Source: Bacteroidota bacterium (GTDB taxonomy: Bacteria > Bacteroidota > Bacteroidia > Bacteroidales > GCA-2711565). Taken from it: a DNA stretch of 64,000 nucleotides. Under the pieces are notes generated by a model, which saw only the letters and a program-made list of their open reading frames with translations, made no database searches and was not told the origin of the DNA. The stretch covers positions 1 through 64,000 of the forward strand of contig JAHIVC010000097.1 of NCBI GenBank assembly GCA_018816945.1. The letters run 5' to 3'. Position numbers and translations under genes: made by a program. Below, piece by piece: positions 1 to 64,000 of the stretch (the first letter of the stretch is position 1; the number at the start of each line of letters is the position of its first letter).

Positions 1-1
1 G

Positions 2-109
2 CATCTTAGCTGTAATATGCTGACTCCTGAACAAGCACATTTAACATCAGGAAAACTAAAAAGAAGATGGAAAAACTATTATAAAAAATCAGTAACTTTA
101 AATGTTTAA
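2..109 (+). CDS. IS3-family transposase, C-terminal fragment
   Basis: The first bases encode the last 35 residues of a protein cut by the window edge. The stretch (H-L-S-C-N-M-L-T-P-E-Q-A-H) matches the usual end of IS3-family (rve integrase) transposases of Bacteroidota, where the catalytic core is followed by a 'RPH.sl...TP...H' motif and a basic tail; the tail here is rich in Lys/Arg. Only the C-terminus is visible, so whether the element is intact cannot be told. Bases just downstream (about 112-136, ending GGACGACACA) could be the right terminal inverted repeat, but the left end lies outside the window. Confidence 0.6.
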   Translation, partial: HLSCNMLTPEQAHLTSGKLKRRWKNYYKKSVTLNV

Positions 110-163
110 TCTGTAAACTTTTTTTAGGACGACACACCCCTGAAACCCACCGGATCAGCAATT

Positions 164-200
164 TAAACCCTGCGAGGGCTTAAAGCCCTCGCAGGGTTTA
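164..200. repeat. Perfect palindrome with 17-bp arms
   Basis: Arms at 164-180 and 184-200 (core AAACCCTGCGAGGGCT) are exact reverse complements around a 3-nt loop. No T-run follows on either strand, so it is not a standard intrinsic terminator, although it lies 24 bp beyond the stop of the tricorn gene and could still protect that transcript's 3' end. It looks like a dispersed palindromic unit next to an IS end. Confidence 0.75.
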
Positions 201-223
201 TTGGTCAAATTTAATGAATTAAC

Positions 224-3200
224 CTACTTAAGCTTTTCCAGTATAAATTCAATAGCTTTATCCAATTGAGGATCCTGTCCGTTGATGCGGTCCTTAAACG
301 TATTTTTAATATAAATATCAGGTTTAACACCCGTCATTTCCAGATCATCTCCGTTCAGGTCGAAACAACCCCAGGTAGGCATCCGGGTTGATGATCCATC
401 TACCATTCCCCATGAAGAAGTAAAAACTATCCAGCGATAGGTTTCGGTTCCGATAATGGTTCCAAGTTTCAAATTCCTGAAACCTGCTGCTGTCATCTCG
501 GCGTCGCTTAAACTATGCTCGTTGATCAGCAGTACAATTGGTTTGCCTGAAGGCGCAAAATTTGGTTGCGTTGATATTTTCCCACTCCTTTGTTTCCATA
601 GCAAATAGGGTTTTTGAGATAAAAACTGCAATACGTCGTCGTGTATATTCCCTCCACGATTATAACGAAGGTCCAAAATAAGCGCATCGCGATGTATCGC
701 TTCAGTTGTCATATCAATCATAAAATCAGCCAGGCTTCCATCACCCATATCTTTCATAAAGGCATAAGCCACTTTACTATTTGTTTTATCATCTACCCGT
801 TTTTGATTGTTGGCGATCCATTCATCATATAATAATGTATTCATTTGGCGCGAACTGACCGGATGCACGTTTACATTAAACTGTTTACTAGCTCTTATAA
901 ATGTAAGGGTCAATTCATCGGGTAAATTTGCAAATGAAAAATAAGTTTGCCTGTTTTTAGTGGCATCAACTACTTGACCATTTACTTTAACGAGCTTGTC
1001 GCCGGCCATTACCTTTGCCTCAAATAAGTCAAGCGGCGAATTATCAACGATTCTTGATACGGTATAAGGATTATTGGCATCGAAAACAATTCCGGTTTCA
1101 GCTGTTGCTACTTTATAGAAGGTAGTTTCTTCGTCTCCTCTCGAATTAAAACCAAGATGTGAGCCGTTTAATTCGCCCAGCATATCGTTCAACAAGGTTC
1201 TTAAATTATCCCGGTTTTTGATATATGGAAAGAATTTTTCATTCTTTTTAAGTACTTCTTTCCAATCAGCACCATGAAAGTTTCCATCATAGTAATTTTC
1301 GTCGAGTGCAGCCCAGTTTTCATAATACATTTGAACAAATTCTTCGTTCAGCATTTTGCTAAACTGATAACTCACGTCAATTTTTGCTGTTTTATTCTGT
1401 GATAAATTTAATTCATGAATGGTCCCGGAAATCAGTGCATAAATCTTATCCTTTGATTCAACAATATCACCAATTCTTCCATCCACAATTTTTTCTGTCT
1501 TTGGTCGGTCAAACGGATCCAGTTCCATTTTCCAAAGACCACTTACACCTTTATCATGATTGGATTGGAATAATACGATGGTTTGTCCTTTTACATCAAT
1601 CACATAGGGTGCATACTGTTGTCCGCCCCTTACTGTTAAAGGCTCCCATCGTTTTTCGAGGTTCTTCAAATCAATGATAATTTCAGGTTTTGAAGAATCT
1701 TTCTTTTGCTCTTTTGCAAACAGGGCATCGTACTCATCCAGTTTGAATTCTTTTTCAAATCGGTATAGCGGAAGGCGGAAAAGCGAATTATTTTCGGTTC
1801 CTCTGGGAAAACTTGCTTTAAATCTATCGGCCGAAAAATAGAGGTATTTCCCGTCGGGCGACCAAGAAGGGTCATCTTCGGCAACCCCATTATTGGTGAG
1901 GTTTATACTCTTTTTTGTTTTCAGGTTGTAAACAAAAATATCGCGTTCAAAATTACGATATGCCGTATAGCTCAAATATTCATCATTAGGCGAAAATTTT
2001 GGGCCTTCACCTCTGAACCAGAATTCATCATCGATTAAATTGCTGATTTTTAGGGTAGTCAAATCAATCATTTTGATCTGTTTCGAACCACTGATATAAA
2101 CAGCTTGCGTTTTATCATGATTTAATTCAATTTCCCTGCAAGTTGCCTCCTCATTGCTCAGCATTTTCTCTTCACCCTCAATGGCGGCATTAATGGTGAA
2201 TAAATTTGCCCAGCCTTTACTGGTCCGGGTATAGATCAATGATTTATTATCTTTCATCCATTTTACTTCACGAACCCGCTCGGTTGCATTGGTTTTCATT
2301 TCTTTCACAAATTTCCCTTTAATGTCAGAAACAAATAATCGACCACGAGAGATAAAAGCAATTTTTTTATTGTCGGAAGAAATATCAAAAAAATCAATTT
2401 TGTCTTTGACCTCATAATTTTTAACCGTGTTTAAAATATCGGCTTCAAATAACTGAATTTCGGGTTTTGTGGTCTTATTGTTTTTAACATCATAAACGAA
2501 AAGTTGATAGTCTTTACAGAACACCACCTTTTCGCCGTTGGCACTTACCTGTGGTCGATCGATTGCAGATTTAAAACCGGTCAATGGTTTTTTAACCCCA
2601 TCGGCAAAGGTATACAGGTTGTATTCTTTATTGAATTCATCCGAAACAAAATAGACTTTTCCAAATCGATCAACGGTAGGCCAAAGATCTTTTCCTTCAT
2701 AATTTGTCAGCATTTTGAACTCATCCTTTTTAGGATCATAATATTTGATATCAGGATTATGATCGCCAACATATCTTTTTCGTTGAGGAAACATGAAACT
2801 CTCCCACGATTCGGTAAAATAATATCCATCCGATACCGGATCTTTCACCAAATGATGCGGCATATTAAAATAATGATCACCAAATAATCGTTGTGGGGTT
2901 CCTCCATCAATATTTACCTGAAATGAAGTAAAAGTATTGTAACGGGTTGAAGTAAAATAAACTGATTTAGAATCCCACGCCCAACTCTCAATAAAATCAT
3001 TTCCATCATGAACTGTGAGTTGTTTGATGGCACCACCTTCCAAAGGCATTAAATAAACATCTGCATTTCCATTTTGCGTTGAGGAAAAAGCAAGCCATTT
3101 TCCATCAGGTGAAAATCGAGGATTTGACTCAATACCTTCCAATGCGGTTAAGCGAGAAGCTGATCCACCCGATACATTTACTTTCCATAAATCATTTTCA

Positions 3201-3331
3201 TAAACAAAAATGATCGTGCTGGCATCCGGCGACAAAGTCGGCTCGGAAATAAAAAATGGTCCTTCATTCTCTGCTAATGAGCTTCCGCAGATCATTATAA
3301 ATAAACTCAGTAAAAACAATATCTTTCTCAT
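224..3331 (-). CDS. Tricorn-like protease (S41-type serine peptidase with beta-propellers and PDZ)
   Basis: A 1035-residue exported protease related to archaeal tricorn, which cuts oligopeptides into small peptides. A signal peptide (about residues 1-20, ending S-S-L-A) suggests a periplasmic location, unlike cytosolic archaeal tricorn. The N-terminal two thirds hold repeated WD40/PD40-like blades with 'SPDG' and 'SWSPDGKYLYFS' motifs, forming propellers. A helical C1 segment carries the GSH motif with the expected catalytic His near 725; a PDZ domain lies around 740-825; the C-terminal S41 core has NEHSLSDAEM, with the likely nucleophile Ser near 942. Length is close to the tricorn family's usual 1050-1100. 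It is monocistronic, convergent with nothing on its 3' side except repeats. The assignment to the family is firm; substrate is unknown. Confidence 0.9.
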   Translation of the reverse strand: MRKILFLLSLFIMICGSSLAENEGPFFISEPTLSPDASTIIFVYENDLWKVNVSGGSASRLTALEGIESNPRFSPDGKWLAFSSTQNGNADVYLMPLEGGAIKQLTVHDGNDFIESWAWDSKSVYFTSTRYNTFTSFQVNIDGGTPQRLFGDHYFNMPHHLVKDPVSDGYYFTESWESFMFPQRKRYVGDHNPDIKYYDPKKDEFKMLTNYEGKDLWPTVDRFGKVYFVSDEFNKEYNLYTFADGVKKPLTGFKSAIDRPQVSANGEKVVFCKDYQLFVYDVKNNKTTKPEIQLFEADILNTVKNYEVKDKIDFFDISSDNKKIAFISRGRLFVSDIKGKFVKEMKTNATERVREVKWMKDNKSLIYTRTSKGWANLFTINAAIEGEEKMLSNEEATCREIELNHDKTQAVYISGSKQIKMIDLTTLKISNLIDDEFWFRGEGPKFSPNDEYLSYTAYRNFERDIFVYNLKTKKSINLTNNGVAEDDPSWSPDGKYLYFSADRFKASFPRGTENNSLFRLPLYRFEKEFKLDEYDALFAKEQKKDSSKPEIIIDLKNLEKRWEPLTVRGGQQYAPYVIDVKGQTIVLFQSNHDKGVSGLWKMELDPFDRPKTEKIVDGRIGDIVESKDKIYALISGTIHELNLSQNKTAKIDVSYQFSKMLNEEFVQMYYENWAALDENYYDGNFHGADWKEVLKKNEKFFPYIKNRDNLRTLLNDMLGELNGSHLGFNSRGDEETTFYKVATAETGIVFDANNPYTVSRIVDNSPLDLFEAKVMAGDKLVKVNGQVVDATKNRQTYFSFANLPDELTLTFIRASKQFNVNVHPVSSRQMNTLLYDEWIANNQKRVDDKTNSKVAYAFMKDMGDGSLADFMIDMTTEAIHRDALILDLRYNRGGNIHDDVLQFLSQKPYLLWKQRSGKISTQPNFAPSGKPIVLLINEHSLSDAEMTAAGFRNLKLGTIIGTETYRWIVFTSSWGMVDGSSTRMPTWGCFDLNGDDLEMTGVKPDIYIKNTFKDRINGQDPQLDKAIEFILEKLK

Positions 3332-3742
3332 TTTATAAAATTTAATTTGTAAACGTTTTTTGGATTTATTTTAATTATTACCCCCGAAATTATTCAATTA
3401 ACTTTCGGATTTAAGAAGCATAAATTTACAAAAAGAACCGAAATCAACTGTCTGAAGTTAATAAAATTGATAAAACACGAAAAAATTATGATAAACACGA
3501 ACTATTATCCTATTTAAAAAATAATCACGGTTATGAAACCCCAAAGTTCCGAGAATTCGGGAGAAACTAATTCCGCAGCAGAGCTGCAGGGTTCGTCTTG
3601 CAAATTTCAGCCTGCCTGCTGCAGTCAGGTTCGCTTACTCCTGAAATTTGAGTCTCACGAATAAAAACTGTACCTTTACTTCGGTTGCAGAAGCTAAGAA
3701 ACTTAAATAAGTAAAAACCATAAATCACCAAATTAAAAAAAG
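3332..3742. other. Intergenic gap between divergent tricorn and rubrerythrin genes, with inverted repeat
   Basis: This 411-bp gap should hold promoters for both divergent genes. I could not place either with confidence. It contains a stem-forming unit: CAAATTTCAG at 3601-3610 is the reverse complement of 3641-3650, and imperfect complementarity extends outward to about 3593-3661. The loop carries CCTGCCTGCTGCAGTCAGG, a member of the CCTG/CAGG palindrome family seen at several other places in the window. No coding potential was seen. Confidence 0.5.
3593..3661. repeat. Inverted repeat with CCTG/CAGG palindrome
   Basis: Core arms CAAATTTCAG (3601-3610) and CTGAAATTTG (3641-3650). Imperfect outer pairing TCGTCTTG / AGTCTCACGA. 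The 30-nt loop carries the CCTGCCTG...CAGTCAGG palindrome. Confidence 0.65.
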
Positions 3743-4318
3743 ATGAAAAGCATTAAAGGAACTAAAACCGAACAAAACCTGTTGAAAGCATTTGCAGGCG
3801 AATCACAAGCACGGATGAGGTATGATTATTTTGCTAAACAAGCCAGAAAAGAAGGACTGGAGCAAATTGCCTCTTTATTTGAGGAAACCTCATTCAATGA
3901 AAAAGCCCATGCCAAGAGATTTTTCAGATTTTTAGAAGGTGGTATGGTGGAAATTACCGCTTCTTATCCGGCCGGAATTATCGGTAGCACTTTGGAAAAT
4001 TTAAAGGCATCCGCTGATGGCGAAAATGAAGAATGGACCGAACTTTATCCCGAATTTGCAAAAATTGCAGAAGAAGAAGGATTTAAAGAAGTTGCAACCG
4101 CTTTTAAAATGATTGCCAAGGTTGAGAAAGCACATGAAGAAAGATACCGAAAACTATATAAAAATCTGGAAGAAGGCCGTGTTTTTGAACGGGAAGATGT
4201 TTATGTATGGAAATGCAGGGTTTGCGGTTATTTGCATGAAGGTAAAAAAGCATTGAAAAATTGTCCGGCATGCTTGCACCCGCAATCGTATTTTGAATTA
4301 CAGGAAACAAATTATTAG
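3743..4318 (+). CDS. rbr: Rubrerythrin
   Basis: A 191-residue non-haem iron peroxidase that reduces hydrogen peroxide using electrons from NAD(P)H via rubredoxin-type donors, cytosolic and typical of anaerobes. The N-terminal four-helix ferritin-like domain shows the di-iron ligands: Glu20 (GES), the ExxH at Glu53/His56, a second cluster of glutamates in the 90-130 region and a second ExxH-like motif (EKAHEERY). The C-terminal rubredoxin-like domain has two CxxC knuckles, Cys158/Cys161 and Cys174/Cys177, binding one Fe. Length and domain order are standard. The start is supported by an A-rich upstream stretch, usual in this phylum, which makes little use of Shine-Dalgarno sequences. Neighbours are unrelated, so it is probably transcribed alone. 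Other oxygen-defence genes in the window are at 48844 and 52168. Confidence 0.96.
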
Positions 4319-4456
4319 TAGACTTAAGATATCAGATTTTTGACTGTCGATTGTTTATTTTCGATTTATTTTTAAATAAAGATGGTTTCTTAGCGACAAT
4401 TAACCTTTTTATTTGTTGTACTTGGGTTTTGTAGTGTTTGCAGGTAATCAGTCGTT

Positions 4457-5980
4457 CTAATCCGGCTTGGATGTTTTTAAGGTTACTTTTAGCTTGTCTA
4501 ATTGATCGGCAACAGATCGGTCATTACAAAGATGAACAACTTTATTTTGCCCACCAATTTTACCGCTGAGTTCCATGTATTTTTTAAACCCGCTCGACCT
4601 GACCGGGGTGATTTTTAAAGGCTGCAGGATATTTCCTACGATCAAGTCGTCGTAATAAATGTTCTTCTTTCGTAATAACAGATCTAGTTTTTTCCCTAAT
4701 GAATGGAGGTCGTTTGATGCTTTTTCAAACTCTATAAACCACTCGTGGTAAGGGAGTTCATTGTTTTCCGGGTTTACCTGCGGAGCCACGGTAAACTCAA
4801 TGATTTGGATATTTTCTATTTGGGCCATCTCCTCAATTGCGCTTTCAACTTCTTCGGCTATTACATGTTCTCCAAAAGCAGAAATAAAATGGTTAATTCT
4901 TCCGGTAACTACTATTTTATAGGGGTTTAGCGAGGTGAATTTGATCGTGTCACCTATTAGATAACCCCAAAATCCGGCATTTGAATTTACGACAAGCGCA
5001 TAGTTTTTATTCAGTTCTACATTTTCTATACAGATTCTATTTGGGAATGTTGACATGGATTCTTCCGCAGGTATAAACTCGTAAAAAATGTTTTCGTTGA
5101 GCAATAAGAGGAGGTCTTTTTCTTTAAGACTGTTCTGGTAGGCAAAAAATCCTTCGGAAGCGGGATACACTTCAAGGAAGTCAACATTTGGACCAATGAG
5201 TTTTTTAAATGTCTTTTTATACGGATTGAAATTGACACCGCCAAAGACGATTAATTGAAGTGCCGGAAATACTTCTTTGATGGTTTTTTTACCGGATCGT
5301 TCTAAAACTTTCATGAAATACATTTGAAGCCATGGAGGAATCCCACCGATTAAGGTCATATTCTCATCAATCGTTTCTTCTACCACAGCATCCACTTTTT
5401 CCTCCCAATCATCTATACAATTGGTTTTAAATGAAGGGAGACGGTTGCTTTGCAAATATTTTGGAACGTGATGCGCTACAATTCCGGATAAACGACCAGT
5501 TGGAATGCCTTTCGTTGATGATAATTCCGGACTTCCCTGAAGAAATATCATTTTACCGTTCACCAGTTCGGGATGATTGTTCTCATGAATATAGTTTAAC
5601 AAGGCGTTTCTGGCGCTGTTAATATGATTGGGCAATGATTCTTTACTAATGGGAAGGTATTTGACGCCGGAGGTGGTTCCCGAACTTTTGCAAAAATAAA
5701 TGGGCCTGCCCGGCCACAAAACATCTTTTTCGCCACTCTTGACACGTTCAATATATTCCCTTATATCTTCATAACTACGAATCGGAACATGTTTTTTAAA
5801 TGATTCATAGTCGTGTATCTGGGCGAAATGATGGTCCTTGCCAAACTTTGTTTCTTTACCTTGACTGATCAAATAATTTAAGGTCTTTTTCTGATATTCA
5901 ATTCCGTTCGAAACCCACTTGTTTGTTTTTCTTACGATGATTCCGGCAAACATTTTAGTCAACCATTGTTTCCCTCTCAT
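4457..5980 (-). CDS. GH3-family acyl-adenylating / acyl-amido synthetase
   Basis: A 507-residue member of the GH3 family (plant auxin-responsive GH3 and bacterial relatives), within the ANL adenylating superfamily. Plant members activate a carboxylic acid with ATP and join it to an amino acid. Visible motifs: the phosphate-binding SSGTTSG at residues 99-105, the 'YPASEGFFAYQ' block corresponding to the YxxSE nucleotide motif, the hinge-like TGRINHFISAFGEHV block near residue 340-355, and a C-terminal Lys-rich segment. No signal peptide, so cytosolic. The start codon sits 2 bp after the stop of the upstream M20 hydrolase gene, so the two are almost certainly co-transcribed and translationally coupled. 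Substrates cannot be read from the sequence. Partnership with an amidohydrolase suggests acyl-amino acid chemistry (inference). Confidence 0.85.
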   Translation of the reverse strand: MRGKQWLTKMFAGIIVRKTNKWVSNGIEYQKKTLNYLISQGKETKFGKDHHFAQIHDYESFKKHVPIRSYEDIREYIERVKSGEKDVLWPGRPIYFCKSSGTTSGVKYLPISKESLPNHINSARNALLNYIHENNHPELVNGKMIFLQGSPELSSTKGIPTGRLSGIVAHHVPKYLQSNRLPSFKTNCIDDWEEKVDAVVEETIDENMTLIGGIPPWLQMYFMKVLERSGKKTIKEVFPALQLIVFGGVNFNPYKKTFKKLIGPNVDFLEVYPASEGFFAYQNSLKEKDLLLLLNENIFYEFIPAEESMSTFPNRICIENVELNKNYALVVNSNAGFWGYLIGDTIKFTSLNPYKIVVTGRINHFISAFGEHVIAEEVESAIEEMAQIENIQIIEFTVAPQVNPENNELPYHEWFIEFEKASNDLHSLGKKLDLLLRKKNIYYDDLIVGNILQPLKITPVRSSGFKKYMELSGKIGGQNKVVHLCNDRSVADQLDKLKVTLKTSKPD

Positions 5981-5982
5981 GA

Positions 5983-7407
5983 TTACTTATTTATTGATTC
6001 TTCGAGAAACTTTAAATAAACTTTAGCCCCCATATATAGCCCTTTTATAGGTATTCTCTCATTTTCTGCGTGAATACACTTTAAATATTCAATATCCAAT
6101 TCAATTGGAATAATTGAAAATCCCTGAATACCCTTTGATCGAAAAGGGCCAACATCATTATAGTTCGGTAGCATGATCGGTATAGTGGTCACGTTTTCGT
6201 AGGATGCAAAAATTGCAGATTCAAGATGGCTATAAAACAGGTTTTCAATGCTTGATGCCATGGTAGGGCCCTTAGCTGCCACAATACCGATGCTAATCTC
6301 GTCATTTTTGAGTTTCTTTTGAATGAATTTGATCGTTTTTTTCTGCGGGTATTCAGGAAGCAATCGACAATCCAGGGTAACCGAAACCTTATTGGGTATT
6401 TGATTGATTGCCCCGGAATTGCTGTTAATGGAAGTAATTGTTATCGTATTAGTGAATAGTGAAAATATTTCCGGTTTATTTCGAAGCTTCTTTGATAAGA
6501 TGAACTTGAAGCATCGCGGATGTTTCAACACGAATTTCGTTATACATGACTTTTGCTTACCTATGGCCTTTAATATTTTTATGTTTTCTTTTGTATAAAT
6601 GAAGGGAGTCTTTTTCTTGGCCAAATTCGACAATGCAATGGTCATTTCTTTAATAGCGTATTGCAACGGCGTCACCGATCCATGTCCTAAAGTGGGAATA
6701 CTCAGTTCTAAATGCAACCATAATGGTCTTTTTTGCACTACCGAAATTCCAAATATCGGATCATCTGTCTCTGCTTCGATGAGGTCACTCAATTCTGTCG
6801 CTCCTTCGCCTATGACAACTACAGGGTTTAAGTCGTGTAGATATTTATTCAGAACATACTCAACTCCTCCATCACACATGGTTTCTTCACATGAAACGGC
6901 CAAGAAAGTGACATTGTATTTAGACTCTATTGTATCATATTTGGATTTGTACTCCAATAAGCTGAATAATTGCATGATTGCAGCTCCCTTGTTATCAAAT
7001 GCGCCTCGTCCCCAGACTTCTGTATCAGAAATATATCCGGAAAAAGGGGGGTGGATCCACAAATTTGAGTCACCCTCATCCACAACATCTATATGATTTA
7101 ACAGAATGATGTTAGGCAGATTGTTTTCTAATGGCAACAGGGAGGCGCCAAAGTTGTAATTGGCATCTTCGTTACCATATTCATAGATATAAAGTCCGTT
7201 TTCACGGCAAACACTTTTCAGCCAGTCTCCGGCATATTGCTCATGACTGCTTAATGATTTATGCTGAATATATAAACTAAGTACTTCGGGTGCCGACAGC
7301 ATTTTACTGTTTACAGAAATTCTGAAAACCGAATCAGCGAAATTTGCTTCGGCAATTGTTGAATATCCAGTGAAAAATGATAATAAAAATATAAGTTTCA
7401 AACGCAT
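5983..7407 (-). CDS. Exported M20 metallohydrolase, PM20D1 / carboxypeptidase S-like
   Basis: A 474-residue zinc hydrolase with a signal peptide (about residues 1-22). M20 metal-site residues are all visible: His105 and Asp107 (LLNHIDVV), bridging Asp138 in GRGAFDNKG, catalytic Glu174-Glu175 (SCEET), an acidic ligand in the VVVIGEGAT block near 199, and the last His in CIHAENERI near 450. The overall pattern (PPFSG, GRGAFDNKG, a long insertion before TNTITITSI, a C-terminal IHAENE) resembles mammalian PM20D1 and yeast carboxypeptidase S rather than short ArgE/DapE enzymes. PM20D1 makes and hydrolyses N-fatty-acyl amino acids. First gene of a two-gene unit with the GH3-type synthetase; no clear promoter was found. 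M20 assignment is firm; the PM20D1-like subgroup and substrate are inference. Confidence 0.86.
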   Translation of the reverse strand: MRLKLIFLLSFFTGYSTIAEANFADSVFRISVNSKMLSAPEVLSLYIQHKSLSSHEQYAGDWLKSVCRENGLYIYEYGNEDANYNFGASLLPLENNLPNIILLNHIDVVDEGDSNLWIHPPFSGYISDTEVWGRGAFDNKGAAIMQLFSLLEYKSKYDTIESKYNVTFLAVSCEETMCDGGVEYVLNKYLHDLNPVVVIGEGATELSDLIEAETDDPIFGISVVQKRPLWLHLELSIPTLGHGSVTPLQYAIKEMTIALSNLAKKKTPFIYTKENIKILKAIGKQKSCITKFVLKHPRCFKFILSKKLRNKPEIFSLFTNTITITSINSNSGAINQIPNKVSVTLDCRLLPEYPQKKTIKFIQKKLKNDEISIGIVAAKGPTMASSIENLFYSHLESAIFASYENVTTIPIMLPNYNDVGPFRSKGIQGFSIIPIELDIEYLKCIHAENERIPIKGLYMGAKVYLKFLEESINK

Positions 7408-7741
7408 TTATCGTAAGTTTAAAAAGTTTATAACTATAAAATTACATTAGACCATAAGGTTTTGCCGCTAAGAACATACCACATAGTAAAATAAATAAAA
7501 AGCATTGAACTTACCAAACATCAAAAGCCCAAATACAATAAATAGGCTGTTACGTGTTCGTGAATTATTGTCTGAGATTTAGTAAGTTTCACATTATCAA
7601 CACATAAGATATTAGATTGGGTTTCAAGTTTCAACCTGCCTGCCAGGCAGGGTTTCAAGTAACAAGATATCAGATCAGGTCTGTGGGATAAGAAATAAAT
7701 CCCTGCAAACGATGCATTAAACATGATTCAATTAAAAATCA
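7408..7741. other. Gap with palindromic repeat; no convincing gene
   Basis: This 334-bp gap separates the his operon's 3' end from the start of the M20 gene. It holds a perfect palindrome at 7635-7651 (CCTGCCTG-C-CAGGCAGG) within TTTCAAG-type low-complexity sequence (caagtttcaa, gtttcaagtaacaag). An open frame at 7521-7724 runs through the repeat and has no recognisable protein character. No clear T-tailed terminator was seen for the his operon. Confidence 0.5.
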
Positions 7742-8347
7742 TTATTTCGAGTGGTGCCGTTCTTTTAAAACCGCCTCAATATCAAATAATTGAAAGCCTT
7801 TTGCTTTTAGCAAAATTAAATAGTGATAAAGTAAGTCGGCAGCTTCGTTTTTAAAGAGATTATCGTCATGGTCCTTTGCTTCGATGATCAATTCAACCGC
7901 TTCTTCACCCACCTTTTGTGCGACTTTGTTGATCCCTTTTTTAAACAAACGATTGGTGTACGAATCATCGGCATTGTCGTCAATTCGTTGTTGGATGATT
8001 TGTTCGAGCCTATAAATAAATTGTGGATCTTCCTCCTGAAAAAAGCAGGAAGTATTTCCGGTGTGGCAAGTCGGTCCTTCGGGCCGGGCCCTTATTAAAA
8101 TGGTATCATTATCGCAATCATGCTGCAGGCTTTTAACCCATAAAAAATTACCTGAACTTTCACCTTTTACCCATAAGCGCTGCTTACTGCGACTATAAAA
8201 ACAAACCTTTCCTTCTTTAATGGTTTTTTGTAAGGCTTCCTCGTTCATATAACCCAGCATCAGTACCTGCAATGTTGCAGCATCCTGAATAATGGCCGGA
8301 ACCAGTCCGTTGGCTTTTTTGAAATTAATGTTTATGTTGTTTTTCAT
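7742..8347 (-). CDS. hisI: Phosphoribosyl-AMP cyclohydrolase / phosphoribosyl-ATP pyrophosphohydrolase
   Basis: A 201-residue fusion (HisIE) catalysing steps 2 and 3 of histidine synthesis: pyrophosphate removal from PR-ATP (C-terminal HisE part) and opening of the PR-AMP ring (N-terminal HisI part). HisI spans about residues 1-105, with the zinc/magnesium-binding QHDCDNDT and GPTCHTGNTSCF motifs. HisE spans about 110-201, with the VGEEAVELIIEA helix and the KNEAADLLYHYL motif bearing its acidic metal ligands. It is the last gene of the his operon, but 165 bp of repeat-rich DNA separate it from hisF, whereas most other junctions in the operon overlap. Length is normal for the fusion. Confidence 0.97.
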   Translation of the reverse strand: MKNNININFKKANGLVPAIIQDAATLQVLMLGYMNEEALQKTIKEGKVCFYSRSKQRLWVKGESSGNFLWVKSLQHDCDNDTILIRARPEGPTCHTGNTSCFFQEEDPQFIYRLEQIIQQRIDDNADDSYTNRLFKKGINKVAQKVGEEAVELIIEAKDHDDNLFKNEAADLLYHYLILLKAKGFQLFDIEAVLKERHHSK

Positions 8348-8512
8348 TTATTAAGTATTTAGTATTAAGATACCAGACTCAAGACACAAGATTTAAATTT
8401 TAGAATATTTGGTAACTGAATTTACCCATCTGTTTTAGCTTTTAGCCCTGAACTTTATAACTCATAACTCATAACTCATAACTCATAACTTTTATCTACT
8501 GTCTTCTGTCTT
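8348..8512. repeat. hisF-hisIE spacer with heptamer tandem repeat
   Basis: Between hisF and hisIE. The heptamer AACTCAT is repeated four times plus a partial at 8459-8490. Nearby are 'actcaagacacaag' low-complexity words (about 8376-8392) and a short TCTTCTACATTC/ACTTCTACATTC duplication that runs into the 3' end of hisF. Read on the other strand the heptamer is ATGAGTT, the same unit as the array after the nucleoside transporter gene (35957-36044). Confidence 0.8.
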
Positions 8513-9268
8513 CTACATTCTGACTTCTACATTCTTTTCTTTTAAATATTTCTTCAGTTCCGGTATCGGAATTTCCCCAAAATGAAAGATACCTGCAGCT
8601 AATCCTGCACTGGCTTTGGTTTGTTCAAACACTGCTTTAAAATGTTCCATTTTCCCTGCTCCTCCCGATGCTATGACCGGAATGTTCACCGCTTCACAAA
8701 CCCGATTGGTAAGGTCAATCGCGAATCCTTCTCTGCACCCATCGTGATTCATAGAGGTGATCAGGATTTCTCCGGCCCCTCTTTTTTGGGCTTCTTTTGC
8801 CCACCAAATGGTTGAATAATTGGTGGGGGTGCGACCACCATCTACATAAACCACATCATCCGTTTTGCAGCGTTTGCTGTCGATGGCAACTACCACACAT
8901 TGGTTGCCGAATTGACCGGCTATTTCCGTAATCAGTTCAGGTCTTTTTACTGCCGAAGAGTTTATGCTCACTTTGTCGGCACCGGCTTTGATAAGGGCCG
9001 ACACATCTTCAATCGCATTGATGCCGCCTCCAACCGTAAACGGAACGTTGATTTCAGCAGCAATTCTTTCAACCAATTTTATCAGGGTTTTCCTTTTTTC
9101 GATAGTTGCCGTGATATCTAAAAACACCAATTCGTCAACCCCTTGTTTTACATAAGCCTTAGCAAGTTCAACCGGATCTCCGGCATCAATTATATCAATA
9201 AAATTTATTCCTTTAACCGTTCGTCCATCGCGTATGTCGAGGCAGGCAATGATGCGTTTTTTTAACAT
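8513..9268 (-). CDS. hisF: Imidazole glycerol phosphate synthase, cyclase subunit
   Basis: A 251-residue (beta/alpha)8 barrel that, with HisH, converts PRFAR plus glutamine-derived ammonia to imidazole glycerol phosphate and AICAR. The catalytic Asp11 sits in [10 protein letters not shown]; the second catalytic Asp is in VVVAIDSKR near residue 130. Phosphate-binding loops VGGGI and ASGGAG are present. Its start overlaps the end of hisA by 7 bp. The last few codons run into a TCTTCTACATTC-type repeat, so the extreme C-terminus (after about residue 246) may have been altered by repeat DNA, though the length is normal. Confidence 0.97.
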
Positions 9269-9978
9269 AGTTCAGCGAGTTCTTTCAAATTAATTTTGTT
9301 TTCATAAATGGCTTTTCCGATAATTACCCCTTCGCAGCCAATTGCTTTGAGCATTTTAACCTCTTCGATGCTCGAACATCCGCCACTTGCAATCAATTTC
9401 AAATTAGTCCGGTTTAGTATTTCCACATAAAGATCAATGGCTGAACCTAGCAACATTCCATCTTTTGAAATGTCGGTACAAATAAGGTATTTAATGCCTT
9501 TTTGTTCGTACGAGCGAATGAATTCGATCATGTCAATATCTACGGCATACTTTCTCCAACCGTTGGTCGCAATCTTTCGGTTTAAAACATCCATTCCCAA
9601 AATGATTTTATCAGGGTTATATTTTTGCAGGATACTGAAAAATAATTGCGGCTTCTGAACTGCCATGCTCCCTGCTGTAATTTGCTTTGCACCGCAACTG
9701 AAAGCCAGTTCAACATCTGAAATTGATTTTATTCCTCCGCCAAAATCCACCCTTAAATTTGTTTTTTTAGTGATGGATTCAAGCACTTTATGGTTAACAA
9801 TTTGTTTTGATTTGGCTCCATCCAAATCAACCAGGTGAAGATAACTGAAACCGAACCCTTCAAACATTTTTGCCATTTCGAGCGGATCTTCTCCATAAAT
9901 CTTTTGCGTGTCGTAGTCACCTTTGGTGAGTCTTACACATTTCCCGTTAATAATGTCAATAGCCGGTATAATTCTCAT
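9262..9978 (-). CDS. hisA: ProFAR isomerase (HisA)
   Basis: A 238-residue TIM barrel, paralogous to HisF, performing the Amadori rearrangement of ProFAR to PRFAR. Catalytic Asp8 is in [11 protein letters not shown], with the general-acid Asp expected in [11 protein letters not shown] near residue 170. Phosphate loops DFGGGIKS and IASGGCSS are visible. It overlaps hisH by 4 bp upstream and hisF by 7 bp downstream, consistent with translational coupling. Nothing unusual. Confidence 0.97.
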
Positions 9979-10553
9979 AGCTGTAAAAAGTTTTTAAGGA
10001 TTTGTTCTCCAACTTCTGCCGATTTTTCGGGATGAAATTGAGTTGCATAAAAATTTCCACTTTTCATGGCGGCACTAAATGGAAGAATGTAGTTGCTTTC
10101 TGCAATCGTATTTTCGGAAAGCGTGGCATAATAAGTATGTACAAAATAAACATCATTCTCCAGTTTGATCCCAGTGAAAATTTCGTCTTTTATCCTGGTG
10201 AAATTATTCCAGCCCATATGTGGTACTATGTCTTCAGGAGGGAATGCTTTTACATTTGCGTCAAAAATTCCCAAACATTCCGTTTTGCCTTCTTCCGAAT
10301 ATTTACACATCAACTGCAGGCCCAAGCAAATGGCCAATACAGGTTGTTTGAGCGATTTAATGCAAATATCCAGTTTGTGTTCTTTCAGGTATTTCATAGC
10401 TGATCCGGCTTCGCCAACACCCGGAAAAATCACCTTGTCGGCTGCCCTGATTTCTTTAATGTCATCCGTTACCTTGCTCTCGTAACCAAGCCGATCAAGT
10501 GCATTTTGCACCGAACGGATATTTCCTGCATTGTATTTTATAATTGCGATCAT
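9975..10553 (-). CDS. hisH: Imidazole glycerol phosphate synthase, glutamine amidotransferase subunit
   Basis: A 192-residue class-I glutaminase that supplies ammonia to HisF. The triad is visible: Cys76 in [10 protein letters not shown], His174 and Glu176 in TQFHPEKS. The oxyanion-strand glycine motif (PGVGEAG) lies at 44-50. It overlaps hisB by 4 bp upstream and hisA by 4 bp downstream. Normal length. Confidence 0.97.
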
Positions 10554-11644
10554 AAGCTTCCTTTTGTGCTTGGGATTTGAAAATTATTGGTTTTTGAACA
10601 AGCCATTTTTAAGGTTTTGGCAAAAGCTTTAAAGATGGATTCGATTTTATGGTGCTCGTTTGTTCCTTCCACTTTAATGTTGAGATTGCATTTTGCATTT
10701 TGGCAAAACGAACGAAAAAAATGTTCAAACATTTCTGTAGGGACATCCCCGATTTTTTCGCGTTTGAAGTCAGCGTTCCACACAAGCCACGAACGGCCTC
10801 CAAAATCGAGGGCAACCTGAGCCAACGAATCATCCATCGGAAGCAGAAACCCATAACGCTCAATTCCTTTTTTCAATCCCAATGCTATATCAAAAGTTTC
10901 GCCAAGCGTGATGGCCACATCTTCGATGCTGTGGTGTTCGTCCACCTTCAAATCGCCTTCAACCTTGATGTTTAAATCAAAATTACCATGACGGGCTAAT
11001 TGATCGAGCATGTGGTCGAAAAATGCCAGGCTCGTATTCATTGACCCTTTTCCGGTTCCATCTAAATTGAGTTCAATTTCGACTCTGGTTTCCATAGTTT
11101 GACGGATCACCCTTGCGGTTCGAGGTTTTTGCTTTAACCACTGATAAATTTCCGCCCAGTTTTGAGTAATTAAATCTGCATCGGCATTTGCTTCTGCACT
11201 CAAAAAAATCGATTTACAGCCCATGTTTTTTGCCAACTGAACATCCGTTGCCCGGTCGCCAATCACACAGGAATTCGCCAAATCGTAATTCCCTTTTTGG
11301 TAGTGGGTAAGCATGGCAGTTCCGGGTTTACGAGTAGGTGCCTGATCTTCGGGAAAGCTTCTGTCGATTAAAATTTCGGCAAATTGAATCCCTTCATTTT
11401 CGAATGCCTGAATAATTTTGTTCTGAGCGGGCCAAAAGGTGTTTTCAGGAAATAAACTCGTGCCTAATCCATCCTGATTGCTTACCATCACCAGTTCATA
11501 TTCCAGCTCATCGGCAATTCGCGCAAGATATTGGAATACGCCCGGGTAAAATTCCAGTTTTTCCAAACTGTCGAGTTGTAAATCAATGGGTGGTTCAATC
11601 ACCAGGGTCCCATCCCGGTCGATAAAAAGTATTTTCTTCATCAT
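10550..11644 (-). CDS. hisB: Bifunctional histidinol-phosphatase / imidazoleglycerol-phosphate dehydratase
   Basis: A 364-residue fusion performing steps 6 and 8. The N-terminal HAD phosphatase (about 1-165) begins with the DxD motif Asp9/Asp11 (FIDRDGTLV), followed by the VSNQDG and [15 protein letters not shown] motifs; cysteines and histidines of the zinc loop found in proteobacterial HisB are not obvious here. The dehydratase (about 178-364) has the manganese-binding FFDHMLDQ and DEHHSIEDV motifs, plus the repeated EHFFRSFC and [13 protein letters not shown] motifs. Both overlaps with neighbours are 4 bp. The fusion is common in Bacteroidota and gamma-proteobacteria. Confidence 0.97.
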
Positions 11645-12669
11645 AAAATATTTTTAAGTGCATTGATTAGTTTTTTGTTTTCGGATGGCTTGCCAACACT
11701 AAGCCTTAAGCAATTTTCAATTACCTGGTTTCTGTTGCGGATGATGATTTTACGATCGAGAAGTTGTTGGTAAACCTTGTTTGCATCCTTTACCCGAATT
11801 AAAATAAAGTTGGCATCAGAAGGGTAAATCTTCTCAATCCCTGCTATATTATTCAGATTAAGGATGAGTTGATTTCTTTCAGCGATCAGGGTGTTTAATT
11901 GTAAAATTGTCATCTCTTTATCAGCCAGTTTTTTCAGTATTTGCTTTTGGTTGGGGCTACTGATGTTATAAGGGGGTTTTACCTTATTTAAATACGACAC
12001 GATTTTTTTATCAGCAAAGGCCATTCCTACGCGTGCTCCGGCCATTCCCCAAGCCTTACTGAAAGTTTGTGTGACGATGAGGTTTGGATACACTGAAAGC
12101 TTTTTCATCCAGGAACCTGCATTTGCAAAATCAATATAAGCTTCATCAATAATTACAATTCCCGGGAAGTTTTTAAGAATAAATTCAATGGTTACAGTCT
12201 GCATTAAGTTTCCGGTTGGATTGTTTGGCGAGCAAATAAATACGATTTTTAATTCGGTATCATTTAAAAACTGGATCGCATTTTTAAGGTCGATTTGAAA
12301 ATTTTCGTTAAGGAGAAGCTTGATCATTTCCACCTCGTTGATTGCCGCCGAAACTTCGTACATGCCATAAGTCGGGGTAAAACTGAGTACCTTACTTTTT
12401 CCGGGCACACAAAAAATCCGATAACATAAATCGATGATTTCATCACTTCCATTGCCCAGAAAAATCATGCCTTCATCAATTTCTTTTAAAAGGCTGATTT
12501 GTTTTTTAAGTTCCTTCTGATAAGGATCAGGGTAACGGTTCAAGGTCCCAAAGGGATTTTCATTGGCATCCAAAAATACCCCTTCTTTGCCGCTAAATTC
12601 ATCACGTGCGCTTGCATAAGGCTTCAATGCACGGATATTGGGTCGAACTAAGTTTTCTATGTCAAACAT
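11641..12669 (-). CDS. hisC: Histidinol-phosphate aminotransferase
   Basis: A 342-residue fold-type I PLP aminotransferase converting imidazole acetol phosphate and glutamate to histidinol phosphate. The Schiff-base Lys is in [16 protein letters not shown] near residue 205; the PLP-binding Asp/Tyr are in IIDEAYIDF; the N-terminal LDANENPFG and C-terminal LRLSVG motif with the carboxylate-binding Arg are present. It starts 3 bp downstream of the hisD stop codon and overlaps hisB by 4 bp. Length is slightly short but complete. Confidence 0.97.
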
Positions 12670-12672
12670 TTT

Positions 12673-14172
12673 TTACGATTTTAATCCTCCTTCGCGTTCG
12701 CTGCGGCGAACGAGCAGGGATTGGTTAGTTTTTAGTGTTTTAGTGGAACTATTTGCCTCCAAAGATTTTAATGACTTCAATTGATTCATTCTGATTGTTA
12801 CTGCGTTTTTGTGTGCCATGAGCTGCTCGGCTTCGGCCATCATTTCGATGGCAGGGCCAATGCGCTCTAATCCTTCTTTACTTATTTCCTGAAAAGTGAT
12901 TTTTTTCATGAAACTTTCTACTGAAACACCGCTATAATTGCGGGCAAATCCATTGGTAGGCAATGTGTGATTAGTGCCACTGGCATAATCGCCCGCACTT
13001 TCACAACTATAATTTCCGATGAAAACGGATCCGGCATTTGAAATTTGGCCGAGGTATTTTTTTGCATTTTTTATGGCAAGGATCAAGTGCTCCGGTGCAT
13101 ATTTATTACTGAGTTCAATGCACTCCTCAATATTGTTGAGTAAAATTGCACGACTGTTTTCGAGTGCCTTTTGAGCGATTGCTTTTCTGGGTAACAGGTT
13201 CAATTGTTTTTGAATCTCTTCCAAACTCTTTTTAATAATTTCTTCACTATCAGAAAGCAAAATAACCTGACTATCGGTGCCATGCTCAGCTTGTGAAAGC
13301 AAATCGGCAGCAATAAATTCAGGGACCCCACTTTCGTCGGCAATGATGAGTACTTCGCTAGGTCCGGCGGGCATATCGATAGCCAGACCGTATTTAAGTG
13401 CTTCCTGTTTGGCGGCAGTTACATATTGATTTCCGGGACCGAATATTTTATCTGCTTTCGGGATGCTTTCTGTTCCGAAAGTCAAAGCTGCAATGGCTTG
13501 AATGCCGCCAACTTTAAAAATGGTTTCGATCCCAATTAGTTCGGCAGCATATAAAATAGCCGGATTAATGTTTCCATTTTTATCGGGTGGTGTACACAAA
13601 ATGATTTCTTTACATCCAGCAATTTTTGCAGGAATACCCAACATTAAAACGGTTGAGAAGAGGGGAGCAGTGCCTCCGGGGACATAAATCCCAACCTTCT
13701 CGATCGGACGATCTTCGCGCCAGCAATTCACCCCTTTGCTTGTTTCTATTTTAACAGATTTTTGAATTTGAGCTTTATGAAAGATTTCAATGTTATTTTT
13801 GGCAAGTTTCATCGCTTCCTTTAATCTGCCTTCGCGTTCCGCTTCGGCAGACGAGATGGGGTGGCATAATTCCCCAGAGCTTGTTACGGAAGAAAGGGTC
13901 CAGGGCTTGCCTTGGGATTTAATGCCATTTATTTCATCACTTAAGCCCGACGAATTTTTGATCCTGTTTTTGTCAATCTTAACCTCTTCGATTTTTACTT
14001 TATCGAACAGATAAGTATAGTATTTCAGTGATACATCTCCATTTTTTTTGATGTCGGAAAATACTTCTTTTACCAGTTGATTCAGGTTTTCTGAGTCAAT
14101 AAATGGACGTTGAATGAGTTTTTCCAGTTCGGTCGAGTCAAATTTATTACCTGTATTGTTTGTGTATTGCAT
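12673..14172 (-). CDS. hisD: Histidinol dehydrogenase with in-frame repeat-derived insertion and tail
   Basis: NAD- and zinc-dependent enzyme oxidising histidinol to histidine in two steps. Family motifs are intact: YVPGGTAPLFSTVLM, GPGNQYVTAAK, the Glu/His pair, QAEHGTDSQ and SAGDYASGTNHTLPTNG. The protein is 499 residues, whereas the family usually has about 430. The excess is in two places. Residues about 82-116 (13825-13929) interrupt the N-terminal helix that normally runs LSDEI...LKEAMKLAKNNIE, and about 30 residues follow the usual end. Both extra parts end in matching nucleotide sequence (CTCGT..GCCG.AGCG..AACGCGAAGG....ATTAAA), so the same palindromic repeat entered the gene twice in frame. 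The catalytic core is untouched and the operon is otherwise complete, so activity is likely retained (inference). Confidence 0.95.
   Translation of the reverse strand: MQYTNNTGNKFDSTELEKLIQRPFIDSENLNQLVKEVFSDIKKNGDVSLKYYTYLFDKVKIEEVKIDKNRIKNSSGLSDEINGIKSQGKPWTLSSVTSSGELCHPISSAEAEREGRLKEAMKLAKNNIEIFHKAQIQKSVKIETSKGVNCWREDRPIEKVGIYVPGGTAPLFSTVLMLGIPAKIAGCKEIILCTPPDKNGNINPAILYAAELIGIETIFKVGGIQAIAALTFGTESIPKADKIFGPGNQYVTAAKQEALKYGLAIDMPAGPSEVLIIADESGVPEFIAADLLSQAEHGTDSQVILLSDSEEIIKKSLEEIQKQLNLLPRKAIAQKALENSRAILLNNIEECIELSNKYAPEHLILAIKNAKKYLGQISNAGSVFIGNYSCESAGDYASGTNHTLPTNGFARNYSGVSVESFMKKITFQEISKEGLERIGPAIEMMAEAEQLMAHKNAVTIRMNQLKSLKSLEANSSTKTLKTNQSLLVRRSEREGGLKS
12678..12722. repeat. Palindromic repeat forming the HisD C-terminal tail
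   Basis: Contains a perfect hairpin: CGTTCGC at 12695-12701 and GCGAACG at 12706-12712. It encodes the last residues of HisD (S-L-L-V-R-R-S-E-R-E-G-G-L-K-S) and its stop lies at its edge. On the coding strand it shares the block AACGCGAAGG....ATTAAA with the insertion at 13825-13929. Confidence 0.75.
13825..13929. repeat. In-frame 105-bp insertion inside hisD
   Basis: Boundaries are set by comparison with the usual HisD helix and are approximate to a few codons. The segment is a multiple of three and adds about 35 residues rich in Ser, Gly, Pro and charged residues. One end (13825-13851) is a hairpin with arms TCTGCC and GGCAGA and carries the sequence shared with 12678-12722. Base composition is visibly more GC-rich than the flanking gene. 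Confidence 0.7.
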
Positions 14173-14182
14173 AATGGTTTTT

Positions 14183-15040
14183 TTAGAGGATCATTTTTTC
14201 GATGGGTGAAACAAGTATTCCCTGGGCGCCAAGGTTTTTTAGTTGAGCAATGATGTTCCAGAAATCATCTTCACGAACAACCGAGTGCAAGCTGCTCCAA
14301 CCTTCTTCGGCGAGCGGAAGGACCGTAGGGCTTTTCATCCCGGGTAATATTTTACAAATGCCCTTGATCGCACTATTGGGGGCATTAAGTAAGATATATT
14401 TGTTAGCAGAAGCATCCCGAACTGATTTGATTCTGAATAAAAGCTGATTTAAAATGTTTTCCTTTGCTTCTGTTAAATTTTTGCTTGAGATTATTACGGC
14501 CTCACTTTGTAAGATGGTTTCAACTTCCTTGAGTCCGTTGGTCAGGAGTGTGCTTCCGGAACTTACTATGTCGCATATGGCATCGGCCAGACCTATTCCC
14601 GGAGCTATTTCCACACTGCCACCAATTTCTTCCACACTGGCGCTTATGTTGTTTTTATTTAAAAAATCGGATAATATTTTCGGATAACTGGTGGCTATTC
14701 GCTTATGGTTGAAATATTCTAAATTGAGGTATTGATCTTCTTTTGGAATTGCTAAACTTAGCCTGCAACTGGCAAAGCCTAATTTTTCAATAACTCCGAC
14801 ATTTTTATTTTTTTCGTATACTTCATTTTCTCCAAGGATTCCAATATCGGCAACCCCTTGTTCAACATATTGAGGGATATCATCATCGCGTAAGAACAGG
14901 ATTTCAATCGGGAAATTGGTAGCGGCAGTTTTTAGCTTGCTGATTCCATTCGGAAGTTTAATGCCACATTCTTTTAAAATGTTTATCGATTTCTCACTTA
15001 ACCTTCCTGATTTTTGAATGGCAATTTTTAGTTTACTCAT
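14183..15040 (-). CDS. hisG: ATP phosphoribosyltransferase, long form
   Basis: A 285-residue enzyme for the first and committed step, joining ATP and PRPP. Length and the C-terminal ACT-like domain (about 215-285, containing PGMKSPTVLPL and GAQGILVSPIEKMIL) mark it as the long HisG form, which is allosterically inhibited by histidine and needs no HisZ partner. The PRPP-binding segment is DIVSSGSTLLTNGL near residues 160-175. First structural gene of the operon, 10 bp ahead of hisD. Its expression is probably controlled by the leader peptide and terminator at 15078-15197. Confidence 0.97.
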   Translation of the reverse strand: MSKLKIAIQKSGRLSEKSINILKECGIKLPNGISKLKTAATNFPIEILFLRDDDIPQYVEQGVADIGILGENEVYEKNKNVGVIEKLGFASCRLSLAIPKEDQYLNLEYFNHKRIATSYPKILSDFLNKNNISASVEEIGGSVEIAPGIGLADAICDIVSSGSTLLTNGLKEVETILQSEAVIISSKNLTEAKENILNQLLFRIKSVRDASANKYILLNAPNSAIKGICKILPGMKSPTVLPLAEEGWSSLHSVVREDDFWNIIAQLKNLGAQGILVSPIEKMIL

Positions 15041-15054
15041 TGTTTTTTATTTGT

Positions 15055-15110
15055 GTTTGAGTAAACCGTTAGGAAATAAAAAAACCCGATTGATTTACTC
15101 AAACGGGTTT
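15055..15110 (-). terminator. his leader intrinsic terminator with alternative downstream pairing
   Basis: On the minus-strand transcript the arms AAACCCG (15110-15104) and CGGGTTT (15088-15082) pair, extended inward by TTGA/TCAA (15102-15099 with 15093-15090) across one mismatch, giving a 5-nt loop. Seven U residues (15084-15078) follow directly, so this is a classical intrinsic terminator placed before hisG. The sequence GTTTGAGTAAA inside it (15104-15094) is also exactly complementary to the segment at 15065-15055 just ahead of hisG, 11 bp. That pairing is mutually exclusive with the terminator's arm and loop. A full upstream antiterminator was not found; only ACTCA in the leader (15155-15151) can pair with TGAGT in the terminator. 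Confidence 0.85.
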
Positions 15111-15134
15111 AGAAATATTTTTAGATTACATATA

Positions 15135-15197
15135 TCAATTCCTCCTCGCCTGAGTGCCAGTATGAAAATGATGATGATGTAATTTATTAAATGTCAT
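15135..15197 (-). CDS. hisL: Histidine operon leader peptide
   Basis: A 20-codon open frame starting with ATG at 15197 and ending with TGA at 15137-15135. The peptide begins M-T-F-N-K-L and then has H-H-H-H-F-H, five histidine codons in six, followed by T-G-T-Q-A-R-R-N. It lies between a good promoter and an intrinsic terminator that precedes hisG. This is the arrangement of ribosome-mediated attenuation: stalling at His codons when charged histidine tRNA is scarce would change folding downstream. The His run cannot be chance in this position. The exact switch of RNA structures is not resolved from inspection. Confidence 0.9.
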   Translation of the reverse strand: MTFNKLHHHHFHTGTQARRN

Positions 15198-15219
15198 TTT
15201 GTTTGTTTTTTTGAGAATG

Positions 15220-15249
15220 CAAATGTAAATATATTTTTAAATGCACAAA
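15220..15249 (-). promoter_or_regulatory. his operon promoter (Bacteroidota type)
   Basis: The minus strand shows TTTG (15249-15246), an 18-nt spacer, then TACATTTG (15227-15220), matching the Bacteroidota -33 TTTG / -7 TAnnTTTG consensus. Transcription would start near 15212, about 15 nt before the leader peptide start. Confidence 0.75.
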
Positions 15250-15290
15250 CTATTTTTTTATAATATGCTAAAAAAATCAAAATCGGTTAT

Positions 15291-15764
15291 TTAACCCTCA
15301 ACCGGGAGTTGCCTGAAAAATCCTTCCTGAAGTGATAGAAATGTTTCAGTGCTTGTGATTTCAGGTATGGACTGTATTTTTTTAACAATAATTTCCTTTA
15401 GATGTTCATTATCCCTTGAATAAATTTTAATTAGCAATGAATATTGTCCGGTTACATGATGGCATTCTACGATTTCTTTAATTTGTTTAATCTTGGCAAA
15501 TACTTCTTCGTGGGTACTGACGGAAGATAGCTGAACCTGCAGTCCGATAAAAGCACAAGTGGTAAATCCAACACCTTTGGGGCTGATATTGAATTGTGAA
15601 CCTGTGATTACATTAGCCTCTTGCAATCGTTGAATTCGTTGGTGGATAGCTGCTCCGGATACATTGCAGGCGCGCGCAATTTCGAGAAAAGGTGTTCTGG
15701 CATTCTTAGTCAATAAACTAAGAATTCTTCGGTCTAAACTGTCTAAGTGAAATTTTGTGTCCAT
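15291..15764 (-). CDS. Lrp/AsnC-family transcriptional regulator
   Basis: A 157-residue feast/famine regulator. The N-terminal winged helix-turn-helix (about 1-60) has LDSLDRRILSLLTKNARTP and the recognition helix SGAAIHQRIQRLQ; the C-terminal RAM ligand-binding domain contains ITGQYSLLIKI-like (HHVTGQYSLLIKI) and the final EITSTETFLSL strand. I chose ATG at 15764 because the family normally begins just ahead of 'LD..D..IL..L'; an in-frame start at 15812 would add a 16-residue hydrophobic segment not typical of the family. It diverges from the PLP enzyme at 15944, and three CTTATGA half-sites lie between them, so it probably regulates that gene and itself, in response to an amino acid. Confidence 0.92.
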   Translation of the reverse strand: MDTKFHLDSLDRRILSLLTKNARTPFLEIARACNVSGAAIHQRIQRLQEANVITGSQFNISPKGVGFTTCAFIGLQVQLSSVSTHEEVFAKIKQIKEIVECHHVTGQYSLLIKIYSRDNEHLKEIIVKKIQSIPEITSTETFLSLQEGFFRQLPVEG

Positions 15765-15779
15765 CGTTTTTAAAAGTTT

Positions 15780-15894
15780 ACTTATGATTTTGGCAAAAAT
15801 AATAAATTTCACTTATGAATTTCAAAAAAAACTAACTATATTTTCGATTTTCATAAGCATATACCAAAAGGTGCTTTCAAATTTTTTATATTTG
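15780..15894. promoter_or_regulatory. Divergent regulatory region with CTTATGA boxes and a -7 element
   Basis: CTTATGA occurs at 15781-15787 and 15812-15818, and its reverse complement TCATAAG at 15851-15857, in an AT-rich stretch. Spacings are 31 and 39 bp. These are candidate sites for the Lrp-type protein. On the plus strand TATATTTG at 15887-15894 fits the Bacteroidota -7 element for the gene starting at 15944. Confidence 0.45.
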
Positions 15895-15943
15895 AAAGAT
15901 TGAACCTAATTGACGAAATCCCTAATTAAAAAAGTCACAACCT

Positions 15944-17413
15944 ATGAATTCTTCCGGAATTAATCATTATTTAGAAGCCGCTGAAAGATCAGCTAAATGG
16001 CATGCTGAGTACAAAGCTGAAATGAAAAAATGCAGATTTGACACCATTGCGGTACATGGCCTATACTCTATGCAGGAAGCACTTGATTATAACCAAGGTT
16101 CCATTATTGAACCTATTTATATGTCATCATCACAAGCATATCGTGATTCTGATGAAATGGAAGCAGCTTTAAGTTATCAGATTCCGACCTGGTGTTATTC
16201 ACGTATTGGAAACCCGAGTATGTATTATCTGGAAGGTGTTCTGGCCATGCTGGAAACTTATGGATCAGATTTGGATGCAAGTTGTTGCGCAACTTCATCA
16301 GGGATGGCAGCTATTTTTAGTGCTTGCGAGCCATTTTTAAGCGTTGATCCGAAACGGCCAAATAGTCCAATGAATTTTGTTGCAACATGTCAGGTTTACG
16401 GTGGGACTTTTCAGCAATTCGCCATTCGCAAACAACAGGAAAAAGGATCTGAGTGGAGAAAAGTAATCAGTTCGTCCGATATCCGTGAATGGGAAAAACT
16501 GATTGATGAAAATACCCGCTTTCTTTATGGCGAAATGCCGAGCAATCCAGGTCAGGCTTTTTTCGATTTAGAAGCCGTTGCTAAATTGGCCCATAAATAT
16601 GGCATTCCTTTGATCATTGATAATACCGTTGGTTCCCCGGCTTTAATCCGCCCTCTTACATGGGGTGCGCATATTGTGATTCAATCTGTAACAAAATCAC
16701 TTACTACCAGTGGTTTTGGAGTTGCCGGAGCAGTAATTGCGCGTAAAAACCTGGTTTTAAAAATCGATAATGACGCTCTAAAAGCGGATTTTGCAACCTA
16801 TATTAAAGCATTGCCCAATCGTGATAATGGACCGAATATTTCACCTATGAATGCCGTCCTTGCATTAAATGATATTCGTACCTTGAGATCGAAAATGGAT
16901 TTGATGAGTCGTAGTACGATGAAAGTGGCAAAATACCTGAAGAAGCATAAGCATATTGAACAGGTGGATTACCTCGGCCTTGAATCACATCCCTTACATA
17001 AACTGGCAAAAAAATACATGGTATTGGTTGATTCTGAGATGGATGAATTATACAATGAAAAGGTAAACCGTTATGGGCATCTGATGTCATTCCGCATTAA
17101 AGGAAGTATACAGGATACCCGTGATGTATTTGATGCATTCCAACGCATCTGGCGGGCAACTGATCTGGGCAGAATAAAATCTGTAGCTACCATTCCGGCT
17201 ATTTCAACCCATCAACAGCAAGGCGAAGAAGCAAGAAAAATAGCCGATGTACCACCAAACCTTATCCGTTTATGTGTGGGTGGAGAACATCCGGATGATA
17301 TCATTAATGATCTGGATCAGGCTCTTGCTGTTTTGGATGGTAAAAAAGTAATTAGCACTTCACCCGAATATTCAGCCGGTGGAGCTTCCTCTGCTCGATT
17401 AAGAAAAAATTAA
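15944..17413 (+). CDS. Cys/Met-metabolism PLP-dependent enzyme (divergent, 489 aa)
   Basis: A fold-type I PLP enzyme of the Cys_Met_Meta_PP family (cystathionine gamma-synthase/lyase, methionine gamma-lyase, O-acylhomoserine sulfhydrylase). The Schiff-base Lys251 is in QSVTKSLTTSGFG; PLP-phosphate contacts in WCYSRIGNPS (about 83-92); PLP-binding Asp in PLIIDNTVGSPALIRPL (about 222-238); the C-terminal carboxylate Arg in NLIRLCVGGEHPDD. It is about 90 residues longer than usual, with an extended N-terminus and an insertion around 130-175. It is followed after 20 bp by homoserine dehydrogenase, so homoserine-derived sulfur amino acids are the likely substrates. Which of the family reactions it performs cannot be told. 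Probably under control of the divergent Lrp-type protein. Confidence 0.88.
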   Translation: MNSSGINHYLEAAERSAKWHAEYKAEMKKCRFDTIAVHGLYSMQEALDYNQGSIIEPIYMSSSQAYRDSDEMEAALSYQIPTWCYSRIGNPSMYYLEGVLAMLETYGSDLDASCCATSSGMAAIFSACEPFLSVDPKRPNSPMNFVATCQVYGGTFQQFAIRKQQEKGSEWRKVISSSDIREWEKLIDENTRFLYGEMPSNPGQAFFDLEAVAKLAHKYGIPLIIDNTVGSPALIRPLTWGAHIVIQSVTKSLTTSGFGVAGAVIARKNLVLKIDNDALKADFATYIKALPNRDNGPNISPMNAVLALNDIRTLRSKMDLMSRSTMKVAKYLKKHKHIEQVDYLGLESHPLHKLAKKYMVLVDSEMDELYNEKVNRYGHLMSFRIKGSIQDTRDVFDAFQRIWRATDLGRIKSVATIPAISTHQQQGEEARKIADVPPNLIRLCVGGEHPDDIINDLDQALAVLDGKKVISTSPEYSAGGASSARLRKN

Positions 17414-17433
17414 ATAATAAATAATAAAGAAAT

Positions 17434-18462
17434 ATGAAAAACAAATTAGCACTCATCGGTTTTGGTACCGTAGGTAAAGGATTATGCGAAATTCTTAAAA
17501 TGAAGCAAGCCTATCTGAACAAAAAGTATGGCTTTGATTATTCAATAGTTGCAGTTGCTGATTTTGCTTATGGCAATGTATACAACCCTGATGGATTGGA
17601 TATCGACCTAATGATGAAAGAGGCCGATGCAAAAAAGAAATTCACCAAAGATTTAACAAATCTTGATACTGTGAGCCTGATTAAAACATGTAATGCAGAT
17701 GTGGTGTGCGAGTTGACCTATACCGATTTAACTACAGGCGGAGCTGCAATTGACCACTGCAAAGCTGCACTATCAGCAGGAAAGCATATTGTTACAAGTA
17801 ATAAAGGCCCGGCCGCTCTTTTCTATCCTGAAATGAAAAAATTAGCAGATGATCATGGTGTTAAATTTATGATTGAAGGAACTGTTGTTGCCGGTACCCC
17901 GATTATCAATTTAACAGATGGTCCATTGGCCGGATGTGAAATCTCAAAAATTCGTGGCATTTTAAATGGAACAACCAATTATATGCTAACCGAGATGGAA
18001 AAAGGAATGGATTATGCTGAAGTATTGAAAATTGCCCAGGAGTTGGGCTACGCTGAAGCCGATCCTACTGGCGATGTTGAAGGATATGATGCACGTGGTA
18101 AGGTAACCATCCTTGCAAATATCGTGATGGGTGCTTCAATTAAAATTTCTGATATTAGCTGTAAAGGAATTACGAAAATTTCAAAAGCAGACATTGCAAC
18201 TGCAAAAGCTAAAAATGCACGTTGGAAACTTATTGGTTCGGTTGAAAGGAAAAATGGGAAAGTTTTTGGAAGTGTAGCACCCGAAATGATTGACCTTTCT
18301 CACCCGCTTGCTGGAGTGATGGGAGCTACCAATGCCCTAACTTTTACAACTGATTTGATGGGAGATATTACAATTGTTGGACCGGGAGCAGGGAAAATCC
18401 AGACCGGATTTGCAATATTAACCGATATCCTTGCGATCCATAGAAATAAAAAATGTTGTTAA
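17434..18462 (+). CDS. hom: Homoserine dehydrogenase, stand-alone
   Basis: A 342-residue NAD(P)-dependent enzyme interconverting aspartate semialdehyde and homoserine. The Rossmann motif GFGTVGKG is at residues 9-16; catalytic motifs include VTSNKGPAAL (Lys), EGTVVAGTPII, the LNGTTNYMLTEM signature and AEADPTGDVEGYDARGK with the catalytic Lys/Asp. There is no aspartokinase domain and no C-terminal ACT domain, so it should lack threonine feedback. In Bacteroidota the biosynthetic enzyme is usually fused to aspartokinase, so this single-domain copy beside a sulfur-amino-acid PLP enzyme may be an accessory or catabolic version (inference). It is probably co-transcribed with the gene at 15944. 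Confidence 0.92.
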   Translation: MKNKLALIGFGTVGKGLCEILKMKQAYLNKKYGFDYSIVAVADFAYGNVYNPDGLDIDLMMKEADAKKKFTKDLTNLDTVSLIKTCNADVVCELTYTDLTTGGAAIDHCKAALSAGKHIVTSNKGPAALFYPEMKKLADDHGVKFMIEGTVVAGTPIINLTDGPLAGCEISKIRGILNGTTNYMLTEMEKGMDYAEVLKIAQELGYAEADPTGDVEGYDARGKVTILANIVMGASIKISDISCKGITKISKADIATAKAKNARWKLIGSVERKNGKVFGSVAPEMIDLSHPLAGVMGATNALTFTTDLMGDITIVGPGAGKIQTGFAILTDILAIHRNKKCC

Positions 18463-18492
18463 ACGACCAATATGTTGAATTAAAGAAATAAA

Positions 18493-18956
18493 GAAATAGT
18501 GAAATAAAGAAATAAAGAAATATTGAAATATATCCGGTATGAGTTCTGAGAATTCAAAATATATCACCCTGAATGACCTTGAAGTTTATAAACTGTCGAG
18601 AGAGTTGTCATTTTCAGCTTGGGAGATATATCAGTTGTTGGGCAAAGATATTAAATGGGGGATTGGTCAGCAATTTATTCGATTCATTGATTCGATTGGA
18701 GCAAATATTGCAGAAGGATACGGACGATTTCATTATTTGGATAAAGTAAGGTTTTATTATCATGCAAGAGGTTCTTATTTTGAAAGTATAGAGCATTGGT
18801 TGGAATTGCTACTTGAAAGAAAGCTTATTGAAGGAGATGTGTTTGATAGATTAAAAGAAATTGGAAAAGAACTTCAAATCAAGCTCAACATGATAATCAA
18901 AGCTACTCTAAAAGCTAAAGAAGAGAATAAATAATATTTCGATATTTCACTATTTC
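18493..18956. repeat. IVS-like element: inverted repeats enclosing a four-helix-bundle gene
   Basis: GAAATAGTGAAATA at 18493-18506 is the exact reverse complement of 18943-18956. Both lie in longer runs of GAAATA-type words (about 18476-18535 and 18936-18966) that can pair imperfectly over 35 bp or more. The inverted repeats bracket a single short gene. Intervening sequences in 23S rRNA have the same design, but this one lies between protein genes. Confidence 0.65.
18539..18934 (+). CDS. Four-helix-bundle protein of the 23S rRNA IVS family
   Basis: A 131-residue helical protein recognisable by the pattern LNDLEVYKLSRELSF...WEIYQLL and the conserved motif SIGANIAEGYGRFHYLDKVRFYYHARGSYFES, typical of the S23/IVP family (also related to diversity-generating accessory bundle proteins). 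Members form pentameric barrels and bind nucleic acid; their cellular role is unknown. Here it lies in the gap between homoserine dehydrogenase and the AOR-family gene, inside an inverted repeat, which suggests it was inserted. Family call is firm, function unknown. Confidence 0.88.
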   Translation: MSSENSKYITLNDLEVYKLSRELSFSAWEIYQLLGKDIKWGIGQQFIRFIDSIGANIAEGYGRFHYLDKVRFYYHARGSYFESIEHWLELLLERKLIEGDVFDRLKEIGKELQIKLNMIIKATLKAKEENK

Positions 18957-19000
18957 ATTATATCATTTTAAAAATTTAATTCTAATTAACAAACCAAGTT

Positions 19001-20746
19001 ATGTCGTACACCTACAAATGTTTATATGTTGATTTAAGTAAAGGAAGTATTGAAAAGCAAGATTCCGATCGATCTTTACTTGAAAAATATATCGGAGGAA
19101 AAGGACTCGGTTTTGCATTACTCGAAAAACTTGCCCCTAAGGTCAATGCTTTCTCTGCCGAAAATCCTGTGATTTTTGCAAATGGTCCATTCACCGGGAC
19201 CAAGGTTCAAACCAGTGCCCGAACTGCACTCGTTACAAAATCTCCATTAACCAATTCGATGCTCGATAGCCATTGTGGTGGAAACTTCGGCCCTGCGCTA
19301 AAAGCAGCAGGATTTGATTATGTTGTAATTACCGGCAAAAGCGAAAAACCCGTTTATCTTTATATCACCGATAAGGTATTAGAAATCAGGGATGCGGCAG
19401 ATTTATGGGGAAATGGAATTTTTAAAACCACAGATCAGTTAATGGCAGAGCATGCCGGAATTAATCCAAGGGTTGCGGCTATTGGACCGGCTGGCGAAAA
19501 TCTTTCAAAAATGGCGTGTATCGGGGTCGATAAACATCGTCAATATGGTCGGGGAGGAGCAGGAGCCGTTATGGGCTTTAAAAACCTTAAGGCGCTTGTT
19601 GTGGATGGATCAACTCCTATCAAATATTTTAATGAGGAAGTTTTTCTTGAATTGAATAAAAAATTCACACAGGACATTCTCGTGCAGGATGGGATTAAAT
19701 TCAGGCGAAAAAATGGAACCATGAAGTGCATGAACAGCGGACAGGCCAATGAATTTTTACCTGTTAAAAACTTCAAAGAAGTGGTTTTTGATGACATTGA
19801 AAAAATCAATTCGGCGGCAGCACGCGAAGAACTTAACTGGAAAGACACTTCCTGTTTTAATTGTGATATCCGATGCTCAAAATGGGCTCGATGGGATGGC
19901 CATGAAGTGGAGGGTCCGGAATACGAAACAACAGCTTTTATGGGTTCAGGCAGCATGGTGAACAGCATCAAAGATGTGACCTGGGCCAATGAAATATGCA
20001 ATGATTTGGGCCTTGATACCATTAGTGCCGGTATTACCTGCTCTTTTGCAATGGAATGCTATGAGAAAAACCTGATCGAAGATTGGGATGGGCTAAAAAT
20101 GGAATGGGGCAATGCAAAGGAGCAGCGCAAATTCATTCATAAATTAGCAAATCGTGAAGGAATAGGAACTATTTTCGCCGATGGTACAAGAGATGCCGCA
20201 TCAAAGATAAAGAAGGGAAGTAGTTCATTTGCCATTAATACATACGGAATGGAAATTTCCGGAGTAAACCCCAAAGGTTGTTTAACCATGGGGGTTGCCA
20301 TGGCTGTTGCCGATTTTGCATCGCACACGCGTGCATGGATTACCGAGCAGGAAATGGGACCTGAATTTAAAATTGAGGATATTCCCGCTACCATTGCCGA
20401 AGGACTTGATACAACCAATGTTCGTAATTGTTTGGTTATTTGTGATTTCGTACCCATGAGCTTGGAGCGGCTTTCCGAATTATTGAACGCGGCAACAGGT
20501 TCAAATCATACCAGTGAAAGTCTTCAGAAAATTGGTACCAATCTCACTCATTTGGCCCGAAAATATAATGTGCGAAATGGCCGCAGCTATAAAGATGATA
20601 CAATCCCCGATCGTTTCTTCGACGAAATTAATTTAGGAGGATTTATGAAGGGAAAAAAACTGGATCGTACTTTTTATAATTCGCTCATAGCCGAATACTA
20701 TCAAATAAGGGGTTGGAATAAATATGGGCTTCCTAAATATTTTTAG
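19001..20746 (+). CDS. Aldehyde:ferredoxin oxidoreductase family protein
   Basis: A 581-residue tungsten/molybdenum bis-pterin enzyme that oxidises aldehydes to acids with ferredoxin, or the reverse. The N-terminal pterin-binding part has GGKGLGFALL and ANGPFTGTKV; the [4Fe-4S] ligands are Cys285, Cys288 and Cys292 in SCFNCDIRC and most likely Cys481 in CLVICDF, the same spacing as in the archaeal enzyme. GPEYETTAFMGSG and the AVADFASHTRAW segment are also typical. No signal peptide, so cytosolic. Length is normal. Neighbouring genes handle homoserine and sulfur amino acids, so an aldehyde arising from amino-acid metabolism is a plausible substrate (inference). Pterin cofactor genes are not in the window. 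Confidence 0.92.
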   Translation: MSYTYKCLYVDLSKGSIEKQDSDRSLLEKYIGGKGLGFALLEKLAPKVNAFSAENPVIFANGPFTGTKVQTSARTALVTKSPLTNSMLDSHCGGNFGPALKAAGFDYVVITGKSEKPVYLYITDKVLEIRDAADLWGNGIFKTTDQLMAEHAGINPRVAAIGPAGENLSKMACIGVDKHRQYGRGGAGAVMGFKNLKALVVDGSTPIKYFNEEVFLELNKKFTQDILVQDGIKFRRKNGTMKCMNSGQANEFLPVKNFKEVVFDDIEKINSAAAREELNWKDTSCFNCDIRCSKWARWDGHEVEGPEYETTAFMGSGSMVNSIKDVTWANEICNDLGLDTISAGITCSFAMECYEKNLIEDWDGLKMEWGNAKEQRKFIHKLANREGIGTIFADGTRDAASKIKKGSSSFAINTYGMEISGVNPKGCLTMGVAMAVADFASHTRAWITEQEMGPEFKIEDIPATIAEGLDTTNVRNCLVICDFVPMSLERLSELLNAATGSNHTSESLQKIGTNLTHLARKYNVRNGRSYKDDTIPDRFFDEINLGGFMKGKKLDRTFYNSLIAEYYQIRGWNKYGLPKYF

Positions 20747-20758
20747 TTTAATTTACTA

Positions 20759-20891
20759 GGGATGGCTTCCCGAACTCGCTAATGCGAGTCGGGACGCCAT
20801 CCCAAAGTTTCTTGGGCTTTTCGGGATGGCGTCCTCTTCGAGGAAGCCATCCCAGCCTTGATCCCAGCCTTGAAAAGAGGGACGCCATCCC
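20759..20891. repeat. REP-like palindromes downstream of the RAYT gene
   Basis: Three related units. 20759-20803 is a near-perfect palindrome, GGGATGGC...CTCGC-TAAT-GCGAG...GCCATCCC. 20823-20853 is a shorter palindrome with the same ends. 20879-20891 is a half-unit GGGACGCCATCCC. All share the GGGATGGC/GCCATCCC termini and differ in loop. The closely related pair at 21536-21620 lies on the other side of the transposase gene. Confidence 0.85.
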
Positions 20892-20896
20892 TTTTA

Positions 20897-21472
20897 TTAT
20901 TCCATGATCAAATGCTTCAAAACTTCCTCGTTTTGCAAGTTTTTATGATATGCTATAAACTCTTCTCTGCCATCAAACCACGAAAGTACTTCTTCACGTT
21001 TCAACAAAGTCGGCAAATTTGAAATAAGCGATTTATATGATGAGTAATCGTAATCCTGAAACCGATCTAGTACTTTATGTTTTTGAGGATTGAAATGAAT
21101 ATAAAACAACAATCTCATCAGATAATCCTTTTCGGTTACCCTCAACCGCTTAAATACATTCAGAAACAGATTGCCGGAGCGGTTCTCTCTTTTATTGAGA
21201 AGATTGGTATAGCTCAGCATAAAGCGTTTAAATTGATGGCTGAATTCCGTTCCCTCAATATCTTCATTTATCCTTAATAGTAAATGATAATGATTTGGAA
21301 GAAGCGCGTAAGCAAAAACATCCGCGACAGGAGTCATATATTGCCTGAATTTGACCAGGAATAGGTCATAATCGATTCGATCAATAAACACTTTTTCATG
21401 ATTGTTTCCACGATTAAAAATATGATATGTCGCACCCGGAATGATTGGGGTCAATATTTTTTTTGATGGCAT
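20897..21472 (-). CDS. REP-associated tyrosine transposase (RAYT, Y1_Tnp)
   Basis: A 191-residue HUH-type single-strand nuclease of the IS200-related RAYT class, thought to move or multiply REP palindromes. Y1_Tnp features are visible: GATYHIFNRGNNHEKVF at the N-terminus, the HUH-like LLPNHYHLLLRI motif (His-Tyr-His) near residues 59-70, and a helix with the candidate catalytic Tyr (FYIHFNPQKH region, about 124-135). The gene is bracketed on both sides by REP palindromes of one family, as in other bacteria. No disruption was seen, so it may be active. The gene reads against its neighbours. Confidence 0.9.
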   Translation of the reverse strand: MPSKKILTPIIPGATYHIFNRGNNHEKVFIDRIDYDLFLVKFRQYMTPVADVFAYALLPNHYHLLLRINEDIEGTEFSHQFKRFMLSYTNLLNKRENRSGNLFLNVFKRLRVTEKDYLMRLLFYIHFNPQKHKVLDRFQDYDYSSYKSLISNLPTLLKREEVLSWFDGREEFIAYHKNLQNEEVLKHLIME

Positions 21473-21535
21473 TTTTTAAAATGTTTTGGTTTTGAACTTA
21501 ATACAGATTTTAATAAAATGTCACCTTTGGATCAT

Positions 21536-21620
21536 GGGATGGCTTCCCGAACTCGCTGATGCGAGTCAGGACGCCTTTGCAAGAAGGGATGGCGTCCCGA
21601 CCTTGTCGGGAAGCCATCCC
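21536..21620. repeat. REP-like palindrome pair upstream of the RAYT gene
   Basis: 21536-21575 starts GGGATGGCTTCCCGAACTCG and has the same CTCGC..GCGAG inner stem as 20759-20803, with one arm slightly degraded. 21586-21620 is a second palindrome, GGGATGGCGTCCCGA...TCGGGAAGCCATCCC. The two together form a BIME-like pair. Confidence 0.85.
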
Positions 21621-21662
21621 TCAATAAATTCCCGGAAAATTAAATAAAATTTCACATTAAGG

Positions 21663-21693
21663 TTTGCCAACATTGATATATTCCCGAACTTTG
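21663..21693 (+). promoter_or_regulatory. Promoter for the DapA-like gene
   Basis: TTTG (21663-21666), 19-nt spacer, then GAACTTTG (21686-21693), one base from the TAnnTTTG consensus. Transcription would begin near 21700, roughly 10 nt before the start codon at 21710. It lies between the REP pair and the gene, so the downstream three-gene unit has its own promoter. Confidence 0.6.
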
Positions 21694-21709
21694 TGTAAAA
21701 CATAAAGAA

Positions 21710-22588
21710 ATGAAAAACGGTGCATATACATTATTGATTACTCCTTTTTTGGAGGATTTAAGTTTAGATGAAAAAGGATTGAGAATCCTTGTTAAAAGGC
21801 AGATCGAAGCTGGGATTCACGGAATTGCTCCCTTGGGTGTTACCGGTGAAAATACCTTAATGACAGATAAAGAGGTTTATCGCGTGGTTGAGATCATTGC
21901 TGAAGAAGTAAAAGGAAAGGTTTTGATCATTCCTGATACCTGTACGGAAAACCTGAACGTTGCTAAAGAAAGGGTTAAGGTTTACAAGGATTTAGGTGCA
22001 GATTATATTTCGGTATTTTGCCCTTATTTCGTTCTTCCCAAAGCTGATGGAATTATTAAGTTTTATGCTGATTTAGCTGATTATTCTGAAGTTCCAATTC
22101 TCTTGCATGGGGCTAAGGGTCGCACGGGTGTTGAATTGACCCCTCAAATTTCTGCCGTACTGGCCAAGCATCCAAATATTGTTGGGATAAAAGACGGCAA
22201 TAAGGATTTAGGACATTTATCGCAAGTAATTCACCTCACCCGCAATGAAGATTTTAAAGTCTTTACAGGAAAAGATACAACTGCTTATGCAACAGCTTTG
22301 ATGGGAGGTGCAGGAACTTTTACGGTTGCCGGGAATATCGTCCCAGGAATCATGGCTAAAATGATAGATTTTATATTTGAAGGAAAATTAAAAGAAGCTG
22401 AAAATATTCATCACGAATATTTTGAAGTATTCGATTCTCTCCGGTTTGAAACCAATCCGATGGCGGCAAAGGCAGCACTTACTTTAATGGGATTGCCTGC
22501 CGGTAGTTTGAGGCCGCCTTTAACTCCTTTGAGTCCTAAATATGTAGAAGAAATCAGAACCATTCTATTGGAGAGAAAATTAATATGA
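21710..22588 (+). CDS. Dihydrodipicolinate synthase family aldolase with altered active site
   Basis: A 292-residue TIM-barrel class I aldolase/lyase of the DapA/NanA family. The Schiff-base Lys161 (IVGIKDGNKD) and Arg138 (GRTG) are present and residue numbering matches E. coli DapA without gaps at these positions. The DapA proton-relay residues are not conserved: Thr44 is Val (PLGVTGEN), Tyr107 is Phe (CPYFVLP) and Tyr133 is His (PILLHGAKGRTG). Thr45 is kept. Canonical 4-hydroxy-tetrahydrodipicolinate synthesis is therefore doubtful; another 2-oxo-acid aldol or lyase reaction is more likely. It overlaps the next gene by 4 bp and shares its own promoter with a ThrB-like kinase and an SDR. Annotating it as dapA would be unsafe. 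Confidence 0.85.
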   Translation: MKNGAYTLLITPFLEDLSLDEKGLRILVKRQIEAGIHGIAPLGVTGENTLMTDKEVYRVVEIIAEEVKGKVLIIPDTCTENLNVAKERVKVYKDLGADYISVFCPYFVLPKADGIIKFYADLADYSEVPILLHGAKGRTGVELTPQISAVLAKHPNIVGIKDGNKDLGHLSQVIHLTRNEDFKVFTGKDTTAYATALMGGAGTFTVAGNIVPGIMAKMIDFIFEGKLKEAENIHHEYFEVFDSLRFETNPMAAKAALTLMGLPAGSLRPPLTPLSPKYVEEIRTILLERKLI

Positions 22589-23502
22589 ACAGGATTTTAA
22601 TCAAATCACCTGCTACCAGTGCAAATGTTGGGCCCGGCTATGATATTTTCGCCATGGCCCTTAAGTTTCCATACGATGAAATCGAAATTATTTTGGATGA
22701 AAGCGGTTTAGTTAAAATTGAGATTATCAATGATGACCAGAATATCCCAACTACTTTGATCGACAATACTGCAGGTCTTGCGGTATTGGAATTACTTAAA
22801 AGACAACAGCTTAAGCAGGGGATGACCATCCGTATCATCAAACAGATGAAATCTGGTGGAGGCATGGGAACAACAGGAGCCAGTGCCGCAGCAGCGGTTT
22901 ATGGTTTAGATAAGCTTCTGAAACTTAATCTTGCGATGAATGAAATGATCGATATCGCGAGAATGGGGGAGGTTGCTTCAGGGGGTTCCCCGCATGCCGA
23001 TAATGTGGCTGCTTCGCTACTGGGTGGGTTCATTTTGGTGAAAAGTTACAATCCGATAGATGTATTAAAATTGGAAATGCCAGAATTTCCTGTTGTTTTG
23101 GCTGCAATTCGGAAGAGCCAACGAACAACAAGGGGTTTTATCACTTACGAAATTGGTCAGGAAAAATTAAAGGAGCAAATGGCCAGATGTTCACGCATCA
23201 TCCATGCCATTCATACCAAAGATATTCAGGAATTTGGTTCGGCCTTCAGTGTTGATCATATTGCAGAGCCGGTAAGAGGTGCAAGTATTCCGGAATACCT
23301 AATCGTTAAAAAACAAGTGATAGGTTCAGGTGCCTTTGGATGCCAGATCAGTGGGGGAGGATCATCGGTAATCGCTGTTTGTAGTCCTGAGAAAGTGGAT
23401 GAGGTTGCGGATATTATGGAGCAGGGTTTTGCAAATAACCCTTATTTTGTAAAAGTTTATAAAACAACTACAAGCAATCAGGGAGTTCAGATAATCGGTT
23501 AA
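22585..23502 (+). CDS. thrB: GHMP kinase, homoserine kinase-like
   Basis: A 305-residue GHMP-family kinase closest to homoserine kinase. The N-terminal SPATSANVGPGYD motif (8-20), the ATP loop MKSGGGMGTTGASAAAAV (about 92-109), the GGSPHADNVAASLLGG block, HIAEPVRG and the C-terminal QISGGGSSVIAVC match ThrB in order. The usual 'ST.eAR' substrate segment reads RKSQRTTRGF instead, so substrate is not certain. The start codon overlaps the stop of the DapA-like gene (ATGA), so translation is coupled. No threonine synthase gene is nearby, which is unusual for thrB. Homoserine kinase is the best guess; phosphorylation of another hydroxy-amino acid is possible. Confidence 0.8.
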   Translation: MNRILIKSPATSANVGPGYDIFAMALKFPYDEIEIILDESGLVKIEIINDDQNIPTTLIDNTAGLAVLELLKRQQLKQGMTIRIIKQMKSGGGMGTTGASAAAAVYGLDKLLKLNLAMNEMIDIARMGEVASGGSPHADNVAASLLGGFILVKSYNPIDVLKLEMPEFPVVLAAIRKSQRTTRGFITYEIGQEKLKEQMARCSRIIHAIHTKDIQEFGSAFSVDHIAEPVRGASIPEYLIVKKQVIGSGAFGCQISGGGSSVIAVCSPEKVDEVADIMEQGFANNPYFVKVYKTTTSNQGVQIIG

Positions 23503-23526
23503 AATAAAAATTTAATAAATACGGAT

Positions 23527-24288
23527 ATGGAAATTCGATTTGATAATTTAAATGTATTGGTAACAGGCGCATCCAGAGGAATTGGTAAAGCCATTGCCAG
23601 TGAATTCGCCGCCTCGGGTGCTAAGGTAATTGCACATTATCATAAAAATGCTGAAAGTGCAAAAAGGCTCATTTCTGAAATCGACGGTACGGGTCACATT
23701 ACCTGTCAGGCAGATATTGCTAATCCGGATTCTGTAAAATCGATGGTCGATAAACTTGTGAAGGAATTGGGACATATTGATATTTTGGTAAATAACGCAG
23801 GGATTTATGAAGAACTTAATTATTCAACACTTGATTATGATGAATGGCTTGCATCCTGGAAACGAACCATGGATACAAATTTAACAGGTGTTGCAAATCT
23901 TTGTTTCCTACTCTCAAAACATATGATCAAAATTGGTGGCGGTAAAATCATCAATATTACTTCACGAGGTGCTTTTAGAGGTGAACCTACTTCTCCTGCT
24001 TATGGTGCGAGTAAAGCAGGATTAAACTCATTTGGACAATCGTTGGCAAAAGCACTGGCACCGCAAAAAGTGCTGGTTTATGCCATCGCTCCGGGTTGGG
24101 TTGATACCGATATGGCCGCTATAGGAATGGAAGGCCCGAATGCGCAGGAAATTAAAGATCAAAGTCCACTCCGACGAATTGCCCGACCCGAAGAAATTGC
24201 CAAATCAGTTGTGATGCTGGCATCAGGAGTTGAGTACATGACCGGCTGTATTCTCGATGTAAATGGGGCTTCATATCTGAGAACTTAA
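23527..24288 (+). CDS. Short-chain dehydrogenase/reductase
   Basis: A 253-residue classical SDR. The cofactor motif TGASRGIG is at about residues 14-21, NNAG at about 90, catalytic Ser in ITSRGAF, the YGASK catalytic pair near 159-163, and the PGWVDTDM loop after it. The sequence resembles FabG-type 3-oxoacyl reductases and sugar/hydroxy-acid dehydrogenases, which cannot be told apart by eye. Basic residues after the glycine motif are weak (HYHKNAES), so NADPH versus NADH preference is unclear. It follows the ThrB-like kinase by 24 bp and is probably the third gene of that unit. Confidence 0.9.
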   Translation: MEIRFDNLNVLVTGASRGIGKAIASEFAASGAKVIAHYHKNAESAKRLISEIDGTGHITCQADIANPDSVKSMVDKLVKELGHIDILVNNAGIYEELNYSTLDYDEWLASWKRTMDTNLTGVANLCFLLSKHMIKIGGGKIINITSRGAFRGEPTSPAYGASKAGLNSFGQSLAKALAPQKVLVYAIAPGWVDTDMAAIGMEGPNAQEIKDQSPLRRIARPEEIAKSVVMLASGVEYMTGCILDVNGASYLRT

Positions 24289-24316
24289 ATATATATAAAA
24301 TATATTTTTTCTTATC

Positions 24317-24483
24317 AGGCTGTCCAAAAAGTTTATATTTAATCAAAATAGTCACATCGAGCGCCTGCCTGCAGCAGGCAGGAAGTCGAGATGTTTGATT
24401 ATAAATGGATTCAAGATTTCGACATTTATCCGCCTTTGGTGGAAGCTCAATCTGCCCGTTTAAAAAGCCTTTTTGGACAGCCT
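24317..24483. mobile_element. MITE-like element with 15-bp terminal inverted repeats
   Basis: AGGCTGTCCAAAAAG at 24317-24331 is the exact reverse complement of 24469-24483. The 167-bp interior has no open frame, contains the CCTGCCTG...CAGGCAGG palindrome at 24364-24382 and a further TCGAG/CTCGA-like pairing around it. No target-site duplication is evident. The pattern is that of a non-autonomous transposon end pair. Confidence 0.65.
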
Positions 24484-24634
24484 AATTACTTCCAAATTAT
24501 AAGTAAAACAAGTCTTTTATTTTCATAAACTTATAAATTTTGTCGATTCAGGCATTATTACTTACTGTTTTTATAAATTATTCATTTTTTGTTTTGAGTA
24601 TTTATTGTAATCATTTTATTTCAGAATGATTTGT

Positions 24635-24642
24635 TAATTTTG
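24635..24642 (+). promoter_or_regulatory. -7 promoter element for the PLP enzyme at 24665
   Basis: TAATTTTG fits TAnnTTTG and lies 23 bp before the ATG. A clear -33 TTTG at the right spacing is not seen, so the match is partial. Confidence 0.4.
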
Positions 24643-24664
24643 CAATCTTAATTTAAATATTCAT

Positions 24665-25882
24665 ATGAAGACAGAAAAGACGAACTTTAATCCTGCAAAT
24701 CAGATTCAGGATTTAGAACAATTTGGTGAGTTTGGGGGCGTAAATCCTGCGATAACGGATTCTGCTACTTTTACATTTATGCAGGCAAAAACGATGCTTG
24801 AGACTTTCACAGGAGAGGAGAAAGGATGCTTCTTATATTCAAGGCACTGGAACCCGAGCAATAAATTTTTAGCTGATGCGATGGCTGCAATGGAAGGAAC
24901 GGAAGCAGCCTGGGTTACTGCTTCAGGGATGGGGGCCATTACCAATGCAATCATGCAAATTTGTAATAGTGGCGATCATATTGTGGCTAGTCGTACCATT
25001 TACGGAGGAAGTTATGCTTTTTTGAAGAATTATCTGCCTAAATTCAATATCACGGTAACATTTGTGGATATAACGAACATAGAGCGTGTTAAAAGTGCCA
25101 TTCAGGAAAATACCAAAATTGTTTATACTGAAAGTATGACCAACCCATTGCTTCAAATTTCGGATATTCCAACATTGGCTGAAATTGCAAATAAGGCCGG
25201 TATTCAATTGATGGTTGATAATACTTTTACTCCGATGATCATTTCTCCGGCAAAACTGGGTGCGCATATTGTTGTGTATAGCATGACCAAATTTATAAAT
25301 GGTAAAAATGATTGTGTTGCAGGTGCTATATGTGGAACTACTGAATTTATCAGTTCATTGATAGATGTAAACAATGGTACTTCAATGTTGTTGGGCCCGG
25401 TATTGGATCCTTTGCGTTCGTCTTCAATTTTAAAGAACTTACATACTTTGCATATCCGCATGAAGCAACATAGCTATAATGCCATGTATCTTGCTCAATT
25501 CTTACAAAAAACCGGACTTAAAGTAATATATCCGGGTTTGCCCGAGCATCCCCAGCACGAATTATTTAAAAGTATCATGAGTAAAAAATATGGATTTGGC
25601 GGGTTGATTGCCATCGATGTGAACAATGCTGATGATGCCGGTAATTTAATGGAATTAATGGAAAAAGCAGGAGTAGGTTACTTAGCAGTAAGTTTAGGTT
25701 ATTTTAAAACATTGTTTAGTAACTCCGGCAAAAGTACTTCTTCCGAGGTTCCTGAAAGTGAGCAAAAGGAAATGGGTATGTCAGAGGGGTTAATTCGTTT
25801 CTCCGTCGGTTTAGACGATGATATCGAACGCACGGCTCAAAAAATTGAAGTGTGTTTGAAGGCAGCGAATTTATTGTCATAA
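24665..25882 (+). CDS. Cys/Met-metabolism PLP enzyme (methionine gamma-lyase / O-acylhomoserine sulfhydrylase type)
   Basis: A 405-residue fold-type I PLP enzyme of normal family length. Schiff-base Lys209 is in YSMTKFINGKND; PLP-phosphate residues Tyr59 and Arg61 are in LYSRHWNPSN; the ring-stacking position is in RTIYGGSYAFL (about 110-120); Asp185 binds the pyridine N (MVDNTFTP); the C-terminal Arg is in LIRFSVGLDD. The Cys typical of methionine gamma-lyase in the YGCT motif is replaced by Gly (YGGS), so a lyase call is not safe. Transcribed alone after a MITE-like element. It is the second such enzyme in 10 kb; the first (15944) is only distantly similar. Confidence 0.9.
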   Translation: MKTEKTNFNPANQIQDLEQFGEFGGVNPAITDSATFTFMQAKTMLETFTGEEKGCFLYSRHWNPSNKFLADAMAAMEGTEAAWVTASGMGAITNAIMQICNSGDHIVASRTIYGGSYAFLKNYLPKFNITVTFVDITNIERVKSAIQENTKIVYTESMTNPLLQISDIPTLAEIANKAGIQLMVDNTFTPMIISPAKLGAHIVVYSMTKFINGKNDCVAGAICGTTEFISSLIDVNNGTSMLLGPVLDPLRSSSILKNLHTLHIRMKQHSYNAMYLAQFLQKTGLKVIYPGLPEHPQHELFKSIMSKKYGFGGLIAIDVNNADDAGNLMELMEKAGVGYLAVSLGYFKTLFSNSGKSTSSEVPESEQKEMGMSEGLIRFSVGLDDDIERTAQKIEVCLKAANLLS

Positions 25883-25976
25883 ACAGCTTCATATACTTAG
25901 GTTAGTTGCAGTACTCATCGTGTGCTGCAACTTTTTTTATGCTTAAAATCTTGTCACTTTTAGAACGAATATAAAT

Positions 25977-26029
25977 TGCATAAATAATGCATACAAATTC
26001 AATTAATATGCATTTAATTGTTATTTTTG
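25977..26029 (+). promoter_or_regulatory. Candidate ArgR operator and promoter before the GNAT gene
   Basis: TGCATAAATAATGCA at 25977-25991 is a palindrome (TGCAT/ATGCA arms), followed by another ATGCAT at about 26008-26013. A TATTTTTG -7 element lies at 26022-26029, about 46 bp before the start. The operator resembles in size and symmetry the one before argR. Confidence 0.4.
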
Positions 26030-26074
26030 CTTAATTAACCTAAATAAATCGCATAAAATTACAATCCTATACCA

Positions 26075-26680
26075 ATGATCGTATCTAAAGAATTCATCGT
26101 TTCAGTTTCAAATGAGAAACATATCCATTTTGCCAGAGAAATAGAACTTCTGATTGAGCAAGCTACAAATGAAAAAAGTGTTGGTTTAAATCTAAAGAAG
26201 GGACACTATATTGATGAGAGGCTCATCAAAGGCGATGCAATAATCGCGACGAAGCAAGGTCGTTTGGCCGGGTTTTGTTATTTACGAAAGAGAGAGGATA
26301 AAAATTTGTTATCGATATCGGGTATTGTTGTGGCTCCGCAGTTTCGGAAATTAGGGCTCGCTAAAGCGATAATCAGGGAAGCTTTTGAATTGGTTAGGAA
26401 AAAATATCCAAATGCCAAATTGTTTAGTTTAACAAATAGCCCTGAAATAATGAATGTTAATAGCCATCATGGTTATAAACCGATTAATTATAATAAATTA
26501 AGTACTTCTGAGTCTTTTTGGGAAGAATGTTCGGAATGCCCTAATTATAATTTCTTAAAGAGAAATAATAATAACAGATGTCTGTGTACGGCAATGTTGT
26601 TCAATCCATTTAGTTTTAATATTGAGGATGAACTTGAATTAAATGATCAGGCAGTTCAAAAAAATGCTAAGGTGAGTTAA
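26075..26680 (+). CDS. GNAT-family N-acyltransferase, possibly of the arginine pathway
   Basis: A 201-residue acetyl-CoA-dependent acyltransferase. The acyl-CoA binding motif is in SGIVVAPQFRKLGLAKAIIREAF (about residues 86-108), following the beta4 strand. The C-terminal tail has two Cys clusters (ECSECPNYNF and NRCLCTAMLF). Bacteroidota N-acylglutamate synthase-like proteins encoded beside argR have a similar Cys-rich tail, from memory of the family. With argR 400 bp downstream, a role in the first acyl-transfer step of arginine synthesis is a reasonable inference. The substrate is not proven; no other arg gene is in the window. Confidence 0.75.
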   Translation: MIVSKEFIVSVSNEKHIHFAREIELLIEQATNEKSVGLNLKKGHYIDERLIKGDAIIATKQGRLAGFCYLRKREDKNLLSISGIVVAPQFRKLGLAKAIIREAFELVRKKYPNAKLFSLTNSPEIMNVNSHHGYKPINYNKLSTSESFWEECSECPNYNFLKRNNNNRCLCTAMLFNPFSFNIEDELELNDQAVQKNAKVS

Positions 26681-26736
26681 GAACTATACGTGGCTATAGT
26701 GTTTTAATCAAGTAATATATAAGATGTTTGAAATTA

Positions 26737-26835
26737 GACACAACCTGCCGGCCGCAGGCAGGGATTCAAGACACAACCTGCCGGCCGCAGGCAGGGATTT
26801 AAGACACAACCTGCTGGCCGCAGGCAGGGATTCAA
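26737..26835. repeat. 33-bp tandem repeat, three copies
   Basis: Unit GACACAACCTGCCGGCCGCA + GGCAGGGATTCAA, at 26737, 26770 and 26803, with one or two mismatches per copy. Each unit contains a CCTGC..GCAGG palindrome. The period is a multiple of three, which keeps a repetitive frame open by chance. Downstream words (ATTCAAGA, ACACAAG) are a degenerate continuation. Confidence 0.85.
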
Positions 26836-27038
26836 TACACAAGATTCAAGACGCAAGATTCAAGATTCAAGACTCAAGACACAAGATTCAAGACTCAAGG
26901 CACAAGACAAGACACATTCATAACTCATAATTCATAACTCTAACGTCTTATTAGCTCAAAAGGCTAAATTCTAGACATACTGAACCAGTTTCATTAGAAA
27001 TGCTTAGATCGAATTGAGGTTGATATTTATCTAATTAT

Positions 27039-27061
27039 TGTATATTTATACAGTATTTTTG
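27039..27061 (+). promoter_or_regulatory. argR promoter with candidate ARG box
   Basis: TGTATATTTATACA at 27039-27052 has TGTAT/ATACA arms and is the size and shape of an ArgR operator. It directly precedes TATTTTTG (27054-27061), a good -7 element, 17 bp before the argR start. Binding here would block initiation, so autorepression is likely. Confidence 0.5.
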
Positions 27062-27078
27062 CTTTAATTTTCAATTAA

Positions 27079-27534
27079 ATGAATAATAAACAACTACGTA
27101 AAGTCAGGGTTAAAGAAATGATTCGCGATAATATTATCAGCAGTCAGGATGATTTGCTAAAGCTTTTACGGGACGAAGGTTTTAGTTTAACCCAGGCAAC
27201 TTTGTCGCGCGATTTGAAGAAAATGAAAATCTCGAAAGTTGCATACACCGATAATACCTATCGTTATATTATTCCAAAAGATTCCCCTTCTAAACCAAAG
27301 TCAGGTAACAGGGGTTTTGTTTCCCTCGAATTTTCCGGACATATGGCCGTTGTAAGAACTTTGGCAGGATATGCGAGTCCTATGGCGGTTTTGATGGATA
27401 ACAGTCCTTCCGATTTATTTACAGGAACAATCGCCGGAAGGGATACCATTTTCGTTGCCTTAAATGAAAAAAATATGGACCGGGAAAAGTTCAAAATTTA
27501 TTTGGAGAACCTTCTGTCGGACAATGAAGATTAG
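27079..27534 (+). CDS. argR: Arginine repressor ArgR
   Basis: A 151-residue arginine-responsive DNA-binding protein. The N-terminal winged helix (1-70) shows VRVKEMIRDN...SQDDLLKLLRDEGFSLTQATLSRDLKKMKI, the classical ArgR reading head with the SxRDLK recognition motif. The C-terminal oligomerisation and arginine-binding domain has SPSDLFTGTIAGRDTIFVAL, with the GTIAGxDT loop that contacts arginine. Length is standard. It is monocistronic, ended by an intrinsic terminator. Targets probably include itself and the GNAT gene upstream. Confidence 0.96.
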   Translation: MNNKQLRKVRVKEMIRDNIISSQDDLLKLLRDEGFSLTQATLSRDLKKMKISKVAYTDNTYRYIIPKDSPSKPKSGNRGFVSLEFSGHMAVVRTLAGYASPMAVLMDNSPSDLFTGTIAGRDTIFVALNEKNMDREKFKIYLENLLSDNED

Positions 27535-27554
27535 TTAATTTTTAAATAAAAATC

Positions 27555-27590
27555 AAAAAAACCATCCTGAAAATTCGGGATGGTTTTTTT
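27555..27590 (+). terminator. argR intrinsic terminator
   Basis: Arms AAACCATCC (27559-27567) and GGATGGTTT (27578-27586), extended by A/T pairs, with T-run to 27590 and A-run before it, so it can work in both directions. The arms and loop are identical to the hairpin at 29518-29553. Confidence 0.9.
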
Positions 27591-27724
27591 GTGTACCAAA
27601 AATAGAAATAATTTAATGGGTAAAAATGCGGTTTTAGGAATAAAAGATTTGATTCAGCCTTTAAACATTTTATGAGTTGTTAAATTCCTACTTTTTTTAA
27701 GTCAATTGTATCAAAAATATATAT

Positions 27725-27732
27725 TATATTTG
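27725..27732 (+). promoter_or_regulatory. -7 element of the TrmB-like regulator gene
   Basis: TATATTTG matches TAnnTTTG and lies 30 bp before the ATG. No exact -33 TTTG is seen. Confidence 0.4.
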
Positions 27733-27761
27733 CTAGTAGTAATAAGCAACTAATAAAAAAT

Positions 27762-28604
27762 ATGAACGATACACATATAAGCTATCTCATGGAATTAGGT
27801 CTTAGTAAACTTCAGGCCAAAATATATCTTGAATTACTCAGAATGCCAAATCAAACAGGATATAGGATTGCACAGAGTTTGAATGAACCGGTTGCCAATA
27901 CCTATAAAGCACTCGAAATGCTTATAAACAAGGGGGTTAGCATTGTGGATGAATCGGGGCCGAAGAAAAAATATGCTGTACTTTCAATTGAGAATTTTTT
28001 GAATCAAATTGAAAGCAGCTTCACGAACAAACGAAAGTTTATTGAGGATGAATTTAAAAAGATAAAACCATCGCCCGCTCAGCATGGCATTTTTAAAATC
28101 GAAAATATTGGACAACTGTATGAAGTAGCCAAGGCTATTATAAAAAATGCAACAGATATTATTGCAATTGATAGTACCTCGTTGCCCTTAGAAACTCTCA
28201 AATCATATTTGGAGCTATCAGCGAAAAAAGGAGTTCAGGTTATTGTAAAAACCTATCGAGAAATAACCATCACAGGCTGTGAAATAGTTTACGCCGAGAA
28301 AAACGATCTTAAACTTAGTGAACCTCCATTTCAGTATTTTACCATTACCTGTCCAGGCTATGATTACTTATCCGCCTTACTTAACATTGAGAATGAATCT
28401 ATCATTGAGGCCATAAGTAGTAAAAGTAAATACTTATCGTTTATGGTTTATAACGGTATGTTTTCTGAATTTGCCCTCACGAAAATATTATCAAGCTTGA
28501 AGGATAATATGGCACCCAATAACATTCTGGATGAGTGGGAAGGGATGTCCACAATCCGGCCAAGTAAAATTAATGCAACAAAAAGTTATTTCACTTCAAG
28601 TTAA
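27762..28604 (+). CDS. TrmB-family transcriptional regulator
   Basis: A 280-residue protein with an N-terminal TrmB-type winged helix (LMELGLSKLQAKIYLELLRMPNQTGYRIAQSLNEPVANTYKALEMLI, split here at residues about 6-55). The middle part (about 110-230) looks like the PLD-like ligand domain that follows in short TrmB proteins, with no sugar-binding extension. TrmB proteins are commonest in archaea; bacterial ones regulate transport or lipid genes. The CPBP protease gene begins 23 bp downstream, so they form a unit and the regulator may control it. The ligand is unknown. Confidence 0.75.
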   Translation: MNDTHISYLMELGLSKLQAKIYLELLRMPNQTGYRIAQSLNEPVANTYKALEMLINKGVSIVDESGPKKKYAVLSIENFLNQIESSFTNKRKFIEDEFKKIKPSPAQHGIFKIENIGQLYEVAKAIIKNATDIIAIDSTSLPLETLKSYLELSAKKGVQVIVKTYREITITGCEIVYAEKNDLKLSEPPFQYFTITCPGYDYLSALLNIENESIIEAISSKSKYLSFMVYNGMFSEFALTKILSSLKDNMAPNNILDEWEGMSTIRPSKINATKSYFTSS

Positions 28605-28627
28605 AATTTAAACATTAAAACAATGCT

Positions 28628-29497
28628 ATGAAAAAAACAGATTTATCCCTAAAAAGTATTTGGCTTAGCCCTCTAATGAAAATCATTATTTGTGGTCTGG
28701 CTTGTATTCTGTTACCTATTCTAATCAATAAATTAATACTGGAAAGCCTATTCCAATTTATTGGCTTCAATGAAAACTTAAGCAGGGCAATACGTGCAAT
28801 CATCTCGGCCTTTATACTGATGCCATTGTTATATCATTATGTATTAACTAAATTTTATAAGCAAAAACCATTTGATATAAAAGCACTAAATCCATGGTCA
28901 GGAGTTTTTTGGTTTGCCGTTTCTGTGCTTTTTATTGGATTGGTTTATTTCATTTTTATACTATTAGGTTTTATTCAAGTGACCGAATTCATATCACCTA
29001 AACTCTTATTGGTGAACGGAATTTTAATAATGAGCATGGTGATTATTGAAGAAATATTCTTTAGAGGGATATTTTATAATATTATTGAGGGTCGTTGGGG
29101 AACACTTGTTGCACTTCTGACATCTTCCATTCTTTTTGGAGTAATGCACCTACCTAATGAAAATACAAGCATAGCGAGTTTTTTAAGTGCGATCTCCGGT
29201 GGAATAGTTCTTGGTATCCTTTATACCTATACCAAAAATTTATTAGCACCAATCACATTTCATTTTGGCTGGAACTTAACACAAGTTTTATTGGGCTATG
29301 GGTTATCGGGTGGAAACGAATTTGCTGATTCTTACCTTTTGAAGTTTAAAACTTCAGGATCGGACATCATTACAGGAGGTGTTTCCGGAATTGAAAACTC
29401 TATTTTAGTTAGCATCCTTCTCTTCATCTTATTTTTGATTTTATTTAAGATGAGCCGTCAGGCAAGGTTGCTGGTGCCTGCGAAGAAAGATGCTTAA
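28628..29497 (+). CDS. CPBP-family intramembrane metalloprotease
   Basis: A 289-residue polytopic membrane protein of the CAAX protease/bacteriocin-processing (Abi, Rce1-like) family. The catalytic motifs are visible: EEIFFRG near residues 140-146, GVMHLPNE (His) near 174 and HFGWNLTQ near 216-223. At least seven hydrophobic segments can be counted. Substrates are unknown. In bacteria such proteins are linked to bacteriocin immunity or processing. It is the second gene after the TrmB-like regulator and ends just before a terminator. Confidence 0.9.
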   Translation: MKKTDLSLKSIWLSPLMKIIICGLACILLPILINKLILESLFQFIGFNENLSRAIRAIISAFILMPLLYHYVLTKFYKQKPFDIKALNPWSGVFWFAVSVLFIGLVYFIFILLGFIQVTEFISPKLLLVNGILIMSMVIIEEIFFRGIFYNIIEGRWGTLVALLTSSILFGVMHLPNENTSIASFLSAISGGIVLGILYTYTKNLLAPITFHFGWNLTQVLLGYGLSGGNEFADSYLLKFKTSGSDIITGGVSGIENSILVSILLFILFLILFKMSRQARLLVPAKKDA

Positions 29498-29517
29498 GTG
29501 ATTTAAAAAATTTTAAC

Positions 29518-29553
29518 AAAAAAACCATCCTGAAAATTCGGGATGGTTTTTTT
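29518..29553. terminator. Bidirectional terminator between CPBP and gcvP genes
   Basis: Arms AAACCATCC (29522-29530) and GGATGGTTT (29541-29549) with A-run before and T-run after. It lies between convergent genes and can serve both. Its stem and loop match the argR terminator base for base. Confidence 0.9.
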
Positions 29554-29568
29554 GCAATATTGATTTTT

Positions 29569-32436
29569 TTAATCCATATAATTCTCAATGGGCTGACAAG
29601 TACAAATCAAATTCCTGTCGCCTAAAGCATCATCGATTTTTGTTACCGTTGGCCAGTACTTATCGTTATGCGACCATGGTTTTGGATAAACAGCTTTTTG
29701 TCTTGAATAGGGGAACTTCCAATCATCAGAAGTTGCCATTTCAGCCGTGTGAGGTGCATTATGAACCACATTATTATCCTTTGCAGCAGTTCCATTTTCT
29801 ATTTCCCGAATCTCTTCGCGAATGGAAATCATGGCATCAATAAATCGGTTCAACTCATAAAGTGGTTCGCTTTCGGTTGGCTCAACCATCAAAGTGCCAT
29901 GAACAGGGAATGCAACTGTTGGTGCATGAAAACCGTAATCCATTAAGCGTTTGGCTATATCGATGACCGGCATATCAGCAGTTTTGAAAAATTCATTACA
30001 ATCCAATATCATTTCGTGGGCAACCCTGTTGTGTTTTCCGGTATACAAAATCTTGTAATGACCTTCAAGGCATGTTTTCAGATAATTGGCATTTAAAATG
30101 GCGTATTTTGTTGCCTCTGTCAATCCCTTACCACCCAGTAATTTGATATACCCGTAGGAAATCGGCAATACCAAAGCACTTCCGTAAGGTGCTGCAGAAA
30201 CTGCACTGGTACCTTTAGCATCTTTACCATAAATATGTTTTGGTAAAAAGTCGACCAAATGAGCAGCAACTCCAATTGGGCCGACACCCGGTCCACCACC
30301 ACCGTGAGGAATGGCAAAAGTTTTATGCAAATTTAAGTGGCAAACATCCGCTCCAATAACTCCGGGGTTTGTTAGGCCCACCTGCGCATTCATATTGGCT
30401 CCATCCATATAAACCTGTCCGCCGTTTTCGTGAATGATATCCATAATTTCCAAAATTCCTTCTTCGAATACGCCGTGGGTGGATGGATAAGTCACCATTA
30501 AGGCACCCAAATTATCTTTGTGCTCTTCAGCTTTAGCTCTTAAATCCACTAAGTCGATATTACCATTTTCGTCGCATTTGGTAACTACAACCTTCATTCC
30601 GGCCATAACTGCACTTGCAGGATTGGTTCCGTGTGCCGATGATGGAATTAAACAAATGGTACGATGATATTCATTTCTGCTACGATGGTATTCGCGAATC
30701 ACGTTTAATCCTGCATATTCTCCTGAAGCTCCTGAATTTGGCATGAACGATATGGCAGCAAAGCCGGTAATTTCGCACAAATCTTTTCCTAAATTTTCAA
30801 CCAACTCCAAGAAACCTTCGGCCTGATCGGCAGGCACAAAAGGATGAATTGCGCCAAATTCGGGCCAACTGATCGGGAACATTTCAGCACCTGCGTTTAG
30901 TTTCATGGTGCACGATCCCAACGGGATCATCGAACGATTCAACGACAAATCTTTAATTTCCAATTTTTTAATATATCTCATCATTTCAGTTTCTGAATGA
31001 TAAGAGTTGAAAACCTCATTGGTTAAGAATTTACTGCTTCGTTGAAGCTTTTCCTGAACTTTTATTTCCTGACAGGTTTTACAGATAGGGGTGTCGAAAA
31101 GATGTTTTCCTTTTGATTTGGCCAGAACATATAAAATCTCTTGTACTTCAGGACGACCGGTAGTTTCATCAATGCTGATCCCGATATGGGTATCATCAAT
31201 ATACCTGAAGTTTATTTGATGTTCTTCGGCAATTTTTCTTAAATCAGCAATCTTAACATTTTCCGGTAACTTAACTTTTAAGGTATCGAATAAATATTCA
31301 TTTTCTTGCTCGTACCCATAAACCATCATTTCTTTTCCCAAACAAACAGCCAAACAATGAATATCTGCGGCTATGTCAGTCAATCCTCTTGGTCCATGAT
31401 ATACTGCATACATACTTGCCATAATTGCAAGCAGGGCCTGAGCAGTACAAATATTTGAAGTGGCACGTTCGCGCTTGATATGTTGCTCACGAGTTTGCAG
31501 GGCCATTCGTAAGGCTCGGTTTCCATTCGCATCCTGTGATATTCCAATGATCCGGCCCGGGATATTTCGTTTGAATGCCTCTGTAACAGCAAGGAAAGCA
31601 GCATGAGGGCCACCATAACCCATCGGAATTCCAAATCGTTGGGTTGAACCTAAAACTACGTCGGCACCCCACTCACCGGGAGGGGTTAACAAAGTCAAAC
31701 TGAGAAGATCGGCTGCAGCAATAACACTGATACCGCTTTCATGGGCCTTTTCGGTAAATTTCCTGAAATCGTGAATGGCACCAAATTGATCAGGATATTG
31801 AACGATGGCACCAAATATATTTTCGTTGAATTCAAAGTCGGTATGATTGCCAAATACCAAACCTATATCAAGCGAAGTTGCCCTGTTTTTTAGTACATCA
31901 ATGGTTTGAGGAAATAAAGTATCGGATACAAAAAATTGTGAAGCACCGCTTTTTACCATGGCACGGGAGCGACTATTAAATAGCATGATCATGGCTTCGG
32001 CAGCTGCAGTGGCTTCGTCGAGCAATGATGCGTTGGCAATGGGTAAGCCGGTTAAATCCGAAATCATGGTTTGGAAATTCAGCAAAGCCTCAAGGCGGCC
32101 CTGTGAAATTTCTGCCTGATAAGGAGTATAAGAAGTATACCATCCCGGGTTTTCCAGTATATTTCGGATAATTACCGCAGGCGAAATGGTATTGTAATAT
32201 CCTTGACCTATATAGGTTCTGAAGATTTTATTTTTTGAAGCGATTTGTTTGATATGATTTAAATATTCAAACTCATTCATTCCGGAAGGTAAATTCAAAG
32301 GTTTTTTAAGACGAATGGTTCTTGGAACAGTTTCGTCGATTAAGGCATCCAAAGAAGCAACCTTAATTTTTTGAAGCATTTTAAATGTTTCGGTTTCTCG
32401 CGGACCATTGTGCCGGCTAACAAAATTCTTAATCAT
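29569..32436 (-). CDS. gcvP: Glycine dehydrogenase (decarboxylating), P protein
   Basis: A 955-residue PLP enzyme that decarboxylates glycine and passes the aminomethyl group to lipoyl-H protein. The single-chain (alpha/beta fused) form, with the catalytic Lys in [18 protein letters not shown] near residue 700 and the N-terminal SRHNGP start typical of GcvP. The N-terminal pseudo-domain contains [13 protein letters not shown] and [10 protein letters not shown]. Length is standard. It is transcribed alone here; gcvT is 5 kb away on the other strand and gcvH is not in the window. A -7 element TATCTTTG lies at 32500-32493. No glycine riboswitch was recognised upstream. Confidence 0.98.
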
Positions 32437-32492
32437 TTTATTAATATTATCGTTATGTATTTGTAGGAAAAAATGAACTTAATTGTTGCCGG

Positions 32493-32500
32493 CAAAGATA
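32493..32500 (-). promoter_or_regulatory. gcvP -7 promoter element
   Basis: On the minus strand TATCTTTG matches TAnnTTTG, 57 bp before the gcvP start. No exact -33 TTTG at the right spacing. Confidence 0.45.
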
Positions 32501-32868
32501 AATAATCTTTGTTGATATCGGGATCGTTTTTTACAGATTTGTGAATAAATTCACAGTAAAATATTTAACTGTATGATATGTTCTGGTGGGTTATTAACTG
32601 TATTTGCCGCTTTAGTTGAAATTTTCTGAACTAAATTTCAAGAGGCAACGATGAGGGATCAATATTTTTACTATATTTAACACATAAATTCTTCCGGTAA
32701 AGACATAAGCTGTTGATTAAGAATTATACTCCCCCGCTCGACGGCATGTGCATTGACGCCAGATTAATGGCCGAATTTTGAATTTAACAAAAAAAATCCC
32801 GAAGTGCGGTGAAAAATGTCTTTATTCTCATTAAATATGCGGAGAATATTTCGTGTATATACCAGTTT

Positions 32869-33436
32869 GGCTGAGGCTGAGAGAAGTTCGGCGCCATTTG
32901 TAATTCAATATGTCTGGTGTGAATTTGGCTTCGGCTACGCTCAGCCATCCTGTATTAATTCATAGCTCCAGTTGTTCGAAGTATGTAAAATGAATGATGT
33001 AGGTGGTGCGAAGTTTTGTGTGATTGGCATTGTGGGTAAGTTAATATCGCACGAGATAAAAGTTAGTTTTCAACTAAGGAAAAAACTAATTCGGCTGAGG
33101 CTGAGAAAAGTTTGGCGCCATTTACAATTCAATATATCTGGGGTAAATTTGGCTTCGGCTACGCTCAGCCACCCTGTATTAATTCATAGCGCAAGTTGTT
33201 CGAAGCATGTAAAATAAATGATGATGTGGTGCGAAGTTTTGTGTGATTGGCATTGTGGGTAAGTTAATATCGCATGAGATAAAAGTTAGTTTTCAACTAA
33301 GGAAAAAACTAATTCGGCTGAGGCTGAGAGAAGTTCGGCACCATTCCTGACTGCCGTCAGGCAAGTTGCAATTCAATATGTATAGTGTAAATTTGGCTTC
33401 GGCTACGCTCAGCCACCCTGTATTAATTCATAGCGC
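32869..33436. repeat. Tandem repeat, about 224-bp unit, 2.5 copies
   Basis: The unit begins GGCTGAGGCTGAGA and occurs at 32869, 33093 and 33316 (periods 224 and 223). Each copy contains GGCTTCGGCTACGCTCAGCC, an imperfect inverted complement of its own start, so each copy can fold into a 70-80-bp stem structure. Copies 1 and 2 are full and about 90% alike by eye; copy 3 stops after TTCATAGCGCA and carries an extra palindrome (CCTGAC-TGCC-GTCAGG, 33346-33361). Confidence 0.85.
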
Positions 33437-33697
33437 AAAAAAAAATAGCACTATTCTTATATTCTCAATTTTGCAGAACGAACGATATACAATATATAAA
33501 GTATATTAGCCTGTAAATAAACCGGGCACAAAAACATGCAGAGCAAGTATCGAAAAATTTATATATAACGGATCACATACTCCCATAGCCTTTGTCGGAA
33601 TTTACTGTTGATAAAATGTTGATAACGAATTCGAAAATATTAATACTTTTACGCCTTAATACCTTGCGTTAAAGCTTTAGTTTGTTAATTTTACATC

Positions 33698-34282
33698 ATG
33701 CAGCACATTCGTCTGGAAATTATTGGTATGTCTTACAGTCAGTCTCAAAGCGGAGCTTATGCATTGATACTGGGGGAAATAGGTGGAGACAGGAGATTGC
33801 CAATTATCATCGGTGGGTTCGAAGCACAGTCAATTGCAATTGAATTGGAAAAGATGAAGCCTTCCCGACCATTGACCCACGATCTTTTTAAGAATTTTGC
33901 CGATCATTATGGCGTTACCATCAAACATGTGATCATCGATAAATTTGAACTCGGGGTTTTCTTTGCTAAACTTATTTGTGTGAACGATAATATTGAAAGC
34001 GAAATAGATGCCCGTACCTCGGATGCAGTTGCGCTTGCAATTCGTTTTAAATGCCCCATCTATACAAATGAGAAGTTATTGACCGAAGCAGGTGTTTTAC
34101 TTGATGAAACCAAGACTGCAGGTTTGAAAGAGAAAAAAGTAAATGTTAAAACACACGATTCTGATTATGCCGATTATACCCTTAGCGATTTAAATAAAAT
34201 GTTAAAGGAGGCAATTGATAATGAAGAGTATGAGAAGGCATCGGTAATTCGGGATGAAATTCAAAGAAAGAAAAAATCCTAA
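33698..34282 (+). CDS. Bifunctional nuclease family protein with UVR motif
   Basis: A 194-residue protein of the BFN/DUF151 family: the N-terminal domain (about 1-135) has RRLPIIIGGFEAQSIAIELE and ARTSDAVALAIRFKCPIY, signature stretches of the family, followed by a C-terminal UvrB/UvrC-type UVR helix pair (LSDLNKMLKEAIDNEEYEKASVIRDEI, about 162-190). Plant relatives show DNase and RNase activity; the bacterial role is unclear. The UVR motif, seen in Bacteroidota versions, suggests a protein-protein contact. It is followed 158 bp later by the nucleoside transporter gene, possibly a linked function in nucleic-acid turnover. Confidence 0.9.
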   Translation: MQHIRLEIIGMSYSQSQSGAYALILGEIGGDRRLPIIIGGFEAQSIAIELEKMKPSRPLTHDLFKNFADHYGVTIKHVIIDKFELGVFFAKLICVNDNIESEIDARTSDAVALAIRFKCPIYTNEKLLTEAGVLLDETKTAGLKEKKVNVKTHDSDYADYTLSDLNKMLKEAIDNEEYEKASVIRDEIQRKKKS

Positions 34283-34439
34283 AGGCCGGACGCTCAAGTA
34301 AGAAATGAGTTGCTTGTTTATTGATTTGCGTTTCGCAAATTTTTTTGTTTAAAAGGATCAAATATTTCAAATAAAAACACATTGGCAGAGATCTCACAAA
34401 CGATTTAACTACAGTTATTTAAATTCTAATATTGCATGT

Positions 34440-35957
34440 ATGAGCTTTAAATTCTTATCAAACAAGGTTTTTTTAATAGCGACCGGCTTTTCAATATTAT
34501 TATTAATTACCGGGATTATTGTTGGGCAGGATACCGCCGCTTCTTCAACTAATATAGTTGATACCACGCTTAGTAACGCCATTGTCATTAGTGATTCTAC
34601 AACAGTGCTTCAACAAACCGAAGTCATTGCGACGCCTGAGCAAACTCAGGTAAAAAGCATAGGGTTTTCACTCATCTCACTTTTACGGGGTATGCTTGGA
34701 ATATTTTCAGTTTTGCTCATTGGATTTTTATTGAGCTCAAATCGTAAAAGTATCGCAATCAGAACTGTATTGGGAGGTTTAGCTTTTCAAATCGTAATTG
34801 CCATCCTGGTGCTAAAAGTTCCGGCTATCCAATCACTGATCGAATTTGTAGGTAAAATGTTCATCATGGTTCTGAAATTTACTGAAGACGGAAGTGTATT
34901 TCTCTTTGGTGATTTGATTAATCAGGATAAGGTTGGGTTTATGTTTGCATTTCAAATCTTGCCAACCATTGTATTCTTCTCTGCCCTTTCCTCTGTTCTT
35001 TATTATTTTGGGATTATTCAGGGAGTGGTTAAGGTTTTTGCCTGGGTGATGACCCGATTGCTCAACCTTTCCGGAGCCGAAAGTTTATCTGCTGCCGGTA
35101 ATATTTTTTTAGGTCAAACCGAATCCCCTTTATTGATCAAAGCTTACCTGGAGCGAATGACCAAATCGGAATTGATGTTGGTTATGGTTGGCGGCATGGC
35201 TACCATTGCAGGCGGAGTTTTGGCGATTTATATTAAATTTTTGGGAGGTACAAATCCGGTCGAACAAATTTTATTCGCCAAACATTTAATCACCGCATCG
35301 GTGATGGCAGCTCCGGGAGCTGTTGTGATGGCAAAATTGTTGATACCACAAACCGAAGAAATTTCAAATAAAGTGGAGGTTTCAAAGGAAAAGATTGGAA
35401 GCAATATACTGGAAGCCATTACCAACGGAACCACCGATGGTGTAAAGCTGGCAGTTAATGTTGGAGCAATGTTATTGGCATTTTTAGCATTTATCTCGAT
35501 GTTAAATTTCATCTTTTTTAAAATTGGAGTCTGGACAGAAATTAATGGCTGGGTTGCAACATTCACAAATGGTCGCTTCGATTCGTTCAGCCTGCAATTT
35601 ATTTTGGGCTATGCCATGGCTCCGCTGATGTGGTTGATTGGAGTCCCGACAGCTGATATTACTTTGGTTGGCCAATTATTAGGTGAGAAAATTATTTTAA
35701 ACGAATTCATAGCTTATACAAGCTTGAAGGATTTTATGGCATCGGGGATTTTTGCAAATGAAAAATCAGTCATTATTGCCACCTATATTTTATGTGGATT
35801 TGCCAATTTTAGTTCCATCGGGATACAGCTTGGCGGTATTGGAGCTCTGGCTCCGGGCAAACGGACAACCTTGTCCAAAATTGGTTTTAAAGCATTAATG
35901 GGAGGGGCGCTGGCTTCGCTTTTATCAGCCACCATTATTGGGATGATTTTGGGATAG
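34440..35957 (+). CDS. Concentrative nucleoside transporter (NupC/CNT family)
   Basis: A 505-residue inner-membrane cation-coupled nucleoside importer. Family motifs: GQTESPLLIKAYLERMTKSE (substrate-binding region, about 221-240), GGMATIAGGVLAIYI, and the C-terminal VPTADITLVGQLLGEK and SIGIQLGGIGALAPGKR. About ten hydrophobic segments follow an unusual N-terminal extension of about 80 residues (hydrophobic anchor followed by a Thr/Ser-rich stretch with little structure) before the core begins at FSLISLLRGMLGIFSVLL. Nucleosides imported here would feed the same pool as thymidylate synthase, encoded next. Confidence 0.94.
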   Translation: MSFKFLSNKVFLIATGFSILLLITGIIVGQDTAASSTNIVDTTLSNAIVISDSTTVLQQTEVIATPEQTQVKSIGFSLISLLRGMLGIFSVLLIGFLLSSNRKSIAIRTVLGGLAFQIVIAILVLKVPAIQSLIEFVGKMFIMVLKFTEDGSVFLFGDLINQDKVGFMFAFQILPTIVFFSALSSVLYYFGIIQGVVKVFAWVMTRLLNLSGAESLSAAGNIFLGQTESPLLIKAYLERMTKSELMLVMVGGMATIAGGVLAIYIKFLGGTNPVEQILFAKHLITASVMAAPGAVVMAKLLIPQTEEISNKVEVSKEKIGSNILEAITNGTTDGVKLAVNVGAMLLAFLAFISMLNFIFFKIGVWTEINGWVATFTNGRFDSFSLQFILGYAMAPLMWLIGVPTADITLVGQLLGEKIILNEFIAYTSLKDFMASGIFANEKSVIIATYILCGFANFSSIGIQLGGIGALAPGKRTTLSKIGFKALMGGALASLLSATIIGMILG

Positions 35958-36044
35958 TTATGAGTTATGAGTTATGAGTTATGAGTGATGAGTGATGAGT
36001 TATGAGTGATGAGTGATGAGTGATGAGTGATGAGTGATGAGTGA
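35957..36044. repeat. Heptamer tandem repeat, twelve copies
   Basis: Starting at the last base of the transporter stop codon, GTTATGA or GTGATGA repeats twelve times (35957-36040) and ends with a partial GTGA. Two variants differ by one base. It lies between the transporter and thyA. The same heptamer, on the other strand, is at 8459-8490. Confidence 0.95.
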
Positions 36045-36075
36045 AATGTTTGACTAATAAAATTAAAGAAAAATC

Positions 36076-36900
36076 ATGAGGCAATATTTTGATTTATTAC
36101 AATTTGTACTGGATAATGGGAACAAAAAGACCGACAGAACCGGAACGGGTACTATAAGTGTTTTTGGTTATCAGATGCGATTTGATTTATCAAAAGGATT
36201 TCCCATGATGACGACCAAAAAATTACATTTGCGTTCGATCATTCATGAATTGCTATGGTTTTTGAAAGGCGATACCAATATTCAGTATTTAAAAGAGAAT
36301 AAAGTTAACATATGGAATGATTGGGCCAATGAAAAAGGGGATCTGGGTCCGATTTATGGTCATCAGTGGCGTAACTGGAATAGTGAGGGGATTGATCAGG
36401 TGAGCGGTTTAATAGAACAAATCAAAAAAACTCCGGATAGCAGACGGCATATCATTGCGGCATGGAACCCAAGTGTTTTGCCTGACAATACTAAAACATT
36501 TGCAGAAAATGTTGCCGATGGAAAAGCTGCTTTACCTCCGTGTCACGCCTGGTTTCAGTTTTATGTTGCCGATGGAAAATTGAGTTGTCAATTATATCAA
36601 CGCTCAGCGGATATCTTTTTAGGAGTTCCTTTTAATATTGCGTCTTATGCTTTATTTACGATGATGATTGCCCAGGTTTGTGATCTGCAGCCCGGAGAAT
36701 TCATTCACACCTTTGGCGATGCACATATCTATTTGAACCATATTGATCAGGTGAAATTACAATTAAGCAGGAGTTTTTATCCACTGCCTGAAATGAAATT
36801 AAATCCGGCGATTAAAAATATTTTCGACTTTAAATATAAGGACTTTGAGTTGGTGAATTATTTTTGTCATCCGGGGATTAAGGGAGAGATCTCTGTCTAA
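36076..36900 (+). CDS. thyA: Thymidylate synthase
   Basis: A 274-residue folate-dependent enzyme methylating dUMP to dTMP and leaving dihydrofolate. Catalytic Cys156 is in [12 protein letters not shown], Arg pair in [12 protein letters not shown] (about 121-132), the dUMP-binding [19 protein letters not shown] and the conserved [12 protein letters not shown] motif are present. Length is standard for the short ThyA form. dihydrofolate reductase follows 96 bp downstream, recycling its product; gcvT follows that. A single-copy folate cluster, likely co-regulated. Confidence 0.98.
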
Positions 36901-36996
36901 TTTGAAGATTTGAAAATGTGATAATTTGAAGATGTGAAATAGAAATATTAAGTGACTTATTCTAACCCCAAAAACTAATTATATACGCTGAAATCA

Positions 36997-37500
36997 ATGA
37001 AACAAATATCTATCATCGTTGCCATTGCACAAAACCATGCCATCGGGAAAAACAACGACCTGCTTTGGCACATTTCCAAAGATTTTCAATGGTTTAAAGA
37101 AAAAACAAGGGGCCATCAGGTGATTATGGGTGAAAGAACACTACACTCATTGCCTAACGGGCCTTTACCTAAAAGAAGTAATATCGTTATTACTGATAAA
37201 AAGGGGAAAAGCTTTGAAGGTTGTACCACCGTTTATTCAATCGAAGAAGCTATTGAGCATTGCAGCGAAACTGAAGAAAGCTTTATTATTGGAGGTGGTT
37301 CGATTTACAAGCAGTTCTTACCATACGCAAATAAGTTTTATTTAACGCTTGTACATAAAGACTTTGAAGCCGATACTTTTTTTGAAGTTGATTTCAGTGA
37401 TTGGAAAATAATTGAGCGTATTGATGTGAACGATGATACACAAAATGATTTTACCTATTCATTTATCGTATACGAACGAAATAGTCTGCAAAAAACATAA
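36997..37500 (+). CDS. folA: Dihydrofolate reductase
   Basis: A 167-residue NADPH-dependent enzyme regenerating tetrahydrofolate. Motifs: IVAIAQNHAIGKNNDLLWHISKD (split at about 7-29, with the catalytic acidic Asp in HISKD region), the HQVIMGERTLHSLP segment in place of the usual 'MGRxTxxSLP', and IIGGGSIYKQFLPYA. The usual Arg of MGR is Glu here (MGERT), which is common in some lineages. Follows thyA by 96 bp and is followed by gcvT 69 bp later. Confidence 0.96.
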   Translation: MKQISIIVAIAQNHAIGKNNDLLWHISKDFQWFKEKTRGHQVIMGERTLHSLPNGPLPKRSNIVITDKKGKSFEGCTTVYSIEEAIEHCSETEESFIIGGGSIYKQFLPYANKFYLTLVHKDFEADTFFEVDFSDWKIIERIDVNDDTQNDFTYSFIVYERNSLQKT

Positions 37501-37569
37501 TAGCTATAATGCCTAAATATGTAATACTATTTTATAAATTTGCAAAAAAATAATTTAAATTAATTTATA

Positions 37570-38658
37570 ATGAAAACTACTGCATTTACAAGTATCCACG
37601 AGTCGTTAGGAGCAAAAATGGTACCTTTTGCCGGTTATAATATGCCCGTAACCTTTGAAGGAATTAATATTGAGCATGAAACCGTTCGCAAAGGAGTAGG
37701 CGTTTTTGATGTTTCGCATATGGGCGAATTTTGGGTAAAAGGGCCAAAAGCATTTGAGTTTGTGCAAAAAATATCAACTAATGATGTTGCTAAACTTACG
37801 GATGGTAAAATCCAATATACCTGTTTTCCTAATGGTAAAGGTGGTATTGTAGATGATTTTTTGACCTATCGAATAAATGAAGAAACCTATTTATTGGTTG
37901 TAAATGCAGCCAATATTGATAAAGATTGGGCCTGGTGCAATAAGCAAAATACAATGGGTGCAAAATTGTACAATGCATCTGATGAGATTGCACAATTAGC
38001 AATTCAGGGGCCAAATGCCTTAAAAGTAATGCAGAAATTAACTACCTCAAATGTTGTTGATATGGAGTATTACACTTTCCAAAAACTGATGCTGGCAGGA
38101 GTTGAGGACGTCATATTTTCGACTACCGGGTATACCGGTTCCGGTGGATGTGAAATTTATATGGAAAACAATGATGGCCCCAGAATTTATCAGGCTTTGA
38201 TGGAGGCCGGTAAAGAATTTGGCATTAAACCTATTGGGTTGGCTGCACGCGATACCCTTAGATTGGAAATGGGATTCTGTTTATATGGAAATGACATTGA
38301 TGATACCACTTCGCCTATAGAAGCTGGCCTGGGGTGGATTACTAAATTTGTTGACGGAAATGATTTTATCGATAGGGCACTCTTGGAAAAACAGAAAGCT
38401 GAAGGTGTGAGCAGGAAATTGACTGCTTTTGAAATGATCGATAAAGGTATTCCACGTCAGCATTACGAAATTTGCGATGCAGACGGAAATGTGATCGGAG
38501 AAGTTACCTCGGGAACCATGAGCCCGATGTTAAAAGTTGGCATAGGAATGGGTTATATCAAAACTGGTTATAGCAAGCAGGATATGGAAATTTATATTAA
38601 GGTTAGAGATAAACTATTAAAAGCCAAGGTTGTTAAATTGCCATTCTATAAAGGATAA
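37570..38658 (+). CDS. gcvT: Aminomethyltransferase, glycine cleavage T protein
   Basis: A 362-residue folate-binding protein taking the aminomethyl group from lipoyl-H protein to form methylene-tetrahydrofolate and ammonia. The GcvT fold is recognised by [44 protein letters not shown] and the C-terminal PCys/OB-like part ([14 protein letters not shown]). Length is standard. It lies apart from gcvP and is next to thyA/folA, tying glycine cleavage to thymidylate synthesis. A long inverted repeat follows 24 bp after the stop. Confidence 0.97.
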
Positions 38659-38681
38659 TATAAACCTCAATTTAAGAAAAT

Positions 38682-38751
38682 GGAACGTCTATGATAAAAT
38701 AATCATAATTTTAACACACACGAAAATGATTATTTTATCATGGTTAGTTCC
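38682..38751. repeat. AT-rich inverted repeat after gcvT
   Basis: A 16-bp perfect inverted repeat, ATGATAAAATAATCAT (38691-38706) and its complement (38726-38741), loop 19 nt. An outer pair GGAAC/GTTCC (38682-38686 and 38747-38751) extends it with 4-5 unpaired bases each side. It may end gcvT transcription or be a small mobile unit; no T-tail is present. A CCTGTC-TGCC-GACAGG palindrome (38751-38766) directly follows. Confidence 0.75.
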
Positions 38752-38802
38752 CTGTCTGCCGACAGGCAGGCATCTGATCGTTGAGAAATAAAAAATAAAC
38801 AG

Positions 38803-39585
38803 ATGAAATTAAAACTAGTTACAGCCACATTTATGTTCCTTTTATCCTCAGCAATAATTAATGCTCAGGATATGAGGAGTCAATTTTTTGTAAGTGAAGG
38901 AATCAAACAACTTGAATTAGGAAATTTAGAAAAGGCTGATACCTTGTTTAATGCGGCCCTGGAAGTTTACCCTAATGTTGATGCTTATTTTAATAAGGCA
39001 CTTACCCGTTTGAATTTAAATGATGAATGCGGGTTTTGCGAATGTATGTATATGGCTGCATTTTATGAAGATATGGAAGCAGATTCATTGTATAAAAAGT
39101 ATTGTATTTCTGAAACAAAAATGTTAGAGAGTAAATATGATTCTTTGGTGCCGTTTCTTCTAACTAAACAATATGAGATTATTCAAAAGGATAAGTGTGG
39201 AACGCGTGAAAAGATTGATTTTTATGACCAAAATGACTCTTTACTTTCTAGTTTACAGATCATAAATGGCCAGTTATTTTATTCTCAATTATCCTATCCG
39301 GCCAGATATCCGGGTGGTCAGCCGATGTTGGATAAATTCATTGAAAAAAATATGATTTATCCGAAACAAGCAGAAGCGGAAAAAATACAAGGTAAAGTAT
39401 ATGCTTCTTTTGTAGTAGATGAAAATGGCAGAGTGCAGGATGCCAGAATTGTGAATGGTGTAAATCCATTATTGGATGAAGAAGCCTTAAGGGTGATTAG
39501 CCTTATTCCTAAATGGTATCCGGCAACGAATAAGGGGAAACCGGTTCGGGATATTATTACATTAAATGTCAGCTTCAGTTTATAA
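38803..39585 (+). CDS. TonB-family energy transducer protein with signal peptide
   Basis: A 260-residue exported protein. A signal peptide (about 1-21, ending INAQ) is followed by a TPR-like segment (about 30-80, 'FVSEGIKQLELGNLEKADTLFNAAL') and a C-terminal TonB domain (about 180-260): YPKQAEAEKIQGKVYASFVVDENGRVQDARIV...LLDEEALRVISLIPKWYPA, ending in the usual strand. There is no N-terminal anchor or proline linker, so it resembles the periplasmic TonB-domain proteins common in Bacteroidota, whose partners are unknown, rather than classical TonB. Four Cys cluster at 71-110 (CGFCECM). Confidence 0.85.
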   Translation: MKLKLVTATFMFLLSSAIINAQDMRSQFFVSEGIKQLELGNLEKADTLFNAALEVYPNVDAYFNKALTRLNLNDECGFCECMYMAAFYEDMEADSLYKKYCISETKMLESKYDSLVPFLLTKQYEIIQKDKCGTREKIDFYDQNDSLLSSLQIINGQLFYSQLSYPARYPGGQPMLDKFIEKNMIYPKQAEAEKIQGKVYASFVVDENGRVQDARIVNGVNPLLDEEALRVISLIPKWYPATNKGKPVRDIITLNVSFSL

Positions 39586-39788
39586 TTGCCATAACTCTTT
39601 GCCCGGCAATTTTCAATGATACCTATTGCTTTGTTCATTTTATTTATGAAGCGTTAGGTATCTCTGTTTTGTCGGTTTATTTATTTAATTTTGACTGAAG
39701 TTGTTAAAGTATTGATGAAACTATGGCTCATCAAAATTCTCAATACCTAAATAAATCTTAAAATCTATAAATCATATTTGTATAAACG

Positions 39789-41501
39789 ATGTATAAGTTT
39801 CCTTTCTTACTATTGAGTTTCTTCCTGTGCATGAATCTGAGTGCCCAGCAAAAATATCCAACTAACTATTTTGGTTCCCCCGTGGAATTTCGAATTTTAT
39901 TGTCAGGAACTTTTGGTGAATTGCGCTCAAATCACTTTCATTCAGGCATCGACATTAAAACCCAGGGAGTAGAAGGACAGAATATACATGCAGTTGCTGA
40001 TGGATATATTTCCAGAATAAGCGTCTCAGGAACCGGATTTGGAAAAGCACTTTATGTGAACCACCCCAATGGATATACTTCTGTTTATGGTCATCTTAGC
40101 GCATTTTCCGATAGTATTGGCATTTATGTGAAATCACAACAATATAAAAAAGAGCAATTCACGGTAAACCTGTATCCACCAAGGGATATGTTTGTTGTTA
40201 AAAAAGGCGAAATCATAGCAAAATCAGGAAATTCAGGTGGATCGGACGGGGCTCATCTTCATTTTGAGATTAGGGACAGCAGATCGGAATTACCGATTAA
40301 TCCTTTGCTTTTTGGTTTTATGGTGAAGGATATCACCAGGCCCAGGATTTTAGGATTGAGAATCTATCCGGTAAATGAAAACAGCAGCGTAAATAAACGT
40401 CCAAAGACATTAGATATTGAAGTTAAGGGTTGGGGTTTGAATCATAAAATTGTAAAATATGATACGTTGCAGGTTTCCGGTAAGATCGGATTTGGGATCA
40501 ATGCTTATGATTTGCAGGACGATTCAAATAATAAAAACGGAGTCTATTCAATTCAGCTTTGGATTGACTCGACACTCATCTATTCGCATCAGCTCGAAAA
40601 ATTTTCATTTGATGAAACTAAATATATTAACAGCTTCATCGATTATGCCGAATATATTCAAAATAAAAAGCGTTATCAAAGAAGCATTATTGATCCAGGA
40701 AACCGATTGAGTATCTATGGTGAGGTGCTTGATCAGGGAATTTACAATTTTACCGATTCATGCTACCATAATTTTAAATATGAGTTGAAAGATGCTGCAG
40801 GTAATCTTTCACAAATTACCGGGGTTCTTAAATCAATTCCACCTGGCGATAACATTGAGAGTGTAGTAAGCGATATGGATCATTGGTTTGTTTACAACTC
40901 CGAAAATAAATTCGAAACTGACAGTGTAAAGTTAGATTTCGGCAAAGGCACTTTCTACCGCTCTTTTAAATTTGAATATCAAAAGGATGACTCACCTAAA
41001 GGTTCTTATTCGGCGCTTCATAAAATTCACACTGAAAATTTTCCGGTACATAAATCTTATGATATTAAAATTACCACAAATAACCTACCTAAACAGCTAC
41101 AGGGAAAAGTATTGATCGCTCAATTAAATAAGAACGGAGTTAGTGCAGTTGGCGGGTTTTACGATGATGGCTTTGTGGTTGGCAAAGCATCAAATTTTGG
41201 AAATTTTATGGTTGTGGTTGATACAATCCGACCTGAAATTACTCCTTTGAATATTAATAATGGGAAAAATATCGCGACATTACGGTTTATCAATTTTTTG
41301 ATTAAGGATGAGCTGTCGGGTATTCGATCGTATCGCGCAACATTGAACAATCAATGGATATTGATGGATTATGATCCCAAAAATGATAAATTGAGCTATC
41401 AGATTGATGAAAGGATGAAAAAGGGGAAGAACCAATTCAGGTTGGAAGTTAAAGATGCAAAAGATAATACGGCGATTTATAAGGCAGAGATTGAATATTA
41501 A
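39789..41501 (+). CDS. M23-family peptidase (LytM domain) with long C-terminal region
   Basis: A 570-residue secreted peptidase-type protein. Signal peptide about 1-19. The M23 zinc domain lies at about 50-170: HFHSGIDIKTQG gives the first His and Asp ligands, and AHLHFEIRD the HxH motif. The remainder (about 180-570) is beta-rich, without recognised repeats. In Bacteroidota these large M23 proteins act on the cell wall or as regulators in division. Its stop codon overlaps that of the convergent alpha/beta hydrolase gene by 4 bp. Confidence 0.9.
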   Translation: MYKFPFLLLSFFLCMNLSAQQKYPTNYFGSPVEFRILLSGTFGELRSNHFHSGIDIKTQGVEGQNIHAVADGYISRISVSGTGFGKALYVNHPNGYTSVYGHLSAFSDSIGIYVKSQQYKKEQFTVNLYPPRDMFVVKKGEIIAKSGNSGGSDGAHLHFEIRDSRSELPINPLLFGFMVKDITRPRILGLRIYPVNENSSVNKRPKTLDIEVKGWGLNHKIVKYDTLQVSGKIGFGINAYDLQDDSNNKNGVYSIQLWIDSTLIYSHQLEKFSFDETKYINSFIDYAEYIQNKKRYQRSIIDPGNRLSIYGEVLDQGIYNFTDSCYHNFKYELKDAAGNLSQITGVLKSIPPGDNIESVVSDMDHWFVYNSENKFETDSVKLDFGKGTFYRSFKFEYQKDDSPKGSYSALHKIHTENFPVHKSYDIKITTNNLPKQLQGKVLIAQLNKNGVSAVGGFYDDGFVVGKASNFGNFMVVVDTIRPEITPLNINNGKNIATLRFINFLIKDELSGIRSYRATLNNQWILMDYDPKNDKLSYQIDERMKKGKNQFRLEVKDAKDNTAIYKAEIEY

Positions 41502-42862
41502 TCAATTTTAAACCAGCCTCTCGTAAAATGTTGCTTACGGGTTTTACAGTCATCGTTCAAGGCTTTTAATTCCAGATTGTCATCAGCTAAAATAAACTTG
41601 TAAGTACCGGCAATGTTTGCACAGGTTTCATTACCCTGGTTATATGTAAAACTGATTTGATCATCAACAACGATTACCTTTCCCTCGTAGAATTTCTTTG
41701 AATCTACCGAGGGAAAATCAAGATTGAAGTTTCCATCACTTTTTATCAGTAAAAGTGCTCCATTCGATTTGTTTACCCATGTGGTGCCCGTGAGCCCAAT
41801 ATCATAAGGGATCGCTTCCTTGCTGTTTTTTATAAAATCAATGGTTTTTGCAGTGATGTTTTTCAGGTCCTCTTCAAGCCAAATTGCGTGACCATTACCT
41901 TCATACGAATATAATTCGGCATTATCAGCATTCTTTTTAAATTTTTCGACATCAGAAAACTCAATTACATTGTCGGTTTTACTATGAATAATGAGCATGG
42001 GGATTCTTATCTTCCCGGTTCCGGTTTTATAAGTAGATAAGTTACTCAAGTCATTTTTTAATCCTTCAGATCTTTTGCTGTAAATTGAAATACATTCCAA
42101 ATAGCTCAATAAATCCTCTTTCGCGCCTGCCACATTTACTAATTCTGCAACTTTCATTTCTCGATCTGCCGGAGCGTATTTACTGTTTTTCTCCAATAAA
42201 GAAGCAATAAAGTTTCGCGTATTGTATTTGGCAAGATAGTAAACCAACCAGGAAGCGATATCTGATTTTTCATCCAAGAGTGGAATTGATTTTAATCTCA
42301 TCGCGTTAGCCAAATTCGCTGTTGAATCAATTTGATTGATTGCTGCATTAATCAGTATTAAAGCCTTTGATTTTCCGGGATATTTTTTTGTAAATTCAAT
42401 CGCCGGCGGCCCACCTGCAGAAACACCAACAACAACTACTTTTTCGTTAATGTTTAGCATCTGCAATAGTTCGGCAAATAAATCGGCTTGCTGAGCATAA
42501 TCTGCATTTTCATTCAACGGAGTATTTAAATACCCCGGACGTGAAGGGCAAATTATTCTATATCCGGAAGCAGTAAATCCATCAAAAAGTTTAATATTAT
42601 CTGCACCGGATCCTTCCATATGCGACAACAGAATTATCTGGCCTTCACCTTTGCTGAAATACTCTATAGGCCCTTTTGAGGTATTTATTACCGTTGATGA
42701 GGATTGCAGATCAGTCGTTTGTTTAGAGTTCCATCCTCTATAACTCAGGTAGCCCAATGCTATGATTAGTATCAGTATTATTAAAATAATTCTGATATAC
42801 TTTACGCCACCTGAGCTGGCTTTTTTCTTGCTTTTCTTACGTGAAAATTTTCTTTTGGCCAT
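41498..42862 (-). CDS. Membrane-anchored alpha/beta hydrolase with C-terminal beta domain
   Basis: A 454-residue protein. A Lys/Arg-rich N-terminus (MAKRKFSRKKSKKK) and one hydrophobic helix (about 24-44) make a signal anchor facing the periplasm. The alpha/beta hydrolase domain (about 60-330) shows the nucleophile elbow GVSAGG (Ser), an acid in IHSKTDNVIEF and His in NGHAIWLEE. The C-terminal 100 residues form a lipocalin-like strand region (TGTTWVNKSNG...). I chose ATG at 42862; a GTG at 42880 would add six residues. Substrate unknown. Confidence 0.83.
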   Translation of the reverse strand: MAKRKFSRKKSKKKASSGGVKYIRIILIILILIIALGYLSYRGWNSKQTTDLQSSSTVINTSKGPIEYFSKGEGQIILLSHMEGSGADNIKLFDGFTASGYRIICPSRPGYLNTPLNENADYAQQADLFAELLQMLNINEKVVVVGVSAGGPPAIEFTKKYPGKSKALILINAAINQIDSTANLANAMRLKSIPLLDEKSDIASWLVYYLAKYNTRNFIASLLEKNSKYAPADREMKVAELVNVAGAKEDLLSYLECISIYSKRSEGLKNDLSNLSTYKTGTGKIRIPMLIIHSKTDNVIEFSDVEKFKKNADNAELYSYEGNGHAIWLEEDLKNITAKTIDFIKNSKEAIPYDIGLTGTTWVNKSNGALLLIKSDGNFNLDFPSVDSKKFYEGKVIVVDDQISFTYNQGNETCANIAGTYKFILADDNLELKALNDDCKTRKQHFTRGWFKID

Positions 42863-42985
42863 CCTGATATTAATTATCACACTAAATTACAATATAATTT
42901 ACGATTTTAATTAAAGTGTGAAAATTTCCTTCAGGTTAATTATGATTCTGTTCATTTCTAATTAAAGTTTCTACTAAAAAATAAA

Positions 42986-42993
42986 TATCTTTG
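42986..42993 (+). promoter_or_regulatory. -7 element abutting the guaA start
   Basis: TATCTTTG fits TAnnTTTG and ends only 4 nt before the ATG at 42998. A start about 6 nt after the element would give a leaderless mRNA. No exact TTTG lies at the -33 spacing. Confidence 0.45.
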
Positions 42994-42997
42994 CAGC

Positions 42998-44527
42998 ATG
43001 GAAGAAACCATTATTATTTTAGACTTTGGATCGCAATATACACAGCTTATTGCACGTAGGGTCAGGGAATTAAATGTTTATTGCGAGATACATCCATTCA
43101 ATAAAATTCCGGTGTTTTCGAAAAATGTGAAGGGGGTTGTGTTGTCGGGTAGTCCATATTCAGTAATGGACGAAGATGCACCAAATCCTGATTTATCAAA
43201 AATCAGAGGAGTTTATCCATTATTAGGTGTTTGCTATGGTGCACAATATTTGGCGAAGGCAGAAGGTGGAAAATTAATGCGCTCGGAAGTGAGGGAATAT
43301 GGGAGAGCAAATTTGGGTTTTATAGATAAAGAAAATGCGCTTCTGAGAAATATGACACTTGGGAGCCAGGTGTGGATGTCGCATGGCGATACCATTTTAT
43401 CCATGCCTAAAAACTTTAAAATCATCACCAGTACCAACGATGTTGAGGTTGCCGGCTACCAGGTTGACGGTGAGCAAACTTATGGCATTCAATTTCATCC
43501 CGAAGTTTATCATTCTGAGGAAGGAAAAGAGCTTTTAAAAAACTACATTATCGATATTTGTGGATGTAAAGGTTCATGGACCCCCGATTCTTTTATCGAA
43601 ACTACGATAAGTGGTCTCAAAATGAAATTAGCTGATGATAAAGTAGTTTTAGGTTTATCGGGAGGTGTCGACTCATCTGTTGCAGCGGTTCTTTTACATA
43701 AAGCCATCGGCACAAAGCTTCATTGTATTTTTGTTGATAATGGATTATTGAGGAAAAATGAGTTTGAGGAAGTGCTTGAACAATACAAACATATGGGTCT
43801 GAACATTAAAGGTGTAGACGCTAAGGATCGTTTCCTTAATAATTTGGCAGGGGTGAGCGATCCGGAAACGAAGCGAAAAATAATTGGAAGTACTTTTATT
43901 GATGTTTTTGACCAAGAGGCGCATAAAATAGAAGATGTTAAATGGTTGGCTCAAGGAACAATTTACCCTGATGTTATTGAATCAGTTTCGGTAAACGGAC
44001 CTTCTGCCACTATTAAATCGCATCATAACGTAGGTGGATTGCCCGACTTTATGAAATTGAAAATTGTTGAGCCTCTGAATACTTTATTTAAGGACGAAGT
44101 CAGAAAAATTGGCAAGGCACTCGGCATGGACGACAATATACTGGGCAGGCATCCATTCCCCGGTCCGGGATTGGGAATTCGTATTTTGGGTGAAATTACA
44201 GCCGAAAAAGTCAGGGTTTTACAGGAGGTAGATTATCTCTATATTGAAGGATTGAAAAAGCATAATCTTTACCATACGATTTGGCAAGCAGGAGCAATAT
44301 TATTACCCATCCAATCTGTTGGGGTAATGGGTGATGAACGAACCTATGAAAGTGTTGTGGCACTAAGGGCTGTTGGCTCAACAGATGGGATGACAGCAGA
44401 TTGGTCGCATTTACCCTATGAGTTTTTGGCTAAAATTTCGAACGAAATCATTAATAAAGTTAAGGGTGTAAACAGGGTGGTATATGACATTAGTTCAAAA
44501 CCTCCTGCCACTATTGAATGGGAATAA
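42998..44527 (+). CDS. guaA: GMP synthase (glutamine-hydrolysing)
   Basis: A 509-residue enzyme aminating XMP to GMP. N-terminal class-I glutaminase (about 1-190): Cys79 in GVCYGAQY, and the His/Glu pair in [12 protein letters not shown]. The ATP pyrophosphatase domain has the P-loop [12 protein letters not shown] (about 218-229). The C-terminal dimerisation domain ends with IEWE. Motif [13 protein letters not shown] is intact. Transcribed alone, perhaps leaderless. Confidence 0.98.
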
Positions 44528-44595
44528 ACAATTTATAAAACCCAAAAGCGTTAAATAATCATTCATTGCAATTTGAAATATTCAAAACTTAAATA

Positions 44596-46830
44596 GTGAG
44601 AAATCAGATATTTTTAATCTTTATTTTATTTTTTACAGGAATTGGTCATTCATTTGGTCAACAACCTATCATTCATAAGTCTGAGTTTACTAAAACCATA
44701 AACGGTAAACAGTTCTATATTCATCGTGTAGAACATGGACAAACCCTTTATTCTTTATCAAAAGTTTATGAGGTTACCATGGATGAGATTATTTTTGAAA
44801 ACCCTTTATCAAAAAAGAGCTTATCAATCGGGCAAGAACTGAAGATACCCATTAAGAGTAGGGATACTACTGTTTTAGAATCATACACAAAAGGTAAAAC
44901 CGAGTTCTTTTATCACATCACTAAACAAGGAGAAGACTTCAAAAAAATTGCATCTATTTACAGTGTGCAGGTTGAGGAATTAAAATTAGCCAATAAGGCT
45001 TTGTCAGAACCATTGAAAACAGGACAATATATTAAGATTCCGGTTGATTCAAAACCAAAAGAATTGAAAAATTCTGAAAAAAACACACCTTCTTCAGGCT
45101 CTGCTGCCAAAGAAAAAATACAGGATCAGAATATTAGCTACGTCAGCAAATACGGAGATAATTTATATCGTCTTGCCATCAAATTTCGTGTCAGTATTGA
45201 TGAAATAAAGAAACTAAATCAAGGACTCGAAGATCAATTCCCTGCCGGCAAAACAATTCTTATTCCACGAAAAAAGAATGATGTTACCTACATTTATCAT
45301 AAAGTACTTGAAAGAGATCGACTTTCAAAAATTGCAGATTTTTATGATGTCAGTTATGAAAGTGTACAGAAATTAAATCCAAATGCAAGAAACCGCGTTC
45401 AGTCTGGTCAGAGTATCAAAATACCAATCCCTTACGAGAGTATAGCTCCGATAATTGAAGAGATTCCGGTTCCGGAAGAAGTTGTTGCCGAAACATCGAT
45501 AAATCGTGATAGTTTGAAATGCTACTCAGATAGCAGGAATCTATTAAAAACTTATAAAGTGGCCCTGATGATTCCGCTCTATCTTGAAGAAACAGAAACC
45601 CTTCAATTTGATTCTGAAAACCTTCAAAGTCAGCTTCAACAACTTAGTGAGAGTTCGAAAAACCCATTTCGTTTCATACAGTTTTACTATGGAGCTTTAA
45701 TGGCTGTTGATTCGCTGAAAAGTAAAGGCTTAAAAATCGACTTATACGTTTATGATGTAAATGAAGATATCGCTAAAGCCATGAAAGTGTTTCAGCAGGA
45801 GGAATTACGAAATATGGATTTGATCATTGGTCCCTTCTTTACAGATATTTTCAGGTATGCTTCAACATTTGCGAAAAATTTCCATATTCCAATCATCAAT
45901 CCGTTATCGCAACGATCTGATATTATTAATAACAATTCACAGGTTTTTAAATACCAGCCTACAAATAATTATCAGATTGAAAATGTTAAAAATTTAGTTA
46001 ATCAGTATTATAAGGATGCGAAGATATTTCTCATTGATCATCAAACCGATCAAAATGCTGATCTATTGAGTGAATACGCAAGAGTGCTTAAAGAGGTCAT
46101 TCCTAATGAATACAGAACCTCAAATACCGATATTTATAATTTAGCAATCGAAAAGGCAACGGATGATTCTTCAATTGATGAGAAGAAAGTTAATTCTATT
46201 ATTTCCTTAGAAGGAATGCGATTAAACACAAACAGACTGAAGTTAGCACTTGAAGATAGTACCTCATTTCCTAATGTAATTACAACAATACATTATGGTA
46301 TTGACAACCTTACACCGTTTGAGAAACAAGCTTCTGTATTAAGAAATAATGTTGTCATCATAAACTCTGAGGATAATGTTTTTGTTTTAGATGTGCTCAC
46401 AAAATTGAACATATTATGTGATACATTCCCTGTTACGATCATTGGAATACCCAATTGGGAGATATTTGAGAATATGGATAATAATATTTATCAGAACCTA
46501 AATGTTCATTATCTGAGCTCAAGTTTTGTAGATTATAATGAGCAAAATGTTATATCTTTTGTTAGAAGTTTCCGTGATGAATTTTTATCCGAGCCGGGAA
46601 ATTATGCCTTTATTGGATTTGATATTAGCTGGTATTTTTTAAATGCACTCATGAAATTTGGAACCGATTTCGAAGATTGCATCCGGTATTATAATCCAAA
46701 ACTTATCGGCCCTGCTATTAAATTCAGGAAGAATAATCGTACTGAAGGTTATGAAAATACTGATTGGCAAGTAATAAAGTTCAATAATTATTTTTTGCAA
46801 AAAGTTAAACTTCCGCCGGTGTTAAATTAA
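44596..46830 (+). CDS. LysM-repeat protein fused to type-1 periplasmic-binding domain
   Basis: A 744-residue exported protein. GTG start, signal peptide about 1-21 (ending HSFG). Four LysM peptidoglycan-binding repeats occupy about 30-280, each with the 'GqtLysls..y.v...ei...NP....l..Gq.l.IP' pattern. The rest (about 310-730) resembles Leu/Ile/Val-binding (type I) periplasmic receptors: KVALMIPLYLEETET, DLIIGPFFTDIFRYASTFAKNFHIPIINP. Such fusions are common in Bacteroidota; the ligand is unknown. No transporter gene is adjacent. No alternative start at ATG fits the signal peptide. Confidence 0.87.
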   Translation: MRNQIFLIFILFFTGIGHSFGQQPIIHKSEFTKTINGKQFYIHRVEHGQTLYSLSKVYEVTMDEIIFENPLSKKSLSIGQELKIPIKSRDTTVLESYTKGKTEFFYHITKQGEDFKKIASIYSVQVEELKLANKALSEPLKTGQYIKIPVDSKPKELKNSEKNTPSSGSAAKEKIQDQNISYVSKYGDNLYRLAIKFRVSIDEIKKLNQGLEDQFPAGKTILIPRKKNDVTYIYHKVLERDRLSKIADFYDVSYESVQKLNPNARNRVQSGQSIKIPIPYESIAPIIEEIPVPEEVVAETSINRDSLKCYSDSRNLLKTYKVALMIPLYLEETETLQFDSENLQSQLQQLSESSKNPFRFIQFYYGALMAVDSLKSKGLKIDLYVYDVNEDIAKAMKVFQQEELRNMDLIIGPFFTDIFRYASTFAKNFHIPIINPLSQRSDIINNNSQVFKYQPTNNYQIENVKNLVNQYYKDAKIFLIDHQTDQNADLLSEYARVLKEVIPNEYRTSNTDIYNLAIEKATDDSSIDEKKVNSIISLEGMRLNTNRLKLALEDSTSFPNVITTIHYGIDNLTPFEKQASVLRNNVVIINSEDNVFVLDVLTKLNILCDTFPVTIIGIPNWEIFENMDNNIYQNLNVHYLSSSFVDYNEQNVISFVRSFRDEFLSEPGNYAFIGFDISWYFLNALMKFGTDFEDCIRYYNPKLIGPAIKFRKNNRTEGYENTDWQVIKFNNYFLQKVKLPPVLN

Positions 46831-47168
46831 GTCAATTTATTGATAAATATCAATTGATTCAGGAGGTTTGAAGTGAGATATGAAGATACGAATCTAAGAA
46901 TATCAGGATTGCGTTTATGAACTCAAATTCTGTTGACTTATAAGTTATTATGTTAGATTTACCGAACTAATTTGAACTGCACATCTGCTTGAATTATTAA
47001 AAATGAAAGAACAAGATTGGAAATCAAAAATTATTTTAAAATATTACCTTAATTTTTTGTTTTGTATGACTAATTAAGTGTAACTTTGCACTGTTAATTA
47101 ATTAACAATATTAATTAAAATCAACAAATTTAATTGCTGATCTAAATATAAATTAAAACTTATTTAAG
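46831..47168. other. Gap with gdhA promoter and 14-bp palindrome
   Basis: The 338-bp region before gdhA has no gene. The promoter TTTG (47056-47059), 21-nt spacer, TAACTTTG (47081-47088) is clear. A perfect palindrome GTTAATTAATTAAC (47093-47106) sits at the expected start site and is a candidate operator for a nitrogen regulator. Confidence 0.6.
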
Positions 47169-48506
47169 ATGGATCTTGAAAAAATAATGAATGGCCTTGA
47201 GCAAAAACATCCGGGAGAAAAGGAATATTTGCAAGCTGTTCGAGAAGTATTAGAATCAATAGAAGATGTGGTTAATGAGAACCCTCAGTTTGAATCTGCC
47301 GGTATCATTGAACGTATTATTGAACCGGACCGTATTTTCTCATTTAAAGTGCCATGGGTTACTGATGATGGCAGGGTTGTCGTTAACTTGGGTTATCGTA
47401 TTCAATTTAACAATGCTATTGGACCATACAAAGGTGGATTAAGATTTCACCCAAGTGTGAATCTGAGCATTCTTAAATTTTTAGGTTTCGAACAAATTTT
47501 CAAAAACAGCTTAACAACACTTCCTATGGGTGGTGGCAAAGGTGGTTCTGATTTTGATCCTAAAGGAAAATCAGATGCTGAGATTATGCGTTTTTGTCAG
47601 GCATTTATGCTTGAGTTATGGCATTCAATTGGCCCTGATACTGATGTACCGGCCGGTGATATTGGTGTTGGTGGTAGAGAAATTGGATTTTTATACGGAA
47701 TGTATAAAAAACTGGCTCGTGAACATACAGGTGTTCTTACCGGTAAAGGAATTAATTGGGGTGGTAGTCTGGTTCGTCCGGAAGCAACTGGATTTGGTGC
47801 TGTTTATTTTGCCAAGGAAATGCTTGCAACTAAAAATGATTCATTAAAGGGTAAAATTGTTGCACTTTCAGGTTTTGGAAACGTAGCATGGGGTGCTGCA
47901 CAAAAAGCTACTGAATTAGGAGCTAAAGTTGTTACCATTTCAGGGCCTGATGGATATATTTATGATAAAGATGGGATCTCAGGCGAAAAAATTGATTACT
48001 TACTGGAACTAAGAGCTTCAAATCAGGATATCGTTAAGCCTTATTCTTACGAGTTTCCAAATGCAATCTTTGTTCAGGGAAAACATCCTTGGGAAGTAAA
48101 ATGCGATGTTGCTATTCCTTGCGCTACTCAAAATGAGTTGAATAAAGAAGATGCGCTTGCGTTGGTTAAAAATGGAGTGATTTGTGTTGCTGAAGGTGCC
48201 AACATGCCTTCTACTCCTGAAGCTGTTGAAGTTTTCCACGACAATAAAGTGTTATTTGGCCCCGGTAAAGCGGTTAATGCAGGTGGTGTTGCAACTTCAG
48301 GTTTGGAGATGTCGCAAAACTCAATGAAAATTAACTGGTCAGCTAAAGAGGTTGATGAGCGTTTGCACAATATTATGATTAATATTCATAATGCATGTGT
48401 TAAAAATGGTACCGAAAGTGATGGTTACATCAATTACGTAAAAGGTGCGAATATTGCCGGTTTTCTTAAAGTTGCCAACGCAATGTTGGATCAAGGAATC
48501 GTTTAA
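47169..48506 (+). CDS. gdhA: NADP-type glutamate dehydrogenase
   Basis: A 445-residue enzyme interconverting 2-oxoglutarate plus ammonia and glutamate. Family motifs: PYKGGLRFHPSVN (substrate), the catalytic Lys in LPMGGGKGGSDFDPKGKS (about 118-135), PAGDIGVGGREIGFLYG, and the nucleotide fold ALSGFGNVAWGAAQKA. Length matches hexameric GDH class I. Transcribed alone from a strong Bacteroidota promoter and ended by a terminator; likely the main ammonia-assimilation enzyme. Confidence 0.98.
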   Translation: MDLEKIMNGLEQKHPGEKEYLQAVREVLESIEDVVNENPQFESAGIIERIIEPDRIFSFKVPWVTDDGRVVVNLGYRIQFNNAIGPYKGGLRFHPSVNLSILKFLGFEQIFKNSLTTLPMGGGKGGSDFDPKGKSDAEIMRFCQAFMLELWHSIGPDTDVPAGDIGVGGREIGFLYGMYKKLAREHTGVLTGKGINWGGSLVRPEATGFGAVYFAKEMLATKNDSLKGKIVALSGFGNVAWGAAQKATELGAKVVTISGPDGYIYDKDGISGEKIDYLLELRASNQDIVKPYSYEFPNAIFVQGKHPWEVKCDVAIPCATQNELNKEDALALVKNGVICVAEGANMPSTPEAVEVFHDNKVLFGPGKAVNAGGVATSGLEMSQNSMKINWSAKEVDERLHNIMINIHNACVKNGTESDGYINYVKGANIAGFLKVANAMLDQGIV

Positions 48507-48843
48507 ATAGATTAGTTAGGTTAGGTTAAAGCTCCTGCTCCTTATCGGAGTGGGAGCTTTTTTATGGAATGCCGTTCTATCCAAAATGCGTTCAAATATC
48601 ATTTTTCATGAAGGATCATCGAAATCGGGAAGTGATCACTATAGCCGTTTGAATCATAATCTAAAGATTAAAACTTTAATATCTACTTATACCAATTTCT
48701 AGAAAAAGTACGTAATCTACATTCCGTCTTTATACTAAAAATTGTTAATATAATTTAGCTTAAGTAGCGGATTTAAAGAATTTATCGAGGATAAATTTTT
48801 ATATTTGTAGCAATAAAAATTAATTTGAGTAATAATAAATTTG
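48507..48843. other. Gap after gdhA
   Basis: Apart from the gdhA terminator (48528-48563) and the -7 element TATATTTG (48800-48807) for the next gene, I see nothing recognisable here. Confidence 0.6.
48528..48563 (+). terminator. gdhA intrinsic terminator
   Basis: Stem AAAGCTCCTGCTCC (48528-48541) with GGAGTGGGAGCTTT (48547-48560), allowing two G-U pairs, loop TTATC, followed by a T-run. Confidence 0.88.
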
Positions 48844-49299
48844 ATGGAAGAATTCAAATCGATTAACGAAATTTTAGAATTTGCAATTGCTTCGGAACAG
48901 GAAGCTGTTGAATTTTATTCTAACCTGGCAGAACAATCAAAAAATACTGAAATGAAAGCTGTATTTAATCAGTTTGCCAAAGAGGAAATGAACCATAAAT
49001 CACGGTTAATAAAAATCAAGGATGAAGGTTCGTTTGAGTTAAAAAGTGAGAAAATTTATGATTTGAAAATTGCTGATTATTTGGTTGATGTTCAAGTATC
49101 GCCAAAGATGTCATATCAAGATGCATTGATTGTCGCCATGAAAAAGGAAAAATCTGCGTTCAGACTATACACAAATCTTGCGGCTAAGGCTCCTAACGAA
49201 AACCTGAAAAACATTTTCCTCTCATTGGCTCAGGAAGAATCAAAACATAAATTACGATTCGAAATTGAGTATGATGATTATATTTTAAAGGAAAATTAA
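48844..49299 (+). CDS. Ferritin-like/rubrerythrin-like protein without rubredoxin domain
   Basis: A 151-residue four-helix-bundle di-iron protein. Ligand motifs: EQEAVEFY (about 18-25, Glu), EEMNH (ExxH, about 49-53), KEKSAFRLY, and EESKH (ExxH, about 135-139). There is no CxxC pair, unlike the full rubrerythrin at 3743. Such short proteins are thought to take part in iron or peroxide handling, but the role is unknown. I place the start at ATG 48844; a preceding TTG is less likely. A -7 element lies at 48800-48807. Confidence 0.85.
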   Translation: MEEFKSINEILEFAIASEQEAVEFYSNLAEQSKNTEMKAVFNQFAKEEMNHKSRLIKIKDEGSFELKSEKIYDLKIADYLVDVQVSPKMSYQDALIVAMKKEKSAFRLYTNLAAKAPNENLKNIFLSLAQEESKHKLRFEIEYDDYILKEN

Positions 49300-49424
49300 A
49301 AGTAATGTGCGCATTATAAAGACTTAAAGGAAATATTGAATCTTGCTCATTAAAATTATGATCACCTTCTAAATTTTTAACTTGACTATGTTTGGCTGGA
49401 GTTTGATAAATACCCTACTTATAA

Positions 49425-52148
49425 ATGGATGAGATAGAAGACATAAACGATGATTTAGGACAAGCCCTGGAAAATGAAATTTCTTCCGGTGAGGTGCATA
49501 AAACGATGCACCTGTCAGGGATGTACGAAGCATGGTTTTTGGATTATGCTTCATATGTTATTCAGGAAAGGGCTGTGCCGGATATTTTTGATGGATTGAA
49601 ACCTGTTCAACGTAGGATTTTGCACGCCATGAAAGAACTGGATGACGGGCGCTATAATAAAGTTGCGAATATTATCGGGCATACCATGAAATATCATCCA
49701 CATGGCGACGCGTCTATTGGGGACGCACTGGTGCAACTTGGACAAAAAGAATTGTTGATCGATACTCAGGGAAACTGGGGAAATATTCTGACCGGGGATA
49801 GTGCTGCGGCTCCCCGTTATATTGAAGCTCGTTTATCGAAATTTGCGCTTGATGTTGTATTCAATCCGAAAACGACCAATTGGAAAGCATCTTACGACGG
49901 GAGAAACAAAGAACCCATTGGTCTTCCGGTAAAATTCCCCTTATTACTTGCTCAAGGAGTAGAAGGAATTGCTGTTGGTTTAGCCTCAAAAATTTTACCG
50001 CATAACTTTATTGAATTGATTGATGCTTGCATCGCTTATCTGCAAGACAAAGATTTTGAAATATACCCGGATTTCCTCACAGGCGGCCTGGCTGATTTTT
50101 CTAAATATAATGATGGACTGAGAGGTGGCAAAGTAAGGGTAAGGGCCAAGATCGTACAGCTTGATAAAAAAACACTTGTAATTACGGAAATCCCTTTCTC
50201 AACAAATACCACTACACTTATTGATTCAATTATTGCCGCTAATGATAAGGGTAAGATCAAAATCAGGAAAATTGATGATAATACGGCCGAAAATGTTGAG
50301 GTTTTAATTCATCTGACTCCCGGAGTTTCTCCCGATCAAACAATTGATGCATTGTATGCATTTACAAATTGTGAAATCCCGATTTCTCCTAATTCATGCA
50401 CCATCAGAGATGGGAAGCCTGAGTTTAGAGGGGTAAAAGATATGCTCAGAACCTCTGCCGATAATTCTGTTCAACTTCTCAGAAAAGAACTGGAAATCAA
50501 ACTTTCAGAACTTGAAGAGCAGTGGCATTTTTCTTCTCTCGAAAAAATATTTATCCAGGAGCGCATTTATATTTTAATCGAAAAATGTACGACATGGGAA
50601 GCTGTTTTAGAGGCAATTGATGAAGGATTAGAACCTTTTAAAAATGTTTTTAAACGAGAAATTACAACTGAGGATATTATCAGATTAACTGAAATTAGAA
50701 TCAAGCGGATATCCAAATTCAGTTCATTAAAAGCCGATGAAATTATCAAGGGTATTGAAGCTGAAATTGAAGAAGTAAATAATCATCTGGCGAATTTAAT
50801 TGATTATGCGATTAATTACTATCGTCAGATTAAAAAGAAATACGCCGCCGGTAAAGAACGAAGAACCGAAATAAGAAACTTTGATACCATACAGGCAACC
50901 ATGGTTGCTGCCGCTACTCAACGCTTATATTTTAATGCTGAAGAGGGTTTTGCAGGAACAAGTTTGCGCAAGGATAACTTTGTTTGTGAATGTTCGGATA
51001 TCGACGACCTCATTGCATTTAGAGCGGATGGTACATTTTTGGTCACCAAAGTTGCACCTAAAGTGTTTGTTGGAAAGGATGTTATTCATGTGGATATCTT
51101 CCGCAAAAATGATGATCGAACTGTTTATAATATACTTTACCGTGATGGTCGAAAAGGAAGTGTTTATGTTAAGCGGTTTTCTGTTTTAGGTGTTACCAGG
51201 GATAAAGAATACACGCTCACAAAAGGTAAAGAGGATTCAAAAGTATTGTACTTTTCAGCAAATCCTAATGGAGAGGCCGAATCAATTAAAATCTATCTCC
51301 GACCAAAACCTCGTCTAAAAAAATTATCGCTCGACTATGATTTCTCAGAATTAGCTATAAAAGGCAGGAGTTCGCAGGGGAACATCCTCACAAAACACGC
51401 CATTAAATCTATAGCCAAAAGAGACGAAGGAATTTCGACCCTGGGAGCAAGGAATATTTGGTACGACGATACTGTTAAAAGATTGAATTCGGATGAAAGA
51501 GGGATTTATTTAGGTGCTTTCAAAGGGGAGGATAAAATACTTACCATCATGCAATCCGGCTATTACAGATTGATGAATTACGATCTTTCGAGCCATTTTG
51601 ATGAGGATATGATTCACATTGGTAAATTTGATGAGCATAAAATTATTTCTGCCATTTATTTTGATGCAGAGCAGGGAAAAACCTATATCAAAAGATTTAC
51701 CATTGAACCTACATCAAATGGGAGTAAAAAAATCGAATTCATTCCTGAACATTCTGATACTAAACTGATCGACTTAAGTTTTGATTATTTGCCCGTTATT
51801 GAAGTCATTTATGATAGCAAAACGAATTTGAAAGAAGTTCCCAATGAGGTCATAAAGTTGGATGAGTTTATAGGTGTGAAGAGTTATAAAGCAAAGGGCA
51901 AAAGGATCTCAAATTATACCATAAAGACTTTTAATTGGCTTGAACCCGATCCGTATGAGTTTCCGGAAGATGAAACTGAAACGCTTGACGATGAAGGTTT
52001 GGATGATGAAGAAATAGATGAAAAAGATGAGGAGAACGACATTCTGGATGAGAATTTAGAATACAATCCTGAACCTCCTAAAACCGAGAAAAAAGCTGAT
52101 AACAATAAACCTGAAGATCCAAATTTGCAAATGTCGTTGGAATTATAA
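49425..52148 (+). CDS. parC: Topoisomerase IV subunit A
   Basis: A 907-residue DNA-cutting subunit with the catalytic Tyr132 (APRYIEARLS), the RRILHAMKELDDGRYNKVA winged helix and HPHGD motif (91-95). The position matching the quinolone-contact Ser of E. coli ParC appears to be Ala96 (HPHGDASIGDA), an alignment by eye. The C-terminal beta-pinwheel (about 510-820) lacks a GyrA box, and an acidic tail follows (about 840-890, rich in Asp/Glu). These fit ParC rather than GyrA. parE is not in the window. Confidence 0.93.
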   Translation: MDEIEDINDDLGQALENEISSGEVHKTMHLSGMYEAWFLDYASYVIQERAVPDIFDGLKPVQRRILHAMKELDDGRYNKVANIIGHTMKYHPHGDASIGDALVQLGQKELLIDTQGNWGNILTGDSAAAPRYIEARLSKFALDVVFNPKTTNWKASYDGRNKEPIGLPVKFPLLLAQGVEGIAVGLASKILPHNFIELIDACIAYLQDKDFEIYPDFLTGGLADFSKYNDGLRGGKVRVRAKIVQLDKKTLVITEIPFSTNTTTLIDSIIAANDKGKIKIRKIDDNTAENVEVLIHLTPGVSPDQTIDALYAFTNCEIPISPNSCTIRDGKPEFRGVKDMLRTSADNSVQLLRKELEIKLSELEEQWHFSSLEKIFIQERIYILIEKCTTWEAVLEAIDEGLEPFKNVFKREITTEDIIRLTEIRIKRISKFSSLKADEIIKGIEAEIEEVNNHLANLIDYAINYYRQIKKKYAAGKERRTEIRNFDTIQATMVAAATQRLYFNAEEGFAGTSLRKDNFVCECSDIDDLIAFRADGTFLVTKVAPKVFVGKDVIHVDIFRKNDDRTVYNILYRDGRKGSVYVKRFSVLGVTRDKEYTLTKGKEDSKVLYFSANPNGEAESIKIYLRPKPRLKKLSLDYDFSELAIKGRSSQGNILTKHAIKSIAKRDEGISTLGARNIWYDDTVKRLNSDERGIYLGAFKGEDKILTIMQSGYYRLMNYDLSSHFDEDMIHIGKFDEHKIISAIYFDAEQGKTYIKRFTIEPTSNGSKKIEFIPEHSDTKLIDLSFDYLPVIEVIYDSKTNLKEVPNEVIKLDEFIGVKSYKAKGKRISNYTIKTFNWLEPDPYEFPEDETETLDDEGLDDEEIDEKDEENDILDENLEYNPEPPKTEKKADNNKPEDPNLQMSLEL

Positions 52149-52167
52149 ATAATTGTAATTAATAGAG

Positions 52168-53370
52168 ATGAAAGACAATAAGATACTGAATATTAGCAAG
52201 GATGTAAAATGGATAGGAGTATTGGACTACGATATCGTTACCTTCGATGTTGTAATGGAAACCGAATATGGGACTACCTATAATTCGTATTTTATTAATG
52301 CCGAGAAAAAAACAATTGTTGATACTACGAAGGAAAAATTCTGGGATGTTTATTTGACGAAAATTAAGGAAGTTGTAGATCCTGCAGAAATTGAATATAT
52401 CATAGTTAATCATACCGAACCTGATCATTCGGGAAATTTAAAAAACTTATTGAAAATTGCCCCCAAAGCTAAAGTTGTTGGCAGCGGTAATGCCATCAGG
52501 TATTTAAATGATTTAATGGGAATTGAATTCCCTCACCTGATTGTTAAGGATGGTCAGAGCCTGGATCTTGGTAATAAAACCTTAAATTTTATCGGTGCAC
52601 CAAATCTTCATTGGCCCGATTCAATTTATACCTATTTGGTTGAAGACCAGTTGTTATTTACCTGCGATTCATTTGGTGCGCATTACTGTAATGACAAAAT
52701 GTTTGATGATCAAGTCGGTGATTTTGACGATGCATTTCGTTATTATTTTGATGTGATCTTAAAGCCATTTAGTAAATTTATGCTCAAAGCCATTGATAAA
52801 ATCAGGCCATTGAGTATTAAGGCTATATGTACTGGTCATGGTCCAATACTTCGCAGCCATTGGAAAAAATATGTTGACCTTTCGGAAGAAATTGCAAAAA
52901 ATGCCATACAAGAACCTGATTCAAATCGTGTTTTTATCCCTTATGTATCAGCTTATCATAAAACCGGGATATTAGCCGAAAGCATCGCTAAAGGTATCAG
53001 AATGGCAGGTGATATTGAAGTGGAAGTGATGGATGTTGAATCCTCACCAATAGGCGAATTAGATGCCAAAATAGCAAATAGCAGGGGGATCATTGTGGGT
53101 TGTCCAACCATTAATCAAAATATTCTGTTACCCATCTATAAATTGTTTGCGGTAATTAGTCCGATACGTGATAAATCTAAACTTGCAGGCGGATTTGGAA
53201 GCTATGGATGGAGTGGGGAAGGAAAAGATTTGATCAAAACCAATCTTGAAAATTTAAAACTTGATTATTTCGAAGATGGACTTTTTGTGAAATTTACCCC
53301 CACTGAAGAGGAATTAAAAAAGGCAGAAGATTATGGCATGGCATTTGGTAAAAAACTACTTGCTGAATAA
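52168..53370 (+). CDS. Flavodiiron protein (A-type flavoprotein)
   Basis: A 400-residue oxygen- or NO-reducing enzyme. The metallo-beta-lactamase-like di-iron domain (1-250) has the ligand set His82, Glu84, Asp86, His87 (NHTEPDHSG), His in NLHWPD, Asp in FTCDSFGAH and His in CTGHGPILR. The flavodoxin domain (about 255-400) has the FMN-phosphate loop [12 protein letters not shown], which differs slightly from the common T-S-T-N-T form, and GSYGWSGEG. No rubredoxin domain, so it needs an external electron donor. Transcribed just after parC; the 19-bp gap suggests they may be co-transcribed. Confidence 0.93.
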
Positions 53371-53419
53371 ATTGTTTATCAGAACCTTTTACTGATATTT
53401 TTCTAAATTATTTGCCAAG

Positions 53420-54277
53420 ATGCAAACTACGAGAATCAAACCACGCACTCTGTTAGTATTTTTCCTCTTAAGTACCATTTTTATTTCCTGTTCACTTGAA
53501 AGAAAAATTGCCAAGAGTTATGTTAAGACGAAAGAGAAAAAATCGGTTTTAGTTTTCTTTCCATCCGAATTATTTAAGACTAACTTAAAAACCTATCAGG
53601 CCCTTACGGATGATAGTTTGCATACGTTAAATCACGATTCATTTTTAAGGGACAATAGCCTATTCCTAAAGTTTATCAATGATTCTCTTTTTATGACTAA
53701 ATGTTGGCAAAGCATGGTTAATGAGCTTGGTGCACATGGCATCATGGTTTACGGATTTGATCAGATTAATGAATTTTTAAATCTAAAAGATAGCTCTTAT
53801 GTTATAAACCTGGCACAAATGCAGCTTGAAGAATATGTGCATACTGAAAAAGTAGAAGCAGATATAGATGGTCGTTACTATTCCGGCGACATTGATTTAA
53901 ATGCCATTAATTTGAATGCCTGGTTTGAATTAGAAAGAAATCAAGTACCCGGTGAAAAATATCCCGTCCTATATTCAAGTTATTATATTTATGATGATTT
54001 CGAAGGGCAGTTTGTAGGTTCATCCTCTTCTTATGCAGAAGTGAATTATCGCTATAAACTTGATACAATGCAGGTGGAAGATGTTTATAATTTAGCTGAA
54101 CTTGCAGGGAAAAAATACGCTATTAATTTCTATGATTATTTGTTAAATATTTATGTCCAGGATCACCTTCCCAAGAATCAAGTTCCCGTCTTTTATTTTC
54201 ATTATGACCGAAGAATGAAGAGCTTGCAAACATATTATTATGATGGGTTTACCGAAATTGACCCTGAAAATAATTAA
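53420..54277 (+). CDS. Uncharacterised lipoprotein A of a tandem pair
   Basis: A 285-residue protein I do not recognise. A hydrophobic N-terminus ends in a lipobox-like L-S-T-I-F-I-S-C-S, so it is probably a lipoprotein. Conserved between this and the next protein: K.YVKTK.KKSVLVFFPSEL, SSYV.NLAQMQLEEY, LNAINLN.WFEL.RN, and VQDHLPKN...FYFHYD.R. The sequence has mixed alpha/beta character and no catalytic motif I can name. It follows the flavodiiron gene by 50 bp, but the paralogue pair is the stronger link. Confidence 0.8.
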   Translation: MQTTRIKPRTLLVFFLLSTIFISCSLERKIAKSYVKTKEKKSVLVFFPSELFKTNLKTYQALTDDSLHTLNHDSFLRDNSLFLKFINDSLFMTKCWQSMVNELGAHGIMVYGFDQINEFLNLKDSSYVINLAQMQLEEYVHTEKVEADIDGRYYSGDIDLNAINLNAWFELERNQVPGEKYPVLYSSYYIYDDFEGQFVGSSSSYAEVNYRYKLDTMQVEDVYNLAELAGKKYAINFYDYLLNIYVQDHLPKNQVPVFYFHYDRRMKSLQTYYYDGFTEIDPENN

Positions 54278-54408
54278 GTTGCAAGTATTGGGTTAAAAGA
54301 TATTAAAGTGCTTGAATTCTGAGCTTAACGAGGATGTTTGGGTGAATTCGATAGATAAAATGTATACTAAGAATGTTCTGTTGATGAATTCTTTAATTAT
54401 ATACACAT

Positions 54409-55254
54409 ATGCTTAATATCAGAATTAATCCTCTAAATTTATTTATCATACCATTGCTTTGCGTTTTTATTTTTTCATGTTCTATGGAAAGAAAGCTTGC
54501 AAAGAATTATGTCAAGACTAAGGATAAAAAATCAGTTTTAGTGTTTTTCCCTTCTGAGCTAAGTAAATTAAACTTGAAAGCATATCGCATGCCTGCCAAA
54601 GATAGCTTGCAATTTTCTGACATTGATTCGTTTTTAATGAATAGGAGTTTATTTCTTCAATACATTAACGATTCTGTTTTTATGGCAAAATGCAAACAGG
54701 GCATGATTAAGGAGTTGAATAATAATGGGATTAATGTTTATGAGTATGACCAAATGAATGAATTCAAAAAGTTAAATGATAGTTCTTATGTGTTGAATCT
54801 TGCCCAAATGCAGCTTGAAGAATATATTTATCAAGATTCGGCAGAAGATTTTATTGATGGTTTGAATTATAAATACTATATAGAGCTGAATGCAATTAAT
54901 CTTAATTCATGGTTTGAGTTAAAGCGAAACAGCCTACCCAATGAACTTTATCCCATCTTGTATTCAAGCTTTTTGGTTAGTGATAGTATTAATGGGACCT
55001 TTTTAGAATCTGAAAATAATGATTCTATTAATTTTTTTTATGTGAGGGATACATTGAGTCTATCAAAAATATATGAACTTGCTGAAAATGCAGGAAAAAA
55101 ATATGCCTCAAATTTATACGATTATATGCTAAATATTTATGTACAGGATCATCTGCCCAAAAATCTAGGTCCAAAATTTTATTTTCATTATGATCATAGA
55201 GAAAGAAAATTAAAATCAAAATATTATGATCGATTTACCGAAATTGATCCCTAA
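54409..55254 (+). CDS. Uncharacterised lipoprotein B of a tandem pair
   Basis: A 281-residue paralogue of the preceding protein, similar along its full length. The lipobox is C-V-F-I-F-S-C-S. The same conserved blocks are present, with greater divergence in the middle (about 150-210). 131 bp separate the two genes. Its stop codon overlaps by 4 bp the stop of the convergent tsaD gene. No function can be assigned. Confidence 0.8.
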   Translation: MLNIRINPLNLFIIPLLCVFIFSCSMERKLAKNYVKTKDKKSVLVFFPSELSKLNLKAYRMPAKDSLQFSDIDSFLMNRSLFLQYINDSVFMAKCKQGMIKELNNNGINVYEYDQMNEFKKLNDSSYVLNLAQMQLEEYIYQDSAEDFIDGLNYKYYIELNAINLNSWFELKRNSLPNELYPILYSSFLVSDSINGTFLESENNDSINFFYVRDTLSLSKIYELAENAGKKYASNLYDYMLNIYVQDHLPKNLGPKFYFHYDHRERKLKSKYYDRFTEIDP

Positions 55255-56273
55255 ACTCTGGAATCTTTTCGGGCATAAGAAGTTGCCTTAAAATCTGTAA
55301 ATTCTTTCTTGATATATTTCAAATACCCCGTTATTGCAATCATGGCTGCATTATCGGTAGTATAAGCGAACTTAGGAATGTAAACATTCCACCTCAATGT
55401 TTCCAGTCGATCGAGCAAGCTTTGCCGCAATGCCGAATTTGCCGAAACACCTCCTGCAATGGCAATTTCTGATATCCCTAATTCTTTAGCCGCAATTTCA
55501 AGTTTTTTAATCAATACCTGAACAATGGTTTTTTGAATGGAGGCACACAGGTCGTCACGATTTTCCTCAATAAAATTTGCATTCAATTTAAGCTCATCGC
55601 GGATTTTGTATAAAAATGAAGTTTTCAAACCGCTAAAACTATAATCGTAATCAGGCATGTTCGGTTCCGGAAAATGAAATATTTCCGGGTTTCCCAATTT
55701 TGCGTACTTATCGACCAGAGGACCACCCGGATAGGGGAGTCCCAGTATTTTAGCCGCTTTATCAAAAGCTTCACCGGCAGCATCATCAATAGTTTGACCA
55801 ATGATCGTCATTTCAAAATGATCTTTTACAAGCACAATTTGTGTATGCCCCCCCGAAACGGTAAGACATAAAAACGGGAACTGGGGTATTTTATCGTCCG
55901 GATTATCTTGAATAAAGTGAGCGAGAATATGGGCTTGTAAATGGTCAACTTCAATTAATGGAATACCCAAACCCAAAGAAAATGATTTAGCGAACGAACT
56001 TCCAACGAGAAGAGATCCTAATAATCCCGGACCCCTTGTAAAAGCAATGGCATGAAGCTGATTTTTATTTATATTTGCTTCTTTTAGAGCACTGTCAATT
56101 ACAGGAATAATATTTTGTTGATGAGCACGTGATGCCAATTCTGGAACAACCCCTCCATATTTTTTATGGATCGCCTGATTGGCAACCACATTTGATAGTA
56201 TCTTTGAGTTGCAGATCACAGCAGCTGAAGTATCATCGCATGAAGATTCAATTCCTAAAATAAAAGTGCTCAT
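55251..56273 (-). CDS. tsaD: tRNA threonylcarbamoyladenosine transferase TsaD
   Basis: A 340-residue enzyme transferring the threonylcarbamoyl group to A37 of ANN-decoding tRNAs. Iron-binding motif HLQAHILAH (His pair), the N-terminal GIESSCDDTSAAVI, SGGHTQIVLV, and the ATPase-fold GGVSANSALR motif are all present. Normal length. The promoter TAACTTTG is at 56317-56310 on the minus strand and overlaps the start region of the divergent tamB. Confidence 0.98.
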   Translation of the reverse strand: MSTFILGIESSCDDTSAAVICNSKILSNVVANQAIHKKYGGVVPELASRAHQQNIIPVIDSALKEANINKNQLHAIAFTRGPGLLGSLLVGSSFAKSFSLGLGIPLIEVDHLQAHILAHFIQDNPDDKIPQFPFLCLTVSGGHTQIVLVKDHFEMTIIGQTIDDAAGEAFDKAAKILGLPYPGGPLVDKYAKLGNPEIFHFPEPNMPDYDYSFSGLKTSFLYKIRDELKLNANFIEENRDDLCASIQKTIVQVLIKKLEIAAKELGISEIAIAGGVSANSALRQSLLDRLETLRWNVYIPKFAYTTDNAAMIAITGYLKYIKKEFTDFKATSYARKDSRV

Positions 56274-56309
56274 ATTTACGTATATATAATTAAATCATTA
56301 AATAAGGGG

Positions 56310-56317
56310 CAAAGTTA
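56310..56317 (-). promoter_or_regulatory. tsaD -7 element
   Basis: On the minus strand TAACTTTG matches TAnnTTTG, 37 bp before the tsaD start. It overlaps codons in frame with the neighbouring tamB gene. Confidence 0.55.
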
Positions 56318-56388
56318 TCAAAAAAAGAGCACTTAATATTATTGGAAATTTCGTAATAGTATTTTTATCCTTACTATTAACGCTCTTC

Positions 56389-59300
56389 ATGATGCTTAGA
56401 GAGCCGTTCACACAATCTGTAATGGCAAGAATGGTTACTACTTACCTTTCTCAAGAATTAAACGCCGACATTAAGATTAATGAAGTAACCGTAACTGCTT
56501 TTTTTAATTTACTGATAAAGGGAGTTGAGATCGACGATTTGCACCAGAAGAATATATTTTCTGCCGAACAAGTGGAAGTGAACATTGATAAGTTTAATTA
56601 TAAAAAAAGAAAACTTAATTTCAAGCAATTGAAATTCAAGGAGGCAATCATCGATCTGAAAATTTATAAGAATGAAGACGATATGAATTTTCAATTTCTG
56701 ATTGATCATTTTACCTCAAATAATTCTGCTGATTCAATTCAACAAAAAAAATGGGATATCAGCATTAGTGCCATCCGATTGAGTAAATCGAAATTTAGCA
56801 TGGTTAATGAAAACAAAGCATTAACAGAAGTTGGGATCGATTATGATAGGATTGTAGTTGATGATATTGACCTGGATTTAGCCAATCTTAGATTTATCGC
56901 TGATACGGTTTTGTTCGAAATTAATAAGCTAAATGCAATAGAAAAAAGCGGTTTTTTAATCAAACAGTTTTCAGGGGAATTCGCACTATCGGAGAAAATG
57001 TTGGATGCCAAAAATATAACGATTGAAACAAATCAATCACAGCTTTATTTTGATTTTAAATTTTCTTACAATGATTTTAGTGCTTATGAGGAGTTTATCG
57101 ATGCCGTAATGATCGATGCCAAACTTAGAAACTCAACGATAAATTTGGCTGATTTAGGGTTCTTTGCTCCTGTATTATTCGAGATGGATGATGAAATCTT
57201 TATTAATACTTCATTCAAAGGTACTGTTGAAGATTTTACCGCAGATCAACTTCGTTTTAAATTTGGCAGTTCTACCGAATTTGAAGGTAAAATTTCCATG
57301 AAAGGCTTACCCAATATCGAAAATACTTATACCGATTTAATAATCAATAAATTTTATACTTCCGCTAAAGATCTTGCAAATTTTGCAATTCCTATTGATG
57401 GTAAGTTTTTAGCTCTGCCGGATGAGATTTATGAGTTTGGTGAATGCTCCATAGTTGGTTATTTGAGCGGAATGTTTAAAAATTTTACTTCAGACCTTGA
57501 CTTGAAAACAGAAATTGGAAGCTTGTCTGCCAACATAAATATGAATACTCAGGATTCGCTCGGTTCGACATTTTATAATGGGCATTTTCAATCTTTAAGT
57601 TTTGATCTTGGAAAAATGCTAAAAATACCTGAATATTTAGGAACCATGAATCTTGACCTTGATTTCAATGGCTCGGGTTTAACCAATGAAGACATTAAAT
57701 TAAGGTTGGATGGTGTTATCAGTTCAGTAGAATTAATGCAAAATAATTATAATCAAATTATTATTAATGGGGAACTGGCAGATAAGAAGTTTGATGGGCA
57801 CCTTGATGTAATGGATGAGAATATCGATCTTCAATTTAACGGAAGTGTTGATTTCAAGAAAGATATCCCTGAATTTAATTTTAGTGCAGATATACAACAC
57901 GCGAACCTTTACAAAATCAATTTGCTGAAATATGATTCAACAGCTATCCTTTCAACTCAATTGGACCTCAATTATGCAGGACTGAACCTGGATGATCTGG
58001 AAGGTATGATTCAGGTTAGCAATACGGTTTACGAGCAGGGCAATAAAACCTATAAGCTTGATAATTTAACCTTGAATTCAAATTACGATGGTCTTCGAAA
58101 TAAAATCATAGAACTCAGATCGGATTATATCGATGCGGATATTAAAGGTAAATTTAAATTTGCAGAATTGTTTGTCTCTGTTGAATCATTGATAGGGCAA
58201 TATATCCCGCGCTTTTTCTATGACAGTATAAATGTAGAACCTATATTAACTTCGCAAAATTTAGATTTTGAAATCAATTTTAAAAATTCGGATGTGCTGA
58301 CCGATCTTTTATATCCGGGCCTTAAAATTGCACCAAATAGTAAAATTGTAGGACATTATTATACCGATTTAAATTCTGTTTATGTTCAAGCCAATTCATC
58401 TGAAATTGAATTAATGGGGGTTAAATTTCATGACTGGTATTTAAAAACGGATAATAATGCGAAAGCTTTTCTTATTTTAACCGGGAGTAAAGATGTGGTT
58501 TTTAAAACTGCCACTGAAAATGATAGTACTTCATTTGGTCTGGAGAATTTTAATCTCTTAGCTTCAGTTCAGAACGATAGTATCAATTACCGGGTCGCCT
58601 GGAATGATTCTGAATCTATTGATGAAAATACCGGTTATCTTTCCGGCTATTTTAAATTTAATAACCGCACAGAATTCGAAATGAAGTTAAAAAAAGCGGA
58701 TTTCATCATAAATAATAGGGCATGGAACATCGACTTGAATAGTCATCTGTATTTTGATAAATCATTGTTTTTAATTGATAGCCTGAATATTTTTAGCGAT
58801 AAACAGAGTTTATTCCTTACAGGGGCCGCTTCAGGAAAAGCCGATGATACACTGAAGGTCATTTTCAGAAATTGGGATCTCTCTAATTTTGATTTACTTA
58901 TCAACGATCCAAACTTAAATGTTGATGGAATAATAGATGGCGAAGTTCAACTTATGGATTTGTACGATTCGCCTAAAATTACAGCCCGGCTTGGAATAGC
59001 ACAATTGGCACTTAATGAACAGCAGTTGGGTAGGGGCGTGATAAGGTCAACATGGAATAATGCTAATAATTCACTGGAAGCTTCCTTTGATATCATTAAT
59101 ATCGGAAATGCAGGTGAAGGCAAGGTATTTGGAATTGCAGGAACATTCTTTCCTAATCGCGATGAGCATAATTTAGATTTTGGGATTGATCTGAGTAATT
59201 TGGATTTACAAATATTATCACCTTATGTATCCGATTTTATGAGTGAATTAGAAGGGCTTGCGTCCGGACGTTTGCTATTGGATGGCTCACTGTCAAAGCC

Positions 59301-60771
59301 ACGTATCATTGGGAATGTAAATTTGATGCGAACCTCGGTAAAAATAGATTATACAAACGTGAAATATTCTTTATCCAATGAAATTAAATTCAGGGAAAAT
59401 GAAATTCAATTCAATCATGTTATACTATACGATACCTTAGGAAACCAAGCTATTTGTCAGGGCAAAATTACACACGAATATTTCGACAATTTTAAATTTG
59501 ATATTAATATTAAGCCCCAAAAAGTATTGGGACTAAGTACCAATAAGTCTCAAAATAGCATGTTTTATGGTACTGCATTTGCTTCAGGCGATATAAATAT
59601 CCGTGGGCCACTGGATGAAATTGTGATCGATATAGCTGTCCGCTCTGAAAAGGGAACACAAATTAAAATTCCCATCAGTTATGACTCCGAAATGACTGAA
59701 ACCAATTATATTGTATTTGTCAATTCTGCCGATACGGTTAGTAAGCCAATTGATTATAAGGTTGATTTAAGCGGATTGAGTTTGAATCTTAACTTAAGCG
59801 TTACACAGGATGCTGATATAGAACTTTTCCTGCCTTATGAAATGGGTAACATTAGGGCAGATGGAAACGGAGATATTACTATTACTGTGAATTCGAGGGG
59901 CGATTTTGAAATTTTTGGAGATTATTTTATCCACAAGGGTACTTTCCTTTTTACACTGAAAAATTTAGTTAGCAGAAAGTTTAGTATTTTGGAAGGTGGA
60001 AAAATTTCATGGACAGGCAACCCTTATGAAGCAGAATTGGATATTAAGACTTTATACAAAACCAAGGCTTCCTTAGCCGGATTTGATATCGCTAATGACC
60101 GCAGGTATAATATTGATTGTTTTCTGGATTTGAGCCAGCAACTTTCCGATCCTACGATCCATTTTAGTATTGCCATCCCAAATATCGATAAGGAGGATGA
60201 ACAAAAGGTATTTGCACAACTTGATACCGAAAATGAAGCTCAGATGAATCAGCAAATGATCTCATTATTAGTGTTGGGAAGCTTTAGCTCAAGTTCTAAC
60301 ATGACACCATCGGCAGGTGAAATCGGAGCATCTTCTATCAATGTTCTTTCAAATCAGTTAAGTAACTGGCTATCTCAAATCAGTAAAGATTTTGATGTAG
60401 GAATTAATTACCGTCCAAGTGGTGCCTACACCGAACAAGAAGTAGAAGTGGCACTTTCAACCCAATTATTTGATGATCGTGTGCTTATTGATGGAAATTT
60501 CGGAGTTCTTGGTAATCAACAATCCAGTAATGCTTCAGGTATTGTTGGTGACGTAAATGTAGAAGTGAAAATTACAGATGATGGTAGGTTTAGGATTAAA
60601 GCGTTTAACCGCTCAAATATTAACTCAGCCTATAACACGAATACTTTGGACGATAGATCACCATATACTCAAGGAGTCGGTATTTTCTACCGCCGCGAAT
60701 TTGACAGTTTTGGAGATCTTTTCAGCAATGGTAAGCCTAAATCAAAAAATGTTAAAGTTCCGGTTTTATAA
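56389..60771 (+). CDS. tamB: Translocation/assembly module TamB-like protein
   Basis: A very long (1460-residue from the first ATG) AsmA/TamB-type protein spanning the periplasm, thought to move phospholipid or help outer-membrane proteins. Repetitive beta-strand segments ('GTVEDF', 'FNGSVDFKK', 'INIRGPLDEI', 'ITVNSRGDFEIFGDYFIHKGTFLFTL') and the C-terminal DUF490 domain with LVLGSFSSSSN...LSNQLSNWLSQISKDFDVGINYRPS, plus a final beta-barrel-like end, are visible. The ATG at 56389 omits the usual N-terminal anchor. In the same frame, codons 56302-56388 encode R-G-K-V-I-K-K-R-A-L-N-I-I-G-N-F-V-I-V-F, then L-S-L-L-L-T-L-F, a perfect signal anchor, but contain no ATG, GTG or TTG. A non-standard start (ATC at 56317) or a sequence error is likely. 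Confidence 0.9.
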   Translation: MMLREPFTQSVMARMVTTYLSQELNADIKINEVTVTAFFNLLIKGVEIDDLHQKNIFSAEQVEVNIDKFNYKKRKLNFKQLKFKEAIIDLKIYKNEDDMNFQFLIDHFTSNNSADSIQQKKWDISISAIRLSKSKFSMVNENKALTEVGIDYDRIVVDDIDLDLANLRFIADTVLFEINKLNAIEKSGFLIKQFSGEFALSEKMLDAKNITIETNQSQLYFDFKFSYNDFSAYEEFIDAVMIDAKLRNSTINLADLGFFAPVLFEMDDEIFINTSFKGTVEDFTADQLRFKFGSSTEFEGKISMKGLPNIENTYTDLIINKFYTSAKDLANFAIPIDGKFLALPDEIYEFGECSIVGYLSGMFKNFTSDLDLKTEIGSLSANINMNTQDSLGSTFYNGHFQSLSFDLGKMLKIPEYLGTMNLDLDFNGSGLTNEDIKLRLDGVISSVELMQNNYNQIIINGELADKKFDGHLDVMDENIDLQFNGSVDFKKDIPEFNFSADIQHANLYKINLLKYDSTAILSTQLDLNYAGLNLDDLEGMIQVSNTVYEQGNKTYKLDNLTLNSNYDGLRNKIIELRSDYIDADIKGKFKFAELFVSVESLIGQYIPRFFYDSINVEPILTSQNLDFEINFKNSDVLTDLLYPGLKIAPNSKIVGHYYTDLNSVYVQANSSEIELMGVKFHDWYLKTDNNAKAFLILTGSKDVVFKTATENDSTSFGLENFNLLASVQNDSINYRVAWNDSESIDENTGYLSGYFKFNNRTEFEMKLKKADFIINNRAWNIDLNSHLYFDKSLFLIDSLNIFSDKQSLFLTGAASGKADDTLKVIFRNWDLSNFDLLINDPNLNVDGIIDGEVQLMDLYDSPKITARLGIAQLALNEQQLGRGVIRSTWNNANNSLEASFDIINIGNAGEGKVFGIAGTFFPNRDEHNLDFGIDLSNLDLQILSPYVSDFMSELEGLASGRLLLDGSLSKPRIIGNVNLMRTSVKIDYTNVKYSLSNEIKFRENEIQFNHVILYDTLGNQAICQGKITHEYFDNFKFDINIKPQKVLGLSTNKSQNSMFYGTAFASGDINIRGPLDEIVIDIAVRSEKGTQIKIPISYDSEMTETNYIVFVNSADTVSKPIDYKVDLSGLSLNLNLSVTQDADIELFLPYEMGNIRADGNGDITITVNSRGDFEIFGDYFIHKGTFLFTLKNLVSRKFSILEGGKISWTGNPYEAELDIKTLYKTKASLAGFDIANDRRYNIDCFLDLSQQLSDPTIHFSIAIPNIDKEDEQKVFAQLDTENEAQMNQQMISLLVLGSFSSSSNMTPSAGEIGASSINVLSNQLSNWLSQISKDFDVGINYRPSGAYTEQEVEVALSTQLFDDRVLIDGNFGVLGNQQSSNASGIVGDVNVEVKITDDGRFRIKAFNRSNINSAYNTNTLDDRSPYTQGVGIFYRREFDSFGDLFSNGKPKSKNVKVPVL

Positions 60772-60834
60772 GTTTCTACCTTGGTCCTGATTTCTGCTAA
60801 AACTTAATCTAAAACTTCTTACTTTTATATCTTT

Positions 60835-63800
60835 ATGGGGTTTACGGTTTATAAATCTTCTGCCGGTTCCGGAAAAACTTTTACACTTGTAAAAGAGTAT
60901 CTCTGTATGGTTCTAAAGCAACCATCAACTTTTCGTAATATTCTGGCAATTACATTTACAAATAAAGCCGCAAATGAACTAAAAGACAGGGTGCTAAGTT
61001 ATTTGAAAGAACTGGCTTCTGATGGTAATTGCGAGACTTCTTCCGTTAAAAAATTCATGCTTCCGATCCTCATCGAAGAAACAAAACTTGATGAAGCTGC
61101 AATTAAGGAGAGGGCAGGGAAAACATTAAGCTTGATTTTGCATAATTATTCAGATTTCGCCATTGGAACCATTGATAGTTTTGTTCATCGGATCATTAAG
61201 TCTTTTGCCTACGATTTAAAGCTGCCGCTTAGTTTTGACGTTGAATTGGATGATGATGAACATTTAAATAGGGCCATCGATATCTTGATCAATAAAATTG
61301 GCGTTGATGAAGATCTCACCGAAATACTCATCAATTTTACCAAATTAAAAACCAGTGAAGAAACAGACTGGCAGATCGAAAAAGATTTATTAAAATTTTC
61401 GAAAACGCTAATTAGTGAAGATGGACGAAAAGGGATTGATAAAATTAGAGATCTGAGGAATGATGATTTTAAGGAAATAGCTTCAAAAACTTCAAAGTTT
61501 ATAAGAGATTTTAAAAATCAAATCCTTCCACTGGCACAATCTGCCGTCGATTTGATTAATACCAGGCAAATTCCTGATTCGGCTTTTTATTATGGTTCAA
61601 AGGGAATTTCCACTTATTTAAAAAAGCTTACTAAACAAAATAATGAAGATTTTAAACCCAATAATTATGTCCGCAAAACTGTTGAGGATGATATATGGTA
61701 CGGTAAAAAGGTTGAAGCTACTGAAGCTGGTTTAATAGAATCGATAAAGGATGAAATCAGGAACTATTACATACAGATTACAGCAATTTTAGATCGGGAT
61801 TTAGAACGTTTTCATCTTTACCGGATTATTCACCAACAAATTTATGCAGTTGCAGTTTTAAATGAGATCGAAAAAATATTAGAAGAGCAGAAACAAGTGA
61901 ATAATATCATCCACATCTCTGAATTCAATAAAAAGGTAGCTGAAATTGTATTTAACGAACCGGTTCCTTTTATTTATGAGCGATTAGGTGAACGGTATAA
62001 ATCGTTTTTGATTGACGAATTTCAGGATACATCGGTGCTTCAATGGCAAAATTTTATACCCTTGATTGATAATTCATTGGCAGAGGGAAATTTTAATATG
62101 ATCGTAGGAGATGGGAAGCAAGCCATTTACCGTTTTCGTGGTGGTGAAGTTGAACAATTTGCAAAATTGCCAAAACTGTATCGGGCAGAAAACCTGCCTC
62201 TTGCCGATGAACGTGAACAAATGCTAATTAGGAATTTTGAACAAAAACCGCTTGACCGAAATTTCCGATCAAAAAGGGAAATTATTGAGTTCAATAATGC
62301 GTTTTTTGAGATAATCTCTAAACAGTTGGCAGCTGATTATCAGCCTATCTATGATCAGGTAAAACAAAAATTTGATAATGAAAACACAGGAGGTTATGTT
62401 CATATTGATTTGCTTGATTGCGAAAAAGGAGAAGCATATACAGAAGCAAACCTGTTGAGGATTAAAGAAATTGTCGATGAATTAATAAACGATAATTTCT
62501 CCTTTAAAGAAATTACCGTTTTATGTCGCAGCAATGATGAAATTACAACGGTAGCCAACTTTTTGTTAACGCAAGAATACCCCATTATTACAAACGAATC
62601 CCTTATTTTGAGCGGATCGGCAGAAGTAAATTTCATCATCGCTATCTTTCAGTATTTAATAAATCCTTCCGAACGGATTTATAAAGCAGCCATTTTAAAA
62701 TATTTGGTAGAAGCAAATTGCGTGTCCGAAACCTTGGATGAGGGATTAAACCTTTTAAATCAGATTCTGTCGGAACAAGCTGCTTCTGAGCTTAAAAAGG
62801 ATGTTTTTCTGGAGTATCTGAAATCTTATAATTTTGAAATAAATCCGGCTTATTTATTAAGCTTGCCGGTATATGATCTTACTGAAGAGCTGATAAGAAT
62901 TTTTCATTTGAATGATGAAGTGAACCCTTTTGTGCAGTTTTTTTTGGATGCAGTGATGAGATGCAATTCGAAAGAACATGCAGATATTTTTGATTTTCTT
63001 GATTGGTGGGAAAGAAACCAAACCAAAGAATCTGTAATTATTCCCGACGATTTGGATGCTATTCAAATATTAAGTATTCATAAGTCGAAAGGACTTGAAT
63101 TTCCGGTAGTAATTTATCCTTTCGCGAATAATAATGTTAAAACAACCATTAAACATTCCTGGATCGATTTACAAGATGAGTACCTCCCCAAACTTCAATC
63201 ATTTTATCTGCCACTAACAAAAAAAGAAGTTGAAAATAGTGCTTATGCTGATGTGCTGTTAACGGAAACCAATAAGTCCTTACTCGATCTGATAAATATA
63301 TTATATGTGGCTTTTACAAGGCCGACAGAGCGATTATACATCCTCAGTGAAAAGATTGATGAGGCTAAAAGCACCACCCAAGCTATACCTAAATTAATTC
63401 TTTACTATTTGCAACAATCAGGTGGTTTTGAAGAAGAAAAATTATCTTATAGTTATGGACAACGATTGGTGAAGGATATGGGAATGAAAGAGTCAACAGG
63501 TAAATCCATTAAATTAGAATCATTCATTTCTGAAAATTGGCGCCGGAAATTATTGATCAGTGCTAATGCTCCGGAGATTTGGGATATTCAAAACCCGGAG
63601 AAAAATAAAGAATGGGGCAATCTTATTCATCTAATTCTTTCTAAAATTAAGATTAAAGAAAATGCAGAAAATGTGATTGCTCAAATTGTTGAATCTGGAA
63701 TAATTAAATCAACTGATTCGGAGGTAGTTTTAAAGTTGATAAATAAGTTGATGGATCATGAACTTGCAGGGAGATTTTTTATCAATGGTTTAAATGTGAA

Positions 63801-64000
63801 AAACGAAGCTGAGATTTTACTTGCTGACGGTCATGTTTTAAGGCCTGATCGATTGGTTTTCGAAGAAAATAAACTAAGCATCATCGATTATAAAACGGGT
63901 AAAATTGAGTACAAACACGAGCAGCAAATTTCAGGCTACGCAAAGCATTTGTCAACATTGGGATATAATAATATTCATAAATACTTAATATATATAAATG
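60835..64000 (+). CDS. AddA/RecB-like helicase-nuclease (3' end cut by window)
   Basis: At least 1055 residues; the frame is still open at the window edge. SF1 helicase: Walker A SAGSGKT at residues 9-15, motif Ia AITFTNKAANELKDR, motif II LIDEFQDTS (about 395-403), GDGKQAIYRFRGGE (about 423-436), the motif LSIHKSKGLEFPVVI (V), and VAFTRPTERLYIL (VI). The end carries a RecB-type PD-(D/E)xK nuclease: LRPDRLVF and IIDYKTGK, with the later QISGYAKHL helix. It should process double-strand breaks or blunt ends as in AddAB. tamB ends 63 bp upstream. An AddB-like partner should lie just beyond the window. Confidence 0.93.
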   Translation, partial: MGFTVYKSSAGSGKTFTLVKEYLCMVLKQPSTFRNILAITFTNKAANELKDRVLSYLKELASDGNCETSSVKKFMLPILIEETKLDEAAIKERAGKTLSLILHNYSDFAIGTIDSFVHRIIKSFAYDLKLPLSFDVELDDDEHLNRAIDILINKIGVDEDLTEILINFTKLKTSEETDWQIEKDLLKFSKTLISEDGRKGIDKIRDLRNDDFKEIASKTSKFIRDFKNQILPLAQSAVDLINTRQIPDSAFYYGSKGISTYLKKLTKQNNEDFKPNNYVRKTVEDDIWYGKKVEATEAGLIESIKDEIRNYYIQITAILDRDLERFHLYRIIHQQIYAVAVLNEIEKILEEQKQVNNIIHISEFNKKVAEIVFNEPVPFIYERLGERYKSFLIDEFQDTSVLQWQNFIPLIDNSLAEGNFNMIVGDGKQAIYRFRGGEVEQFAKLPKLYRAENLPLADEREQMLIRNFEQKPLDRNFRSKREIIEFNNAFFEIISKQLAADYQPIYDQVKQKFDNENTGGYVHIDLLDCEKGEAYTEANLLRIKEIVDELINDNFSFKEITVLCRSNDEITTVANFLLTQEYPIITNESLILSGSAEVNFIIAIFQYLINPSERIYKAAILKYLVEANCVSETLDEGLNLLNQILSEQAASELKKDVFLEYLKSYNFEINPAYLLSLPVYDLTEELIRIFHLNDEVNPFVQFFLDAVMRCNSKEHADIFDFLDWWERNQTKESVIIPDDLDAIQILSIHKSKGLEFPVVIYPFANNNVKTTIKHSWIDLQDEYLPKLQSFYLPLTKKEVENSAYADVLLTETNKSLLDLINILYVAFTRPTERLYILSEKIDEAKSTTQAIPKLILYYLQQSGGFEEEKLSYSYGQRLVKDMGMKESTGKSIKLESFISENWRRKLLISANAPEIWDIQNPEKNKEWGNLIHLILSKIKIKENAENVIAQIVESGIIKSTDSEVVLKLINKLMDHELAGRFFINGLNVKNEAEILLADGHVLRPDRLVFEENKLSIIDYKTGKIEYKHEQQISGYAKHLSTLGYNNIHKYLIYIN

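Follow-up and report, generated by a model that had tools for sequence, protein, structure and literature searches.

Conserved adjacency of a GH3-type amido synthetase and an exported M20 hydrolase in Bacteroidota points to a possible N-acyl amino acid cycle

In the genome of a Bacteroidota bacterium (assembly GCA_018816945.1, contig JAHIVC010000097.1), a gene for a predicted exported M20-family hydrolase directly precedes a gene for a GH3-type acyl-acid amido synthetase, and the two gene families are neighbours in every sampled genome of the order that holds both. We tentatively read the pair as a two-compartment cycle that makes and breaks the amide of an N-acyl amino acid, a reading to which we give somewhat less than an even chance. 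Within the 64,000-nt stretch that was analysed (the window), the locus comprises the following features:

5983-7407, minus strand: M20-family metallo-hydrolase, predicted to be exported, 474 aa, first gene of the pair (PF01546 and PF07687 above cut-off, invariant residues, own clade)
7342-7407, minus strand: signal peptide of the M20 protein, approximately residues 1-22, MRLKLIFLLSFFTGYSTIAEAN (from the sequence; cleavage site judged by eye)
4457-5980, minus strand: GH3-type acyl-acid amido synthetase, 507 aa, second gene of the pair, without a signal peptide (Pfam domains, NF052613, motifs I-III)
5981-5982, minus strand: spacer of 2 bp from the M20 stop codon to the GH3 start codon, TAA-TC-ATG (from the sequence)
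7408-7741, minus strand: gap of 334 bp between hisIE and the M20 start (from the sequence)

Both open reading frames were verified at these coordinates on the minus strand. The original prediction had placed the two genes 2 bp apart, as the sequence at the junction confirms, and such close spacing would be consistent with translational coupling. Upstream of the M20 gene, across the 334-bp gap, lies the end of the histidine operon (hisIE, hisF, hisA and on), and downstream of the GH3 gene a rubrerythrin-like gene runs in the opposite direction. A TAnnTTTG -7 site was not found in the hisIE-M20 gap. In the same gap, between positions 7600 and 7670, repeats of a AACTTGAAAC-like motif lie on either side of a short palindrome, CCTGCCTGCCAGGCAGG, and an altered form of this arrangement is present in a congener. 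Further along the operon, hisD (12673-14172) carries a 111-bp in-frame insertion (13825-13935) that is absent from the hisD of the congener G001 (463 aa); the insert and the 3' end of hisD share a similar palindrome-like stretch (GCGAACGCGAAGG and GCGGAACGCGAAGG, respectively), which is perhaps a small mobile palindromic element.

A search of genome contigs returned a single match, a 93% identical congener (MAG HGW-Bacteroidetes-17). In comparison with the pair of this congener, dN/dS was 0.20 for the M20 gene and 0.16 for the GH3 gene, so both are under purifying selection; the values for five neighbouring his genes in the congener comparison were 0.09-0.15.

The GH3 protein exceeds the Pfam cut-offs of 23.6 bits for PF03321 (151.6 bits), PF23571 (52.6) and PF23572 (60.8), and carries all three nucleotide-binding motifs, as SSGTTSGVK, YPASE and GFWGYLIGD. 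Within these motifs, S100 and K107 (motif I), A274-S275-E276 (motif II) and G343-D344 (motif III) are invariant in 26 sequences. The GH3-type synthetase with complete motifs that had been proposed is borne out by these matches, and the protein is a complete GH3-fold acyl-acid amido synthetase, for which ATP-dependent amide synthesis is predicted.

The only NCBIfam match of the GH3 protein is OlsH, the lyso-ornithine lipid synthetase (NF052613; 388.9 bits, cut-off 620); two GH3 paralogues in the same genome score 403 and 322 bits. OlsH of the planctomycete Singulisphaera acidiphila makes N-acyl ornithine with ATP and Mg2+ from free fatty acids, not from acyl-ACP or acyl-CoA, and loses its activity when the motif-I residue Ser115 is replaced by alanine (PMC12493201). 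S100 of the window protein is the counterpart of this serine. Both proteins have the GH3 fold domains, are predicted to be soluble and are of similar length, and their motifs are similar: TSGTTQG in OlsH versus SSGTTSG in the window protein (motif I), YPCSE versus YPASE (II) and GMWSHLIGD versus GFWGYLIGD (III). With a score well under the cut-off, the window protein is a relative of OlsH and not a member, and its identification as OlsH itself was rejected. The O-acyltransferase OlsI, which shares an operon with OlsH in planctomycetes, is absent beside it; its neighbours are the M20 gene, the his operon and the rubrerythrin gene, with the M20 hydrolase as partner instead. About 90% of the OlsH homologues in bacterial genomes belong to Bacteroidota, and it has been argued that these probably use other amino acids (PMC12493201, JBC 2025).

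N-acyl amino acid lipids in Bacteroidota are also made by GlsB and GlsA, and a complete glsA-glsB pair, with both proteins over their NCBIfam cut-offs, is present in the genome studied here (contig C73; locus L188, 493-2274). Glycine lipids can consequently be made independently of the window GH3, and the idea that this protein is required for them was dropped. In contrast to the GH3 protein, GlsB and GlsA are unrelated enzymes (a GNAT-type N-acyltransferase and an O-acyltransferase, respectively) without a hydrolase partner. In two families, a third, more distant type of GH3 has a LysE-type exporter gene immediately behind it, at distances of 0 and 16 bp (L027, 8955-11123, on contig C99 of the same genome, and L030, 918-3147, in G032). 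Such a linkage, the second seen for a GH3, suggests that the product is exported.

The M20 protein is likewise a complete metallo-hydrolase and scores over cut-off for both the catalytic domain (PF01546, 61.5 bits) and the dimerisation domain (PF07687, 31.8 bits). H105, D138, E174, E175, E201 and H446, which we take to be the metal ligands and catalytic base of M20 enzymes, are invariant across 25 homologues. A hydrophobic N-terminal segment occurs in 24 of these 25 proteins, and the N-terminus of the window protein is a typical signal peptide, in agreement with the export that had been predicted for it. The variable metal ligand is a glutamate (E201) in all 25 homologues; among M20 enzymes, a glutamate at this position goes with carboxypeptidase or deacylase specificity, not with aminopeptidase specificity. 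The superfamily is made up mostly of peptidases and deacylases, dipeptidases included, and its acylase-type members undo N-acyl amino acid amides. AlphaFold models of the two proteins, built from two-row alignments, had pLDDT values of 32 and 29, too low to be usable.

The original prediction had called the hydrolase PM20D1-like, a label that found no support in this form. PM20D1, yeast CPS1 and the PRK08262 proteins are, like the window protein, M20 proteins of similar length (470-510 aa) that begin with a signal or membrane segment. However, the window protein matches PRK08262 (PM20D1/CPS1-like) only weakly, across most of its length, at 86.5 bits against a cut-off of 825, and its best NCBIfam score is to the uncharacterised PRK07906 (133 bits, cut-off 382). 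In the M20 tree, which used the PRK08262 group as the bacterial stand-in for CPS1/PM20D1 and left mammalian PM20D1 out, all 25 relatives form a single clade (99-100% SH-aLRT) that lies outside PRK08262, ArgE, DapE, PepD and the M20D-type amidohydrolases, while the PRK08262 proteins form a clade of their own. The references included M20s of approximately 25% identity, the only ones returned by a tblastn search of plasmids, and the AU test of the M20 family and PRK08262 as one clade left the PRK08262 relatives from Ruegeria and Vibrio on the other side. The PM20D1 label is too narrow: the window M20 belongs to the same broad superfamily and to a different clade. Grouping with ordinary dipeptidases, which had been named beforehand as evidence against the proposed function, was not seen with the PepD or PRK08201 dipeptidases of the same genome, all of which are on long branches.

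Conserved adjacency in relatives, which had been set beforehand as a test of the pairing, was observed. Among 393 genomes of the order, in which M20 relatives were identified by profile search and the GH3 subfamily was defined by at least 47% identity, the GH3 subfamily is present in 17 and the M20 family in 24. Both occur in 15 genomes, and in all 15 the two genes are neighbours; in two others (G166 and G051) the GH3 occurs without the M20, and a further nine carry the M20 but not this GH3 (Fisher p = 4e-19 for co-occurrence, uncorrected for phylogeny). In 13 of the 15 pairs the M20 gene lies upstream of the GH3 gene in the same direction, with gaps of 0-139 bp, and the remaining two, from family f59, are arranged tail-to-tail with a 35-bp overlap. 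The pairs span five families (f1, f33, f39, f52 and f59) and their flanks vary, from the his operon in f1 to gyrB and a methyltransferase gene in f39 and dehydrogenase genes in f33. With neighbours in all cases, in five families and between differing flanks, chance adjacency was dropped as an explanation. A lysine substrate, suggested by neighbouring genes for alanine-dehydrogenase-like and saccharopine dehydrogenase proteins, was likewise set aside, as that linkage is confined to f33. Even within the genus the pair occurs patchily: in the congeners G003 and G004 the his genes are present, the pair is not beside them, and neither gene occurs at the ortholog level.

In a wider set of 395 Bacteroidota genomes, the GH3 subfamily was found in 86, one copy each (a count that includes G064, a borderline case of 40% identity that the tree places outside the subfamily). 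The M20 was found in two of the 395, the genome of the window and G571, where GH3 and M20 are on different contigs. As the GH3 mostly occurs without the M20 outside the order, it does not need the hydrolase in order to function. The GH3 is a common enzyme that leads an independent existence, and the M20 is an optional partner added in one order. Solo GH3 genes adjoin dxr and rseP, or M23-peptidase-like and AMP-nucleosidase-like genes (assigned by reading the sequences). The unpaired M20 of G032 sits in a lipid-biosynthesis cluster (L030, 5102-10992) with a FabF-like synthase, a lipid-A-type (Lip_A-type) acyltransferase, a small hotdog-like protein and a B12/radical-SAM lipid biosynthesis protein that is over the TIGR04072 cut-off; another GH3 lies 7 kb away.

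The gene trees show no one simple inherited block for GH3 and M20. The window M20 clusters with the unpaired copies from G184, G571 and G236 (99%). In constraint tests, whose groups were partly named after the trees were seen, a single clade of all paired M20s was rejected (p = 5e-29, or p = 2e-6 without f59), as was one holding the f33, f39 and f52 M20s together (p = 0.008). The GH3s of f33, f39 and f52 form a 100% clade. For the GH3 tree, one clade of all paired proteins was rejected as well (p = 3e-4), whereas one that also admits the solo GH3 of G051, i.e., one origin and one loss, was not (p = 0.26). Either the genes joined repeatedly, or an ancient pair was lost and reshuffled; in both cases, some reason is needed for their lasting adjacency.

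In the cycle that we tentatively prefer, the cytosolic GH3 would use ATP to adenylate a free acid, probably a fatty acid, and pass the acyl group on to an amino acid, at the amino group, yielding an N-acyl amino acid. Since GlsA and GlsB handle glycine, this amino acid is probably not glycine, nor need it be ornithine. The product would get to the envelope, where the exported M20 would hydrolyse this compound, or equivalents of it that come from outside the cell, to a fatty acid and an amino acid, and the freed acid could be re-used by the GH3. The chemistry of each enzyme is the one suggested by its family, and we infer a substrate common to both from the linkage only. In its favour we count that the adjacency is kept even where the orientation has changed to tail-to-tail, and that the nearest relative of the GH3 to be characterised, OlsH, produces N-acyl ornithine. 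Counted against it are the abundance of GH3 without M20 together with the nine M20-only genomes, the breadth of the M20 superfamily from dipeptidases to deacylases, and an M20 beside a histidine ammonia-lyase gene in G145.

The last two points bear on a different reading, which takes the M20 for an ordinary periplasmic enzyme (a dipeptidase, a carboxypeptidase or a deacetylase) that either provides the GH3 with its amino acid or is merely co-regulated with it, the two enzymes acting on different amides. Most of the superfamily is of this peptidase or deacylase kind, the best-matching NCBIfam models are uncharacterised, and the unpaired M20 of G571 lies beside a dapA-like gene (read by eye). 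In G145 (L093, 5938-8878) the M20 overlaps the start of the histidine ammonia-lyase gene, hutH, which is over cut-off, by approximately 25 bp, an arrangement that would also fit release of the amino acid from a peptide. Yet the M20 clade is separate from the dipeptidases of the genome itself, and E201 speaks for a carboxypeptidase or deacylase over an aminopeptidase; we consider this reading unlikely, if a serious candidate. Rather less probable in our judgement is that the periplasmic M20 cleaves foreign or envelope N-acyl amino acids or lipopeptides and the GH3 re-conjugates the imported fatty acid to an amino acid of the cell, in a scavenging or head-group exchange with inward flow and different substrates for the two enzymes. 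The free fatty acids taken by OlsH are exactly what M20 hydrolysis would release (PMC12493201), the M20 gene comes first in most pairs, and patchiness within the genus is as expected for an accessory uptake function; on the other hand, no conserved transporter or fatty-acid uptake gene was found in the neighbourhoods of the pairs. The domains and motifs, the relation to OlsH and the lipid cluster of G032 together favour a make-and-break or a scavenging cycle. Very improbable, finally, is a signal or detoxification cycle in which the GH3 joins an aromatic or other small acid to an amino acid and the M20 reverses this outside. Plant GH3 enzymes, the only solved relatives found, do conjugate auxin, jasmonate and benzoates, but in sequence and motifs the window GH3 is much closer to the fatty-acid-acting OlsH.

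The plant systems nevertheless share the logic of the proposed make-and-break cycle, as their GH3 enzymes (JAR1, GH3.5, GH3.12) are adenylating amide synthetases whose products are undone by M20 amidohydrolases of the ILR1/IAR3 type. They differ in the weak similarity of plant GH3 to the window protein (phmmer E ~1e-18 or weaker) and in that the plant hydrolases are M20D enzymes, a type outside which the window M20 falls. It is possible, though doubtful, that the plant GH3/ILR1 cycle has a bacterial counterpart in Bacteroidota: a dedicated linked pair, whose genes have stayed adjacent and may have come together more than once, by which an N-acyl amino acid other than one of glycine, as a membrane lipid or secreted signal, is made in the cytosol and broken in the periplasm.

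Bacterial GH3-like N-acyl amino acid synthetases have been known since 2025 and M20 hydrolases for long; no description of a linked GH3-M20 pair was found in the open-licence PMC papers searched. The conserved M20 partner predicts that the GH3 product has an amide cleavable by an M20 enzyme, and so offers a concrete handle on the substrate of the Bacteroidota OlsH homologues. As N-acyl amino acids are host-active lipids, Bacteroidota enzymes that make or remove them matter beyond this genome.
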